A stretch of DNA of 64,000 bases, taken from contig NW_026516213.1 in assembly GCF_025602895.1 (NCBI RefSeq), positions 310,001 through 374,000 of the forward strand, given 5' to 3'. Below are positions 1 through 64,000 of the stretch, piece by piece (the first letter of the stretch is position 1; the number at the start of each line of letters is the position of its first letter). The notes beneath the pieces were generated by a model. It saw only the letters and a program-made list of their open reading frames with translations. It was not told the origin of the DNA and made no database searches. The DNA is from Polychytrium aggregatum (taxonomy: Eukaryota; Chytridiomycota; Chytridiomycetes; Polychytriales). The translations under genes were made by a program, and so were the position numbers.

Positions 1-227
1 GAATCCCAGCTGCCGGACAGTGTGGAATCGCGACGTCAATGCGGCGCGCAACATGATCGCAGTGTGCAGGTCGATTGTAGAGATCGGAGAGCGACCAGCG
101 GTCTTCACTCGGAGGCTGCCAAAGTGATCTGTTTTATTTCTTGTGGCTTTGCTAGACGCAAGCACAGCACATACTACATGTTCATGGAAACGGCTATATT
201 GTCCCGTTTTTTTCTGAATAAAGTGTA
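1..227 (+). mobile_element. Right end of a mariner-Fanzor element (copy 1, cut by window start)
   Basis: This is the 3' end of a Fanzor-carrying transposon that enters the window from the left. The first 227 bases match the reverse complement of 20007-20233 with only a handful of substitutions. That covers the end of the Fanzor reading frame, the roughly 100-bp non-coding tail, and the terminal repeat whose core reads TGTCCCGTTTTTTT and which finishes with TGTA at 224-227. Beyond the TA at 226-227 the two copies share nothing, so the element boundary is placed there, consistent with the TA target duplication of Tc1/mariner elements. The near identity implies recent movement or gene conversion. 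The rest of the element lies outside the window. Confidence 0.85.
2..127 (+). pseudogene. C-terminal fragment of Fanzor nuclease (copy 1)
   Basis: Reading from base 2 gives the last 41 residues of a Fanzor protein ending at a TGA at 125-127. It begins NPSCRTVWNRDVNAARNM, which holds the last zinc-ribbon cysteine and the RuvC-III motif (R-D-x-N-A-A). The aspartate codon is GAC at 32-34. The full-length copy at 20107-22479 has GAA (Glu) at the same place, so this copy keeps the canonical residue. Whether the upstream part of the gene is intact cannot be seen, because it lies left of the window. It is labelled pseudogene only because it is partial here. Confidence 0.8.
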
Positions 228-228
228 G

Positions 229-444
229 AGGCCCGGACTGGCTCCATGGGATCTGGATCTGGCATTCAAGGAGCTGTCCTTAGCCATAATTTGCGCTCAA
301 CAGACACAGTTTAAAGAGACGGTACAACTGCTGATGGCAAATGAGGACCAGCATGGGCTCTGCCGATCGGCGTTGGCATGGCCCGCAGCCAGCAACCAGA
401 ACTGTCTCGATGCAATGCTCAAGGCCATGCTGGTCTGGGGTTAG
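229..444 (+). other. Open frame abutting the transposon end, possible interrupted host gene
   Basis: From the first base after the TA target site, one frame stays open for 71 codons and stops with TAG at 442-444. It has no ATG at its start, and its composition is protein-like and helical (it includes KELSLAIICAQQTQFKETV and ends KAMLVWG). The in-frame codon upstream is the TAG formed by the transposon terminus and the next base. One reading is that the Fanzor element inserted into, or just upstream of, an exon of a host gene whose other half lies left of the window. It could equally be a chance open frame. No family is recognised. Confidence 0.3.
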
Positions 445-751
445 ACCCATTTCGGCCGGCGATCTCTGCCCACATCACGCCGCACTCGAGGATATTATGT
501 GACATAGGGCTGTCAGCACGACGAGTAGGCGGACATGGGATGCCAACGGCACAACAGCACAGTTGCAAGGCAAGTCATGTTTGTGTATGGAGGGTCTAAT
601 ATGCTCCGGAGCACACCGGGGCTCGGGGGATCGGCCCAATAGAATATGGAGACAGCGGCCGGGATGGAGCGGGGAGTGTGGAGCATAGTACATGGCGTAC
701 AAGTCGACTCGCAGGCATCAAGTCCGTGCATTTGGACGACGGTAAAAAACT
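445..751. other. Intergenic stretch, nothing recognised
   Basis: Between the open frame above and the 3' end of the RPA12 gene I see no conserved protein motif, RNA gene or repeat. Open frames here on both strands are short and of low-complexity composition. It probably holds the 3' untranslated region of RPA12. Confidence 0.4.
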
Positions 752-2011
752 CTAGCTGTTGACGCGATACTTGTAGCTGGAAACAAGATTGAGAAAGATG
801 CATGAGCGCTGCTGCAGAGCAAGCTTTGCGGCGGGGTAGCCAAGCCAGCTGCGATGAACGATCGCAGGAAAGCCACACAGTAACCTCCAGTGCAGCTACA
901 AGGAAGCTGCATTGAGGGGCGGCAGAGCATTTTGTCAAAGGCAAAGCCCAGCCGAGCTCCTTCCAGACTCACCCGCATTTTATACAGCTGTAGAAGATGG
1001 TTTGGCCTTCATCAGCCGATCGAAGCTGGGCCGTGTGGAATACCATCTCGGGCGCATCGCATTTGGGGCACTTCTCCTTGATCTGTTTCACCGATCGAGG
1101 CCATGGTTCAGAGGTGACGTTGTCGGTGCAGGGACGCAAGCAGGGGGGGGGAAAGTAAGTAATGGCGCTCTATCGTGAGGAACAATAGGGGAGGGCGAGC
1201 CAAACAGAGTAGCCCGCATATTCGGTTGTCATGAAGACACGATCGCACTGGGTGCCGGTGATATCGAGAGATTCGACGTCGCTGCCGCAAAGGGATGCTC
1301 TCATTGTCTTGAACAAGTGCCATTGATCCTCGGCTTGAGCACGGCCAGCAGATCCATCGACTCAATCCAGGATTCGACTTGACGGGGCTTAGGGAGTCTC
1401 CACACATCCACAGCTGCATCGGCCTTAAATCAACTCGAACGATACCGCCTGACCGCACCCTTCGTCTCGGCCGAGCTCAGTCGTCGGACAAGCGTCGCTG
1501 TATGAAGCGGACGACGGATACGCAACATACCGTAGCACCATCCTTCAGATGGGCAACCGCATCCGAGTCCTGATCCTCCATGCCATAGAACTTGGGCCGT
1601 TCGGTGAATGCCTTGACGCTGCTATTTGTAACAACCTCGATAGACTCGAACACTGGCGACCCAGAGCCAAGAGGTACACCGTCCATGGATAGCATAGGTA
1701 TAAGCCGATGATCAGGACGCAGGCTCGCACACAGCATCGTATGTCGCGGGAGAGCAGCGTATTGACAATATAGCTCGATTGCATAGACGTCCGAGAGCTG
1801 CAACTCCAGTCCCGACGATGTATAGCCGCGAAAGGAGGAGGGGAGGATAAAGGGACGGCCGTGCTTGCAACTGACCGTCAGCATTGATAAGATGGCCGCA
1901 AGCATCGCAGTTGATCGACTTTTCGTTGGCCGCGGGTGGATCGAGCAGGAACCCGCACTCTGAGCAGAATACGAGCGAGTGGGCCTGCTTGGTGTTGCTG
2001 GCTTGGACCAT
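752..2011 (-). CDS. RPA12: RNA polymerase I subunit RPA12 (A12.2), four exons
   Basis: Small zinc-ribbon subunit of RNA polymerase I, which supports RNA cleavage, proofreading and termination of rRNA transcription in the nucleolus. Exons traced by hand on the minus strand: 2011-1876, 1652-1531, 1082-973 and 776-752. The phases fit and give 130 aa, close to the 125 aa of yeast Rpa12. Exon 1 holds the N-terminal ribbon with FCSECGFLL and, further on, CDACGHLIN. Exon 3 holds the TFIIS-like C-terminal ribbon: KCPKCDAPEM, then the acidic hairpin LRSADEGQT carrying the catalytic D-E pair, then CIKCG. Exon 4 is only 25 bases and supplies YKYRVNS and the stop. Start chosen at the ATG just before the first ribbon. 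The first intron donor (GTCAGT) is atypical, so that junction is the least certain. A deleted Fanzor element sits about 77 bp upstream of the ATG. Confidence 0.88.
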
Positions 2012-2087
2012 ATTGACGGGCGATTCGGATGGTGGGTTTGGACAAGCGATGCAAACAGGAAAGCGATGCGAACAGGAAAGCGATGCA

Positions 2088-2867
2088 AAACGCGCGAGCA
2101 GAAAAAAAAAAAAAAGTCCGCCGCAACCCCAACCCTAACGTTGCGACGATGTGCTCGGTCGATCTCCTGTGGCGATGATCGACTGGTATTTATGTGTCGA
2201 TGTGGGAGTGGGGTGCATCCACTCGACTCTCTGGACAGTTCCACGGTGAATCGATATCAAGATACTCGGGTGAATCGAGTCGCTTGGTTTCCCGACAATG
2301 TGAGCATACCTGGGATGTGTTAAACTCGTTCACCGAGCACACATGGATCTTGGAGACGGGTCGGTCTGGTGGTCGTCTCTGGTGGTGGTGGAATTGCTCG
2401 AAATACTTGGCAAACCTGAGTCTCCTGGGACTGGATGCATATCCCTTCCCCTGTTTCCAGGATGCATTCCCAAAGGCAATCTCCACCTCGGTCTCCTTTG
2501 GTGCCTGGTCGATGACCTGCTTGCACATCTCGTGGACGGTGCGCTGTCGCTTGCCGTGGAGATCGAGTCGCTTGAATCGCCGTCGCCGGGTCAGGCTGAA
2601 GTACAGCTGTTTCTCCAGCATGTCTCCATCGAACACATGGCGAATGTATTGCAGGAAGGGAGCCAACCAGGGATCTTGGGACTTGGTGTGGTGCTCATCC
2701 AGCGCATCTTGAGCTGGAAGCGATTCCCACAATGGCGTCCTTGATTCAAATCACTGAACGGTCATGGCCAGCGCGCGATTGTATTGGGTGTGTATTCAGG
2801 TTCCAGAAAAAAACACAGTCCTGGTTGAAAACGGGGGGGTGTCTCATTTCATTTTGGAAACGCTGTA
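2088..2867 (-). mobile_element. Internally deleted mariner-Fanzor element (copy 2)
   Basis: The right end at 2838-2867 aligns position by position over about 30 bases with the right end of the full element. On the minus strand it starts TACAGCGTTTCCAAAATGAA and continues through GAGACACC. Inside it come the conserved block around the mariner start codon (GCTGGCCATGACC, near 2767-2780) and then a jump straight into the C-terminal third of Fanzor. The left end is degenerate, a run of A at 2102-2115 where the full copy has CAGAAAAAAACGGGACA, so 2088 is approximate. The element fills the gap between RPA12 and the tryptophan synthase gene, ending 12 bases before the latter's stop codon. It is a non-autonomous deletion derivative of a diverged subfamily. 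Confidence 0.75.
2190..2732 (-). pseudogene. Fanzor fragment, RuvC-II to first half of zinc ribbon (copy 2)
   Basis: This frame matches the full-length Fanzor from shortly after the RuvC-I region. It keeps IAFGNASW, then QGKGYASSPRRLRF, then NEFNTSQVCSHC with the alternative catalytic glutamate and the first zinc Cys pair. Identity is high in these blocks and lower before them, so this is a different subfamily, not a recent copy. After the first Cys pair the frame runs into SPWNCPESRVD and stops. The second Cys pair and the RuvC-III aspartate are deleted, although a short piece of the C-terminal coding sequence reappears further downstream (about 2149-2180). The N-terminal two thirds and RuvC-I are missing, so it cannot be an active nuclease. 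Confidence 0.82.
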
Positions 2868-2879
2868 AGCAGCAGCAGC

Positions 2880-5800
2880 TTAGTGGGTCTTGGGCTGCAT
2901 GGCGCTGGCATCGCCTTCGAAGCGGAGGTCCCTGCGAGTTTGCAGCAGTCAAGACGATTTCGGCCGATCATGGTGTGAGATTGGGCGGGAGGGAGGGAGG
3001 GAGAGCAGCCACGGCACCGAGTCGGTTCATTCGATTGAAACAGAGGACACAAGCCTGTTAGTCGTCATTCGGAGGCAGGTACCAAGGCGTTGGAAACATC
3101 GACACTGTCATTCATCGCTGCACCCCGTCGCGGCGAGATTGACACCTTGCATCAACGTACCATCCGATCTGATCGCCGAGCTTGGGGAGAGCCTCGGCCA
3201 CGGAGATGACGTCCTTGTCGCCACGACCACTGAGGCAGAGGACAATGTCCTGGTCCTTGCTGAGGGTCTTGGCGACTTCCATGATCTGGTAGACGGCATG
3301 CGAGGTCTCGAGGGCCGGGATGATGCCCTCGAGCTGCGAAAGCGAGCGGAACCCAATGAGGGCCTGGGCATCGGTGGCCGAGACGTACTCGGCGCGCTGC
3401 GAGTCCTTGAGCCAGGCGTGCTCGGGGCCGACACCAGGATAATCAAGACCCTATGGAAACAAAGTTATAACCATGAACGTCAGCGCACTAACATTGCTGC
3501 CGCTGCTGCGTTCCAGCGAAGGCTAGACACCCATGGTCTGTGCAGGTCCACCATACTTACAGCACTGATGCTGTGGGTGCCGATAATCTGTCCGTTGTCG
3601 TCCTGGAGGAGGTAGGTCCGGGTTCCGTGGAGAACACCGGGGCGGCCGCAGCTCAAGGTGGCAGAGTGGTGGGGAGTGTCGATACCTGGTGGGGGGCGGA
3701 CAGAGGTCGGTGAGCCTGTCGACTGTGGCCAGTCGCTCCGAGCAGTCGAGGGTACGAGTGCCAATAATGCAGCCAGGTGCACTTACCATCACCAGCAGCT
3801 TCGACACCAATCAGACGGACGCTCTTGTCCTCGGCAAAAGGCATGAACATGCCGATGGCGTTGGAGCCACCGCCGACACAGGCCACGACAGCATCGGGGA
3901 GCTTGCCCTGACGCTCCAGGAGCTGCTGGCGGGTCTCGCGACCGATGACGGACTGGAACTCGCGCACAATCGTGGGGAAGGGGTGGGGGCCGATGGCAGA
4001 GCCAATCAGGTAGTGGGTGGTTTCGACGTTGGTAACCCAGTCGCGCATGGCCTCGTTGATGGCATCCTTGAGGGTGCGGGAGCCCGAGTCGACAGGGATG
4101 ACCTTGGCGCCGAGAAGGCGGATACGGAAGACGTTGAGCGCCTGGCGACGAACGTCCTCGGCGCCCATGTAGATGGTACAGTCAAGACCAAACTTGGCGC
4201 AGACGGTGGCCGTGGCGACACCGTGCTGACCGGCGCCGGTCTCGGCAATGATGCGCTTCTTGCCGAGGCGCAGAGCGAGCAGGACCTGGCCGAGGGCATT
4301 GTTGATCTTATGGGAGCCGGTGTGGTTCAGATCCTCGCGCTTGAGCCAGATGCGAGCACCGCCTGTGAAAGCGGCGAGGATTTGATTGGCGAAACGAGGT
4401 TAGCCACGGAAGAGGAGGCTTGTACCCAAGTGACGGCGACGCCCGCATCTGTACATCCCTGCACTCTTGCGATGACAAACACGCACCGCACTGGTCAGTC
4501 AGACGCTTGGCAAAGGTGAGGGGGGAGGGGCGGCCGATGTACGAGTAGTACGACTGGAACTCCTTCCAGAATTCAGGGTCCTTGACAGCCTTGGCGTACT
4601 CCTGTGGGCGTCAGCGACCACATGGCATCAGCATTAGTATTAGCGCAAGCGGAGGGCTGGCCAGCTGGTGCGCAGTGCCATGGACACGAGTGGATGGATT
4701 ACCGCTTCGATTTCCTGGAGACAGTTCACGAGGGCTTCGGGGGCGTATTGGCCACCAAAGTCGCCGAAGCGGTCGGCAACGACATGCTCGTTGGCAAGGA
4801 ACTCGGTCTGGAGGCGGTTGTGGGAGTTAGCATCGTGGGAAAGGTGGATGATCAGCCAGAACGAGCACGATACAGGCGCAGAAGCTACCTTGATGCTCTT
4901 GGAGCCAGAGCCGCTGGCGGCGTCACGGGTGGGGGCTGGAGAACAAGACCGGTGCATGGGTGAATATTGCTGCCGAATCCTTGGGTTTGCAGGTGGAAGC
5001 CAGGGGCTAGCGGCCTTCAACCACTGCCACACAACTGACAGCTGCAGCAAGGTCGCGGGGGATCGCAGCGCTGCTGGACAGTGACACTTACGGGGAACAT
5101 CCTGACGACCGGTGATGTACGAGGCATACTCCTGGGTCTTGGCGGCACGCTCCGATTTTTCTGTTTAGTGGAAAGGAGCCGTACAGCCGAGTGAGTCGAG
5201 CTGAGGACACACGGCCGAATGCGATCGCTGTCTCCGCGATCACGACTCTCGCATCGTGATGACGACGCATCGTCGCCGCGCATGGTAGCAGGGAGTCACC
5301 GCTCACCAGAGGTCTTGAGCACGTTGATAATCTTGGAGCCGATGACGACACCCTCGGCCATCTGGCCGACGAGCTCAAAGTGCTCGCGGGTGGCAACACC
5401 AAAGCCGACGGCAAGCGGAACGTCGCTCTGGCTGCGGATGCGGGAGATGATGGTCGGGAGAGCGGTGTTGACAGTGGCACGGACGCCAGTGACACCAAGA
5501 GCGCTGACGACATAGATGAAGCTGTCGGCGATGCTGACCAGGTGCTTGATGCGGGCTTCGGTGGTCGAGGGAGCGATCAGAGGGACGTAGCTCAGGCTGC
5601 AGAAGCAACAGAGAGATGCAGACAGACATTGTTAGGCAACGGCTGCCGTGACCATGGGGCTGCATCTCAAATAAACAGCTCGGCCAGTGGTGCCGGGGTC
5701 GGCTTTGGCACACGCGATCTACTCTCGGTCATGGCAGGTCGCCGACTAGCCGTTGCGACGCACATACCCGTAGTCGCAGCAGAGGTTGCGGAAGCGGAGC

Positions 5801-6440
5801 GACTCCTCAGGAGGAAGATCGACGATGATGAAGCCATCGACACCGACCTCCTGGCACTCCTTCATGAGCCTGACGTCACCGTAGTTCAGGAAGGGGTTGT
5901 AGTAGCCCATGAAGACGACGGGGACGGTCAAGCCCTTCTGGCGAGCCTCACGCACAAACGAGAGGCACATGGGAATATCGACATTGTGCTCCAGGGCGAC
6001 CTTGGGACGGACAGGAGGAGGAGGAGGCGTGTGAGCAACGAAGGAGGAAGGTGCCACGAAGCGAGGCTGTTACGCCAAGCGGAGTGGTGCCGCCGCGAGA
6101 CTGGTGTTCTTACAAAGCTGGCTTCCTGGATCGTGGGGCCGTCGGCCATGGGATCGGAAAAGGGCACGCCAAGCTCGATGACATCGGCACCGCCGCGCTG
6201 GAGAGCCAGCAGCGTGTCAACCGTGGTGGAGGGGTCGGGATAGCCGGCGGTCACGTAGGTGACAAAGGCGGGGCGGTCTGCGGACAGAAGCGCAGATCGG
6301 GTGAGCAGGCGAGCCGGGCGGGTCAAGCGAGTTGGGGAGCAAGCGGACAGCAGCGGGATCCGAGGCGATCGCTTGCGACGGACGATCAACTCACTCTGGG
6401 CCTTGGCGGCGGCAAAGGCGTTGGAGATGTGCTTGGACAT
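2880..6440 (-). CDS. TRP5: Tryptophan synthase, fused alpha-beta chain, twelve exons
   Basis: Last two steps of tryptophan synthesis: indole-3-glycerol phosphate cleavage (alpha) and PLP-dependent condensation of indole with serine (beta), in the cytosol. Exons on the minus strand: 6440-6395, 6277-6114, 6000-5768, 5596-5307, 5160-5092, 4935-4889, 4807-4703, 4601-4487, 4362-3787, 3685-3561, 3450-3161, 2931-2880. Phases fit and give 703 aa, against 707 in yeast Trp5. The alpha part shows [15 protein letters not shown] (catalytic Glu and Asp). A short linker around GRQDVP leads to beta, with [13 protein letters not shown], the PLP lysine in [19 protein letters not shown], and GGGSNA binding the cofactor phosphate. 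It ends with GWDLRF, as in other fungal homologues, then a short tail. The fused alpha-then-beta order is the fungal arrangement. A deleted transposon ends 12 bases past the stop, probably inside the 3' UTR or polyadenylation region. Confidence 0.96.
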
Positions 6441-7059
6441 GGTGCGTGGGAGGCTGCGGATCGATGAGTCGCAAGCGGGTTGCAAGTCGATGGGCTGCGA
6501 GTTGACGAGTTGCAAGTGGGTTGCGGAACGGCCAAGGCCTGCCAGGCAAAGATATATCCGCCGATAGCAGGTCACGTGCGGTGGGTCATCGCAGTCGGCC
6601 ATGCGCCGCAAAAGGAAAGCGGTGCGCAGCTGGCACAGAACGGCGCGACACACGGCCGGCGCCACAGAACAGGTGGCGGGACAAGCGCCGGCCAATGGGG
6701 AGCCGCGGCCGGTGCAGTGCTTTGCGGTGACGGCGGCGACCCAGCTGAGAGGCCCGACCGAGAGACCCAAAGGAGCGGCACGCCGATGCCGCAGAGCACC
6801 GGTGCATCGGCACTGCAGCGGGACGATACACCGTGTGCCCAGAAAGCACCCCTGGCTCTGTCGGCGGTGCTGTCGGCGGTGTCTTCTGCGGTGCTGTCGG
6901 CGGTTCTGTCGATCGTCGCAAACCTTGCTCCCCTCCGCCACTCGCGACGCATCCTCCACCCGCCCTTGTTTGCCGCCCAGCATTTTCTTCGTCGCTGCTC
7001 CTGCGCCCTGGCTTTCGTCTGCTCTGGATCCATCTCGCTCCTCCTGCTGCCCGCACCCG
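6441..7059. promoter_or_regulatory. Shared upstream region of TRP5 (-) and the Ecm33-like gene (+)
   Basis: These 620 bases separate two divergently transcribed start codons and must hold both promoters and 5' untranslated regions. I see no clear TATA box. The middle (about 6869-6915) is a run of imperfect repeats of the type TGTCGGCGGT. Open frames that cross the region on both strands look like shadows created by its high GC content. Confidence 0.45.
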
Positions 7060-8594
7060 ATGGACACTCTGCTGCTCCGACTCGTCGTTCTGCTCGGCTG
7101 TCTGGGCTGGGCTCACTCGCTCAGCTGCGGTTCGGCTGGCAACTGGTAAGCCTCTGCCCGACAATCGCCCGACAATCGCTCGGCAATCGCTCGGCAATTG
7201 CTCGGCAACTCCGTCCTCCCGCTGCGCTGGCTCTTCCAGCGACCAACTGTTGGCTCGGCCGTCGACTTGTCCGTCTTTCGAGCTGCTGCTACTCTGCTGC
7301 TACTTTACTCCTCTGCTGCACCCGGATGTATTGTGCCCTCATCCGTCTTCTCTTCCGTCTTCTCTTCCATCTTCTCATCCGCCTCTTGGTGTCCCCAGGA
7401 CCATCATCAGCTCCCAGAGCGCCCTCGCCCAGTATGCCAACTGCACCCAGTTCCTGGGCTCTGTCTCCATCAACGGCTCGGATGTCAGCGACCTGTCGCC
7501 TCTCCATTCGCTGACCTCTGTCCAACTCGCCGTCGAGATCACCAACACCAAGCTCTTTAATCTCCAGGGGCTTTCGTCGCTCCAGAGCATCGGCGACAAG
7601 TTCTTTATCCACTCAAACCCGAGTATGGCCGCCCTCGACGGACTCGCTGTCCAAGTGGTCACCGGCGGCATCTTCATCTACGACTTGCCCGTGCTCAAGT
7701 CGATCTCGTCGCTCAAGTTCCTGAACTACATCAACCCCAACGGCTCCGCCCAGTATCGTACGTACCGGCCATCCTTTCAGCACACCTTACGAGCAGCCCT
7801 TCGCCCCTTGGGTGCCCGCCATGTCCCCCCCCCAAGTCCCTGCCTCGGACCCTCTTGCTTGCCCTCACCCTGCAGCGCCGCTCCGCTCCGCCTCGATAGT
7901 CCGTGGATAAATCGCTCCGCACGCTCCCGTGGCCATACCAGAGCGACCTATCCTCCCATACTAACACCGTGTCTCCCTTGCAGCCTTTGGCCTCTCGATC
8001 TATCGCAACCCTGCCCTCAGCAGCCTGGATGGTCTTCAAAACCTCAAGACCATCGGTAACTCGTTCTTCCTTGGGGATCTGCCCCTCATCAGCGACTTTA
8101 CAGGTCTGCCGGCCAACATCACCACCGTCAACTTCACACTCTCCAGCCTGAGCACGGTGGCGTCCTTCAAGGCCTTCCCGCCACTGGCTGCCGTTCCGGG
8201 CACCTCGGGTGTCGCCGTTACCATCAGCTCCATGAGTGTCAGCACCCTCGATGGCCTCGTCGTCCCCACCATCTCCAACCTCACCATCTCCAGCAACAGC
8301 CAGCTGACTTCTATCGCTGCCCTCAAGAGCTCCACCCTCAACGGCCCTGCCGTCACCATCACCCAAAACAACTACCTGTGCGACTATTCGGGCATCAACA
8401 CCACCGCCCTGGCCATCCGCGGTGGCATCATCAACATTGCCAACAACTGCGGCTCATCCACGGTCGGCAGCGTCCTCGGCCCCACCCCGACAGGCCTTCT
8501 GTCGCTCCCCAGCTCAGGACGATCCACCGTCCCCGGCTTCTTTGTCGCCCTGGTAGCGTCGCTGACCGTCTATTTTGCTACTGCTCATCTCTGA
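7060..8594 (+). CDS. Ecm33/Sps2-like GPI-anchored cell-wall protein, three exons
   Basis: Secreted leucine-rich (receptor L-domain-like) protein of the fungal plasma membrane and wall; Ecm33 relatives are needed for wall integrity. Exons 7060-7145, 7399-7757 and 7984-8594 join in phase and give 351 aa. Exon 1 is a signal peptide ([20 protein letters not shown]). The body repeats the family pattern of a strand followed by LxGLxxLxxIG: for example [32 protein letters not shown] and ITSIAALK-like turns. There is a disulfide-type pair near the end (YLCDYSG, NNCGSS). The C-terminus is a Ser/Thr/Pro stretch, then a hydrophobic tail ([21 protein letters not shown] spans about the last 21 residues), which is a GPI-attachment signal. 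Intron 1 contains five tandem 11-mers. Confidence 0.85.
7158..7212. repeat. Five tandem 11-bp repeats in intron 1 of the Ecm33-like gene
   Basis: Consecutive units read CCCGACAATCG, CCCGACAATCG, CTCGGCAATCG, CTCGGCAATTG and CTCGGCAACTC, starting 12 bases after the donor. Replication slippage inside an intron is the simplest explanation. Confidence 0.85.
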
Positions 8595-8750
8595 GCACTG
8601 TCCTGGAGGCTCTGATCGGCACCATCGCTGCCGACAGCATGCTGTAATGCCTGTTTCTCACTCACGTCCGAAGCTCAGTCGTAGTCACAGCCACCCGATA
8701 GATTTGAACCGGTGCATGTGCCTCTTGCCCTCGCCCACAGAACTAGATAC

Positions 8751-9035
8751 TAAAGCGCATCTAAAACGAAACGGGATGCCTGTTTTGAGCCGGAGCTGTC
8801 GGTCTTTTTTTGTGTGTCCTGAATACATTCCATGAATCGCGCCCGTCATGGTCAGACGGTATGCTCAGAGTTCATGAAGGCCGGGCGACTCGAGAAGGCG
8901 GAGCGTCTTGATGTCGAGAAACCACGGGAGCTTTCCGGAGGGTCGAACACATACATCACACCTGTGCATCGCAACCTCAATGCTACCCGATTATCATCGT
9001 CACAGGCGATCGACCAGTTGTATTCAAGTTGACGC
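8751..9035 (+). mobile_element. Decayed mariner-Fanzor derivative (copy 3)
   Basis: The left end at 8751-8780 (TAAAGCGCATCTAAAACGAA then ACGGGATGCC) aligns without gaps over 30 bases with the outer end of copy 2. It is followed by CCTGAATACA and a degraded version of the mariner start-codon block (near 8840-8853). From 8857 the sequence matches the Fanzor zinc-ribbon region of copy 2: VCSEFMKAGRLEKAERLDVE here against VCSHCRETKRLDSPEYLDID there. It then matches the RuvC-III region of copy 4 with a deletion (RNLNAT against RDINAS, then the Fanzor tail up to about 9034). Stops and indels interrupt it. The right terminal repeat was not found, so the true end is uncertain. It is the oldest-looking copy. 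Confidence 0.6.
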
Positions 9036-9573
9036 TCTCGAAGCTTATGGAGCTAATGCAATTGCCGATGTAGACAAGAGTGCATTCCCTGGCACCAAGC
9101 GCAGACGTGTTCTGTATCATCCACGAAGATCCAGGAGATTCATCAGCAAAGGCCTCCAAACCAGAGCAGCCCCAGCTGCCTGGCAAGTGCTGGATTGTGC
9201 ACATTCACCCAGCGGTTCCCAGCCTCGCATCACAGCAGGCGGCCATTCGCATGCGGGATCCGGACCTCTCCTGTATTGAGGACACCGGCAATGTGTTTCG
9301 AACAGAAACAAAATCAGCAATGCGCCCCACTCGCCGGCCGGACTCTGCTCTTCTCGAGCGACAGCCCCGGCAACAGCGATCCACATCTTCCATGCGACAG
9401 AGGTTTGCTTCCCGCCTTGTCCAGTCGAGTCTTGTACATGGTCGAGGCTGCTCCGGCTCCCGCTTCTATGGACGTCCCAGTTGGCTTGCATTTGGATATG
9501 GGCTGGAAGGTCTGCACAAACCCTGCGGTTGATTCAATGGGCGTCCACGAGCGCAGGCGCGGGCGAGAGTCGT
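9036..9573. other. Gap between transposon remnant and CDKL gene, no gene assigned
   Basis: It contains open frames on both strands (the longest is on +, 9080-9532), but none shows a recognisable domain or a convincing splice-consistent partner. It probably includes the 3' UTR of the CDKL gene and the lost right end of copy 3. Confidence 0.4.
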
Positions 9574-14043
<4,470 letters not shown>

Positions 14044-15363
14044 ATGAGCCAGCCCATCGATCCGTCGAAAGTACGCTGCTCCTCGGCCAGTTTCGGCCGA
14101 TGTCGTCCTGCTCATGGCGGGTTATGCTTGGATATCTTGCCCGTTGCTAATCGCTGATAGCTGCCGTCGCTTCATTTGCACCGAATCATGTCCGCTGACG
14201 CCTTCTGGTCGATCTTCAGAATCCTGCTCCTGTGGAGCCAACACCCGATGATCAGCAGCAGGTATTTCGTCTCGACGACGCCAGGACTGGCTCGCACCCG
14301 CCCAGCGCCAGCTTTCCGTCAATCGAACAGCCGCCCCCGATCCGATCCGATCCGACTCGATCGAATTCAGCATCTGGCCTGCATGCGTTGCTGATCATAG
14401 CCTATCTTGTCTTGCGGCATCGGTCGGATCCAATCCAATCCAGAAACCCGAGACAGTGGAGTCTCGGCTCTATATCGGCAACTTGGACCCATCCATCACC
14501 GAGTTCAAGCTGATCAAAATGTTTGAGCGGTTCGGGCCCATCGCCCGGATCGACTACCTTTGGTACAAGGTCGGCCCTAAGAAGGGCCAGCCGCGAGGAT
14601 ACTGTTTTCTAGAGTTTATCCAGAAGGAGGTGCGTCGAAAGTGGCTCTGGAACTGCCGTCGAATGGCCGCCAGACGACGATTGGATGACGGCTGGACGTT
14701 TGATCTGGTGCGCTCGGGTTTACGGGCTGCATCTACGAGTGGCTGCCCTCCGACGGCATTGGACAAAGTCACTGCTCTCTCAGCACCAGATCCAGCGGGC
14801 TGACCGATTCATGAACGACACAGGATGCAGCCAAGGCGCTGAGCGTCATGAAAGGCAAGATCGTAAGCGGACGGACGCTGGTGGTGTCATACTCGCACGA
14901 GCAAAAGGTGAGCGCCGACACCGCAAGCAGGCGCCCGATCAACTCTTCCTTGATTGCTTCAGTCTCTCTCTCGATCCTGTCTCTCTCTGTGATTCCGTGC
15001 GCGCCTTCATGCTCATCTCGATGACCTTGATCAGAAAACCGATTTCGGCCCTGGAACGTTGAACCACAAGCTCCAAGCCGGTGTTCGGCCAGAGTACATC
15101 AATCCCAAGTTGCAGCCCAGGATGACCAACACGAGGTGCGATCTCTCGTCGATAATGGCACCCACGCAGTGCTGCTTTGCCCAGTACTAATTGGCATCGC
15201 TACCACCGGCAGCGTCGACGCCAAGATCGCGGCTCTCGAACGCAAGTTGAGTCAGATCGATGGCAAGAAAGAAGCGTCTGCACCTTCATCCCGTCCTCCG
15301 ATATCGTCGTCATCATCATCACGAGTGCGCAAGTCATCGTCCGGCCGCCACCACCCATACTGA
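14044..15363 (+). CDS. RBM18: RBM18-like RNA-recognition-motif protein, five exons
   Basis: Small single-RRM protein; the human counterpart is 190 aa and its RNA targets are not defined. Exons 14044-14070, 14444-14629, 14824-14907, 15035-15135 and 15213-15363 join in phase and give 182 aa. RNP2 is visible as RLYIGNLD, followed by PSITEFKLIKMFERFGPIAR, then RNP1 as GQPRGYCFLEF, the RBM18 spacing. The RRM closes with DAAKALSVMKGKIVSGRTL. The downstream part keeps the family's KIAALERKLSQID helix (RBM18: KIKAIEAKLK), followed by a Ser-rich, basic tail ending GRHHPY. Exon 1 encodes only nine residues (MSQPIDPSK). The last intron has a good branch-like TACTAAT 23 bases before its acceptor. Confidence 0.85.
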
Positions 15364-15718
15364 TCCATGCGTGATCACAGCCACACCAGCAATACTCGTT
15401 TCAGCCACACCTGCATTTCTCATTCAACATGCCCCCCCCCAGCAACCTGATGTGGATCGGACGCCCTCGCGATCCAATAAAGTCCACCATATCCGATCCA
15501 CCGGAGTCATCCCGAGAAGCCAAGCACTCGACTGCTGCGACAAAGCCAGACGGAATTGACATGACGCCACGGGCACAGATACCGGGGAGCCTTTTTTGAT
15601 CGTCCGGTCGGTCAGCCGCTGGGGTAGGATATATATAGATGTAATGATAGTCTCCAATTCAGAGCCACACAAACTTGATACGCCCAGACAACAGAAAGGA
15701 TGGACAGTGCCATGTGCT
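15364..15718. other. Convergent 3' ends of the RBM18-like and CLC genes
   Basis: The two genes converge here, so this stretch holds two 3' UTRs. A run of nine C at 15430-15438 and AT-richer sequence (GATATATATAGATGTAATG near 15628) are visible. No further gene is seen. Confidence 0.45.
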
Positions 15719-18700
15719 TCAAACTCTCTGCTCGACATGCGAATCGAGATCCTTGACGGTGCTGGCCGGACTGACCGGACGGCTCTGGCTGCGACTCTCG
15801 GCACGGCTCTCGTTGCGATGCTGCTCCTCGGCACCAGGCAGGGCATCGATGATGCCAATGAGCCCTGGGTTCTTCTTGCGCTCTTCCTCTTCTCGCTCGA
15901 CCTTGGGCCGCAGCAAGTCTTCGCGGGTCACCAGGCCCACCATGAAGCCCTCGTTGTCGACAACCAGGATCTGACGAAGACCTAGCTGTCGGAAGATGGT
16001 GAATACCTTGGATGCCGATGTGGACTCGTTGACAACAAAGGGGGATGTGTTCATGATGGGTCGCAGCTACAGCCATGTCCAGCAGATAGGCAAGTGAGCG
16101 AGCGAGACGGATTAGCCCTGGAGACACAGACCCGTTTGGCACCTCAGCAGCTGCTGCTCGACAAGAGCCAGCAATCGCATATGTGTGATGAGGGGCGGGG
16201 GGCTGCAACCTACCGAAATCAGGCGGTCCAAATCGCCCTCTTCGTTCACAAAGGCATCCCGGGCAGCCCTCAGACGGTCGCGGCGAACAAAGCCGATGGG
16301 CTTGGGAAGCTTCTCCGAGTCGATGTGTCCGTCGGCGTCGCGGTCAATGTCGTAGTACTGCACGACGGGGAAGCCGAGGTGCGGCTCATTCACAAACCTA
16401 TTCAGGCTATCCAGCTTCATGTTTTCTTCCACACAGCAGACCTTGCGGGTCATGATGTCTCGGGTTTTCTTGGTTCGCAACAGGTGGTAGGGCTCGTGGG
16501 GCAGGAACGGCACCTCGTTGTTCTCCATCTCGGTGTGGTAGATCGACTCGCCCACGCCGCCGGACGAGATCCAGGCACTGAGCCAGGTCACCAGAATCAG
16601 AGCCGGGACAGCGACGTAGTCGCCCGTGAGTTCGAACGCAATTACCGTGACGGTGAGGACCAGGCGCGAAGTCGAGGCCCAGAAGGCGGCCATGGCCAGC
16701 AGGGCGTAGAAGCCCGGATCTTGCACAAACAGGCCCAGCTTACTGCCGATGTAGTCGACAAATACACCGGCCAAGCGTCCGAGAGCCGCACCGATGATGA
16801 GGTTGGGCACGACGACATCCGTCGGGAGCGCAATGTAGTACGTCAGGGTGCTCAGGAACCAGTAGAGGAGCGCAAAGATCACGAGGGTCTTCCAGCTCCA
16901 GACGCCGTTCACTCCACGCAGTAGCAGAAGCTTGAGCTGCTTCTCGGGCGTTGTCCAGAAGAGCGAGCGGAGCTCCCAGTAGCAAACGCCGCTGATCGGA
17001 ACGTTGGTGCTGGTGCTGGTGGACGAGACGCTTTCAGAGCGCTTGGCGAGCGCCGAGGTGCCCGCCGGGAGCACTTCGACCTTGAGACCCATGTCGGCAA
17101 AGAAGGTGGCGTTGACTCCGTTTTGCAGAAAGTCGCTCGTTCCGCTGTAGACGACGTTGCTGAGGTAGCGCACAGTACTGTTCTGGGCAGGTGGAGCAGG
17201 CGGAGCAGGGCTGGTGCCGTTGGCGGGAGTGGGGGTTGTGGTGTTGGCAGCCTCGGACAGGCTGGAGAGGAACACGGAGCGGGTCGTCAGGGTCCTCTGC
17301 GAGCTGCACTGGTTATCGTAGAGAATCTGGTACGACAGCAGCACATTCTCGGTCAGGGTCTCGTCGAGCGCCGTCGGCAGACAGACGTCTTGGATCTGGT
17401 TGTAGCAATTCACAAACTGGCTTCTATCACAGAGAGAGCTGCTGTTTCCAAAGTCAACACACACGGGCGCGGCAGTGAGGGCGTGCTTGACGGTGTTGAA
17501 GAGCGGCGAGCATGTATCGACCTGCTCAGAGGCCATGGGCACCAGCACTACCAAGAGCATCGTGATGACGCAAACGACGACAACCTCCAGGATGCGCCAA
17601 AGCTTGTTGAGGATGCTGGGGTGCTTCATGTCGCGGTCGATGAGGGTGCGCTTTCGGGCGAGCTGGACAAAGGATAGCAAATAGTTGTGGAGAATGCCGG
17701 CGCCAGCAGCAAGAACGGCGATGACGACAAACGAGAGCAAATGGAAGCCGTTGAAGTTCTGGGTGCAGGAGATGTCGGTCTGGACAAAGGTGGAGAGCGA
17801 GGCATTGTCGAAAGGGCAAGCCGTGATGGCAGTGTTAGTACACGATTTATCCAACAGTACCAGGCAAATAGAATCACCATTGACCCATCGGTGGCTGCCA
17901 TCTCTACGCTCGGAGCCATTGCTGCAAAGTCGGGCCTACCGGAAACAGGAGCGCAATGCCTCCGAACAGGCGGTCGAGGAGGTTCACTCCGCTTCCAAGC
18001 AGCACGGCCGACACAACCATGAAAGCGGTGGTGGTGGTGAAGACTGTGCGAGTCATGAGATGCGGATCCCAGAAACTAGTGGCCTCCTCGAGGGCAAAGA
18101 CGGCGCCGCCGACAGGGGCACGGAAGATGGCCGCGATCGAGGCGGCGGCACCCAGGGTCGCAAACAGGCGGAGATTCTTGTGCTCAAGCACATTGAACAG
18201 GTTGGTTGCACCGACCGACTCGGTGCTGTCTTCGTCGTCCATCTTACTGAGCGACTCTCGCTCGCCGTAGAAGGGTCGGCGGATAAAGGGAATGTACTGA
18301 ATGGCCTCGGTCGAGATGATGGCAATCGAGGAGCCGATCTTGGCCATGGGACCGTCGATGCCAGAGTACAGGCCGGAGCACACCAGGCCAACGACGCCAA
18401 TGCACTTGCCAAGAACTGTTCGCCATGTTACTCCGGAGAGAACGGCGGCGCCGTTCAGGAAGGCAATGACCTGAGTCATGCCGGAGCCGATGGCGTCGGG
18501 CTGGTGAACGGGATCGGCACGATATCAGGGATAGACTGGGCGTCAGTATCATGCGCAACAGAAACCAGCATGACCGAAGGCAGATTGGACACTGGCGAGA
18601 CATGGCATCCAGGCCATCGACATGCGCCATTGCCATGCGCCATTGCCAGGCATCACTCAGCTACCAGCTGCCAGCGTTGGACCAAACTAACCGCAAAGTT

Positions 18701-19498
18701 GATAATGCAAATCGATGGGATGACAGCAAACAGGAGTGATGTGCCCAGCGCCACCAGGAAGGCATTGACTTTTTGGTTTTCTTCAAAGAGGTTCTCGTAG
18801 AGCTCGATGCGCCAGTCGCCAATCTTCTCGGTGGCGACCGACAGACCGGCAAAGACCAGCGAGATTACTACGGCGAGGATGAAAGCCAACACTGGAAGCA
18901 CGGCAACGGCGGTCAGAGCCAGCAGCAGCGAGCACCACGAAGCAAAAGTCAACACAATAGACCGGCGGCCTCGATCCACAGCGTCGTGGGGGTGTGTGTT
19001 TTGCACTTACCATAGGAGCAGATACTGGCGATGAGCCGGGTCTGATCGAGGGAGACAGATCGAGAATGAGTCTCTCAGACGCGCTGATGCTTGATATAGC
19101 CGCGCTGATGCTTGATATAGCCGCGCTATCGTACTTACCGTCACGGTTTGCTCCTGATAGTGCCGACGGACAAGTTCACCGTCTGGCTCCTCAAAGTCGA
19201 TCGTCTGCACGGACGGCAGCGGTGCGGGTGGGTGGTCAGTAAGGTGCCCGGCAGCATGAAAAAGCGAAGAGGATCTCCGTTGGGGAGACACTCTGCTGGC
19301 CCGCTTGGACAAGCAATCACATGGCTGGCTTACCTCGAAGTTGGAGAACAAATGGCTGCCGTGCGCGCTCTTTCTGGTGGTCGTGCGATGAGACAGTCGG
19401 TTGACGGGGGGGATGGGCGCTCCGTCCTCAGAGTGGTCTCTCTGAACGAGGAGCGGCGTCTTCTTGGCGGGATCGACCTCTGTGCTTGGCTTGGACAT
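15719..19498 (-). CDS. Divergent CLC-family chloride channel or exchanger, multi-exon
   Basis: Membrane chloride channel or H+/Cl- exchanger. The N-terminus is 19498-19334 (MSKPSTEVDPAKK), then 19204-19139, both in phase; later junctions are approximate. The large exons are about 18970-18690, 18520-17944, 17790-16230 and 16054-15719. CLC signatures are present but altered: AIGSGMTQVIAFLNG replaces GSGIPE..LNG, GIDGPMAKIGSSIA replaces GxEGP, and PTDVVVPNLIIGAALGR replaces GxFxP. FRAPVGGAVFALEE, normal for the family, is intact. Between the two membrane halves is a long insert of about 200 residues rich in Cys, Ser/Thr and N-glycosylation sites, presumably extracytoplasmic. The cytoplasmic end has two CBS domains (from TRDIMTRKVCCVEEN and from STSASKVFTIFRQLG). 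The change from Glu to Asp at the gating position is the notable oddity. Confidence 0.85.
19081..19122. repeat. 21-bp tandem duplication in a CLC intron
   Basis: Two exact copies of a 21-base unit (beginning GCGCTGATGCTTGATATAGC) stand head to tail in the intron next to the donor at 19138. Confidence 0.9.
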
Positions 19499-20006
19499 GC
19501 TGTGGATGCTGCTGGTTCTGTCGGTACTGGTGATGCTGGTTCTGTCGATGCTGGTGCTGCGACCGAGACAGGGTATGCTCGATCTGGGACGATTGGGGGG
19601 GGCAGCGGGATCTTGCTTCTGCCTCTGCCTCTGCCTCTGCTTGAGCTCTCGCTTTCCTCCGTTGCGGACGGACAGCCAAGGGCGATGCTCCCGTCGCTCG
19701 GACCGCTCACCACCGTCGCTTTTGTACCTTCTGGGCGATGGTGGATTGCCCCATGGCACCAGGATCGCCACCTCGACCGTGGTTGGGCGCATGTCCCCAA
19801 AAAGGCAACACGCTCCTGGGGGGCAAGGCTCTGTGTCCGTCGCGGCCGCGTCTGTGTCCATCTTGGCCGCTGGCTGCGTGGTGGGTCGGTACACCCACGT
19901 CCTGTGCAAGTCCACCGAATTTCCTTGGCTTTGCCAAGCCCGGGTCCTATCGGGTTGTGTGGGGGGGGGAAGTAGATGCAGTCTACATCCAGCAGCACAT
20001 CGCCAT
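19499..20006. other. Upstream region of the CLC gene, simple repeats
   Basis: This should be promoter and 5' UTR of the CLC gene. It holds imperfect repeats: GCTGGTTCTGTCGNTACTGGTGATG-like copies at about 19510-19560 and (CTGCCT)n near 19618-19640. The 300-aa minus frame running through here is an extension of CLC exon 1 and has low complexity; I do not call it. Confidence 0.45.
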
Positions 20007-20034
20007 TACACTTTATTCAGAAAAAAACGGGACA
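20007..20034. repeat. Left terminal inverted repeat of the mariner-Fanzor element
   Basis: Reads TACACTTTATTCAG followed by seven A and CGGGACA. The inner 13 bases are identical to the other end in inverted orientation, and the outer part shares TACA and several scattered positions. Confidence 0.85.
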
Positions 20035-20106
20035 ATATAGCCGTTTCCATGAACATGTAGTATGTGCTGTGCTTGCGTCAAGCAAAGCCACAAGAAATAA
20101 AACAGA
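20007..20106 (-). ncRNA. Candidate guide-RNA (fRNA/omegaRNA) region of Fanzor
   Basis: In Fanzor and TnpB systems the guide RNA scaffold is transcribed from the 3' end of the nuclease gene to the transposon end, and the guide is the flanking host DNA. Here the corresponding strip is the 100 bases between the Fanzor stop (20107-20109) and the TA border. It is almost unchanged in copy 1 (128-227) although it encodes no protein. It can fold a small stem-loop at 20070-20084 (TGCTTG, loop, CAAGCA). In this model the guide of this copy would come from the flank below 20007, and that of copy 1 from 228 onward. Position is inferred from the known family layout; no transcript evidence is available. 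Confidence 0.45.
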
Positions 20107-22479
20107 TCACTTTGGCAGCCTCCGAGTGAAGACCGCTGGTCGCTCTCCGATCTCCACAATCGACCTGCATACTGTGATCATGTTGCGCGCCGCATTGACT
20201 TCGCGATTCCACACTGTCCGGCAGCTGGGATTCTTGCAGCTCCTGACAAAGTGGGAATTCGCAACACTGGGCGCATCGAGTCCTTCCAACCGAACTGGCT
20301 CCAGGCACTTGGAGCACACTTGCGAGGTGTTGAACTCGTTCGTCGAGGCCACCTTGACGCTTCCATAATGGTGATTGGGACGGCGGCGGTGGTGCTCGAA
20401 TTGCTCAAAGTACTGAGCAAACCGCTGCCTCCGAGGGCTGGATGCATAGCCCTTGCCCTGTCGCCATGATGCATTGCCAAAGGCGATCACCACATCGGTC
20501 CGTATCGGGGCGTGCTTCAGGACGGCCTTGCACATCCTGTCAACGGCCACTTGGCGCCTCTTGTGGCCCGTGAAGCGATGGTGACGGGCCTTCTTGCCAA
20601 GGCGGAAGCCGAGCTGCACTCGCAGCTCCGGTCGCAGGACATGGGTGAGATGGATCTTGAAGGCCTCCGAGGACGACACCTTGGGCGAGGGAGTGGTCGA
20701 CATCCAGGTCTCGATGCTGAGTCGATACTTCATGGTGTTGTGCCACTTGGTGTTGGACGTATGGCCACACATGTGCTGGTAGTGGCCATTGGAGAATGAG
20801 ACCACCTCGTCTTGGTGGCCCGGTGCTTGGATGACTGCCGTGAAGATGGAGCCGACTCCAGGATCGATGCCAATCCAAGTGGTGCGGTTGGGGTCTGGGT
20901 CGCCGATGTGGGCCTGGATACGCTGCTCGGCAGCCGGAGGAGGCTCGATGGTCTCGGTGCGATCGGTTCGACGCACAAACTTGACGAGGCCGATGGTGCA
21001 TCCAATGCCATCGGTGCTGATCTCGTAGTTGAACAGCTTCTTGTCCCTGACCCGCTCTTGGAAGAGGGAACTACGCAGCTTGAAGCAACTGCGCCAGAGA
21101 CGATCCTGGTTGTTGATGCCGTCATCACCTTCTTCCTTGAGCTTGTCCCGGGTGAGTCCAAGGCGCTTCTTTGGACCAAGGAGATCCCAGAGGGTGGCCG
21201 TGTCGATCTTGATGTATTTGGCCGTGGCAGTGCATAGAGGAACCATCGTGCACACGGCCGGAGGAGTGTCGACGGCGAGCTGCTTGAGTGCCCAGTTGAT
21301 CCTGGCGGCCAGCTTGTTGATCTTGGACTTGGTGGTGCCGAGCTCAGACTTGGCGTTGGTGAACCTCTTGTCGTCGGAGGGAATGCCTTGGGTAGTGAGC
21401 TCGTCCAGCTTGGCCTGGCGCTGCAGCTCGGTGACTCGGAGGGCGGGCATGTCACAGTCGATCCACTTGTGGACATCGTCGACCATCTTGTCTCGGGCGA
21501 GGATTCCCACATGGTGTGAGAGGCGATGGAGGGCCCGGAAGCGGTCCTGGTCGTTGTTGTACCGAAACTCGTCCAGGACGTGGCCAAAGTCTGGATAGAG
21601 GAACTCGAGATCGGCCTTGGGTGGAGTCGGCCCTGGTTTCTCGAAGAGCTCAAGACAGGCCTCGATGGCTTCATGCTTATGCTTGTTGGCTGGGAAGACG
21701 GCAGCGCAGAAGCGGCGAAGGAGTCGCCAGTAGGCCAGGTCGAGGTGGGTGGTGCAGTTGGTGGCATAGGCATTGACAGCCAGTGTGAGAAGCTGACTGT
21801 GAGCACCATCAGGCAGACGAGGGGCCGGAGGCAGGTCTGCGTGCCGAGTGGTCTGGTAGTCGCCAAAGGAATCAACCAACTGCTCGTTGTATTTCTCATT
21901 GTCCCCGGTCGGGGAGAGCGCATCGGCCTGGACGATCCTGAAGCATTGGCGGATGAAAGCAGGGGTGGCCTTGGAGATGACGGGGACGGGAAGATCCTGC
22001 TCGATGCACCGGAGGATGTGCAGGTTGAGCAGCCTGGATGCCTCGAACTGGATCTGGGTCATGGCCTCGACGGTGGCCTGGATCTTGTCGCGGAGAGCGG
22101 GATTGAGACAACAGCCATCCATCGTCTGCTTGAAGCAGCTGAACTGAGGGGCGGATGACCTTCCATCCACGAGTGGGACGACAGAACTCTTGAGGGGCCG
22201 GTATTTGGGACACTTGTTGGTGTTGCTTCGCTCGTGATCGGTACCGTCGCACTGGCGACATCGCTTGCCAGTACTCGAGGAAGTAGATGGACCAGGTTCG
22301 GTGGGATCGACATCCATTGGATCTGCAGAAGCAGTGGTGGTGAGCGACGGAGCAACAGACGACCAAGCATGCGTGGGGTCAGAAGACGAACCAGAGACAG
22401 GCTCCGACTGTGACTTGGCTTTCTTGGGCCTGGGTGGCCGAGGCTGGCCATCACCGGCACCCTTACGCTTCGGAGGCAT
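20107..22479 (-). CDS. Fanzor RNA-guided DNA endonuclease (TnpB homologue), 790 aa
   Basis: Eukaryotic relative of TnpB/Cas12, expected to use a guide RNA to cut DNA. One uninterrupted frame starts at the ATG of MPPKRKGAGDG. Order: nuclear-localisation-like basic N-terminus (PKRK, PRPKKAK); Zn-knuckle-like CRQCDGTDHERSNTNKCP, common in fungal Fanzors; a long helical wedge/REC region; RuvC-I with WIGIDPGVGS (Asp539). RuvC-II follows as VVIAFGNASW, where the canonical Glu is absent. The alternative Glu, displaced by about 47 residues, is Glu715 in TNEFNTSQVC. The zinc ribbon is Cys722, 725, 748 and 753. RuvC-III is WNREVNAARN with Glu760 where the other copies have Asp. The frame is full-length and free of stops, so it was recently under selection or recently copied, but the D760E change may weaken cleavage. 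It shares strand and element with a mariner transposase. Confidence 0.92.
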   Translation of the reverse strand: MPPKRKGAGDGQPRPPRPKKAKSQSEPVSGSSSDPTHAWSSVAPSLTTTASADPMDVDPTEPGPSTSSSTGKRCRQCDGTDHERSNTNKCPKYRPLKSSVVPLVDGRSSAPQFSCFKQTMDGCCLNPALRDKIQATVEAMTQIQFEASRLLNLHILRCIEQDLPVPVISKATPAFIRQCFRIVQADALSPTGDNEKYNEQLVDSFGDYQTTRHADLPPAPRLPDGAHSQLLTLAVNAYATNCTTHLDLAYWRLLRRFCAAVFPANKHKHEAIEACLELFEKPGPTPPKADLEFLYPDFGHVLDEFRYNNDQDRFRALHRLSHHVGILARDKMVDDVHKWIDCDMPALRVTELQRQAKLDELTTQGIPSDDKRFTNAKSELGTTKSKINKLAARINWALKQLAVDTPPAVCTMVPLCTATAKYIKIDTATLWDLLGPKKRLGLTRDKLKEEGDDGINNQDRLWRSCFKLRSSLFQERVRDKKLFNYEISTDGIGCTIGLVKFVRRTDRTETIEPPPAAEQRIQAHIGDPDPNRTTWIGIDPGVGSIFTAVIQAPGHQDEVVSFSNGHYQHMCGHTSNTKWHNTMKYRLSIETWMSTTPSPKVSSSEAFKIHLTHVLRPELRVQLGFRLGKKARHHRFTGHKRRQVAVDRMCKAVLKHAPIRTDVVIAFGNASWRQGKGYASSPRRQRFAQYFEQFEHHRRRPNHHYGSVKVASTNEFNTSQVCSKCLEPVRLEGLDAPSVANSHFVRSCKNPSCRTVWNREVNAARNMITVCRSIVEIGERPAVFTRRLPK

Positions 22480-22724
22480 GGGGGCAGAGGATGCTGGATG
22501 CCTGCCAGTGGTACTGGTCAGAGCAGAGACTTTTTTTTATCGTACAATAGCGCGATGATCAGATCAAGGCGAGATGAGGGAAGAAAGCAGCAGGACGAAG
22601 GTGTGGCATTTATACCCGAGAGCAGGAACCCGTCTTTGCGGGTTGGTTGGGAAGCGACCCTGTTCAAAAATCGCCGAGAGGTTCAAGCCAGGGATGTGAA
22701 CGTGAGAACGGCGGCTTGATTGGA

Positions 22725-22763
22725 GGGAACTCAACCCCAAATCGGTGGGGACTCAACCCCAAA
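22725..22763. repeat. Direct repeat between transposase and Fanzor frames
   Basis: ACTCAACCCCAAA occurs twice (22729-22741 and 22751-22763), 22 bases apart, around the stop of the truncated transposase frame (22753-22755). It may mark the junction where internal mariner sequence was lost. Confidence 0.7.
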
Positions 22764-23403
22764 GAAGTTCTCGATGGGATTGAAGTCGAGTGAGGCAGGT
22801 GGGGTGAAGATCACTGACCATCCTCGGCGCTCGATGCAGCACACCAGAGTGGTTGATGGCAAATGCAGCCGAGACAGACTTGTGCTTCATGTGATTGCGC
22901 TGGCGAAGCGGAGCACCCTTCGGTGAGTATCCGTAAAGAGGGAAAATGGATCTCCTGATCCCTGTCTCATCGACAAAAACGAGTCGTCGTGGGTCGATGG
23001 AGTGGACTTGGTCCCTGAACTGTGCCACTCGCTCATCCAGTCGCTTGGACTTGTAGAGGTGTGTTGCCCTCTTGTGTGAGAGACCTGCTCGGTGGATGGC
23101 AGTGTGGCAGAGTGAGAGTGATACTTTCCTCTGGAGGATGGACTCGAGCTTGCACCGCAGCACAGGACCAGTCTGGAACGGGTCCTGTTCAATCAGGGTG
23201 CGAATGACTGGACATGCCTGCTCGAAGAAAGTGGATCTGCGAGCTGGGACCCGGGATGGGTCATCCAGCTTGCATCCTCGGTGCCATCGATGGATGGTGC
23301 TCTTGGATACACTGAATATGGAGGCGACCTTACGCAGGCTATGGATGAGGGCGTAGCATCGCAATGCGGCGGTGCGAAAGTCGGATGTGTGGCGAATGGT
23401 CAT
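22753..23403 (-). pseudogene. Tc1/mariner (IS630-type) DDE transposase, internally deleted
   Basis: The frame starts at ATG 23403 (MTIRHTSDFRTAALR), the block also conserved in copies 2-4, and shows an N-terminal helix-turn-helix (RKVASIFSVSKSTIHRWHRG). A second helical unit follows, then the first catalytic motif VFVDETG and the usual YGYSPKGAPLRQ. After SAAFAINHSGVLHR the frame becomes unrelated. A typical C-terminal motif (LDFNPIENFFG, equivalent to SPDLNPIE) is visible nearby in another frame. So the stretch with the second aspartate is deleted and the third motif is out of frame. The protein cannot be an active DDE transposase, and movement would need help in trans. Confidence 0.85.
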
Positions 23404-23461
23404 GGCCAGCGCGCGATAACATTGGGTAACAAAATATTCGATCAATGGTCAAAAACCCGGG

Positions 23462-23489
23462 TGTCCCGTTTTTTATTGGATTGCCTGTA
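23462..23489. repeat. Right terminal inverted repeat of the mariner-Fanzor element
   Basis: On the plus strand it reads TGTCCCGTTTTTTATTGG then ATTGCCTGTA. In reverse it starts TACAGGCAATCCAATAAAAA and ends CGGGACA, the inverse of the left end. The same outer pattern (TACAG, then CCAA at positions 11-14) recurs in copies 2 and 4. Confidence 0.85.
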
Positions 23490-23667
23490 ATCATTCAAAT
23501 CACAGCGCACCGCCTCCCGCCAGCAGCCAGCCCAATCACGGCCCGCGTCCAGCGCCATGATCGGCCAGCATCATCAAGCACCCCTGCAGAATCCTCCGCA
23601 TCGCCGTCTTTGTCTCGGTAACAGCGTCTCAGGGTATTTGCGCTCTTCCTCTCGCCGACCACCAACC

Positions 23668-26600
23668 ATGCTCCACAACGTGCTGGTAAGACCCGACGCA
23701 TTCCGTCCCCGGCCTGCTGCTCCTCGCCGCGCTTCCACCTCAGACCCACACCCTGATTCCCGTTGCTGCCGCGGGTCAACGCGATTCTTGCTCCCGACCC
23801 AGAATGTCGGTTGGACTTTTGGCCTCAACCATAGCATTCCCGGAGGCGTCGTGAACCTCTCGGACCGGTTCGACAAGGTGAGTCGCCCTCGCCGTGGTCC
23901 TTGGCTCGCCAAGCATCATGGGCTCGACCATCCGCGCGTCACGGGCCAGCAATCTGCCATGCGATGCCATACGATGCCATCCGCTCTGAACACTGTCCTC
24001 CTCCGCAGCTGCTCTTCTACACTTCCAGTCACTGCGGCATTTTGCACAACTGGGGCACGCAGCAGCAGCAGATTCTGCAGGGACATGTAAGGCTCGCTTA
24101 ATCTTGACATGTGCGGGCTCGTCGGACCAGCCTTCGGCCCATGGTTCTGGCCTCTGCCTTTGCGCTAACACTCGCTCATACACCTGTGGCCTCCTGGATG
24201 CCCGCTGGTCCTGGCTCCGCAGAGCAACCAAATCTCATGCTCGCGCGTCTCGCCCAACAAACGCTGGATCGTCACCGCCGACACCGGCTCCAACGCCATG
24301 ATGATCGTCTGGGATCTGTATCCGGACACGGGTGCTGAGGATACCGACCCTGCCATGGCTCCTTCGACCGGAAAGCCCCTACCACCCAGCTCCAGCAGAA
24401 ACATGTCCAGTGCACTTCCCATCAAGACCATATTTGATCCCCACCAAAACGGCGTGGTCGATATTGCGTTCACCCAGGATTCGAGATATATCATCACTCT
24501 TGGAAACGGTAGGTATCATTGCGCATCCTTGCAAACTTGGATTCAGCCCCGCGACTGTTCGCCAAGCCGGCTCGCTGCGGGTGCCAGGTTTGTTGGTTAC
24601 TGATCGCGACCTGCACACCCTGGCTTGCCTCTCAGAGCCCGAGAAGCAGACGCTTGCCATCTGGAATTGGACGACAGAGAGCAACGAGCCGCTCCTGAGC
24701 TTTGTAATCGATGGAGAGCCACAGGTAAAGATCATGGCCATCCCGGCTGCGGGCTCTTCGGCCAAATGCTGATCTCGTGCCCCATCCGGCTATCCAGAGG
24801 GTCCTCAATATCAATCCAGAAGACCCTGGCGAGATCATCACCAACGGCCACCACACCGTCAACTTTTTCACGTGGTCGGCCGATTCCGGCATCAAGCAGC
24901 TCAAGCCGGTATTCTCGTCCAAGTACGATCACTCATGGCTGCCGTTGGAGTGCAGCGCCTCCATGATATCATCGACGCATGTCGATCCCACCAGCTCTGG
25001 TGCTGTTCCCGCAGCCCATACTCGCCTTCCACTGATAGCGCTCATGCCTTCACCAGGGATTTCAAGCACAAGCCGACCGGATTCACCTATTCGACCTTTA
25101 TCCTCACGGGTGGGCAGTCGCTCTCTGCCACACTAGATGGCGACGTCATCATCTGGTCGGATCGGTCGCTCAACAACCTCAGCGTCAAACTCGACCGAGG
25201 CGAAAAAGCAGCCATCAAGTACATGAGGTGAGCCGATGTTGCGATTTGGAGCATCGCTATGATGTAGTGATAGGCAACGTGGCAGTGGGACGATAAGTCC
25301 GTGCGACCAACAGAGCAGCAACATAGTCGGTAGCAAGACAGTCAGCAGCGAGGCAAAGCGATAGCCCACGAGTCTCGGCAGGCTCGTGGGGTTACCCATC
25401 GCTCTGCTCACCGACACGGATTCATGATGCTTGCCCACCAACAGACTGCACAGCGGACCTATCAACTTTGTCACCTCGGTCCATGGCAAGTACGTCGTGA
25501 CCGGTGGAGAAGACGGCTTCCTCAAGATCTACGACAACCAGGTCAGGGTCACGAGTGGAGGCACACCAGTTCCGATCCTCGAAGCTCGTAGGGGTATCGG
25601 GTCGCCGCTTTCTCCAGCCTCAGATGCCATCGCCAATCGTGAGTCACTGAACGACATTCGGTGGCCTATCACATTGTTGCCAGTTTCGCCTGATGCTGTG
25701 GTTCGAGAAGCTTCGAGCCGGACCTGTCACCTCGGTGTCGTTCACTTCACCGACTCCGAGTGATACATTGCCGCGTGAAGGTGAGGCCCCTGCCAGCCAG
25801 AGAAATGTCATGGCTCGCCGATTGGCAAATTTGTCCTGGGCACACGACTGAGCACCTGCCGCCTCAACAACACAGCCATCTGCGAAGACATGGATATCCC
25901 AGAGTTGGTTGTTTCCACCCGCAGTGGCAAGGTTCTGCTGCTCTCCAAGAATGTGCTTGCTTCGAGTTCCCAAAAGAACGACGGAAAGGTCGAGTTGGGT
26001 GTAGGTATCTGTCTACTTGCACTAACGTCCGGCAGTTACCTTCCGGCAATTGCCCCGCACGCATGGCTCGCTGGGCCAGAGGCGCCGCCACTTTCAGTTC
26101 GGGCGACAATGCGCAGGGGAGCAGATGTATCCGTTATGATTCATTGATGCTCTTTGGCCATCCTATCCTTCAGATTCCAAACTCGTCTGTGATCTTGGAA
26201 ACCCAGCCTAAGAGGGTTACCGCTTTGGCCGCGCATCCAACAAAGCCTCTGATAGCCATGTCGGGGCACAGCGGTGAGCGTCGAGAATTGCGTGTTGGGT
26301 GCGCTCGCTTGTTTGAGCCCCTGGCCGTCGACGAAGAGGCGGTGCCGGTACATTCGATTGCTGATCCGACGCGGGCCATTCTCCCAGGACTCGTCCAAGT
26401 GTGGAACTACTTGACCAAGAAGGTGACCATTTCCAAGCAATTCGAAGCTCCTTCGGCCGATACAAAGACGCAGAACTATGGACATGGCAAGCCCAAGCAC
26501 GAAGTGCTGGAGCCTTCCAAGATCGAAGCCGTGTCATTTTCCAAGAATGGCGAGATCATGGGTAGGTAATCGTGAAAACATCGCTGAAACTCTCTCCGTA

Positions 26601-29591
26601 CTTGTGGCAATGCTCCAGCACCAAAACATGACTCTTCCCAGGCTTGGCGCCGAATGCGATGCTACTGCTGATCCGGATATGGCTGTGCATGCACAGGAAT
26701 CGGATTCAACAAGGGCACCATTCGCATCATCCGAAGCGACGATCTCGAAGATCTCAACTCCAGCTCAAGGTCCGAGCCTGCAATCCCAGCAAGCGCCGCA
26801 GACGAGTCGGAAACGCTTCCACCCCTGCCCCGTGCTCAACTGGGCTTCAAGGTCTCTGCCTCGCCTATAATCATGATCCAGTTTTCGGACTGTGGCTTGT
26901 ACATGGCCGCGGCGGACGGAAGCCACGCCGTGATTGTGTTCAAGTATGAGAGCCTGGTGTTGCCCGGCGGAGAAACCGGTTCACGCTGGAGCTATATTGG
27001 AAAGTGTCGCTCTCATTTCAAGCAAGTCATTGGTGAGCATCGCAAGCGCTCGGTAGCCCGGTGAATCGGTGATTCGATTTGCTGCTCGGATTTGCATGTT
27101 GCCACGGATCATTTCCAGCTCCGATCACCTGGCTTACCATGCCCGTGCTTGCTCCCAGGTTTGATCTTCCTCCCATCATCGGAGACCAACAAGACGCGGC
27201 TGCTGTCGTTCTCCAAAGATAGACATGTCGTCGAGTACGATCTGGACGGGGCCTCCATCACGGCTGGGCTGCCTCTAAAGGTGAGTGAGCCGGCGACGTA
27301 TGAAACACTGGGACTGGTAATTCGGGCCCTTGCTCGACAGTCCCGATAAAGTACTACACACTCACGTGCTCTACATTGGTTTCCATCCAAAGCGGACCCA
27401 ATCTTTGGCGCTGTTCACTCGCTGACTCCATTTGTTCACCCATCTGTTCACCTGCAATGCCTCCAGTCCATCAAGCGAATTGAACAAGCCAGTCGACCAC
27501 TGGCGGTCACACTGGGCCCAAAGCCCAGCCAAGAGGGCGCCGAGCAGTTCATACTGACCGTCGACTCGGACTACAAGTTCAAGTACTACAACTCCACGAC
27601 CCAACTCTGCCGCCAGACCAGTCTCGGCCCCACGTATGCCGGTCCGGTATCCAGGTATGACGTTGTAGCCGCTCGATGCTGTTTCGTCTGCGAATGCACA
27701 TAGCATTATTTTTGCCCATGTTGAGTGACTGCGGCAAAGAAACGGGTCGGACGGACAAACTGAAGTCGCGGCGATAAAGTAACTCGGCTCGGTGATTCGC
27801 TGAGGGTGCTATAGTTTGCTGCCATTGTATCAGGGCGACGATGGGGCTTGCAAGTATATGGCGTTTGCAGCGCAAGAAAAGGTAAGCGATGGCATACCCC
27901 GGTCTGAGCTGCTTGCCAAGCACTGCTGCCTCTGGAGCTTGGCGATTGATGCGTGTTCGGTCTTACTCGACAGATCATTGGGGTCATCAAGTTTCCCCTC
28001 GATGGCAATCCATTCCGCTCCATGGGTGTTGTCGGGCATCCCGGAGAGGTTGGTTTCTGCCCTCTTGGGGCACACCTGGGTTCATGCCATACTCTGCCTC
28101 TGTAGCATGTCGCGTCTGGCCACTGACTCGGCTTCAAAACTGGGGCGACTGTGGCGGGGTCAATGGTAGATCTCCAATATCTGCTGCTCCTATGATGGAA
28201 ACTTTATCTTCACTTCTGGCGGAGAAGATGCCACTGTCTACATGTGGAGCATGGACGCATCTGTTCTCGAGTCTCAGGTAATTATGGGTGGAAGAAACCT
28301 CGAGCCCTTCCTGAACCTGCTCGACCCAAGCGGCCAAGGCATCGGAGGAGCCATCTACAAGGAAATGGAAGACTATTTCTACTATGCCCAGCTTCGAAGG
28401 TTCGTCGGTCGCAGAACCGCAATACTGGGGTCACGGCGAGAGGGAACATTTGCTAGTCTGCGGTCGGCACATTGTTGATGTGCCCATGCTGAGGATGATC
28501 CTGGGGAAGGGTGGTGCGCAACCCAACCGAACCCAATTCAACCTAACTACAAACCCATTGCAAACTGCCGCCCCTGCAACGGGCGAACGCATTGCCTCAA
28601 ACACAGCCAAGGAGAGGACAACACCAAAGACCGAGTCATTGATGAGAATGTCAAGATCAGTGAGGTCCCGTCGATCATGCAAGCGATGGGCTATTATCCG
28701 TCGTCGCTCGAGATCGACGACATGCTGAACGAGATCCGATACTCTGGGCTCTCTGGGTCGGGCCCAATCAAAAATGACATTACGTTTGAGGACCTGATCA
28801 AGCGTTAGTATCAGTGCCCACTTTGACTCCCCCTCCTCGAGGATCACAACCGGACGTGGTGGCCAGATCGGCTCTGTCTGGCTCTGGGATTTGAATGTGC
28901 GGCGGTGCTTGGGCTCTAGGCTGCTGCGTGGCATCAAATTCGCACTGCGCCAGCGGCTGGTGAATCCCTTACCGCATAGTCTCGTATTGTCTCGTACTGT
29001 CTCGTATTGTCGACACAGCGACTAATCCAGTGTGTCTCTCGTTCTCCACCCTATTTTGTGCTGCAGTCTACATCAATCACCGGCCGGTCGCAGATCACAC
29101 TTTTGCCCAAATCGAATCCGCTCTGGCTGTGGCCCACCGTCTTGAGCCGGGCGAGCCCGCGCCTAGCGGTCCGACTCCCAAACTCGGGCCGACCGAAAAG
29201 ATGTCCAAGTTTGCGCTCATGGCTCTTTTGCAACAGTATGGTGAGTAGAGTGGATCGGAAGGAAGGGGAGGGAGATGGAAGACATGCAGCTGGTTTCCAT
29301 CTGCAGTGATTGCTCGTGCCTCGCTCTTTGCTCTTTGATAAAGCTCATATATCCACCGACTTCTCGTGCACAGGCGAACCCATGTCGATGGAGGATTTTG
29401 AGGTGGCCATGAATGCTCTGCTCATGAACACTGACTACGACGGGCAGCTCCCCGACCTCTTTACGGCCCCCGAGTTTATCGGAGGCATCCTGGGACTGCA
29501 GCCCAAGGACGAGGTTGAGGCAAATGATGATGAGGAGGAGGTCATCAGCGAAGCCTTCCGAAACCTCTTGCCCACGGCCGTGACCTCCTAA
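23668..29591 (+). CDS. CFAP251: CFAP251/WDR66-like flagellar WD40 protein, many exons
   Basis: Axonemal protein of the calmodulin- and spoke-associated complex at the base of radial spoke 3; presence implies a motile flagellum. Translation starts at ATG 23668 (MLHNVL), spliced to 23789 (NVGWTFGLNHSIPGG, matching the WTFGYNSSLP start of animal CFAP251). About twenty exons follow, each with one or two WD40 blades. Examples are YTSSHCGILHNWG, NKRWIVTADTGSNAMMIVWD, TFILTGGQSLSATLDGDVIIW, KYVVTGGEDGFLKIYD, RLLSFSKDRHVVEYD and GNFIFTSGGEDATVYMW. The C-terminal part is the CFAP251-specific region: EDYFYYAQLRR, ISEVPSIMQAMGYYPS, a segment leading to VYINHRPVADHTF, and a final EF-hand-like MSMEDFEVAMNALL ending ILGLQPKDEVEAN before an acidic tail. 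Exon borders were not all traced. The mariner-Fanzor element ends 178 bp upstream of the start. Confidence 0.9.
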
Positions 29592-30033
29592 CCAGCACGC
29601 AGACAGTCGACGTCGTTGGTGGCGCTCCGCCCAGATCCACATGTTTACTGCATGTCCAAAACGGAACGGGAAACCATATCGGTCGCCATTTCCTCTGTGC
29701 TCTCGTGCCTTCAGGGAATAAAATGGAATGAGTTTATTACTTCAGCTCCTTGATACAGCATAAATGACACCAGTCATTTGGATATCCTTGGACGCACTGA
29801 TCGGGTGTCTGGCATAGTGTATGATCTGAGGTGGAGCAGATTACGGACAATTTGTTCTTGACAGGACCAAGATGGCTTCCCAAAGCGCCCCCCAGTTAAT
29901 CCAGAAGACACACCGATCCATCGGGGTTGATAGATACTTGAGACAATCCTTTGGTAGAGGCGTCGCTGTCGATAATGATGAGAAGCTTGCGTGTCCAAAG
30001 ACAGGGTTCGAGGGACTGAGCCACCAAGGATAT
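29592..30033. other. Convergent 3' ends of CFAP251 and the SP-RING gene
   Basis: A likely polyadenylation signal (GGGAATAAAATGG, near 29715-29727) lies about 125 bases after the CFAP251 stop. A minus-strand open frame (29774-30136) continues past the SP-RING stop in another frame and may be an alternative 3' end of that gene. Nothing else is recognised. Confidence 0.45.
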
Positions 30034-32549
30034 TCAGAAGGGAGCCGTGGCGATGAGCACGGCGTCCTGCATCGCTCGAATCACAAATCCTACAGGACCA
30101 ACCGCGTCCGCCAGGTTTCGAATGTGATCGATACAAGTGGCGTTGCTAGCCCATAACAGTCCTGGGTCGGGACTTACCTCGAGCGTGATGGGATTGCGGC
30201 AGACTGGACACTTCCATCGGCAGTCGCCGATGCTCATCCGCAAGAGATTCTGACGTAAGAGAAAGGACGCTGTTTCAGATTCGAATGAGGCTGTATTTGC
30301 CCACAGCGCGCGCATGTGGAGCGAGTCGGCTCCGAGGAAAGGGCGCTCGTCAATGCTCTGCGCCAGAAACGTGTCCGAGGAGCAGCGATGCCGGGGTGAT
30401 CAGTTCTGGGCAGGTCGTCGGCAGAGGTATGGATCGTACCAGCAAATCAAAGGAGCCCTTATGCTTGCACAGAGTGCTCTTGCCCGGGTGCTCCATCCGG
30501 GTCATGGAAAATGGACAGCGGAGCGAAACCGTCTCGACACCAGCCAACAGTGCATCTCCAGAGCCCGGCTCGGCTCCATTGCTCGCTCCAGCGGGGATAA
30601 GAGGTCCTGTTGCATGCGCGATCAAAGAGAGGACGAACTCAGTAGCGAGTACCAGCAACCCACGAACTACTTCGGTCTCTCCTTTAGCTTTTGTCTATGC
30701 ATCACTTTGATTGGAGCGTATCTGAAGCGATGTGACTCGGCCAGTCTTCATATTCAACACGGTCGCAGAAGTGTCTGTCAGTCACACCATCGCGCAATGC
30801 TGAACCCAACCATGCTCACCATCGAGATCGGATGCGACCAAGTTATCCAAAGCATCGAGGTAGACGGGGAGGCGGGCTTCGGCAGCTAGTTCGTGTTCTT
30901 GGTACAAACCTTGGGTGCAAAGATTATTCGCATGAGACACAGAAATGAGTTGCGTGACGATGCAGCTGAGAGCCAGACGCAACCTCGCTCAGCAATGCAG
31001 GGCAGACTGACTACGCACATCGGAAGCTGGTTGGCGTTCATATCTAGATTCGTCGCAGAGCCAGGCGGGACTGACTTGGCCACTTACCAGTGATGCCGCG
31101 GCGATTCATGTACTGTCCATAGATACGACAGAGCAGCTCATCGGCGGGCAGCTTTTTGACCAGCTGCAGAACCAGCCAACCGCCTTCGGTTGCGTTGCGG
31201 GATGCGTAGATCACCAAGTTATGCACGGTGGTCATAGCCGGCTGGTTCATACCAACGAGATAGGTCGTCAGGTCGTAGTACGGAGTCGAGCCTGGATTGG
31301 TGCAATAGTGCTGTTGTGTTGGAATGCCGAGATTCGTGTTAGTGTCGGTCGGAAGTGCTCTGTCGGGCAACATGTAGATGAACAGGCAAATAATCAAGTG
31401 CACATCGCCGTCGTTGGGGCCCAACCTTGCGCACGTCGACTTCGTTGCCATCCAAAAACAGGTGTTCGATAAACAGTTGCTCGTCAGACACCAGATCGAC
31501 TTCGGCTTGCTCTATCTGGTCGCTGAGCGGGGGTTCGAAGCCGCCCCAGTTGTTGGAATATGCCAGCAGGTGAAGCATATACTCGCTAGCGTACACCGAT
31601 TCTATCTGCGGCCGACCATGTGGGTTTCTGTCATCGATGCAATATAGTGCAAATAAGGAAGCTGTGGTGATGACGTTGTCGTGACGGAGCCCTTGGACTG
31701 CACCCAGTGAACAAAACGATGGCGCCTGTTGTCGAAGCGAATCGGCGAGACAATCGATGTCGGCGCGCGGTCTTCGCATTGTCGCCGGCGATACTCACAG
31801 CTTTGATTTCCAGTCCTCCAGCAGCGTGAATGAGTGATGGTGTTCGTTGAGACTTGCGTCGCTCGGGCCGCCGATCGGCAAAGATATGATTTCCTCGACG
31901 ACCTGGAACAGCAAATCGTCCGGCCTTGCAATGGCCCGCTCGAACTCGGCCGACCTTGGCCGTCCGAACGGATCTGGATTTAGGGTGTCGAGGGCCTCGA
32001 ACGATACATCTAGACCCAATAAATCGGTGCTGAAGGCGGGGTCGTCTATTGGATTCGAGCCTGGCGAGCCTGCCGCCGAGCTGACAGGACTGCCATAGAT
32101 ACTGGAGCTCGAGGGATCCTCGAATGGATCTGACCCTCCAGGATCCTGGAACGGATCCGGACTAGCCGAATCTGAAGAGCGAGGCAAGGGTGTTGGGCTG
32201 CCAAGCGGGCCGTCTTCGACGCCGGCGGTTTTGTCTTGCAGGGAATCGAGAGACCTTTCTTCCCGCACAGCTGTTTCCGAGCGGCTGGGGGGCGGAGAAT
32301 CCCGATGCTGTGGCGGCACGATGCCATCAGCGAGCATGGTCGATCCAGCATCCTTGAGCGTGCGAGAGCCAGGTTGGGTCATGGAGACATTGATAGGATT
32401 GGCCTGACCCGCCGAGAGATTGCCTGCATCGTCGGCGCGGATGCTGCAGCAGGAAACAAGCCGGTCAGTCGAGCCGTCGGGCGTGGGCGGATCTTCCTCC
32501 AAAAGGACTGTCGTAGCAAAGGTTGCAAGAGCTTACTTGTCGGCGGCAT
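30034..32549 (-). CDS. PIAS/Siz/ZMIZ-type SP-RING protein (putative SUMO E3 ligase)
   Basis: Nuclear protein expected to help transfer SUMO to transcription and chromatin factors. The start is at ATG 32549: a 13-base first exon (MPPT) is spliced in phase to the exon running down from about 32515 (ILLEEDPPTPDGSTD). The N-terminal 230 residues are disordered and acidic, with DPFxDP repeats. The middle exons (about 31660-31095) resemble the ZMIZ/PIAS region before the ring: LFLDGNEVDV, then YYDLTTYLVGMNQPAM and GGWLVLQLVKKLPADELL. The SP-RING is VSLRCPFSMTRMEHPG, then TLCKHKGSFDLL, then LLRMSIGDCRWKCPVCRNPI. Position GSFD replaces the usual CF, but the C-x-H and C-P-x-C ligands remain. C-terminal exon assignment and stop are provisional. 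Confidence 0.75.
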
Positions 32550-33223
32550 GGTCTCCAGACTCTTGTTTGAGTCGCAGACGCTTCGAGCGGGTCAGCCGTT
32601 GTCGATCGCCCGAGCTCGGTGGTGAGAGGGGGTCGGCGCCAGGGCAAGGCGGCGGCAGTGCATCCCGAGTCCTTTTGGTCATCTTCGGCCGCTCGTGGTC
32701 GGCAGGGCCGCAGATGTGTTTGGGTTTGCGAGCAGATGAACAGCAGAGCCCGGCGCGCCAATCGGGACGAGGTGTTGGCGGGACATTGGTACGATCATGC
32801 CGACCGGATGGTTGCCGGACCGATGGGGAGCATGACCAGCAGCATAGCCATCGCTGGCAAACGGAGATCGACCAGCAGTCGGGTGGCTCCGTTCAATTTC
32901 CACCGAGGGACAATGGCTGACTACCATGTTTGCTGTTGGGCGATCAGAATGGGTATCAATTCGACAGGACGGCGGTTCAGCATGCACATAGCGGGCGACG
33001 ACAAGGCACGGACTATCCGGGCTGATACCCAGATGACCATCCACATACCGCAGAGATACCGGAAGGGGGCCGGTATACCGACTTGGAAGGGTATCTCGAG
33101 TCGCAATCCTATCATTCTCTGGGCTATAAAAGCTGGGCCCTCCAGGCCAGGCCCCAAGCAAGCCCATCCCTCGCATCAAGCTTTTGTCTCGGTATCCTCG
33201 TTACTCGAAAGCAACATTTGAAA
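32550..33223. promoter_or_regulatory. Shared upstream region with TATA box for the 33224 gene
   Basis: This divergent intergenic region lies between the SP-RING gene (-) and a small plus-strand gene. A clear TATA box, TATAAAA, is at 33125-33131, 93-99 bases before the plus-strand ATG. Long open frames covering the region on both strands have no recognisable content. Confidence 0.55.
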
Positions 33224-33511
33224 ATGGGCCACAGCTTCAACGGCGACGGCGACAGCGAGCTGACCTTCTCGACTGCTCACGATATCCACAAGGACGGAAA
33301 CGGTACTCTCCGCCTCTATGCCGAAAATGTTGGCCAAGACGAACTGCACTTTGCGTCCATCAACGGCAGTGGTGATGTCTACCTGAATGGATTTGGAAAG
33401 GTCGTTATCGACAACAAGGACGGTCAGGGCAGCGTCTACTTCTGTAACGGCAGGCCGCCCTTGATTCGAAACAGGAACGGCGCTGGAAGTGTCCAGCGCA
33501 AGGAATGGTAG
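33224..33511 (+). CDS. Hypothetical 95-aa protein, likely beta-structured
   Basis: Intronless small gene with a TATA box at a suitable distance, which suggests strong or regulated expression. The protein has no signal peptide. It is rich in Gly, Asp and Asn in short alternating strands: GDSELTFSTAHDI, GTLRLYAENVGQDELHF, GSGDVYLNGFGKVVIDN, GQGSVYFCNG. The roughly 20-residue spacing of G-x-G-x-V-x-x motifs suggests a beta-helix, a beta-roll or a small lectin-like fold. A minus-strand open frame of 143 aa overlaps it; the plus frame is preferred because of the TATA box, compact length and regular pattern. No family is recognised. Confidence 0.6.
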   Translation: MGHSFNGDGDSELTFSTAHDIHKDGNGTLRLYAENVGQDELHFASINGSGDVYLNGFGKVVIDNKDGQGSVYFCNGRPPLIRNRNGAGSVQRKEW

Positions 33512-33796
33512 CGAGGAACAAGCAAGCCCTCGCCGAAGGAACAGTGCCCAAACATGCAGCTGTGTTTTATGTACTTGACAAGCTTGTGTGAACAAATACA
33601 CTCTCACCCATCACTTGAGTGGCATCACAATTCCTGTACTCTTGATAATTTTGGGATTACAGTGCAATCTACCACCGCCCACATCTCAATGTTGGATCAA
33701 TCGTGTTCAGTGTCTGGCAGTCCAACAAGACTCGGCCGCAGAACGGAAGGGCAGCGAGACGACACTGATCGATCGGTCAGCCCAGCCAGCACAACA

Positions 33797-36700
33797 TCAG
33801 TGGCGGCCGGTGCGGGTGAAGGGACGGACATCGGGATACTCCTCGTCCTTGAGCTCGGTCTCCGCCGCCGTGGGCTGGTCGAGATAGGACACCCGATCCA
33901 AGTGGAAGAGACTCTTCCTGACGACCAACTCGGGCGAGGGACACGGCGTCGGGTAGATCGAGCGAGTGTTGGTGTTGTCGACCCTGAAGGACAGGTCCAT
34001 CAGCATCCGCATGAACGCAAGCAGGGCGTGGTTATCGGGCGATGGGTTGCGCCAGATGACTGTCCTGAACTTTTCGCGAGTGTCCTGCAGGACAGTCCAG
34101 CCAGCGGAATCGGCGATCTCAAAGACACGCTTCTCGGTGATGACACTGTGAGTGAGTGAGTGAGTGAGTGAGTGAGTGAGTGAGTGAGTGAGTGAGTGAG
34201 TGAGTGAGTGAGTGAGTGAGGGGTGGTTGCGATGGCCAACGATGTCCGCCATCAAACATGTCCATCTGCGACCCACTCAATACCAAGCACAGCATCGACT
34301 GACACCCACACTCCACTCACACTCACACTCCACGCACTCCTCACCTGTGCTCCGAGTCGCTGATGTGGAACACAAACTTGGACAGCGCCTCCTCCGAGCT
34401 GACAATCTCGGCAATCACCTTGGCAACATGGTCGACTGGATCCATGGTCCAAGTGACGGGACTGGCGTTTGCCGGGCAAATGCCGAGCTTGATGCATCCC
34501 TCGATGTATCGCCAGATATAGTCGTCTGTGTTGCACACTGGAGGATGGAGTGAACAGGGTGAGAAACAGTGTCGGTCGATGGATGGGTGTCGCTTGACAA
34601 ACAAGATCATCAACCCATGGTCAAGTCGAGGGAACGAAGGAGGGAATCTCCACCACATCACACACCACCACATCACACACCACCACATCACACATCACCA
34701 CATCACCACATCACCACATCACCACACCACCACACCACCACATCACACACCACCACATTACACATCACCATACCACCACACCACCACGGCTCACCTCCGT
34801 ATCCGCTGTCGCCAGCAATCATCGCTGGCCGAATGATGGTTGCAGGCACTCCCCTCGATCGTGCCTTGTTGATCAGCTGCTCAGAGACCCACTTGGTCTG
34901 CGAGTAGCCGCCCGACAGGTTCCAGTTGGAGTACATTTTCTCCTCGAGCGGCTTGTCGGAGCCCTTGGCCATGGCAATCGTCCCGATGGTCGAGATGTAG
35001 TGCACCACCTTGAGATGGTGCGTCGTGGCCAGCTGCAGCACCGTCACCGTGCTGAGGACGTTTGTTGCCTTGAGCTCGTTGTAGTTGTAGAGCCAGTGCA
35101 CCTCGGCGGCGTTGTGCACAATCATGTCGGTCTCTTCGCAAATCTCCTTCCATCGCTCGTCCGAGAGTGCCCATCGCTCCTTGGAAACGTCGCCGCGCAG
35201 ACCAACCCACCGGTCTCGCACGTCATACCACGGATCGTTCTTGTTCCGCGATGCAATCACCAGCCTCGAGGCGTTGGAGTAGGTGCGGAGGAAGGCCAGT
35301 TTCTCGGTCTCGGTTCGTGCCAGGCAGTAGATCTTGGCCCGAGGGAACTTGTGTGCCAGCTCAAAGATCAGGAATGCTCCGAGGAAGCTGGTTGCACCCG
35401 TCAGGACGATGCCGCGGACCTCCTTGGGATAGACAAACGGAGGGAAACCCTCGGCCGTCACACTCGCATCGTCGAGCTTGGCAGCCTCGGCAGCCAGATC
35501 GATTGTCGGCGGAATCACCAGCTTGTCGTCGAGAATGTCGACGACCAGCTGGGCGGCATCCTTGGGACTCATGCTGTTCGACAGCAGGATCATTGGCGAG
35601 ATCTCGACACCGTACTCCTCCCTGATGGCGAGAGCCAGGCGGCCGATGCTCAGCGAGTCAAAGCCGACACCGCCAATGTAAAAGTTGCGGCCGTAGAGAC
35701 CGGGGTTGTCCAGGATCTGGCTGCTGAACTCGGAGATCTTGAAGGCAATCTTGGTCAAGAACGTTCTGGTGACCATGAGGGGCGGGTAATCGACCGCCTG
35801 GCCGTACTGCTCGATGTTCTCGGCGATGCGCTTAAGCTTCTTGAGATCGACCTTGCCCGAGTCGTTGAAGGGGAGCTCGTGGAGCCTGAGGCAGTTGTGG
35901 ATGGGGACCTTGGAGACGTTCAGCAGCAACAACATGTCCTCGACGACTCGAATGATATCGGCCGAGATCAAGTCGGGATTGGATCCTTTCTGAAGGACGT
36001 AGAGCAAGATGATCTTCCTCTCGGAGGTGTGGATGAAGTAGCAGTCGGCAATGACCTGGGACAAGTGCTTGTGGACAAGCTCCCTGAGGTAGTTCAGGTC
36101 GACATAGACACCGTTGACCTTGATCTTCTGGTCGAATCTGGAGGGTGAGGTGTGAGGTGTGAGGTGTGAGGTGTGAGGTGTGAGAATGAGAGTGATAAGT
36201 ATCCAGCGAGCAAAAGGATCGGAACCAAGAGTGTGGATGGCAGTTCTCATGGATCAAGCACACAATAGTCGCCATACTCACCTTCCAACGACACTGAACT
36301 CCTTGTCGCTGACCATCTCGACCCAGTCCATGGTGCAGACTCGGGGCGAGCCATCCACGAGGAAGCCGAAAGTCGACAGCTTGTCGTTGGGATCGGCGTT
36401 GACAAAGCTCGGATGGTCCTTGGCAGGATGCTCGGGATCGACGGCAAAGACCAGGATTCCGCTGCTGGAGTACCGTGGATCGATAATCTCGCCTTTCTCG
36501 TCAAAGAGAAGGCAGCGCACGCCAGGTTTGGCCAACTTGTAGACCAACTTCTCTGGAACGGGATTATCGGCCGGGATCCTCAAAAATGAATGTGCCCCAA
36601 TAACTCCTGTCTGATGAAGAAACTTCGGTCAATAAATGCCCAGCTCATTGATGATGCAAACCTAGTGACGTGGACTGTACCTCACTCGATCCATAGGCTG

Positions 36701-38379
36701 ACTGAATCTCGGTGTTTGGGAACCTTTCCTTCGACATTCGGATGACGCTCATTGGCACGTACTCTGCGCCAAGCAGCACTCGCTTTGTCTTCATCCACTT
36801 GACGTCCGAGTTCAATGAAGTGGCGGTGCCGATAACGAGCTTCATGAATGAAGGAGTCTGTGAAAGAATGATATCATTAGTGTGGGCGATATGCTTCATT
36901 ATACGCTGGAATGTCTGTTGCTTACCAGAATCACGTAGGCGACGCCGTCATCCAGGATTTGGGCAACGTTCTTTGCTTTCTCAACTGTGTTGAACGTCAA
37001 TTCGGGAATCCACACGGATCCTCCAAGATTCAGTGCACTGAGCAAAATACTAAATGTTGCCACGAATGCTGGGGTCTGAGAGGAGTCAAATGTCAGTAAA
37101 CCCACTTTGAGCTCGGATCAATGGGATATTTGATGTCCTGTATCCTAACCTGCAATATCCCGGCGCTGCTCTTCAGCACTCCGATTGAGGTTCGAATTGT
37201 GATTGCACCAGTGTGTGGGAACTTGAACCTGCAACAATCAACATCAAGCACAGAAGGATTCAGTCAACGAGTGGTGATGTGATCACTTGTGAATGTGAAC
37301 AAGCATCAGGCGCGACACAGCATCAGGTGCGACACAGGATCAGAAACCACAGGGAACTCACGACTTGGGGATGCCTGTGAGAGCGACGAGGAGCCAGGAT
37401 GCAGGACGAAGGAGTCGGGTTGTGGGTTGGATGTGCATCGTCAGCGTATCACTTTCCACATTCACCACACTCACCATCTTACTCTACTCACCACTGCACC
37501 ATCTGCTTTGCTGCTGGACCATCACGCTCGACCACCCCACATACCGGTTGTTCCAGAGGTGCACTGGATGGTGACATAATCATCAAGGGGCTCACAGACT
37601 TCGAGAGACGGGGGTGGGACGTTGTCCAGCACAGGGAACGTGGTGGCATCGACCAATGTCACTCCAATGGTGCGGCCAGGCTTGGTGTGGTGGTAGAGGA
37701 TGTACTTGATGGAGTGTCTGCATCGATTGGAGTCAAGGTCGAGTCAGGTTGAGCACAGAGGTCTCTGGGATGTCAATCTCCTGAGACACATGCGAGACCA
37801 GCACAAGGACAAACCTCTCGCACAGAGCCTTGCGAACAGCGGCAGGGAAGTTGAGAGCGAGGTTGAGTGTTTTCCTGGGTGGCAACAAGGGACAGATGAG
37901 ACTCGATCCTGGTCATGGCATGGACAAAGGCCGGTCATGTCATGCACAGGCAGACTGACCAGACCAGACCAGACCAGACCAGACCAGACCAGAGATACTC
38001 ACTTGCCCAGCATCCACACAGCAAGCGAGAAGATCACCCAGCTGGCTTCGGCCTCGCAGAAGGTGCCGATGACCTCGTGGTCGTCGTCGTTCCAGCCAGG
38101 GAGAGCCTTGAGAGCCTGGGCGACCGAGTACGCCTGCTTCCACACACGGAGATAGCTGAGCCGCTCCGAGATGCCGCTCTCGTAGGTGTTGATTAGGAGG
38201 GCATCGGGCTCGTCGCGGGCAGTGTTGACGAGGCACTCGACGGGATGGAGCCAGGGGCCAAAGGGATCGGGCTGAGAAGGGAATGTTGGCTGTTGGGAGA
38301 CAGGGGTCTGCGAGGAGACATCTCGGTCGTCGACCGGGTCTGCGGACCCTCCAAAACAACAGGAGATGGCCCTGAGCAT
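33797..38379 (-). CDS. Adenylate-forming reductase (A-PCP-thioester reductase, NRPS-like)
   Basis: Multidomain enzyme of the Lys2/NRPS-like type: activates a carboxylic acid as AMP ester, loads it on a carrier and releases it reductively (usually as aldehyde) with NADPH. Start at ATG 38379 (MLRAISCCFGG) in the exon that enters the A domain (SERLSYLRVWKQAYSVAQAL). A-domain signatures are spread over small exons: IQCTSGTTG (A3), AYGSSEVQS (A5), then VVGR spliced to FDQKIKVNGVYVDL (A8 region). The carrier has its phosphopantetheine serine in GGVGFDSLSIGRL. The reductase begins GIVLTGATSFLGAFLI (NAD(P)-binding) and holds GGYSQTKWVSEQL (Tyr-x-x-x-Lys). The C-terminal exon ends VRPFTRTGRH. Introns carry four different microsatellites. 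The product is unknown; alpha-aminoadipate reductase is possible, but the A domain looks too divergent to assume it. Confidence 0.85.
34149..34220. repeat. (TGAG)18 microsatellite at an intron acceptor
   Basis: Eighteen uninterrupted 4-base units. On the gene strand this is (CTCA)n ending in CACAG, so the repeat itself forms the pyrimidine-rich stretch before the acceptor of the last exon of the reductase gene. Confidence 0.95.
34648..34790. repeat. CACCA/CATCA-type minisatellite in a reductase-gene intron
   Basis: Overlapping repeats built from CACCACATCACACAC and CACCACATCAC units. They lie next to the donor side of the intron that follows the exon ending IAGDSGYGG. Confidence 0.85.
36147..36184. 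repeat. (GAGGTGT)5 microsatellite in a reductase-gene intron
   Basis: Five exact 7-base units immediately beside the splice acceptor of the exon beginning FDQKIKVNG. Confidence 0.92.
37957..37993. repeat. (AGACC)n microsatellite in a reductase-gene intron
   Basis: About seven 5-base units next to the donor that follows WVIFSLAVWMLGK. This is the fourth distinct microsatellite lying at a splice boundary of this gene. Confidence 0.92.
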
Positions 38380-39698
38380 GCCGGGGTTGGGATGGAAGCG
38401 ACAAAGGTGCCGATACCAAAGCCAGATGAGGGCAGGGGAGCGAGGAGGGAGCCGAAAGGGCGAAACGAGACAACGACGGCGAGGGGAAAGGGCGAGGGGA
38501 GCGCCTTTTGTCGGTCTGGGCAGCCAGGAGATGGCGGCTTGGTCTGGCTGCTTGCCAGATTGCATTGAGCGAGTGCTCGTGCTTCCTCTCGAGCTGCTGA
38601 GTCTGCCAGCGTGACCGGCTCTGTGCTTGGGCGGTGGGTCTGGCTGGTTGTCCCTCGATGCTGTGCTGTTGCCTCGCCCAGCAAGCTGCTTGCAAATCCA
38701 CTGTTCAGCCAGCGAACAGTTCACTCGGTGGGAACACATGGGCAAGTTTGACACCCTTTGTTCGCTGTTTGTGTCTGGCTGGCGGATATTCATTGTGGCC
38801 ACCACAGCACAAATCGCACCACCCCTCGCCCAGCACAACAACAAACCCCTGTCCTTGGGCCAGATCGCAGAGCTCAGACCAGACCCGGCATGCTCCCTTT
38901 GCTGCGGCCGTCGTCGCCTGCTTCCGTGTTGATCGCAAGTTCATCTGCGGCTCGTTCGAGTTGCGGGCCTGCCTTCAGCATCGCGAATCAGCACGTCTCG
39001 GCGTCTGACTGACACAGTATCCAGCAACACCCTCTATCAGCTTCATGAACACTCCGGGTATCTTGCCCCACAGGGAACCCATGTCTGGTTGGCCCTACTG
39101 CAACGGTCTGGTTGATCGAGCCCGCATTGTCATGGGCCTTCTCTTTCCACTCGAGATGTTGTGTCCTTTTACCCTCGGATCACTTTGCGGCCGGATCGCC
39201 GGCCAATACACTCATGGGCAAGTGTCCTGTCCAAGAGCATCTTCTTCAGCGACTGGCCAGGTTTGTCTGTTGCCCCCCCCCTATGAGAGCCGCTTCATTG
39301 CCCTCGTGGGTGCCTTGACTTGTCTAGGCCCTTCCAGAGGTCTTACCCAAGATGCATCGCTGGAGGCCCCACCATCGTTCCAGCTGGACATGGAGGGACA
39401 TGGCTCCGAGCAGCAGCGGCCACACCCGATCAGACAACACCCAGGAAGACAAGCCCAAGTGGAACAATCAAGACCTACAAACCAGTGCAGCTGCGTCGTT
39501 TATTCGCTCAGGTGCCCTGGTATCCCCCCTTGCGGACTTGATGGCGCTTGCTTACTCTGCTATTCGTGGGTTACCGGTCCACACCAAGGCGGGTGGACGA
39601 GATTTGTGCGGATGGTGAGTCGTCCGAAAGGTCTGGCCCTTCGCAGGAACGCAAAAAAAAATACAATGAACAGGAAAATGGGTTCGTCTGTGGGCTGA
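38380..39698. other. 1.3 kb with unassigned open frames
   Basis: It holds the promoter of the reductase gene. Plus-strand frames of protein-like composition exist, for example near 39010-39110 (SSNTLYQLHEHSGYLAP) and 39352-39618 (KPKWNNQDLQTSAAASFIRS). The longest plus frame is 39045-39698. They do not join into a recognisable protein by eye, and no domain is identified. A small spliced plus-strand gene is possible. Confidence 0.35.
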
Positions 39699-40200
39699 TC
39701 ACAGCTTTTGGAAGCCGCGCTTTCGGGTGCAGGAGCGGTAGACGCAGTAGGCAATGACAGCCACGCCGATGATGCAGCCAGCGATAACGGCCAGACCGAC
39801 AACAGTCAGAGACGAGTTTCCGATGCAACCAGAGCATCCAGGAGAGCTTGAGATGACTACGGCATTGTCAAGTACGGGGTGCGGTGGGTTGGTCAGCAGC
39901 AGGGACGAGCAATCGGTGTAGGGCCGATCGTGGCGGCTCAAGCATTGTGCCAGCGCAAAGATGCATGTGCAGCCGTGCGAAGGGCATACCAACGAATCCT
40001 GGAGGAGGAGGAGCATGCGAAACGACGACGACATTCGAGGGCGGCGGCGGGTGCGAAACCACAACGACTCTCGGAGGCGGAGGCGGATGCGACACCACAA
40101 CGACCCGTGCGGGCGGTGGAGGCGGATGCGAGACGACGACAACAGCGCCGCCGCCCTTGCGCTTGTACAGGCCACCGGCAGCGAGATCGATGTTGTCCAT
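39699..40200 (-). CDS. Small membrane protein with VVVVSHPPPPP repeats, two exons
   Basis: Exons 40200-39990 and 39856-39699 join in phase and give 122 aa. After MDNIDLAAGGLYKRKGGG, four near-identical units follow of the form VVVVSHPPPPPxR (copies differ in the last Pro and linker). Then come a short Cys-containing linker (SPGCSGCIGN), a single membrane span (LTVVGLAVIAGCIIGVAVIA) and a basic tail (RSCTRKRGFQKL). There is no N-terminal signal peptide. The proline runs could be extended spacers or SH3/WW/EVH1 ligands. The repeats are also regular at DNA level, so they arose by recent tandem duplication. A MITE-like Fanzor derivative begins 146 bases upstream of the ATG. No family is recognised. 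Confidence 0.65.
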
Positions 40201-40345
40201 GAGAGCAGATGCGAAACGAGCGAGCGAGCGAAAACGAGGGGCAAAGGCAGAGCAGGCGGGAGCCGTTTTATAGCTCGAGGTGGCGATGCAATGTACGGAC
40301 TGGGTCACGGGCGGTGTGGCTGGCGGGTGGCGAGGCAGGCGGAGA

Positions 40346-40757
40346 TGCAGCGATTCCAAAATGAAATGGGACACCCCGTTTTTAACCAGGACTGTGTTTT
40401 TGTTCTGGAACCTGAATACACTCACCCGCTCATCGGATTCATGGCCAAGCACAGCACCATATTGATATCGAGAAACCCCACTTTGTCCGGAGCTGTGCAA
40501 GCTGCCATACGTTGCGGGATCGAGACATCAATGCCTCAAGGAACATGATCTCGGTATGCCAGTCGATCATCGCCACAGGAGATCGGCCGGGTGTATTCAA
40601 GACCATGCTTCCCAAACCAACCAAAACCACTCGATCGCCAACCAAGACGGGAAACAATCTCACGGCTTGCTCACTGGGGCCTACAGTCAGTCAGCGGGGT
40701 TCAGACATCTGAAGCCGGAAAGTGACTGTCCCGTTTTTTTTTTCTGGATAGACTGTC
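40346..40757 (+). mobile_element. MITE-like mariner-Fanzor deletion derivative (copy 4)
   Basis: About 412 bases with both ends recognisable. The left end starts TGCAGCGATTCCAAAATGAA then ATGGGACACC, aligning over 30 bases with copy 2. The right end is TGTCCCG plus a T run, then CTGGATAGACTGTC, aligning with the left end of the main copy except for extra T residues. The TA borders have mutated (TG and TC). Inside is the block preceding the mariner start, then a jump to the last part of the Fanzor frame and its 3' tail. Such short derivatives with intact ends are how non-autonomous families arise. It lies just upstream of the proline-repeat gene. Confidence 0.8.
40458..40712 (+). pseudogene. 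Fanzor C-terminal fragment, zinc ribbon and RuvC-III (copy 4)
   Basis: Translation gives HIDIEKPHFVRSCASCH, then LRDRDINASRNMISV, then a tail up to the TAA-type stop at 40710-40712. The second zinc Cys pair and the RuvC-III aspartate (in RDRDINAS) are kept; everything before is deleted. The C-terminal tail is longer than in the main copy (extra KPTKTTRSPTKTG segment), as expected for another subfamily. With copy 1, it is the second copy that keeps Asp where the full-length copy has Glu. Confidence 0.8.
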
Positions 40758-41072
40758 CTTTCGGCTTCTGCCAACCATGGCTGATGCTCTCATCGGCGCC
40801 GAGCCGGGATGCGGCCAGCGAGGGGCCATCTCTTGGGGACGGTGCGATTCGCTTGGGCTGTGGAGATGCTGTATTGCCCACGCACAAGCCACACATCATG
40901 GAGCACGGCCATCACTGACAAACGTTTGGCTCGGTGGAAGCCAAGTCCCACGGCTACAAGCCCATCTTTAGCAAAACAAGAACAAACTGAAGCTGATGCA
41001 GACACCCAGTGGGCAATCCTCGCTGTCGTATCAGCCGCCGCACCAAGCGTACTCGGTAACAACGGAGCCTGG

Positions 41073-41525
41073 CTAGAAGGCGGTCTTGAGGAGGCACTGC
41101 AGCCTTTGGTTTTTCGCGCTCCCGAGTGGATAGGGATTCTTGCGGATGAGGGCGCTCAACTCCTTCTGGCTGTAGGTAACGTACTTTCCCTCGACAAAGT
41201 CGTAGATGTAGATGTTCTTGGACTTGATAAATTTGGTATACGCAGTGATGGAGTTGTTCAGGTGGCGAGTGTCGAACCGATAGAGATCACAGAGGTGCTT
41301 GAGGAACTGAAGGGTATCCATTTTCTGGTTGATGCCTCTATTGAAGGAGTCGTAGACCTTTTCTCGAAACTCCTCGATTTCGTGGCCCACAAGACGTTGT
41401 ATGCTGATAACCCGTTTGATCGCTTTGCGAATGTTGTGCTGCCGCTCGAGAGTGTAGCCGTATTCCTCAAAGACTTCGGCAATCTTTGAAAAGTCGAACA
41501 CATTGAGGTCGTCACGGCGAAGCAT
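41073..41525 (-). CDS. Hypothetical 150-aa helical protein, single exon
   Basis: An uninterrupted frame from ATG 41525 (MLRRDDLNVFDFSK) to the stop at 41073. The composition is that of a folded, soluble, charged protein with strong helical periodicity: KIAEVFEEYGYTLERQHNIRK, GHEIEEFREKVYDSFNRG, MDTLQFLKHLCDLYRFD, KELSALIRKNPYPLG. There is no signal peptide or membrane span. A TATA-like TATATAT near 41618-41624 lies about 95 bases upstream. A 226-aa plus-strand frame overlaps it, but the minus frame has more natural composition and a promoter-like element. I do not recognise the family. Confidence 0.65.
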   Translation of the reverse strand: MLRRDDLNVFDFSKIAEVFEEYGYTLERQHNIRKAIKRVISIQRLVGHEIEEFREKVYDSFNRGINQKMDTLQFLKHLCDLYRFDTRHLNNSITAYTKFIKSKNIYIYDFVEGKYVTYSQKELSALIRKNPYPLGSAKNQRLQCLLKTAF

Positions 41526-42579
41526 GGGAGGCTGGAGCAATAGTGGTGGGTGATGGTTGTAGGAAGGCTTTGATGGACCGCGACTAACGATGGCGAGGGC
41601 GGTGGGAGGAGCCGCCCATATATACGCCGACCACATCAGTGCTCGCAGCCAGGCTGCAAGCTCGATGGCGGGCTGTCGCGGTGCTCTCCGATAGCCATCA
41701 TCCAGTCGTCGCTGTGGAAACAGCTTGGAGCATTTTGGAGTGCAGAACGCGGCGGCGGTGGCTATCGGTTTCCCGCGGAATGATACCGGTGGGAGCTGAT
41801 CCGAGCGGGCTGGCTGGCTGGTTTGGGGCTGAGCGGAAGAGCAGGCGGCAATCGCGGCATCCGGCCATGAGAAGCCACTCATGGACGAGCGAGCGGCCCT
41901 GGCGCATGAGAACTCCAGGCGGCACATCCAAAGCACAGCGGGAGTCATTGCTGTTTCGGACAAACAAACCGTTGTTGGCCGCTAACCTGGTCGCTCTGTG
42001 GATGTGCATCCGAGCCGCCCGAGCCGCCAAGGGCTCTGGGACCTGTGCCTCCACAGCCGACGGTGCTTGCGGTGTTGAGTGGTGTTGGGTGGTGTCGAGT
42101 GGCAGCGTGGGATATCCCGAGTCGAGTTGCTGATCATGGACGAGTCGCCACATCGGCGGCGATGTGCTGCGCAGCGGGCTTGCTCAAGCGCGAGCACAAG
42201 ACCAGAGAGCGGTGACAGTCAGCAAGGGGCCGCAGCGCCCTGTGCGATGCGGTGGCGCTGTGCAACATTGGTGTGCGTGTGTGTGTTCCCAAGTGACAGT
42301 GCCCTTGTGGTGCGGCACACTGCGCAGCGCGTCGTCCGTGTAACGCCGCTGCACCGCCACGGTGGCACGCACGGCCACACACACACGTCGGTGCACCCAG
42401 CCCGCCCGTGTGACGGCCGCGCATCCCCAGCCCAGCCGCCTTCGTGTCCGCTGTTGGCCCGGCCTCATTGTCGTCCTGCTCCTGCTGCATCCTCTTCTGT
42501 GTCTGCGCTTGCTCCTGCATCTGCTGCTGGACTCGCCTTCTGACGAGCGCCTGGCATGCTGCCCCTCAGCCCTGTTCCG
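41526..42579. other. 1.05 kb divergent intergenic region
   Basis: Promoters for the 150-aa gene (-) and the small membrane-protein gene (+) should lie here. CA-rich and GTGTTG-type simple sequence occurs at about 42068-42100 and 42375-42390. Overlapping frames on both strands (41639-42133, 42079-42543, 42184-42780) are Arg/Ala/Cys-rich and look like GC-driven shadows. Confidence 0.4.
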
Positions 42580-43237
42580 ATGCGTCCCTGGATCGTCGCC
42601 CTGGTATCGTTTGCCCTGGGGGTGCTTGCCGCTCCGCTGCCACAGGTGCCCCGGCCCCTGAACGAGGACGGAGTGGTGAGCAGCAGAAGCTGCTTCCTGC
42701 ACAACGCATGCAAAGATCCAAGCGGCAGCGACGTTCCCATCACCGGGTCGAACAGAACAAGTAGGCTGTCTGCATCGCATCTCTGCGGCTCCGTTCAGGA
42801 TCCTCTGCGCAGCAAGTCGCCTGCGCTGGCTTTCGCTGTCTGTAGTATCGTGTACATTTCTCGGGCTGTCCTGTTCATGACTGGATCCGTTCGCCCATAC
42901 TTCTTGATGCTATTGCTGCCGAAATCATCCAGCCACAGATGCTGTCCATCCCCCGGTCGTAGCTATTGTCTAGAGCCATATCCTCACGCAATCTCTCCTA
43001 TCCTCAACCCTCGCCATCTCCCTGGCCCGTAAAGTCTTAGGCCCACAGAGCCAAGCCAGTACCTCACCCGCTGCAACACTTACATTCGTATTCCTGATTA
43101 TCGGGGTCGTCGTCATAATCAGCGCTGCCTTTCCAACACCTCCTTTCCAGAAGCAGATCCAGCTGCCTTCCGATGATGTCGAGAAGGAGGCCGACTGTTG
43201 CTACATTCTGTCCCGCCCATCTGTCGTGCATGGCTAG
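42580..43237 (+). CDS. Small type I membrane protein with signal peptide, two exons
   Basis: Exons 42580-42760 and 43041-43237 join in phase and give 125 aa. The signal peptide is MRPWIVALVSFALGVLAAPL (an upstream in-frame ATG at 42556 would add eight residues). A short lumenal part holds two cysteines (SCFLHNACKDPSGSD) and an N-glycosylation site (GSNRTS). Next come a Ser/Thr/Pro stalk, one membrane span (LTFVFLIIGVVVIISAAF) and a roughly 40-residue acidic cytoplasmic tail (LPSDDVEKEADCCYIL). The splice prediction rests on phase and on the continuity of the stalk. No family is recognised. Confidence 0.6.
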
Positions 43238-44052
43238 CCAATCCTGCGATGTGGTCCCTTGGCCGAAGATCGATCTACGATACCCTATCCCGCTGCAATC
43301 AAGGCAGATCTTTAGCACCATACGACCCCGCCTTGTCCTGCTGGCTGCAGTTTTGGCCAGAGGATCCTGTTTTTGCGGTTTACCTCGAACGCTCCCTCAC
43401 CTCTATCCATCTTCTTTGTGGCCGCCTGGCGACCAGGGCCCTGGATGCTTGGTGTCTTTGGGTCTTCCGCAGACCTTCGTGTCGCTGTGTTCCGAGCCGA
43501 GAGGAGTGCCAAGCTCGCAGCTATTGCTCCCTTCCCGATCCCTTCTTCGCCGCGCAGACGCTGGTGGGCCCTGTTGCTCCGCCACCGGCTTGCCGATATT
43601 CGCAATCGACAAGATGCGGATCGCGCAAAGTATCCTGCGGCGGGCCAGTAAACCGTTGATCGTCCTCAGAGCCCAATACATATAGCTTTTGGTTGCAACA
43701 GCGAGGCAGATCATCGCCGCAGTACCGATTGAGCCAGTTCCGGCCGTCACCCGAGGCTGCGAGAAAGGATGGCCGCCAAAGAGAGACGGGTTGTATTCGG
43801 GAAAATCAGAGAAATTCGGCTGCGGGTCTCAGTTTGGGATTATCCCGGTTCGATATTGGGCTGAGTAGGTACATATGTAAGAAGAGCATTTCGCCAAAAA
43901 GTAAGAGTGAAAAGATAACAACACTGAACCACAATGAAGGCTATTCTACTAAACATTTCGACAGAGGATCGAGGTAGAGAGTCGGGCATCGGTCCAATTT
44001 AGATCAGACCCGGCATTCCCGCCAACCGTCGAGTTGCGTTGTGTCATGGTAT
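43238..44052. other. 0.8 kb without an assigned gene
   Basis: A minus frame 43403-43750 has a plausible hydrophobic start (MTAGTGSIGTAAMICLAVAT) but no recognisable domain. The segment 43855-43985 is markedly AT-richer than its surroundings. No RNA gene or repeat is seen. Confidence 0.35.
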
Positions 44053-44658
44053 TTACGCATGGTGGGTGGGAGCGGGTTTGTGCGACTCCTTGGGGTGGCC
44101 CTGGTGCTTGGCAGAGTGAGCCGGGGTGGCCATAGGGTGGGTGTGCGGGGCGCCGCCCTGGTGCTTCGAAGTGTGGTGAGGCTTGCCCTGAGGCTTGGAA
44201 GTGTGGTGAGGCTTGCCCTGAGGCTTGGAAGTGTGGTGAGGCTTGCCCTGAGGCTTGGAAGTGTGGTGAGGTTTTCCCTGAGGCTTGGAAGTGTGGTGGG
44301 GCTTGCCCTGATGCTTCGAAGTGTGGTGGGGCTTGCCCTGATGCTTCGAAGTGTGGTGGGGCTTGCCCTGGTGAGTGTGGGTGGGAGTGTGAACGGACTT
44401 GGTCTCATGGTGGCCCCCCTGGTGCTGCTTCGAGGCAGGATGAGGGTGCTTAGCAACGGCACGCTTGCTGCGAGGATGGGGCTTGGGGCTGGGATTGGCC
44501 TCGCCGACTTTATGACTGGTGGGAGCAGGGGTGTGGTGATGCTCCGACTTGGAGACCTGTGCGCTGACATGGGTGCTGTGGGACTCGTGGGGCTTGCTGG
44601 GCTCGGCGACGGCCGAGAGGGCAAGGCAGAGAAGGACTGCAACGGCGGCGAAACGCAT
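44053..44658 (-). CDS. Secreted His/Lys-rich repeat protein, 201 aa
   Basis: Single exon with a clear signal peptide (MRFAAVAVLLCLALSAVAEP). The mature chain is almost entirely His, Lys, Pro, Ser, Thr, Gln and Gly, centred on seven tandem copies of QGKPHHTSK(P/H). Further His-rich segments flank them (KSEHHHTPAPTSHK, HTPTHTHQ, KPAPTHH). There are no cysteines or hydrophobic core, so it should be disordered and strongly basic. His density suggests metal binding (Zn, Cu, Ni) or adhesion to acidic surfaces; this is inference from composition. Plus-strand frames over it are shadows of the repeat. Confidence 0.75.
   Translation of the reverse strand: MRFAAVAVLLCLALSAVAEPSKPHESHSTHVSAQVSKSEHHHTPAPTSHKVGEANPSPKPHPRSKRAVAKHPHPASKQHQGGHHETKSVHTPTHTHQGKPHHTSKHQGKPHHTSKHQGKPHHTSKPQGKPHHTSKPQGKPHHTSKPQGKPHHTSKPQGKPHHTSKHQGGAPHTHPMATPAHSAKHQGHPKESHKPAPTHHA
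44161..44370. repeat. Seven tandem 30-bp coding repeats
   Basis: Each unit encodes ten residues, QGKPHHTSKP or QGKPHHTSKH. The four central units are almost identical in DNA, pointing to recent slippage or unequal exchange. There are no spacers, so this is not a CRISPR array. Confidence 0.93.
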
Positions 44659-45732
44659 GGTAGAGGAGGTTGGTTGGTCGGGAAGGGGCGAGAGGGGCGG
44701 GTTGGTGGTTTGGTGGTTTGGCTGGGAGAATGGATTCGGATCGGAATGGCAAACGACGGGGCGGGTGAGAATGGTCAGGGACGAGCGGTGGGAACAAGTA
44801 TCCCAGCCGCGGGCTTCTTGTGTTAATCCATCCGTCAGGCAAGGTCGCAGCGGGCTTTCTCGCCAACATCGATGCAGTTTCCGCGGTGCGCCGTGCCCAG
44901 GTCCTACCTCTCGTTTCGGAGCTTTTTAGGGACGGATCGCAGTGTACGCTTGGGCGAGTCGGGGGTGAGGGAGAAGAATCCTAAGAGCACGCGCTGGATC
45001 GTCTGGTGGTCGCAGTGCCGGCCATGGAAGCCCCGGCCGAGCCCGTTCTTTATATTCCGCAACCGAGCCTTGGCCCACTCCTGGCCGTCCCGCAGATTCG
45101 TTTCCAACCGATTGCCCGCCTTCTCGCGCCCTGCAGTTTTGGCGCGCATCCCGCCTTTTGCTTGTTTCTGCAAGATCCTCCTCCTCCTCCTCCCGGCCCG
45201 GAGCAAGGTTTTGCGCTGTTCCTCGCGGGGAGGAGATGACGGCGGCGGCGGCGGTGGTGGTGGTGCACTTCTTCTGTGGCCCACAGCCTAATGGATGTGC
45301 ACTGGATGAAATGCAGAAGGCGCGGCCGCCCTCGGACTCCCTCCAGGTGTCGACGAGTGCGCCGGCGCGGGAAAAAATGGCGCTGCTGTGTTTGCTTCCA
45401 TGTCCCGGCAGAGCAACGATCTGGTAATCTTCCCGCCAATTCGCCACGCACCAGCCCACCATAGCAACCTGGAAGCGATCTGGGCCGTTACATCGGCGTC
45501 CTCTGCGCTCGCTTGGTCCGGGGTGATAGAGCCGCAGAAGGAAGTGGCATGCCGGTCAACATGCGACTCACTGACAACAACCTGACGAGACGGAGCAGCA
45601 GTGTTCGAAATAGCACAGCAGATGTATTGCTGCCCAGTACCGGTGCTAGCGCTAGCGACCATGGCCAAGAGATCAGCCCACGGCTGCTCGTGGCGGATTT
45701 GCCCTGTCTGCTCGGCGGCCATGCACAAACCG
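44659..45732. other. 1.07 kb between the His-rich gene and POLD3, unassigned
   Basis: A minus frame 44904-45284 ends in a protein-like basic stretch (ETNLRDGQEWAKARLRN, SVPKKLRNER) and might be an exon of an unannotated gene. A proline run at its start coincides with a GGC/GGA microsatellite (45235-45262). A second minus frame (45288-45929) overlaps POLD3 in another frame. Neither is recognised. Confidence 0.35.
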
Positions 45733-48529
45733 CTACTTCTTCGAGAAGAAGCTGAGCAGAGACTGCTGCCCGGCCATCTGCGTTCGGCTTTGCTTCTTCT
45801 TCTTGCCCTTGGTGTCGGCTTCTGCGGGCTCTGAATCGGCCGACTGCTGTCGAGGCAATTGCGGCTGTATGGGCTTGGCGGGCAAGGGCTCAGCCTCATC
45901 CTCGGAGTAGGACTCCCATTCGACAACATCTCGAGTCACTGTCAGCGACGAGGGGCGTGAGGCAGCGTACCAGCGTATTGGCCCCGAATCACACCATCTG
46001 CCTCTATTCACTCTTGCGACCATGCCGTGCCAAGACTATTACCAAGATATTTTCCCTCCTGAAACGTCTTGGTAACCTTCTTCTGTCGGCGCTTGCGGAC
46101 ACGCCGGACACCTGCAGATGGCGAGCCGGCGCCCTCGTCGGATATCACAGAGGTTGCTGGGACCACCAGCGGTAGACGAGGTAACGGGGGCGTATGGCAG
46201 GCCAAATCGATCGGTGGTCAGAAACATGAGATTGCCTGGAAACTCGCCTAGCAGCCCCAAAACGCTCGGAGGCTGGCAAACAATTTCGACAGAAAAATGC
46301 AATGCCTGACACAGCAACACTCGACGCAGCCAAAAGCTAAATGGGTCTGGGTGCAGCAGTCGCGGATGCCTCACCGGTTTGGAGTCGGGCTCGCTTGGCC
46401 TGTGGCTCAGACAGCTGGATCACCATGACATCGTCAGGCAGCAAGTGAGACACAAAGCAAGCAGCGACAGAGGAATGGCTGTGAGTCTAGGTCTGCCAAT
46501 TCGATATCTTTGTCCGGTTCTATCATGGAATTGTACCGTGGATTCATCAGGTCACGCACCTCGTTCGGGTCTGCAGCCGCCATGTCGTCCTCGTTGCCAT
46601 CTTCATCTTCATCGTCATCCATCAGATCGCTCAGGATCTTTTCTTGCGCTATCGATACTTCGGAGCGCACCTCTGGCTCTACTCTGCGGGCGACCGATTT
46701 GGGCGCCGCCTTGGCTGCTGGTTGTATCGGACTGCTAGTTTTCGATCCACTCTGATGCGGACGCTCAGAGCGGCCGTTAGATCGCCCGGGCTCGGTAGCT
46801 TGGTTTGCGACTGCATCCGGTTCGCTCGCCTGGACCGCCGAGGTCAATTTGGATGCAAATGGAGTGTCCTTGGTGGCAGAGTTTTCGGGTGCCGATTTGG
46901 GTCGAGCGGCTTCCTTCTTGACAAACGAGTTCAAAAACGCCTGCCGCTTGTCCGAGGTCGTCAAGTGTTTGCTGAGCAACCAAGAGTGGGGGAAGTACAC
47001 AGTCACTATCGATCAAACACCTGCACTATACACGCACAGATCGACGAGCACGGGCGAGCAACCGAGTGCAAGACAGTCATACTTTGACTTTTCGTTGTTG
47101 GCCGGGACGGGCTTCTCGACTGTCTTAGGAGCAACGGTAGCGCGGCCGGGCTCAGGTTCTGGTTTTGCCTTGGGCTGGACAGCGACTGGTTTCGGAACAG
47201 TGTCGCTGGAAGCGGCCTGCGCTGCAGACGAGCCACCCATTCGCTTGAAATTAAACTCCACGGTTGCAGACTTGATTGCTCGGAAATGGCTATTTTGTCG
47301 GTGCAGAGATCGGGCTCGGTCAGAGAAACTGCAAGCTCTGCAGCACATGCTGGGCTTTGGAGGTCTGTCCACGATGCTGAGAGTCAAGCAGCCCATTGCT
47401 ACCTGACGTTGGAGAGGTCATCGGCAGCTTGGACTTGATAATCCGTGGCGAACATGGCCTCGGTATCCTGGTGGCGGATGGAAAGCATGCCCTTTGTCAG
47501 ATCGCCTCGGCCTCGCTTCAGAGAAGTCTGCATCTTGCTCAGTCAACCCGACCAAGCGAATCCGGCCTGTGCTTGTATTTCACGCTCTACCATCAGTCAA
47601 ATCGAGCGGCACACACCTTTGGAGCGTGCGTCTGTAAGCTATAGACATAGTAGCTGGAGTGTTCGAGCTGCCTTGTGATTTCTGCAACCGAACAAGGATT
47701 GTACCAATGCGGATTCACATCGCATGTGGCATGTGAGCTGAATGTACGCGGATCCAGAGCGCCTGTCCCTGCTTTCACTGATCGAAAGTCTCTCGGCTCG
47801 CATTCGATCCCGAGTTTCTGGATAGCTCGTTGTGTGGCATGCGTGCGACATGGGGCAAACGGCATGCGACTATGCGTTGCTCACCTTCCAAGTGCTCCTG
47901 CGCCGCAAACTTGGCCACAATCTCCGCCCCTTGATTGGTTTTGCCGCTGATAAAGTAGATGGCATGAACTCCTGGCGATTGGCGCCGGTAATTCTCAAGG
48001 AGTCTGTGTTGGGAACATGGAAGCCCGTCGGATTCGTTATCAGGTGCATAAATGAAGGCCACTTCTCGCGGTGATAGATCCTGACCGCAACACCGGCACC
48101 GTCTTTGATCGGATTTCCGCTCATTGCCGTTTGTGGCTCTTCTGAGAGAAAGGTGCATGCGGCTGCTGCAGTGCAGAACATTTTGGCTCCCTACGTCTTG
48201 GATTCGTTTACGGGGACATTGAGGCTGCGCGAGAGCGACTTGCAAGTAACCTAGCCAGATTAGATCCAAGGGTCATTAGTATACATACAGATGTGACTGA
48301 TTGCAGCAGGCAGCACTCGAGGCCGCTGCTCGGTAACAACGACTCAATAACCATGCAAAACGCTGCCGGCGCCAATCCCAGGCGAGCTCGCCAGAACGGG
48401 AACCACACGACCGCTGCTACTTGGCCACCACGGCGTTAGGCTCCAAGGACAGCCAGAGGCAATACTTGCAATGGCGCCCTCGTCACTCAGGAGGCTGTCG
48501 ATGTGCTGGAGGTGCGGATCCACGGTCAT
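45733..48529 (-). CDS. POLD3: DNA polymerase delta subunit 3 (POLD3/Cdc27-like), multi-exon
   Basis: Accessory subunit linking polymerase delta to PCNA. Exon 1 (48529-48470) encodes MTVDPHLQHIDSLLSDEGAI and ends at a GC donor (GCAAGT). Exon 2 begins at 48250 (VTCKSLSRSLNVPVNESK), matching the WLSxxLxVxVNxAK start of the family. Exon 3 (48003-47885) gives LLENYRRQSPGVHAIYFISG. The middle is a long disordered, acidic and Lys/Pro-rich region on exons at roughly 47260-47080 and 46960-46480 (RQAFLNSFVKKEAARP, SDLMDDDEDEDGNEDD). The end matches the POLD3 terminus: KKVTKTFQEGKYL, then VTRDVVEWESYSEDE (compare GCIVTEKVYESES), a basic stretch, and a C-terminal PCNA-interacting box QQSLLSFF before SKK. 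Middle exon borders are approximate. Confidence 0.82.
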
Positions 48530-49426
48530 GTCGCTGCAGGTGGTCTGTGCCAGCAGGAAGCGGATACGGGTTGCAGCCAGCGGGGCTGTCGATCTGGCTG
48601 CCGACTCAGCAAAATCAGGGCAAGCCTGGGTCGCTTTGCAGACGAAGAAAGAGGGAGGGGCGGATCCCGTGCGGGTCTTGATGAGGTACCAGGTCGCAGC
48701 CGATCAGAGCCGGTTGCTCGTCCAGCAGAATGTGGAGGCAAGAGCAGCCGTGGCCGATCCTCCCCAGCAAATCCTGGACGAAACCAGGGCGGAGTCGCGA
48801 GCGACTGCGCATCAGCAGCTGCCTTTTTTGGCAGAATTGAACGAGCGCAGCACGGGATTCTGGAGAGAGTGTTCTGTCGTGCATCCAGCCACCATTGATG
48901 CCGCGCTCATGAGCATCGGCAGCCCGCGGTGGGTTCCGGAAGTGGTCCGCCAGCCCGCGAACAAGCAGCCGTCCGCATAGGCACTGTGCATGCTCGACCA
49001 CAGAGGGACGAGACAGCTTTATTCCCCACTTTGGGATATGGGAGAACTTGGGACGTCAACGTGGTCACAAGTCACACAAGTTCAGCAATAGCTTGGACAG
49101 GCAATATTCTTCGAACCGCCCCCCAATCAAGATGGTTGCGGTGTGGTCGGGTATGGCAAGCGCGACTCAAAACAGCGATTGACTGGTGATGACAAGCCGT
49201 GCATGGGCACTGGCGACACCCCAGCGATACCCCTTCGGTTCATCTTGTGGCCCATCTTGCGGTTCACTTCGAGACTTATATCGCGGCTCCATCTGAGGAT
49301 TGGATTGCGGATTGTACTGATATTCATGTGAAAGATGGTGCTTTGCTGATAGCTCAACAGAGCCCCTTCCAGGATCGCAAGGGCAGGGTCGCTGATTAGG
49401 GCACAGCAGACAGGCCAGGAAATCCC
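48530..49426. other. 0.9 kb upstream of POLD3 and downstream of SLC44, unassigned
   Basis: Overlapping frames on opposite strands (plus 48471-48980; minus 48615-49001) both have fairly protein-like composition, and at most one can be real. The plus frame runs antisense through POLD3 exon 1. No domain is recognised in either. The stretch 49170-49320 has short repeats of the type CATCTTGCGG/GATTGCGGATTG. POLD3 promoter elements were not identified. Confidence 0.35.
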
Positions 49427-52258
49427 TCAGTTGGGAGAGTCTTTGAACACCTTGTGGGCCGATTCCTGGTGGCATTGGTTCGTGTCGAGATCGATGATGT
49501 AGCAGATGAACGTAGCATCGACGCTGTGGGCCAACGGCAGACATCGTTAAATGGAGCAGTCTCTTGTAGTGCCCAAAAAGCAGCATTCTCCTGGGCTTCC
49601 CCTCAAGACTTACGTGTTCTGGAAAACGTGCCCGATGGTTTCCAAAAAGTACCAGACGAACAGCCAGGTCACAGATGCAGCCACCGCCGCCGCACCGCCT
49701 TGCGGCGTATCAGAGCGATCCGAGTCTTGCCGCCGCTGTCGCGATGTGACCTCGAAAAAGACATAACTTGCAGCGCCCGTCGAGATGAGGAGTGTGCCGC
49801 CTTTGACAATCAACTTGGCAAACAGAGACGACGCAAGTCCTATGACGAGATTGCGACGGAAGAGCTGCGTGCAGTAGCGCGACGAGGCCATAAAGGAGTC
49901 GCCCGAGAATCCAATGTGGACCAGGGTGTATGACGAGAGCAAGTCCACAAAGCCTCCGACGCAGGACAAGCAGACATCCAGCAAGCCCATTATGGACCAA
50001 CTGCTGTGTCTGGATTGCTGTTAAAGCAAGATTCAGCACCATAGGCAAGATTGCATCAGTCAACTGGCTTTGGATATTGGCCCCCCCCCATTATGCGAAA
50101 GCTACTACTCCGGCGAGTCTCTCGACACGCCATTCACTCGACTCCAATGCAAACACATCACAATGACCTTGCCTTTCGTATGTATCGAACCATCAGCTTC
50201 AGAAATTGAACTGTCGACATGATCAACCCAGCGAGCGCCACTGATCCGAACGATTTGGTGAGTGAGCACTTGAGATTCTTGATGGTGTTGTCTTCGCTCA
50301 TAACAAAGTCGGGATCTCTGGAATGATTGCGGTTGGATGCGGTAGTCAGTAGCGCATCCATGCGACAGCGAGCATCAAGCTGCATTTCCACCATGCAAAG
50401 CGGCTGTTCATAACGCAGGGCCGCGCTTACTTTTTGAAATACCATTCCCCAACAACACCGCCGATCGTGGCTCGCTCGATGTTGTTGAGGATCGCGACGG
50501 TCCACAGATACATGAATACAAAGTAGAGGATCGTGTAGTACGATCCTGGGGCCAGCGTCCATCGATTCTCCGCGACGGTGCTGTTGAGATACTGGCGCAC
50601 GAAAAACGTGAGCCACAGAATGCTGAACGTCATGTTGCTCAACAGCACGATCAGCCCGAGCCCAAAGAGACTTGGATTGTTCTTGAGGATCATGCACGAA
50701 AGCTAAGGCGCAGCGAACGAGCCCACTCGTGAGTATAGGTGAATGAGCCTCGCTCGTGTTTGCTGAGGCCAGAACGACAAGCCTCGAACATTCTCTCCGG
50801 CACCGCTGCATCGACGCCAAATACCTCCATGACGTGAATCGTCTGCTCGATTTGGCGCCGCTTGGTGAGATTGAAGCTGCCAAGGCCGATGCCGCCGATG
50901 AAGAAGCTGATGGCCAGAGCAATCATCCTAAAGAGTAGTTGGCGGAGGTACCAACCTGGTGTGAATCTGGTGTGTTGACACTGATGACCATGGGTGCAGT
51001 TGGTGGCGATGGACTTGTCACTGGATCGCCAGCATGAGTGAGCGACTTACCAATCGTACTCGGGGACATACACAGTGCTCGGCTGGGCTTTGGCAGCCAG
51101 GGTGTTTGTAAAAATCGACAAGGACATAACAATGCATGCAAGCGGGGTGATGTACAGACTGAAGAGAAAAATCGGCTGGCGACATACGGAAACAATGCGT
51201 CAATGGCTCGATCAAGTGGGCAAAGGCGGATAGCTAAGCTAGGTGCAGCAGCATGAACCCCAACTCTGGTAACAAACCCCCGTGGCACATGGGCGCAAAC
51301 GTACTCGAACAAAACTTTTGAGGAAGTAGAGCCAGCACACTCCTATCAGTATCGCCGTGGCGCAGGCCGAAAGAAGAAGATCTGTAACGCATACAGGCAG
51401 CCATGTGTCAGTTTGTGGTTGATGTCTGGGATTGTATCGTGGCCAGCGAGGAGCACGCATTCTGGCAGCCCACAAGCCGCCAGTAATCCAACCTGAGCTT
51501 TGACGAAGGGTCCCGTAAATGGTGTTGCCGAGAATCGTGCCATGCATAGGCGACGGCTGGAGGCAGCAAAGTGTTAATCCGGGTCATGGCGGCAGTGACA
51601 GGCTATGATCACGACAAGGGGCGTGCTGGGAAGTAAGCCGTGTCCGATGCTCTGAAATTATGCCAAGAGACAGAGCGCCAATGTTAGCCTCACCAAGGGA
51701 GTAGACAGGGACTGGATACCCATGCTGAACATGAAGGCCAGACACAAAAGGTAGAAGAACGAGAACAGAAAGTCCTGATAGAACCGCTCGCTTGGCTCGA
51801 TGTAGAGCGAAGACTCCTGTTTCGGGCAGGCAAGAACGGAGAGCGGGTTAGAGAACGTGTGTCCTGTGGAAGCACCGCTGATATCAGGCCGATACGCCGC
51901 AGCACAGTGAAGTCGCGAGAGCCGCTTGTTGTCGGTGGAACGGAAAGCAGGCTGAGGTATCTCCTCAAGCAACCTGCAGCCACAGCTATGCTCGCCCGCT
52001 CAATTTGCATCTTGTTCCCATATTTACATTGAGCTCTACGTCGACGGTCTGGATACCGGGCGGCTGCGAGCTCGACGCACCACCGGGGACGCCGCCGAGA
52101 AGGGTTGGCTCTGGAGGCCGCGGCGCGGACGGAGCAAGCGGCCGCCAGTGATGCTGCGGGTCCATGGGCGGATAAGGCGTCTGCGAAGGCTCCAAAAGCG
52201 GATGAGGGACCGAAGGCAGGGTCTCCATTTGGCTCTCGATGTTGCTGAGACGGTTCAT
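49427..52258 (-). CDS. SLC44/PNS1 choline-transporter-like membrane protein
   Basis: Polytopic membrane protein of the CTL/SLC44 family (Pns1 in yeast). Start at ATG 52258 (MNRLSNIESQ). The Pro-rich cytoplasmic N-terminus is spliced in phase after VDVELN to ESSLYIEPSERFYQDFLFSFFYLLCL, the first span. Family blocks follow in order: PIFLFSLYITPLACIVMSLS; MIALAISFFIGGIGLGSF; SLFGLGLIVLLSNMTFSILW; then WTVAILNNIERATIGGVVGEWYF, the SLC44 hallmark (usually VVxxWYF). Next are LTKSFGSVALAGLIMSTVQ and HIGFSGDSFMASSRYCTQL with the RNLVIGLASSLFAKLIVKGG helix. The last exon (about 49540-49427) reads SVDATFICYIIDLDTNQC and ends KVFKDSPN. Exon borders beyond the first are approximate. Choline transport is proven for animal members; the fungal substrate is unsettled. 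Confidence 0.85.
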
Positions 52259-52651
52259 GTCGATGCAGCCGATATTGTCGCTGGGGCGGGATGGGGCGGG
52301 ATGGGCCTCGTCGAGAGGGATGTCGATATGCAGGAGGCGATAGGCGATAGATTGAGGCCAAGACTATACTCGGACCGAACGCAGAGACGAGCGCAGGATA
52401 TTGCAGGCTGGGGATGGATATGAGGCAAACAGGCGGATCTTGCAGGCGGACGGCTGGCGGACGAAAGGCAGCGACGGTTCTGTCGCGGCGGGCGGACGTC
52501 AATTCAAAGTCAGCAGCCCGGCTGGATCCAGACGGCTGGATCCGGCTGCAGCCGCGCGTGTGTGTGTGGCTGCGCTACTCTTGCCCTGGCCAACACCCGT
52601 CCTCCATCTGTCGCCGCATCCGCCCAGCAGCCATCAGAACAAGCAGCGATC
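52259..52651. promoter_or_regulatory. Divergent promoter region between SLC44-like (-) and EMC4 (+)
   Basis: Nearly 400 bases between two start codons. A duplicated GCGGGATGGG unit (52285-52305) and repeated TGGATCC/CTGGATCCGG (52522-52542) are visible, but no TATA box. No third gene is seen. Confidence 0.45.
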
Positions 52652-54096
52652 ATGGTCAGCACATCGGCAAAGTGGAAGCTCGACGCCTCGTCCCTGGACA
52701 GCTCCTCGTAAGCAGCGAGAGGGAGTGTAAGCGGCCGCCCTCACCAGCGGTGCCGTGCTGACGTTGCTTCTGCCGCGGTTGCGGTTGCGTTGCGGCTGGC
52801 TGACCCATCGCATCCGTCTTCCAGGAAGCATCAGTCCGGCAAGCTGAATCCCCCAGGATTCTCGCTGGAGGTGGAATCGCACAAGTCCTCGGTAAGCCTC
52901 AAGGCGGTCTGGTCGAGGCCCAGCCTCCCCGCCATCTTGCTCTTCCTCCCTGACATCGTGATCAATCCGCCGACGACCAGCGACCACGACTCCCCCATCT
53001 CTTGGCGTGTGCGCCAAAGGGGGCAAGCATAAGGATATCAATGCCTTGGACGCAGATGCCTTGAATTGCAGATGCAAGAGCCGCGAGCCTCTCACGACCA
53101 GTTTCTAACGGTATCCCTGCTTCCTATCATCGCGAATCGACAGAAGCGAGATGCCCCTGCCGTTGAGGAGAACGAGATCAACTTGCTCAAAGTCAAGGTA
53201 CGTGTCCAGCGATTCCTCCACCTCGCGGCACCTCAATCTATTTTTTCTACTTTTCAACCGTGCAACATCTGCTGAGACCAGCCCGATCGAAAGCCAGCTA
53301 TCGGCATCCCCGAGTGTTTCGTGCAGAGCATTTGTGGCCCTACCCAACCTTAACTCGCTGCGTCTCTATTCGCTATCATTAATCATGTCGGCCAATGCGA
53401 AACAAATGCTGTGTCCGCTCGCTCTCCCATCTCCAGAAAGCCTTTGATCTGGCCATGGGCGTCGCCAAGGGCATCCCGATGAACGCAATCATGCTCTACA
53501 TGTCCGGCAACTCAGTCCAGATCTTCTCCGTCATGATTACCGCGATGCTGTTTTGGAATTCCCTCAAGGCCTTCACGACCATCAACCAAGGTTCGTTTTG
53601 TGGAGCACGCTCGCCGGGCTTGCCTGTGATCTGGCCCGTGAACCCAATCGGCGAGCATGTCGTCGATCCCATGGTGTTCGATATGGCCCGCACGACGAGT
53701 CTTGCACTGACCATCGGTCTTACTTTTGCCCAGCCTTCGAGCGATATGAGATCAACACGTCTACCACCCCGGCGAAGGGTCTTGCCGCTGTCCAGAAGCT
53801 CATCAAGGACCCCCTCTTGCTTCCCAAGCTTTTCTATATCCTCTGCAACATTGCGATGCTCGGCATGGGTGTCTGGAAATGCTCCTCGATGGGCTTGCTG
53901 CCGACCTCCCACTCTGACTGGCTCGCCTTCCTCGACCCCAAGACGGTGAGTCTCGCATCCAAAGCCGGCGAGTGGTGCGTCAAATGGTTGAGGTGGGCCG
54001 TCGCTCTACGGCCCCTACTGAATCCTTGTTCTGACTCTCTGCCCGGGCTTGATACAGGTTTTGGAGTTCTCGCGCGGCGGCCTTGCATGGAACTGA
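52652..54096 (+). CDS. EMC4: ER membrane protein complex subunit 4, six exons
   Basis: Subunit of the EMC insertase, which places tail-anchored and multipass proteins into the ER membrane. Exons 52652-52707, 52825-52891, 53144-53197, 53437-53590, 53734-53945 and 54058-54096 join in phase and give 193 aa (human 183). The N-terminus is polar and cytosolic. Conserved blocks: AFDLAMGVAKGIPMNAIMLYM (first span), GNSVQIFSVMITAMLFWNSL (second), LLPKLFYILCNIAMLGMGVW, and KCSSMGLLPTSHSDWLAFLD, almost the human QSMGLLPTHASDWLAF. It ends EFSRGGLAWN, matching the human EFSGGGLLL end. The short last exon encodes only 12 residues. Confidence 0.93.
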
Positions 54097-54275
54097 GAGG
54101 CTGCTCTCCCCTCCCCTCACATGCACAAAATACGACGATTCCCGGTTGACATAAACTCGGGTGCTCGATAGGAATATACTCGGTGCCGTCGTCCTGCCTG
54201 CTCTGCCATACACCTGAGACTGAGGCCAATGTAGTCATGCGCTGTGCCCGACTCGCGCTCTATCCCACCGAGTGG

Positions 54276-56791
54276 TTATAGGCTCACATCGTGCAGGGCG
54301 ATGCAAACGACAGCTTTCTGGTGGCCGTTGTAGTGGCGGATCGTCTCGCCTGTGGTGAGATCCCACAGACGCGCAGAATGGTCCGATGACCCTGGATGGC
54401 GGTGGAACGGCAACAGCATGCATGCATACACCGAGTCAGTCGTCGAATGGTTCCACGCCATCGCAAACTTGGCGGCACCGAGTGCGCCGGGTTGGTATTC
54501 GTTACCTGTGACGAGGTAGGCCGAGTCGGCCGAGAAGGCGCAATCCCAGACCCATCGGCCGTGCCCCTTTAGGGTCTTGGAGGGCTCTTTGGCGCCAGCT
54601 TCGAGGTGATTTGTGTCCCAGAGGGCCACGGTATGATCGGCTGAGCACGTTGCAAGCGACCTAGACAGCAGCGGATTACCATGATCAGCAACCGCAATGC
54701 ACGCAGCGCCGATGCCCGCCGAGTTATCTCACCTCGTGTCGGGACTGAGGAGGCACTTGGTGATGAACTTTTTGTGTGCAGGTATCTGCACCGGCTGGCC
54801 CATCTCGGACATGTCGCCCTTGTTCTTCATCTTCCAGGCATAGATGTTGCCCTACAACAACAAACGCATGTGGGTTAGCGAGTAGCAACAGCGGTGCAGT
54901 CGCAATGGCCAGCACAATCGGAGCGCAGTTCATGGCTGTGCAAAGCCATAAACGTGTTGTCAAGGCCGTGAAGGGCGACCATAGACGCTGCAATCGATCC
55001 ATCGTCTCTCGCGCTTCCTCACCTTGTTGTTGGCTGCGATCAACATTGATCCATCGGAGGCCATAGTCACCGAGCGCGCAGGGATATCTTCCTCAGGCAT
55101 CTTGATCATTCGGTAGGATGAGGAGCATGAAAGCATGAGTGAGCAGTGTGCGGAAACGAAGTAACACGCCATCGGATATGCAGTTCACATGTTCAGGCGC
55201 GGATGTCGATCGAGACAATAAATCAAGCACGGAAAGTGGGCTATGCCAATTTTTGCTTCGATCCGCCCTTGCCCCATCGCCTGCAAAGACACATCCATCA
55301 TCGCACTGTACCAAGTCGGCCACGGAGCCGCTCAGCCATCGATGCTACTTGGTCCGAGACTCACCAACTCGTGGCTGCATGCGTTTTCGCCCAGATCCCA
55401 TATCTTGATGTGTCCGCTCTGGTCGCATGAGATGAGCTCGCCCTGGTTGGGGTGGATGATCACATCGTTGACCGCACATGAGAGCGTGTAGTTGCGCTGG
55501 ACACCAGGGGCTCTGGTCACATCATGCGCAAGCACCAACGTTCCAGGGGGACAGTACGACATCCAAGCATTGGAAACAAGCAGGTAATCAAAGGTGGCGT
55601 GGTGCGCAGAGGCGGATTCGTGGGTGGAGGAAAGTACATCGCGGTACCACAGGTTAGCCAGAAGCTTGGGCAGATACCGACTCGCAGCAGCAGCCGATGC
55701 ATCCCCTCGAAAGCATAAAGCCGCCCTACCGAACATCCCAGATCTTGATGGTGCCGTCTTCGGAGCCGGTGACAACCCAGCGGCCGGCCGACTGGAAGGC
55801 GATGGAGGTGATGTTGCCGGTGTGGCCATCGAAGCTGGTGATCTTTGACAAAGGCAAGGCCCCGGCAGGGTGCGAGCGCAGAACAGCGAGCAACAGAAAC
55901 AGCAACAACAGTAAGAGCAGGAATAGCGGCAAGAGCAGCAGGATCAGACATAGGCAGTCGCCTGAAAATGAGAGAGTCACAGTTGCCTTACTGCGTTGGG
56001 GTTGTTTGCCTGCACGTCGTAGAGCCGGACGTGGGGGTTGCCTGGTTGCAGAGAGGCAGGGGCGCAGGTAAGATTCAAACCCGGATGATCAGAAAAGACT
56101 GCCCTGTCCTGTTGGACTCGGTCCATCGTTTCCGGGAGTTCATCATCTTTGGTTGATGGGAGGGCGTGGTGTGGTCCAGACTAGCTCGTATCCAGCGGCG
56201 CTCAAGGCTCTGCCGGCTCAATGCGGGATCAGACATACCGGCGGCGCCGAGGAGCCTCTTGTCGTGCGAGATGGCCAGACGATTCACTTGCTAGAGTCAA
56301 AAAAGACAATTGTACCAGTCGAAGATGTCGCCGTATCGATCGCAGAGTTCATGATGCGATTCGCAAGGGCAGACGCAAGGCGCATTGGAGGCAGGGGGGG
56401 CAAGAGGAATAGCCAGGATACGGGTCAACAACCAATTTCTTGAAGATCAGAGTCCATATTCGATGTGCCTCAACTCCAGAGCGGCTCTTGGGTGGCAGTC
56501 GCAATTCCTGGTGACGACAGCCGGCTCTAGCTGTGGGTCTCCCGCACACTGCAGCCCAATGGCAGACTCCAGCAACAAAGACTGCTCCGCCTGGAGCAAT
56601 CGACCTGACGGATGGACAGATAACGGGCTCGAGAGCAACCATACCGAATCGGGGTGTGGGATGGTCCTCAGACAGATGCCGCTCAAGGCCTCCCAGAACC
56701 GAATTGTGTGATCGTATCCAGCGGAGGCAAGAACGACTTCGGCAGCGCCGTTGTGGGGCTGCTGGTGCTGTGATGCTCCCTGTGGCTGCAT
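54276..56791 (-). CDS. LST8: LST8 (GbetaL) WD40 subunit of TOR complexes
   Basis: Seven-blade beta-propeller that binds the TOR kinase domain in TORC1 and TORC2. The first exons are 56791-56645 ([21 protein letters not shown], almost the canonical LST8 start after an 18-residue Gln-rich extension), 56290-56239 ([18 protein letters not shown]), 56041-55992 ([16 protein letters not shown]) and about 55827-55720 ([30 protein letters not shown]). Later blades: [21 protein letters not shown] with [68 protein letters not shown] with [12 protein letters not shown]. The last is the diagnostic [20 protein letters not shown] then AVVCIAL, before the stop at 54276-54278. Later exon borders were not fixed. 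Confidence 0.92.
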
Positions 56792-57312
56792 GGCGATTTT
56801 GCTTGGGTGACTGGAGGAGGAAGATATCGCTCGGATAGATTCGCTGTGCTGCAGATACGCTTCGGTGGCCTAGCCGCAGACGGACGGACGAGCGAGCGCT
56901 GGTTGTTGCTGGGTGGTGAGATGAGGCGAGAGCAGGCGCGGCGCAGGAACCGAACAGACCCGCGCTCGTCAGCCCGCCCTTGGTCTGTTTGTCATGGCCC
57001 TTCCGAAACCAAGACCGGGATCGAGATCAGCGCATATCCGGATGAATCGAGCACGCATCTCCGGTGGCCGAGTAAGAGAGCAGCTGCTCGTGCAGGCAGT
57101 CCGTCGCCAGCCAGGCTCCTCCTCACAGCACGACGCATGCACTGGGACCAAGATTATTCTTTATAATTAAGGGAAAATTATGGTTGATATCTCCGCGGCT
57201 GCTGACACCAATGCGGTGGATTCTCGCAAAGGGTATGCACAAGTCCGACGCCATCCGGATGCACTGGCGCTGGCTATCCATTTCAAGATTATTGCAATCG
57301 CTCTGCGACATA
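56792..57312. other. LST8 upstream region and 3' end of a secreted-protein gene
   Basis: Arg-rich open frames here are shadows of GC-rich sequence. An AT-rich block at 57157-57185 (TTCTTTATAATTAAGGGAAA) is a plausible polyadenylation region for the gene ending at 57313. No other gene is seen. Confidence 0.45.
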
Positions 57313-58271
57313 TTAGCGGCAGATGGCAGGCAAAGACAACTGTCCGGCCGGGCTCGTGAATGTAGTGTAGGTCTGCGAGGTAGCATCGACAGAAATCGAG
57401 ACATCGCAGGGAGGCGAACAGGCGCTCGAGTAGCGACCGTCGGGATTGTGGGAGTTGATCCAGGCACGGCCGCCATCACCAATGCACGAATAGAGCAAAT
57501 TGGTGGCCTCGGTATTGTCGGCCTGAGTCAAAATATCAGCAAGGTTGTTGTCGCAAGGAGCTTGACTCTTGGCCGAAGAGATCGGGTTGCCGTTGTAGTC
57601 TGTGGGAATATTGAAGTTGGTGGACCAGCAGGCGGGATTGAAGGTGACCACCCTGAAGGTGCGAGCGGTGCGGGCACTGGCGCCGCTGGAGCTGACGACC
57701 TGGATGTAGTAGTCGCCGGGAACAGTGCCGTAGGGGAAGTAGAGACCGATGCTCTTGGCACGGATGAGGGAGTTGGGTTGTGGGCTCGGGAAGACCTTCA
57801 AACTCGCGCCGTTGTTGACCCCGACGATGGTGATGCTGTCGAAGGGCAAGATCCGATTAGGCTGGGCCATGACCGCACATGAATCCAAACACCTCCGCAG
57901 AGGCTTCAAGGATCATCGCATGAATCACTTCAGCATGCAGAAGGAAGCAATACTTGGACAGTGACTGCTGCGAAGGAGATGCAGTGCCGAACCTACTCAA
58001 AAGTATTGGGCTGGCCAGTGCTTGGATTGACGTCGGGCAGGTTCGTGTCGATGGTGAAGAGCAGGTATCGAGGATCACTGGTGACGTTGACCTTGTTCGA
58101 GTCCGTTGGTGCAATGCGGAAGGTGTCGCCCATAGGCCCGTATCCAACTTGACTGTACCAGACGCTGACGGCGGCCGCACGGGGCTCATATTTCATCTCA
58201 AACGGTGCGGCCCAGACGCCGACCATGAGAAACCACACAAAGGCGGCCTCGAGGGCAAGCTTGTAGTGCAT
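57313..58271 (-). CDS. Secreted protein of a paired family (member 1), two exons
   Basis: Exons 58271-57997 and 57892-57313 join in phase and give 284 aa. The signal peptide is MHYKLALEAAFVWFLMVGVWA. The N-terminal half contains YSQVGYGPMGDTFRI and YLLFTIDTNLPD, then a beta-sandwich-like segment (ITIVGVNNGASLKVF, YFPYGTVPGDYYIQV). The C-terminal half is Cys-rich with FNPACWSTNFNIPTDYNG, QAPCDNNLADILTQAD, NLLYSCIGDGGRAWINSH and SACSPPCDVSIS. The same order, intron position and phase occur in the gene at 59357-60186, so the two are tandem paralogues. The middle part resembles the Ser/Thr-rich Ig-like modules of fungal surface proteins. I do not recognise a named domain. Confidence 0.72.
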
Positions 58272-59356
58272 GGCTATGGGCCAGGGAGCATGAGGAGGGA
58301 CAAACAGAGTCGCTTAGTATCAAACTCTGTCTACATGCTCAGTTCAGCGAAACCGAGGTGGCACCGTGGTCAGTGACCGCCGTGAGGGCACCGCATACAA
58401 TCTACCAACCGGAAATAAGGTTCGCGAAGGGATGCAGCAGAGCGTTTCGGAGCGAGCTCAGAGATGACCGGCAGAGATAGCTCTGATGTTTGTTTGCGTT
58501 GACCTCGAAGCCAGGAAGGGCACATTGGAAGCGCTCGGCTTAAGTAGGAGAAGCGACCTTTCTCTGGGTGTTCCGGGGATGTGTTTCTGGAACTCCAAGT
58601 ACGAGCCCTGATTCGCGCCCGATGAGCCTTGGGTGTGCAGGACCCACTCCTCTCCTGCCGACCTGACAATAGCGAGCGGTCAAGGTTACCGGACGGCTCG
58701 AGGTTTGAGGATTTTCTGCTGTGGTCGTCCGGTAGAATATTCGAGCTTGGAAGATTCGTTCCTGGAATATGCGGGCTCGGGCGCGGTACAAGAACAGCTC
58801 GCTGCAGATGGCTGCGACTTGCATTCGATCGAACACTTGCGATTGGTGACTGAGTTGCGCTTCGGTGCACAAGAATGGAATTCCACAACGGGCTGCCGCT
58901 GTGCCTCGCAACCTGAGTGGATGCGTCACAACTGATCACATACATGACCTGAGTTGTCGCGGACGGGGCGTGCTTCTCGGGCACTCAAAGAGGCTCAGAC
59001 GACCGAACGATCATGTCGCAAGGGTGTGCAGCACTCTTTGTCCGATGGCTTGGTATTCTTGACCATCCTCACGGAGAGCGTGGAGCGTAATGTTCATTTG
59101 TTCACCCGGGCACAGCGCATCGTCTCATGAATTGAGCCACTGAGCAGCCCCGACCCATATTTGCAGTCGTTTCTCGGATATGCATGCATTTATCAGCATT
59201 TGATATGAGCAGATGCATGGGCTTGTGCCAAGGGTTAGTAGCCATTCGCGTCGGCATCCAGAGAATCACGCTTTATTTGTGAGCAATGTCCGATGGAATT
59301 GAGGTGTGCGATCGTACAAAAACCTTGCTGCAGACCCACCCAATGAGGCAGCCAGA
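58272..59356. other. 1.1 kb between the two secreted paralogues
   Basis: A minus frame of 204 aa (58370-58984) and overlapping plus frames have no recognisable content. The block 58727-58775 carries imperfect repeats of AATATTCGAGC/GAATATGCGGGC. It should include the promoter of member 1 and the 3' UTR of member 2. Confidence 0.4.
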
Positions 59357-60186
59357 CTACTGATAGGTACCCTGACAAACCGTCGCCAGAGATACGTTCG
59401 CAGCCGGCTGACCCAAAACTCGAGTGGACGAAAACGAGAGGCTACTTGGGGCACTAGAGATGTTGCTGATGGAGTAGTGAGAGTTGACCCAAGCCGAGTT
59501 GACGCCGCTGAGGCATAGATTGAGGAGTGTGGCCACTTCGGTGCCGTCGTCCGCACAGGTGATATCGGCCACTCGCGAACTGCAAACTGCCCCGGCACGG
59601 GTGCTTGTGGTTGGAACGCCAGTGACATCCGTCGGGATGGAGAACTTTGAGGACACACAGTTGGCTGCATAAACGACAAAGTTGACGGACGACGAGACTG
59701 CCGTGACAGCAGGGATATTGCCTGTTGCCGTTGAGCGAGCTCGGATCACATAAGTACCCGGCAGAGTTGTGTCGGGGAGGGGATAGGCAATCTTGTTGGT
59801 GCGGAGCAGTGCGGTCGATGAGAACATAATTGGCAGTGCCGATCCAACAACCTGACCGGCAGCTGTGGCAGGAACAATATCCAACCTGCAAAATGAGAGA
59901 CTGAGTGAAAATGCGCCACTCCACAGGTCGGCATTCCCGCTGTAGATACATGGCCAATTGGCCCATCCACAATAGCTTACTCGACAGAGATATCGGCGCC
60001 CGTGCCATCTTTGTCCGGCAAGTCGGTGCTGACCGAGAAGAGCAGCCATTTCTTGTAGTCTGCATCGCTGATTCGATAGTTGTTCTGCAGCGGACCATAT
60101 CCCGTTGGATACGTGGTGATGACGATCTGCGTGGCCATTGCAACGTGAACAGCAGCGAGAGCCAGGAGCGCGATCTTGAGCATCAT
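59357..60186 (-). CDS. Secreted protein of a paired family (member 2), two exons
   Basis: Exons 60186-59981 and 59885-59357 join in phase and give 244 aa. The signal peptide is MMLKIALLALAAVHVAMA. It shares with member 1: YPTGYGPLQNNYRI and WLLFSVSTDLPD in exon 1; the intron in the same place and phase; PLPDTTLPGTYVIRA; the Cys segment AANCVSSKFSIPTDVTG; and NLCLSGVNSAWVNSH near the end (member 1: LLYSCIGDGGRAWINSH). It lacks the second Cys cluster of member 1. Sequence identity is low outside these anchors, so the duplication is old or diversifying. Function is unknown; extracellular or wall location is likely. Confidence 0.72.
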
Positions 60187-60762
60187 CTTGAGGCGAGCCG
60201 GGGTGGCAAGATGGAGTGGGCGATGCAGTGGTTCCTCGAAGCTGCCGCGGGGCTCGGGGTGGTTTTTATCGGTGCCAACAAGCCAAACATGGCTGCGTCT
60301 GTGATTGCCTCAGTGTCGCATTTGCAGTGCGTCCGCGGTCGTATTAGAGGATACATAGGGTTTTGCGGCCAAACAACCATCGTGGAGCATCCAGAGCCGA
60401 AGTCCGAGTTGCATTCGAAACACACAGCGAGGGCTGATTCGCTGGCCAACTCACACAGCATTGCGACAATCGACGCTGGGATTACTGTCTCTGCCATGCT
60501 TCGCGCCCTGCTTACCATTCCAAATACAGCGCACCCATCCGCTTCTGAGCCAGCCGCACGCTTGCCCAGCATCATCGTCTCGTTTGGTTTGCAGGGGTGC
60601 ATCCCGCGCCACAGTCCCACGGGGCAGCGTGGCGCGTGCCGCTGGCTGGCTGGCTTGCCGGCTCGAACCACGGCGCCTCGCCACAGCAATCCCGATCAGC
60701 ACCAAAGCCGGCCTGCCGCCGCTGCTTGCCCTGAACACTCTGGATCCGTCTGCCTGCACGCC
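60187..60762. other. Divergent region between secreted paralogue 2 (-) and carrier gene (+)
   Basis: It holds both promoters. Long frames on each strand (for example plus 59905-60900) run through with no domain, and their composition varies with local GC. No TATA box or repeat stands out. Confidence 0.4.
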
Positions 60763-62809
60763 ATGGCCCATGACGACAACCAGAAATCGCACAATGGCCT
60801 CAAGTCGTTCATATCGGGTGCTGCCGGCGGCGTAACGATGGTGCGTTCCTGGTTGTCGGCCGCTGTTGGCTCTCGATTCGCGCAGGATCTGCCGCGCTGA
60901 GTCGACCGCGAACCCGGAGCCTGGCTTGGCCAGCTCGGCGATTAACGATGCACGGGCTGCTGTGGCCCTCTGGATCGCCGCAGGAGCCCGCTGTACCGAA
61001 AGGCGATGCAATGCGAGTGCGTGGGGCGTCCATGCGGATGAGAGCTGCAATTCACGAGTGTATCGGCGCATTTTGTAGGTCGCGGCCAGCCATCCCTTTG
61101 ATCTCGTAAAGGTAGGAGTCTGCAATGCGCCGCACACCGGGTTGCGGTGCGCATCGATTCGATGGATTTGACAATCCCGTGGATGGGCACACCGATATCG
61201 AGTACCAGGACTGCGTCGTATTAAGCGGGCTCGCATGAATCGCTCGCTAGGCATGTGCTAAAACGAGGCCTGGCTGACTCCTTTGGACCGACAGGTTCGC
61301 ATGCAGCTGAAATCAGACGCAGCATCGTCATCAGCCCTCTCGGTCGCCCGATCCATCGTCAAAAGTGACGGCCTCATCGGCCTCTATCGAGGCGCCGTGC
61401 CTGTGCTCTATGGTACTCCGGTAAGTCGTCCTCGTCGCTGTATCAGGAGCCAGATATCGTGAAGGACCGAGGGCAGCGTTCTCGGATGCTATCGGTGCAA
61501 ATCCCTGGCGATTCGAGCCGACAACGCCGTGCAGCTGTGGCATTGGTCCATGCGGTATCGGCTGCGTGGAGGCAGATGCCCGCAACCTGACGACTCGCCT
61601 CTCGGTGATATTGGCCGACTCCCCGCCGATTCGATGCCGGCCCTGTGGCGGCAACGACGAATGCTGCAACCACGACGATGGACAGCCCGTCCTGGCACTC
61701 TGTTTCTGGGGTAAGCACGCTCGGCCCTCGCCAACTCAATCAGCTCCCATGTGCACAGGTCTGAGCGCTTGCCTGATCGTTCGGCTGACGCCTCGGTATT
61801 CTTGCTTGGTGCTAGGATACTATGTCGGTCAAGTTGCGATGCTCCAGCTGCTTGGTCCCCAGCGACATGCCTCCACCAGCAGCACCAACACCAACGCGGA
61901 GCTGTTGGATTCTCTTTCGCTGACACAAATCGGAATCGCCGGATCGATCGCAGCGGTGCCAACCTCGTTGCTTTTGGGTGAGTGGGCTCGCTCCAGCACC
62001 TCTTGAAAAGGCGAGAACCCTCCCCGAAGCCAGCACTGAGCACAAGGCAGACGCAAATGCAGCGTCGTTGTGGGTTCAGATTGGACGAAGGAACCGACAA
62101 TTCTGCTTTCTGTGACGTTGGTGTTGACCACAGGCCCGGCGGAACGCATCAAGATCCTGCTACAGATGCAAGAGAGCCGGCTGTCACGGACAGAGAACAT
62201 TGCTGCCGAAACCCAAACCCGATCTATGAACAATTTGATCAGGCAGCTCTACCAGAATGGCGGCATTCGAACGTTCTTCCGCGGTACCGGCATGACTCTA
62301 CTGCGGGATGTGCCCGGTAACTTTGTGTATTTCGCTGCATACGAAGGCATCAAGCGCATGTTCGAGTCATACACCCACACAGATTCGACCAAGGGCAAGG
62401 TCAATCCGGGCATTGTGTTGCTTGCTGGAGGTAAGTGCCGCCCTGCGGTATGCTGTCGCCAAGCCATGTGCATCTTGCAGCCTCCGATACATGCGACATT
62501 GGTCCGATGGAGGGATAGTACCTCTGCAGCCACACAAGGATTGATCCTGGGACTGCTCTACGGATGTCATTTGCAGGTCTGGCTGGCATGGCGTGCTGGA
62601 CGGCCATCTTTCCGGTCGATGTGCTCAAGTCTCAGATCCAGTTGCATGGGACCCTGACCAAAGGACCGCTGAATCTTCGCCAGGCGGTGCAGACCTATGG
62701 CATCTCCTTCAAAGGCCTGGGGCCGACGCTGCTCCGGGCGTTTCCTGCCAGCGCATCCATGTTCCTCGGCGTTGAGCTGTGCAATGCCCTCCTGGACAAA
62801 CTATTTTAG
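60763..62809 (+). CDS. Mitochondrial carrier (SLC25), carnitine/acylcarnitine-type
   Basis: Inner-membrane carrier with the three-fold repeat. The first exons are 60763-60840 (MAHDDNQKSHNGLKSFISGAA), a 33-base exon 61079-61111 (VAASHPFDLVK) and 61295-61420 (VRMQLKSD to YRGAVPVLYGTP), all in phase. Together they form the first PxDxxK signature, cut by introns on both sides. The second repeat has GPAERIKILLQMQ, then LYQNGGIRTFFRGTGMTLLR and DVPGNFVYFAAYEGIKRMF. The third has FPVDVLKSQIQ and LGPTLLRAFPASASMFLGVEL. These latter blocks resemble the carnitine/acylcarnitine carrier (Crc1/SLC25A20), with ornithine carriers the nearest alternative. The acceptor of the exon with GYYVGQVAMLQLLG (about 61819-61979) could not be placed in phase, so a further small exon is probably missing. 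Confidence 0.85.
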
Positions 62810-63688
62810 CGATAGCTCGTGTTGATAGGATGGTGGTGCACTTTGAAGGAGCGGGCCTCGAGGTTATGTCGGTTTGACTCAGCCACAACGCTCGCAAACG
62901 CAAAGGAATCAGCCCCTGTCTTGACGATACAGCTATGCTCTCTAGACTGCGAATACACTCACGTTCATCTGAGCTGTTCAAGGACGCCGCAACAATCCTG
63001 AATATCTCCCTCAATGCATCCAGGGGCAATAACCGAGCGGGCATGTCGGTCATCGCTCATGGAGACCCAGTGATGGAATCTGTGAAGATAGGGCCACAAA
63101 CATGATTGTTGTGGCATAGCCGCCGCAATATCGACTTCTGCGCCGCTGAGCGACGATATGTCCTCAAGAGACATCCCGGCTCGTCTGAGCATGCTGCATG
63201 AGCCTTGAGGCATCCCGCTGCGGCGAGTGCAAGAGAAAAGCCCGCCTCCGCTCCGCTTTCGCATGCTGTTCGATAGGCAGCGGCCTGGTTCTTCCAACGC
63301 CCGGGACGCAGATATCGCTGCCATGGCGGATGCTCCTGGTCCACCTTTTCTCTTCTGCGTTGCTCCGTTGGGAGAGACTCCCTCCCCAAGCGGCCAACTG
63401 GCCGCCTTGGGTATCGTGGGCCCCGACCATCTCCCGATCGCTCTTGCCCCTCACTTGCTCTGTGCTCGGATCTGCACACTGGGACACACTCGGTCCGCCT
63501 GTGCCGACCGAGACCCCTGCGTCTCGGGAAGGCTTGGGTCGTGAAATAAAAAGCAATCTCTTCCTCTGGTCCAGCATGTCGATTGCTGCATACGCATGTT
63601 CGCAGGCCTGATTCCTGCTCTCTGTCTTGGGAGCTTGCATCTCGTTCGTTGTCCATCCCACCACTTGCTATCCACGTCCGATCCAGTC
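62810..63688. other. 0.9 kb with an unconfirmed F-box-like frame on minus
   Basis: A minus frame opening at ATG 63053 reads MTDMPARLLPLDALREIFRIV, which resembles the LPxxxLxxIF core of an F-box and would continue to 62709, overlapping the end of the carrier gene antisense. It is short and I could not extend it by splicing, so it is not called as a gene. Other minus frames (62965-63324, 63057-63656, 63164-63664) overlap one another and have no recognisable content. Confidence 0.35.
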
Positions 63689-64000
63689 ATGCGGGCTCTG
63701 TCCGTTCTCAAGTGTGCCGTGCTGCTGTGTCTCTGCCAGCTGCCGGCTTTCCATGTGCATGCCGTCCCAATCTCCGATAAGCTGGGCTTGTCCAGCAACA
63801 AACCTGCGCTACATGACAAGCGCTTCATTCCCACGGATGTCGACAGCGACCACTTCGCCCAGCGCGATCATGGTAGAGATCCACAAGGCAATGATGAAGA
63901 TCAACGAGACAGCTATGATGGTGAACGAAATGCCGATTACGACGACAAGAACGGCTACCATGATGATTACGATGATCACGATGATCGCCGAGATGATCGC
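63689..64000 (+). CDS. Secreted Asp/Arg-rich protein, N-terminal part (cut by window end)
   Basis: The frame opens at ATG 63689 and is still open at the window edge (104 codons seen). The signal peptide is MRALSVLKCAVLLCLCQLPA, ending near FHVHAVP. A dibasic KR (LHDKRFIPTD) could be a propeptide cleavage site. After it the chain becomes strongly acidic and Tyr/His-containing, with repeats of the type YDD and HDD (NADYDDKNGYHDDYDDHDD). Such tracts bind calcium or other divalent ions in other secreted proteins; this is inference. Splicing downstream cannot be judged. Confidence 0.6.
   Translation, partial: MRALSVLKCAVLLCLCQLPAFHVHAVPISDKLGLSSNKPALHDKRFIPTDVDSDHFAQRDHGRDPQGNDEDQRDSYDGERNADYDDKNGYHDDYDDHDDRRDDR

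Follow-up and report, generated by a model that had tools for sequence, protein, structure and literature searches.

What does an RNA-guided nuclease do for the transposon that carries it? The benefit of Fanzor to its carrier elements is called unknown in the passages of the published accounts cited here. The window, a stretch of 64,000 nucleotides of the Polychytrium aggregatum genome, contains an element whose insertion sites hint at the purpose of its predicted RNA-guided cutter (Table 1). Our analysis supports the existence of a high-copy Tc1-type (DD34E) transposon family carrying a predicted Fanzor1 RNA-guided nuclease. Since Fanzor1 within Tc1/mariner elements has been in print since 2013 (PMC3627910), this family is a further case of a known kind.

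Table 1. Features of the window element and its surroundings (window positions)
Feature	Position	Strand	Evidence or remark
Whole element, Tc1/mariner-type with truncated transposase and Fanzor1	20007..23489	-	3483 bp TA to TA; ends, borders, 29-copy comparison
Left (5') terminal repeat with TA	23462..23489	-	396 genome matches
Right (3') terminal repeat with TA	20007..20034	-	276 genome matches
TTA at left border, predicted TAM	23488..23490	-	T precedes TA in 57/61 unique sites
Transposase ORF, truncated	22753..23403	-	ATG at 23403, end at 22753
Fanzor1 ORF, 790 aa	20107..22479	-	D539, E715, C4 zinc ribbon, third residue E760
Codon of third RuvC residue	20200..20202	-	E in window copy; the other 29 sampled copies have D
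Right-end segment, 168 nt, putative guide-RNA scaffold	20007..20174	-	Kept in resolved short derivatives
Right-end flank, predicted guide	19987..20006	-	Position by analogy with SpuFz1, as described in part in PMC10432273
Right end of neighbouring copy C13:306746-310227	1..227	+	

The first-pass annotation had placed a Fanzor frame and a transposase remnant between matching terminal repeats with TA borders, beside a second copy ending at the same border. The ends, the border TA dinucleotides (20007-20008 and 23488-23489) and both frames were all found, as were the TA target duplication and terminal repeats typical of Tc1 elements. The repeats are nevertheless imperfect rather than matching: the inverted sequences at 20005-20034 and 23462-23491 are 77% complementary over 30 nt, and their outer bases differ. 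The second copy is an element of 3482 bp with the same border as the window element. Among 30 loci, the window copy and 29 others, which together are the best Fanzor matches, 26 run from TA to TA at both ends; of the exceptions, L021 has no left end that could be found, L025 has a changed left end, and in L028 and L030 the final A of the right end is missing. The borders were further confirmed for a sister copy, L031, by an empty-site comparison, the kind of evidence that the first-pass annotation had named as a possible refutation. This insertion sits inside a repeat family, and its joined flanks match 38 places (among the best 40 of 695 candidates). All five uninterrupted paralogous sites that were fetched contain a single TA and no element; on the right side of this TA they are homologous over only about 25 nt.

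The C-terminal RuvC/TNB zinc-ribbon region of the 790-aa protein scored 32.1 bits against PF07282, the Pfam TNB domain (cut-off 26.3), whereas NCBIfam guided_TnpB reached 20.4 bits, under its cut-off of 100; the proposed profile search was positive for PF07282 but not for guided_TnpB. The motif D-X(125,275)-[TS][TS]-C4-RD, taken from PMC3627910, can be followed from D539 to a TS 179 positions further and then to the C4; the last pair is RD in the 29 other sampled copies and RE in the window copy, which therefore misses the final residue. IGIDPG and NEFNTSQVC are also present, providing the DPG and an alternative E ahead of the TNB domain, and published descriptions of Fanzor, as far as they are available, suggest that E715 is the catalytic E. 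A C-terminal profile that included three divergent relatives matched nine PDB sequences at weak E-values of 0.017-0.78: two TranC, a TnpB-like protein, SpuFz1, two Cas12m, Cas12f, Cas14a.1 and one named 'Transposase'. SpuFz1 (8gkh, weak E 0.023) may have a C-terminal tail in common with the query. A phmmer single-sequence search of the PDB gave no match, and a search of IMG/VR for viral relatives with six peptide patterns of P0001 gave none either.

The transposase of the window copy retains its N-terminal part and the first catalytic D (DETG), while the second D and the E are gone and the DDE_3 and HTH_23 matches both fall under their cut-offs. An intact 310-aa relative matches DDE_3 at E 5.7e-22 and exhibits D34E spacing, so the DD34E signature belongs to intact relatives and not to the window copy. 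The original reading of a Fanzor carried by a Tc1/mariner element is supported by the TNB score, the order of the motif and the weak SpuFz1 tail match, together with DDE_3 and DD34E in complete relatives. The word remnant suits only the deletion classes to which the truncated window copy belongs; the 310-aa frame is intact in 5 of the 30 loci. As the window transposase is without its second and third acidic residues and the third RuvC residue is E, the window copy is, to judge from its sequence, one defective, worn, non-autonomous member of the family, and its own nuclease appears doubtful. The description as a distinct Fanzor system applies to the family rather than to this copy, in which the transposase is cut short and one catalytic residue has changed. 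A flagellated host is supported by IFT46 matches at two places in the genome, each on two contigs.

The assembly comprises 64.7 Mb in 418 contigs, some of which exceed 1 Mb. Searching all of it with the end 28-mers at up to 3 mismatches, as the first-pass annotation had suggested for finding further copies, returned the numbers of left and right ends given in Table 1, and 0 with reversed-pattern controls. Complete relatives of approximately 3743 bp have these same ends and enclose a DD34E transposase of 310 aa. The copies are numerous, and their protein shares 93-95% identity with P0001. In 26 of the 30 loci there is an ORF of at least 790 aa (25 of 790 aa and L035 of 833 aa), and both genes are full in 4. 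It was considered whether Fanzor is maintained while the transposase decays; this idea was rejected, as the 30 loci are the best Fanzor matches and both genes are constrained in copies picked by their ends. The Fanzor C-terminus showed 59 nonsynonymous versus 46 synonymous changes (ratio 0.40, p 9e-6, 12 copies picked by right end), and the transposase ratio was 0.23 (9 copies picked by left end). Both genes are under constraint to a similar degree.

With regard to the insertion sites, the base before the left TA is a T in 57 of 61 unique sites, against a background of 14%, and six exact left ends in the genome are without it. This T belongs to the target. The 52 right flanks show no clear base preference and no bias matching the left T. 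Read from the insertion sites, the one-sided TTA is a predicted TAM. The pattern might instead come from an ordinary Tc1 element: its transposase would favour T-TA in one orientation, and its Fanzor would be a passenger without a role in site retention. Because the terminal repeats differ in their outer bases, which makes the two ends distinguishable, the transposase could orient on TTA by itself; the T is also found before short derivatives without the Fanzor gene and before L071/L072, which showed no right end, and constraint is similar on both genes. However, TA insertion is two-fold symmetric, and a fixed base on one side is unexpected. The right repeat is also more conserved than the left (diversity 0.005 versus 0.036 in 29 copies), which speaks against transposase preference, and in Spizellomyces punctatus the bases conserved ahead of the left repeat fall within the measured TAM, according to the portion of PMC10432273 available. 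We regard this explanation as unlikely.

From the sequence, we infer that a guide RNA may be encoded at the 20007 end; this is the low-coordinate end, and the name right end given to it earlier applies only in the Fanzor orientation. All 19 short derivatives that could be resolved retain approximately the last 168 bp. This segment is constrained relative to fourfold sites, and its diversity is not significantly below that of the spacer between transposase and Fanzor. Against the reading favoured below stands L071/L072, a single site present on two contigs: 204 bp of its left end are retained, and no right end occurs in the approximately 530 bp that follow. A conserved right-end hairpin found no support: the single-sequence fold gave a z of -1.0, the consensus fold of six right ends (four of the element's own family and one each of families C and D) had both-sided change in 1 of 36 pairs with a covariation term of +3.41, and Rfam returned no match for window positions 19900-23600 up to E 1. 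An AATAAA in the right repeat was set aside as a guide-length setter: the related right ends inspected in families B, C and D do not contain it. The internal deletion in shared short forms may have recurred; recurrence at the same microhomology was discarded as their source, the breakpoints having no long microhomology by eye.

At least 16 sites were seen on two contigs with both of them occupied, and in 12 of these 16 the occupants differ in length. Partner contigs sharing one flank only were left out of this count, namely those of L037 (C346, C81, C334), L038 (C417) and L016 (C358), and L009, L035, L036, L060, L068 and L029 had no second contig among the matches listed. Such differences in content could have arisen by excision and template-switching gap repair, or by ectopic gene conversion, without Fanzor. 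Both are established processes, and L059/C382 and L015/C93 differ in length while the compared ends (both ends for L059/C382, the right 336 bp for L015/C93) are identical, as gap repair predicts. On the other hand, L063/L064, L027/C257 and L034/C8 differ within approximately 35 bp of an end, and no junction-spanning, empty allele was present for 22 flank joins among the matches listed. These joins were scored for 10 of 10 candidates in one search, the best 40 of 66 in another and the best 40 of 125 in a third, which covered nine sites and left out L066; further partner contigs may therefore exist. A further search with 28 joins was uninformative for other sites, its best 40 of 695 candidates consisting of 38 from the L031 repeat and two from the site of L033, at which the right flank is similar to the element's own left end. 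Repair without Fanzor has, in our estimation, a little under an even chance of being the correct explanation.

Assembly errors among near-identical repeats could also produce two-contig differences. The copies are numerous and highly similar, and two pairs (L062/L075 and L069/L086) are identical. Where the left side only was compared, L071/L072 differ by 1 gap column in 720, L081/L087 by 6 mismatches in 720 and L033/L079 by 10 mismatches plus 249 gap columns over 740; L043/L067 have the left flank in common. Nevertheless, the number and size of the contigs suggest long reads that would span 3.7 kb, and over 500 bp the flanks score equal to self at 3 of 5 sites, including L014, where the contents of the two contigs differ by kilobases. 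We consider assembly error quite improbable.

The reading that we favour, and hold to be reasonably probable, is a Tc1-type DD34E family with a Fanzor1 whose right-end guide would return the nuclease to the vacated TTA site, followed by repair from another copy. The right-end transcript would run on into the flank and guide Fanzor to the same site after the transposase vacates it, recognition consisting of TTA and the downstream flank. Because the cut would be repaired from another copy, the address would stay occupied, and its occupant may be rewritten during repair. Re-cutting of vacated sites would explain the one-sided TTA, the retained right end and the doubly filled sites; a preference of the transposase, gap repair of the ordinary kind or errors in the assembly could account for these patterns as well. 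A stronger version, in which the TTA TAM and a guide from the element's own flank make addresses permanent by re-cutting each vacated or empty allele, so that both chromosomes are filled and forms are swapped by repair, is possible but somewhat unlikely. The genome holds hundreds of ends, complete transposase-bearing elements, miniature forms with little beyond the ends, and doubly seen sites; retention or homing can therefore be tested by counting, through the insertion-site TAM, empty alleles and occupant exchange.

As far as the available descriptions go, the closest comparison is SPu-1/SpuFz1 of S. punctatus (Bao and Jurka 2013, PMC3627910; Saito 2023, PMC10432273). It shares with the window family a Fanzor1, TA target duplication, terminal repeats of approximately 30 bp, a short noncoding right end past the stop codon, ghost copies retaining that end, and conserved bases ahead of the left repeat, which in Spu-1 are CA, within a TAM of CATA (PMC10432273). 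In contrast, the predicted TAM here is TTA, the protein has 790 rather than 638 aa, and complete copies hold a transposase between the same repeats, whereas none was found for Spu-1 in the part of PMC10432273 available. PGv-1 and PUl-1 (PMC3627910) likewise unite Fanzor1 with a mariner-type transposase within a single element, but PGv-1 is described there as single-copy and as also encoding an endonuclease, whereas the window family numbers hundreds of ends in its genome and no third gene was noticed in it. GtFz1 (Xu 2024, PMC11423790, as far as seen) resembles the window copy in that its third catalytic residue is not D, and its TAM, TTAA, begins with TTA; however, that residue is N in an active protein, while the E of the window copy occurs in 1 of 30 sampled. 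Finally, TnpB of IS200/IS605, reported in the available part of PMC11870625 to act as a gene drive for insertion sequences on plasmids, cuts element-free sites, which is the role proposed here; that system is prokaryotic, has another transposase and owes its role to experiments, whereas for the window family we infer it.

The Fanzor-bearing Tc1/mariner element of the window, which covers C13:310001-374000, was found to end in the two ends common to a whole family. In the genome-wide search for further copies that the first-pass annotation had proposed (64,678,306 bases on 418 contigs), the left end (transposase side) was matched 396 times and the right end (beyond the Fanzor stop) 276 times at up to three mismatches, and the reversed patterns not at all. 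The TA borders, the two frames on one strand and the second copy with the same border that had been described were all recovered; the terminal repeats, which had been called matching, are present but imperfect (77% over 30 nt).

Features in and next to the window, and occupants of sites found on two contigs (L-numbers, sampled loci; lengths at coordinate-based sites derive from match coordinates)
Feature	Position	Strand	Length	Remark
Whole element	TA 23488-23489 to TA 20007-20008	minus	3483 bp	
Fanzor frame	20107-22479	minus	790 aa	
Transposase frame	start 23403, end 22753	minus		
Neighbouring copy	C13:306746-310227			stops at window 227
Element-like fragments	2302-2529, 2756-2789, 40477-40567			72-88% similarity
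L010			3500/3390 bp	by coordinates
L011			3502/3638 bp	by coordinates
L013			3740/3637 bp	by coordinates
L014			3633/312 bp	by coordinates
L015			3739/1114 bp	by coordinates
L018			3738/3629 bp	by coordinates
L019			3743/3743 bp	by coordinates
L023			3717/3744 bp	by coordinates
L027			3501/3739 bp	by coordinates
L032			3740 bp/about 32 kb	by coordinates
L034			3608/3737 bp	by coordinates
L059			283/312 bp	by coordinates
L065			385/385 bp	by coordinates
L063/L064			383/384 bp	by sequence; 8 mismatches
L062/L075 and L069/L086				by sequence; identical pairs

The anatomy of the element is directly visible in 30 loci, comprising the window copy and 29 other best Fanzor matches (L009-L038). At 26 of these it runs from TA to TA between unrelated flanks; the left end was not found at L021 and is altered at L025, and the right end lacks its final A at L028 and L030. 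L031 sits inside a repeat family, and its joined flanks match 38 places. All five fetched examples have an uninterrupted site with a single TA, the homology to the right of it being only ~25 nt long, and their alignment assigns the T ahead of the TA to the target sequence. Pairing of the exact ends listed (at least 100 left and at least 100 right) gave at least 51 elements among them, with lengths of about 3743 bp (full), 3598-3666 bp, 3471-3501 bp (the class of the window copy), 1114 bp, 283-385 bp and a few others. Full copies carry, in order, a 310-aa transposase (DDE_3, E 5.7e-22; second and third acidic residues 34 residues apart, counted in translation), the Fanzor and 100 nt to the element end. 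In the 30-locus sample, which is biased to intact Fanzor, Fanzor frames of 790 aa or longer were present at 26 loci, the 310-aa transposase at five and both at four. Protein searches gave at least 57 Fanzor matches among 1260 candidates and at least 153 transposase matches from the best 150 of 814 candidates. On their right flanks, L033, L026 and L063 touch or nearly touch a second, related element at its terminal repeat. The right repeat of the window copy's family contains AATAAA (window 20007-20034, Fanzor sense), which is absent from the right ends read in the related families B, C and D; that of family C lies at L063:1-152, and that of family D in L017:4136-4484, a stretch that looks like a complete miniature element with a T ahead of its left TA.

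With regard to the identity of the 790-aa protein, the proposed comparison with Fanzor and TnpB profiles was divided: Pfam TNB was matched at 32.1 bits (cut-off 26.3), but NCBIfam guided_TnpB at just 20.4 bits (cut-off 100). A phmmer search of PDB gave no match. A C-terminal profile built from this protein and three divergent relatives of the same genome weakly matched nine PDB sequences (E 0.017-0.78), with TranC, TnpB-like, SpuFz1, Cas12m, Cas12f, Cas14a.1 and transposase among their names, and a W-x-RD stretch and an RP-VF tail are in common with SpuFz1 (profile alignment, E 0.023). The motif order and the DPG agree with the published description of Fanzor1. These lines of evidence are weak singly and jointly point to a Fanzor. 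This genome also encodes a Fanzor2-like protein, from which the 790-aa protein is distant (BLASTP E 0.003). At L002 (C124:404004-407198), a 477-aa ORF fuses a MerR-like stretch (17.1 bits, below cut-off) to a Fanzor2/TnpB-like protein (PF07282, 66.5 bits; OrfB_IS605, 35.3 bits) and holds what we take to be the start of a serine recombinase; on both C124 and C379, matches of this type form inverted pairs separated by ~5 kb. A divergent Fanzor family (L106-L110) has an intact DRD and a C-terminus 57-59% identical to that of the window protein, and a related right repeat terminates L107, L108 and L110.

The window copy itself is, judging from its frames, defective. Its transposase stops ahead of the second D when compared with the translation of an intact relative, and its Fanzor reads NREVNAARN where all 29 other loci have NRDVNAARN. 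Loss of Fanzor activity is likely rather than certain, because GtFz1 is described as active with N at the third catalytic position and SpuFz1 activity as raised by D606N (PMC11423790). The nonsynonymous/synonymous ratio of Fanzor was 0.29 in 30 copies, a biased sample, and that of its C-terminus 0.40 (59 vs 46 changes, p 9e-6) in 12 copies chosen by right end, including the short derivatives L102, L104 and L105 with 21-37 codons each. The transposase ratio was 0.20 in 29 Fanzor-chosen copies and 0.23 in nine of 20 copies chosen by left end, the other 11 having fewer than 60 aligned codons and L081 and L087 being one site on two contigs. Diversity in the 29 copies was 0.077 at fourfold sites, 0.046 in the transposase-Fanzor spacer, 0.036 in the left repeat, 0.033 across the 72 noncoding nt ahead of the right repeat and 0.005 in the right repeat. 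Constraint on the right end exceeds that at fourfold sites; its excess over the spacer is not significant (0.14 of resamplings).

A T stands ahead of the TA at 57 of 61 unique left junctions (exceptions L017, L024, L030 and L104), counted over left ends intact to the TA and hence leaving out L025, L044, L045 and L053; at the right junctions, A follows the TA in 11 of 52. The background is 14% of 2810 window sites on both strands. The T was present in 98 of the 100 exact left ends listed (at least 100 exist), duplicated contigs included; six exact left ends in the whole genome are without it, two of them in that list. The transposase itself may cause the one-sided T, since the left and right repeats differ, although symmetric insertion at TA would not be expected to favour a particular base at one border alone. 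A target motif (TAM) read by the nuclease is the other reading. For S. punctatus, a CA conserved ahead of the left repeat is described, which together with TA gives the measured TAM, CATA (PMC10432273), and by analogy TTA is the predicted TAM of the P. aggregatum family.

Several regions of the genome are present on two contigs, among them both places with IFT46 matches (C27, C113 and C405, with C113 in both pairs). Sixteen element sites had both flanks on two contigs, 13 by match coordinates and three by sequence, and occupant lengths were unequal at 12, at L063/L064 by one base. Flank mismatches numbered 0/360 at L014 and 0/300 at L063, and with 500-bp flanks the partner scored the same as self at three of five sites (L014, L023, L027), slightly below at L013 and 96% at L018. 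Element-end mismatches were 12/313 for L014/L084, 4/333 at L027, 6/335 at L034, 1/333 at L013, 1/336 at L018, 0/336 at L015 and 0/263 at L059. By these counts, contents diverge beyond their surroundings in most of the compared pairs, sometimes only internally. The same-site differences may also be assembly errors. For 22 joined flanks, no junction-spanning (empty) allele was matched among the best 10 of 10, 40 of 66 and 40 of 125 candidates.

Short forms of 283, 312, ~384 and 1114 bp were resolved at 19 loci representing 15 sites, and retain at least ~99 bp of the left end and at least about the last 168 bp of the right end; ten of the loci were chosen for both exact 28-bp ends, a choice that accounts for the repeats there but not for the remainder of the 168 bp. 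Among the 20 loci chosen by the left end alone, eight, which belong to the 19 short forms, are short with a right end, eight are long with the right end past the fetched stretch, L080 has the right end of a divergent family, and L070 is broken by a long insertion, its right flank lying ~32 kb further. L071/L072, one site on two contigs, has the T and 204 bp of the left end, with no right end within the following ~530 bp, and may be a derivative without one.

We infer a guide RNA, cleavage and refilling. In the most likely scheme, the transposase would excise the element, the Fanzor would take its guide from the flank and cut the rejoined TTA site, and repair templated by another chromosome or by a different copy would refill it, at times with a changed interior. 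In the literature covered, which lies largely outside subscription journals, we found neither a one-sided TTA nor an exchange of content at the same site described for a Fanzor element. Fanzor1 and a mariner transposase are already described in one element by Bao and Jurka 2013, so the P. aggregatum element is a further member of a known arrangement. For insertion sequences, TnpB has been reported to serve as a gene drive (PMC11870625), and the ghost loci described for S. punctatus, which are copies that keep the right end, are paralleled by the short forms of the P. aggregatum element.
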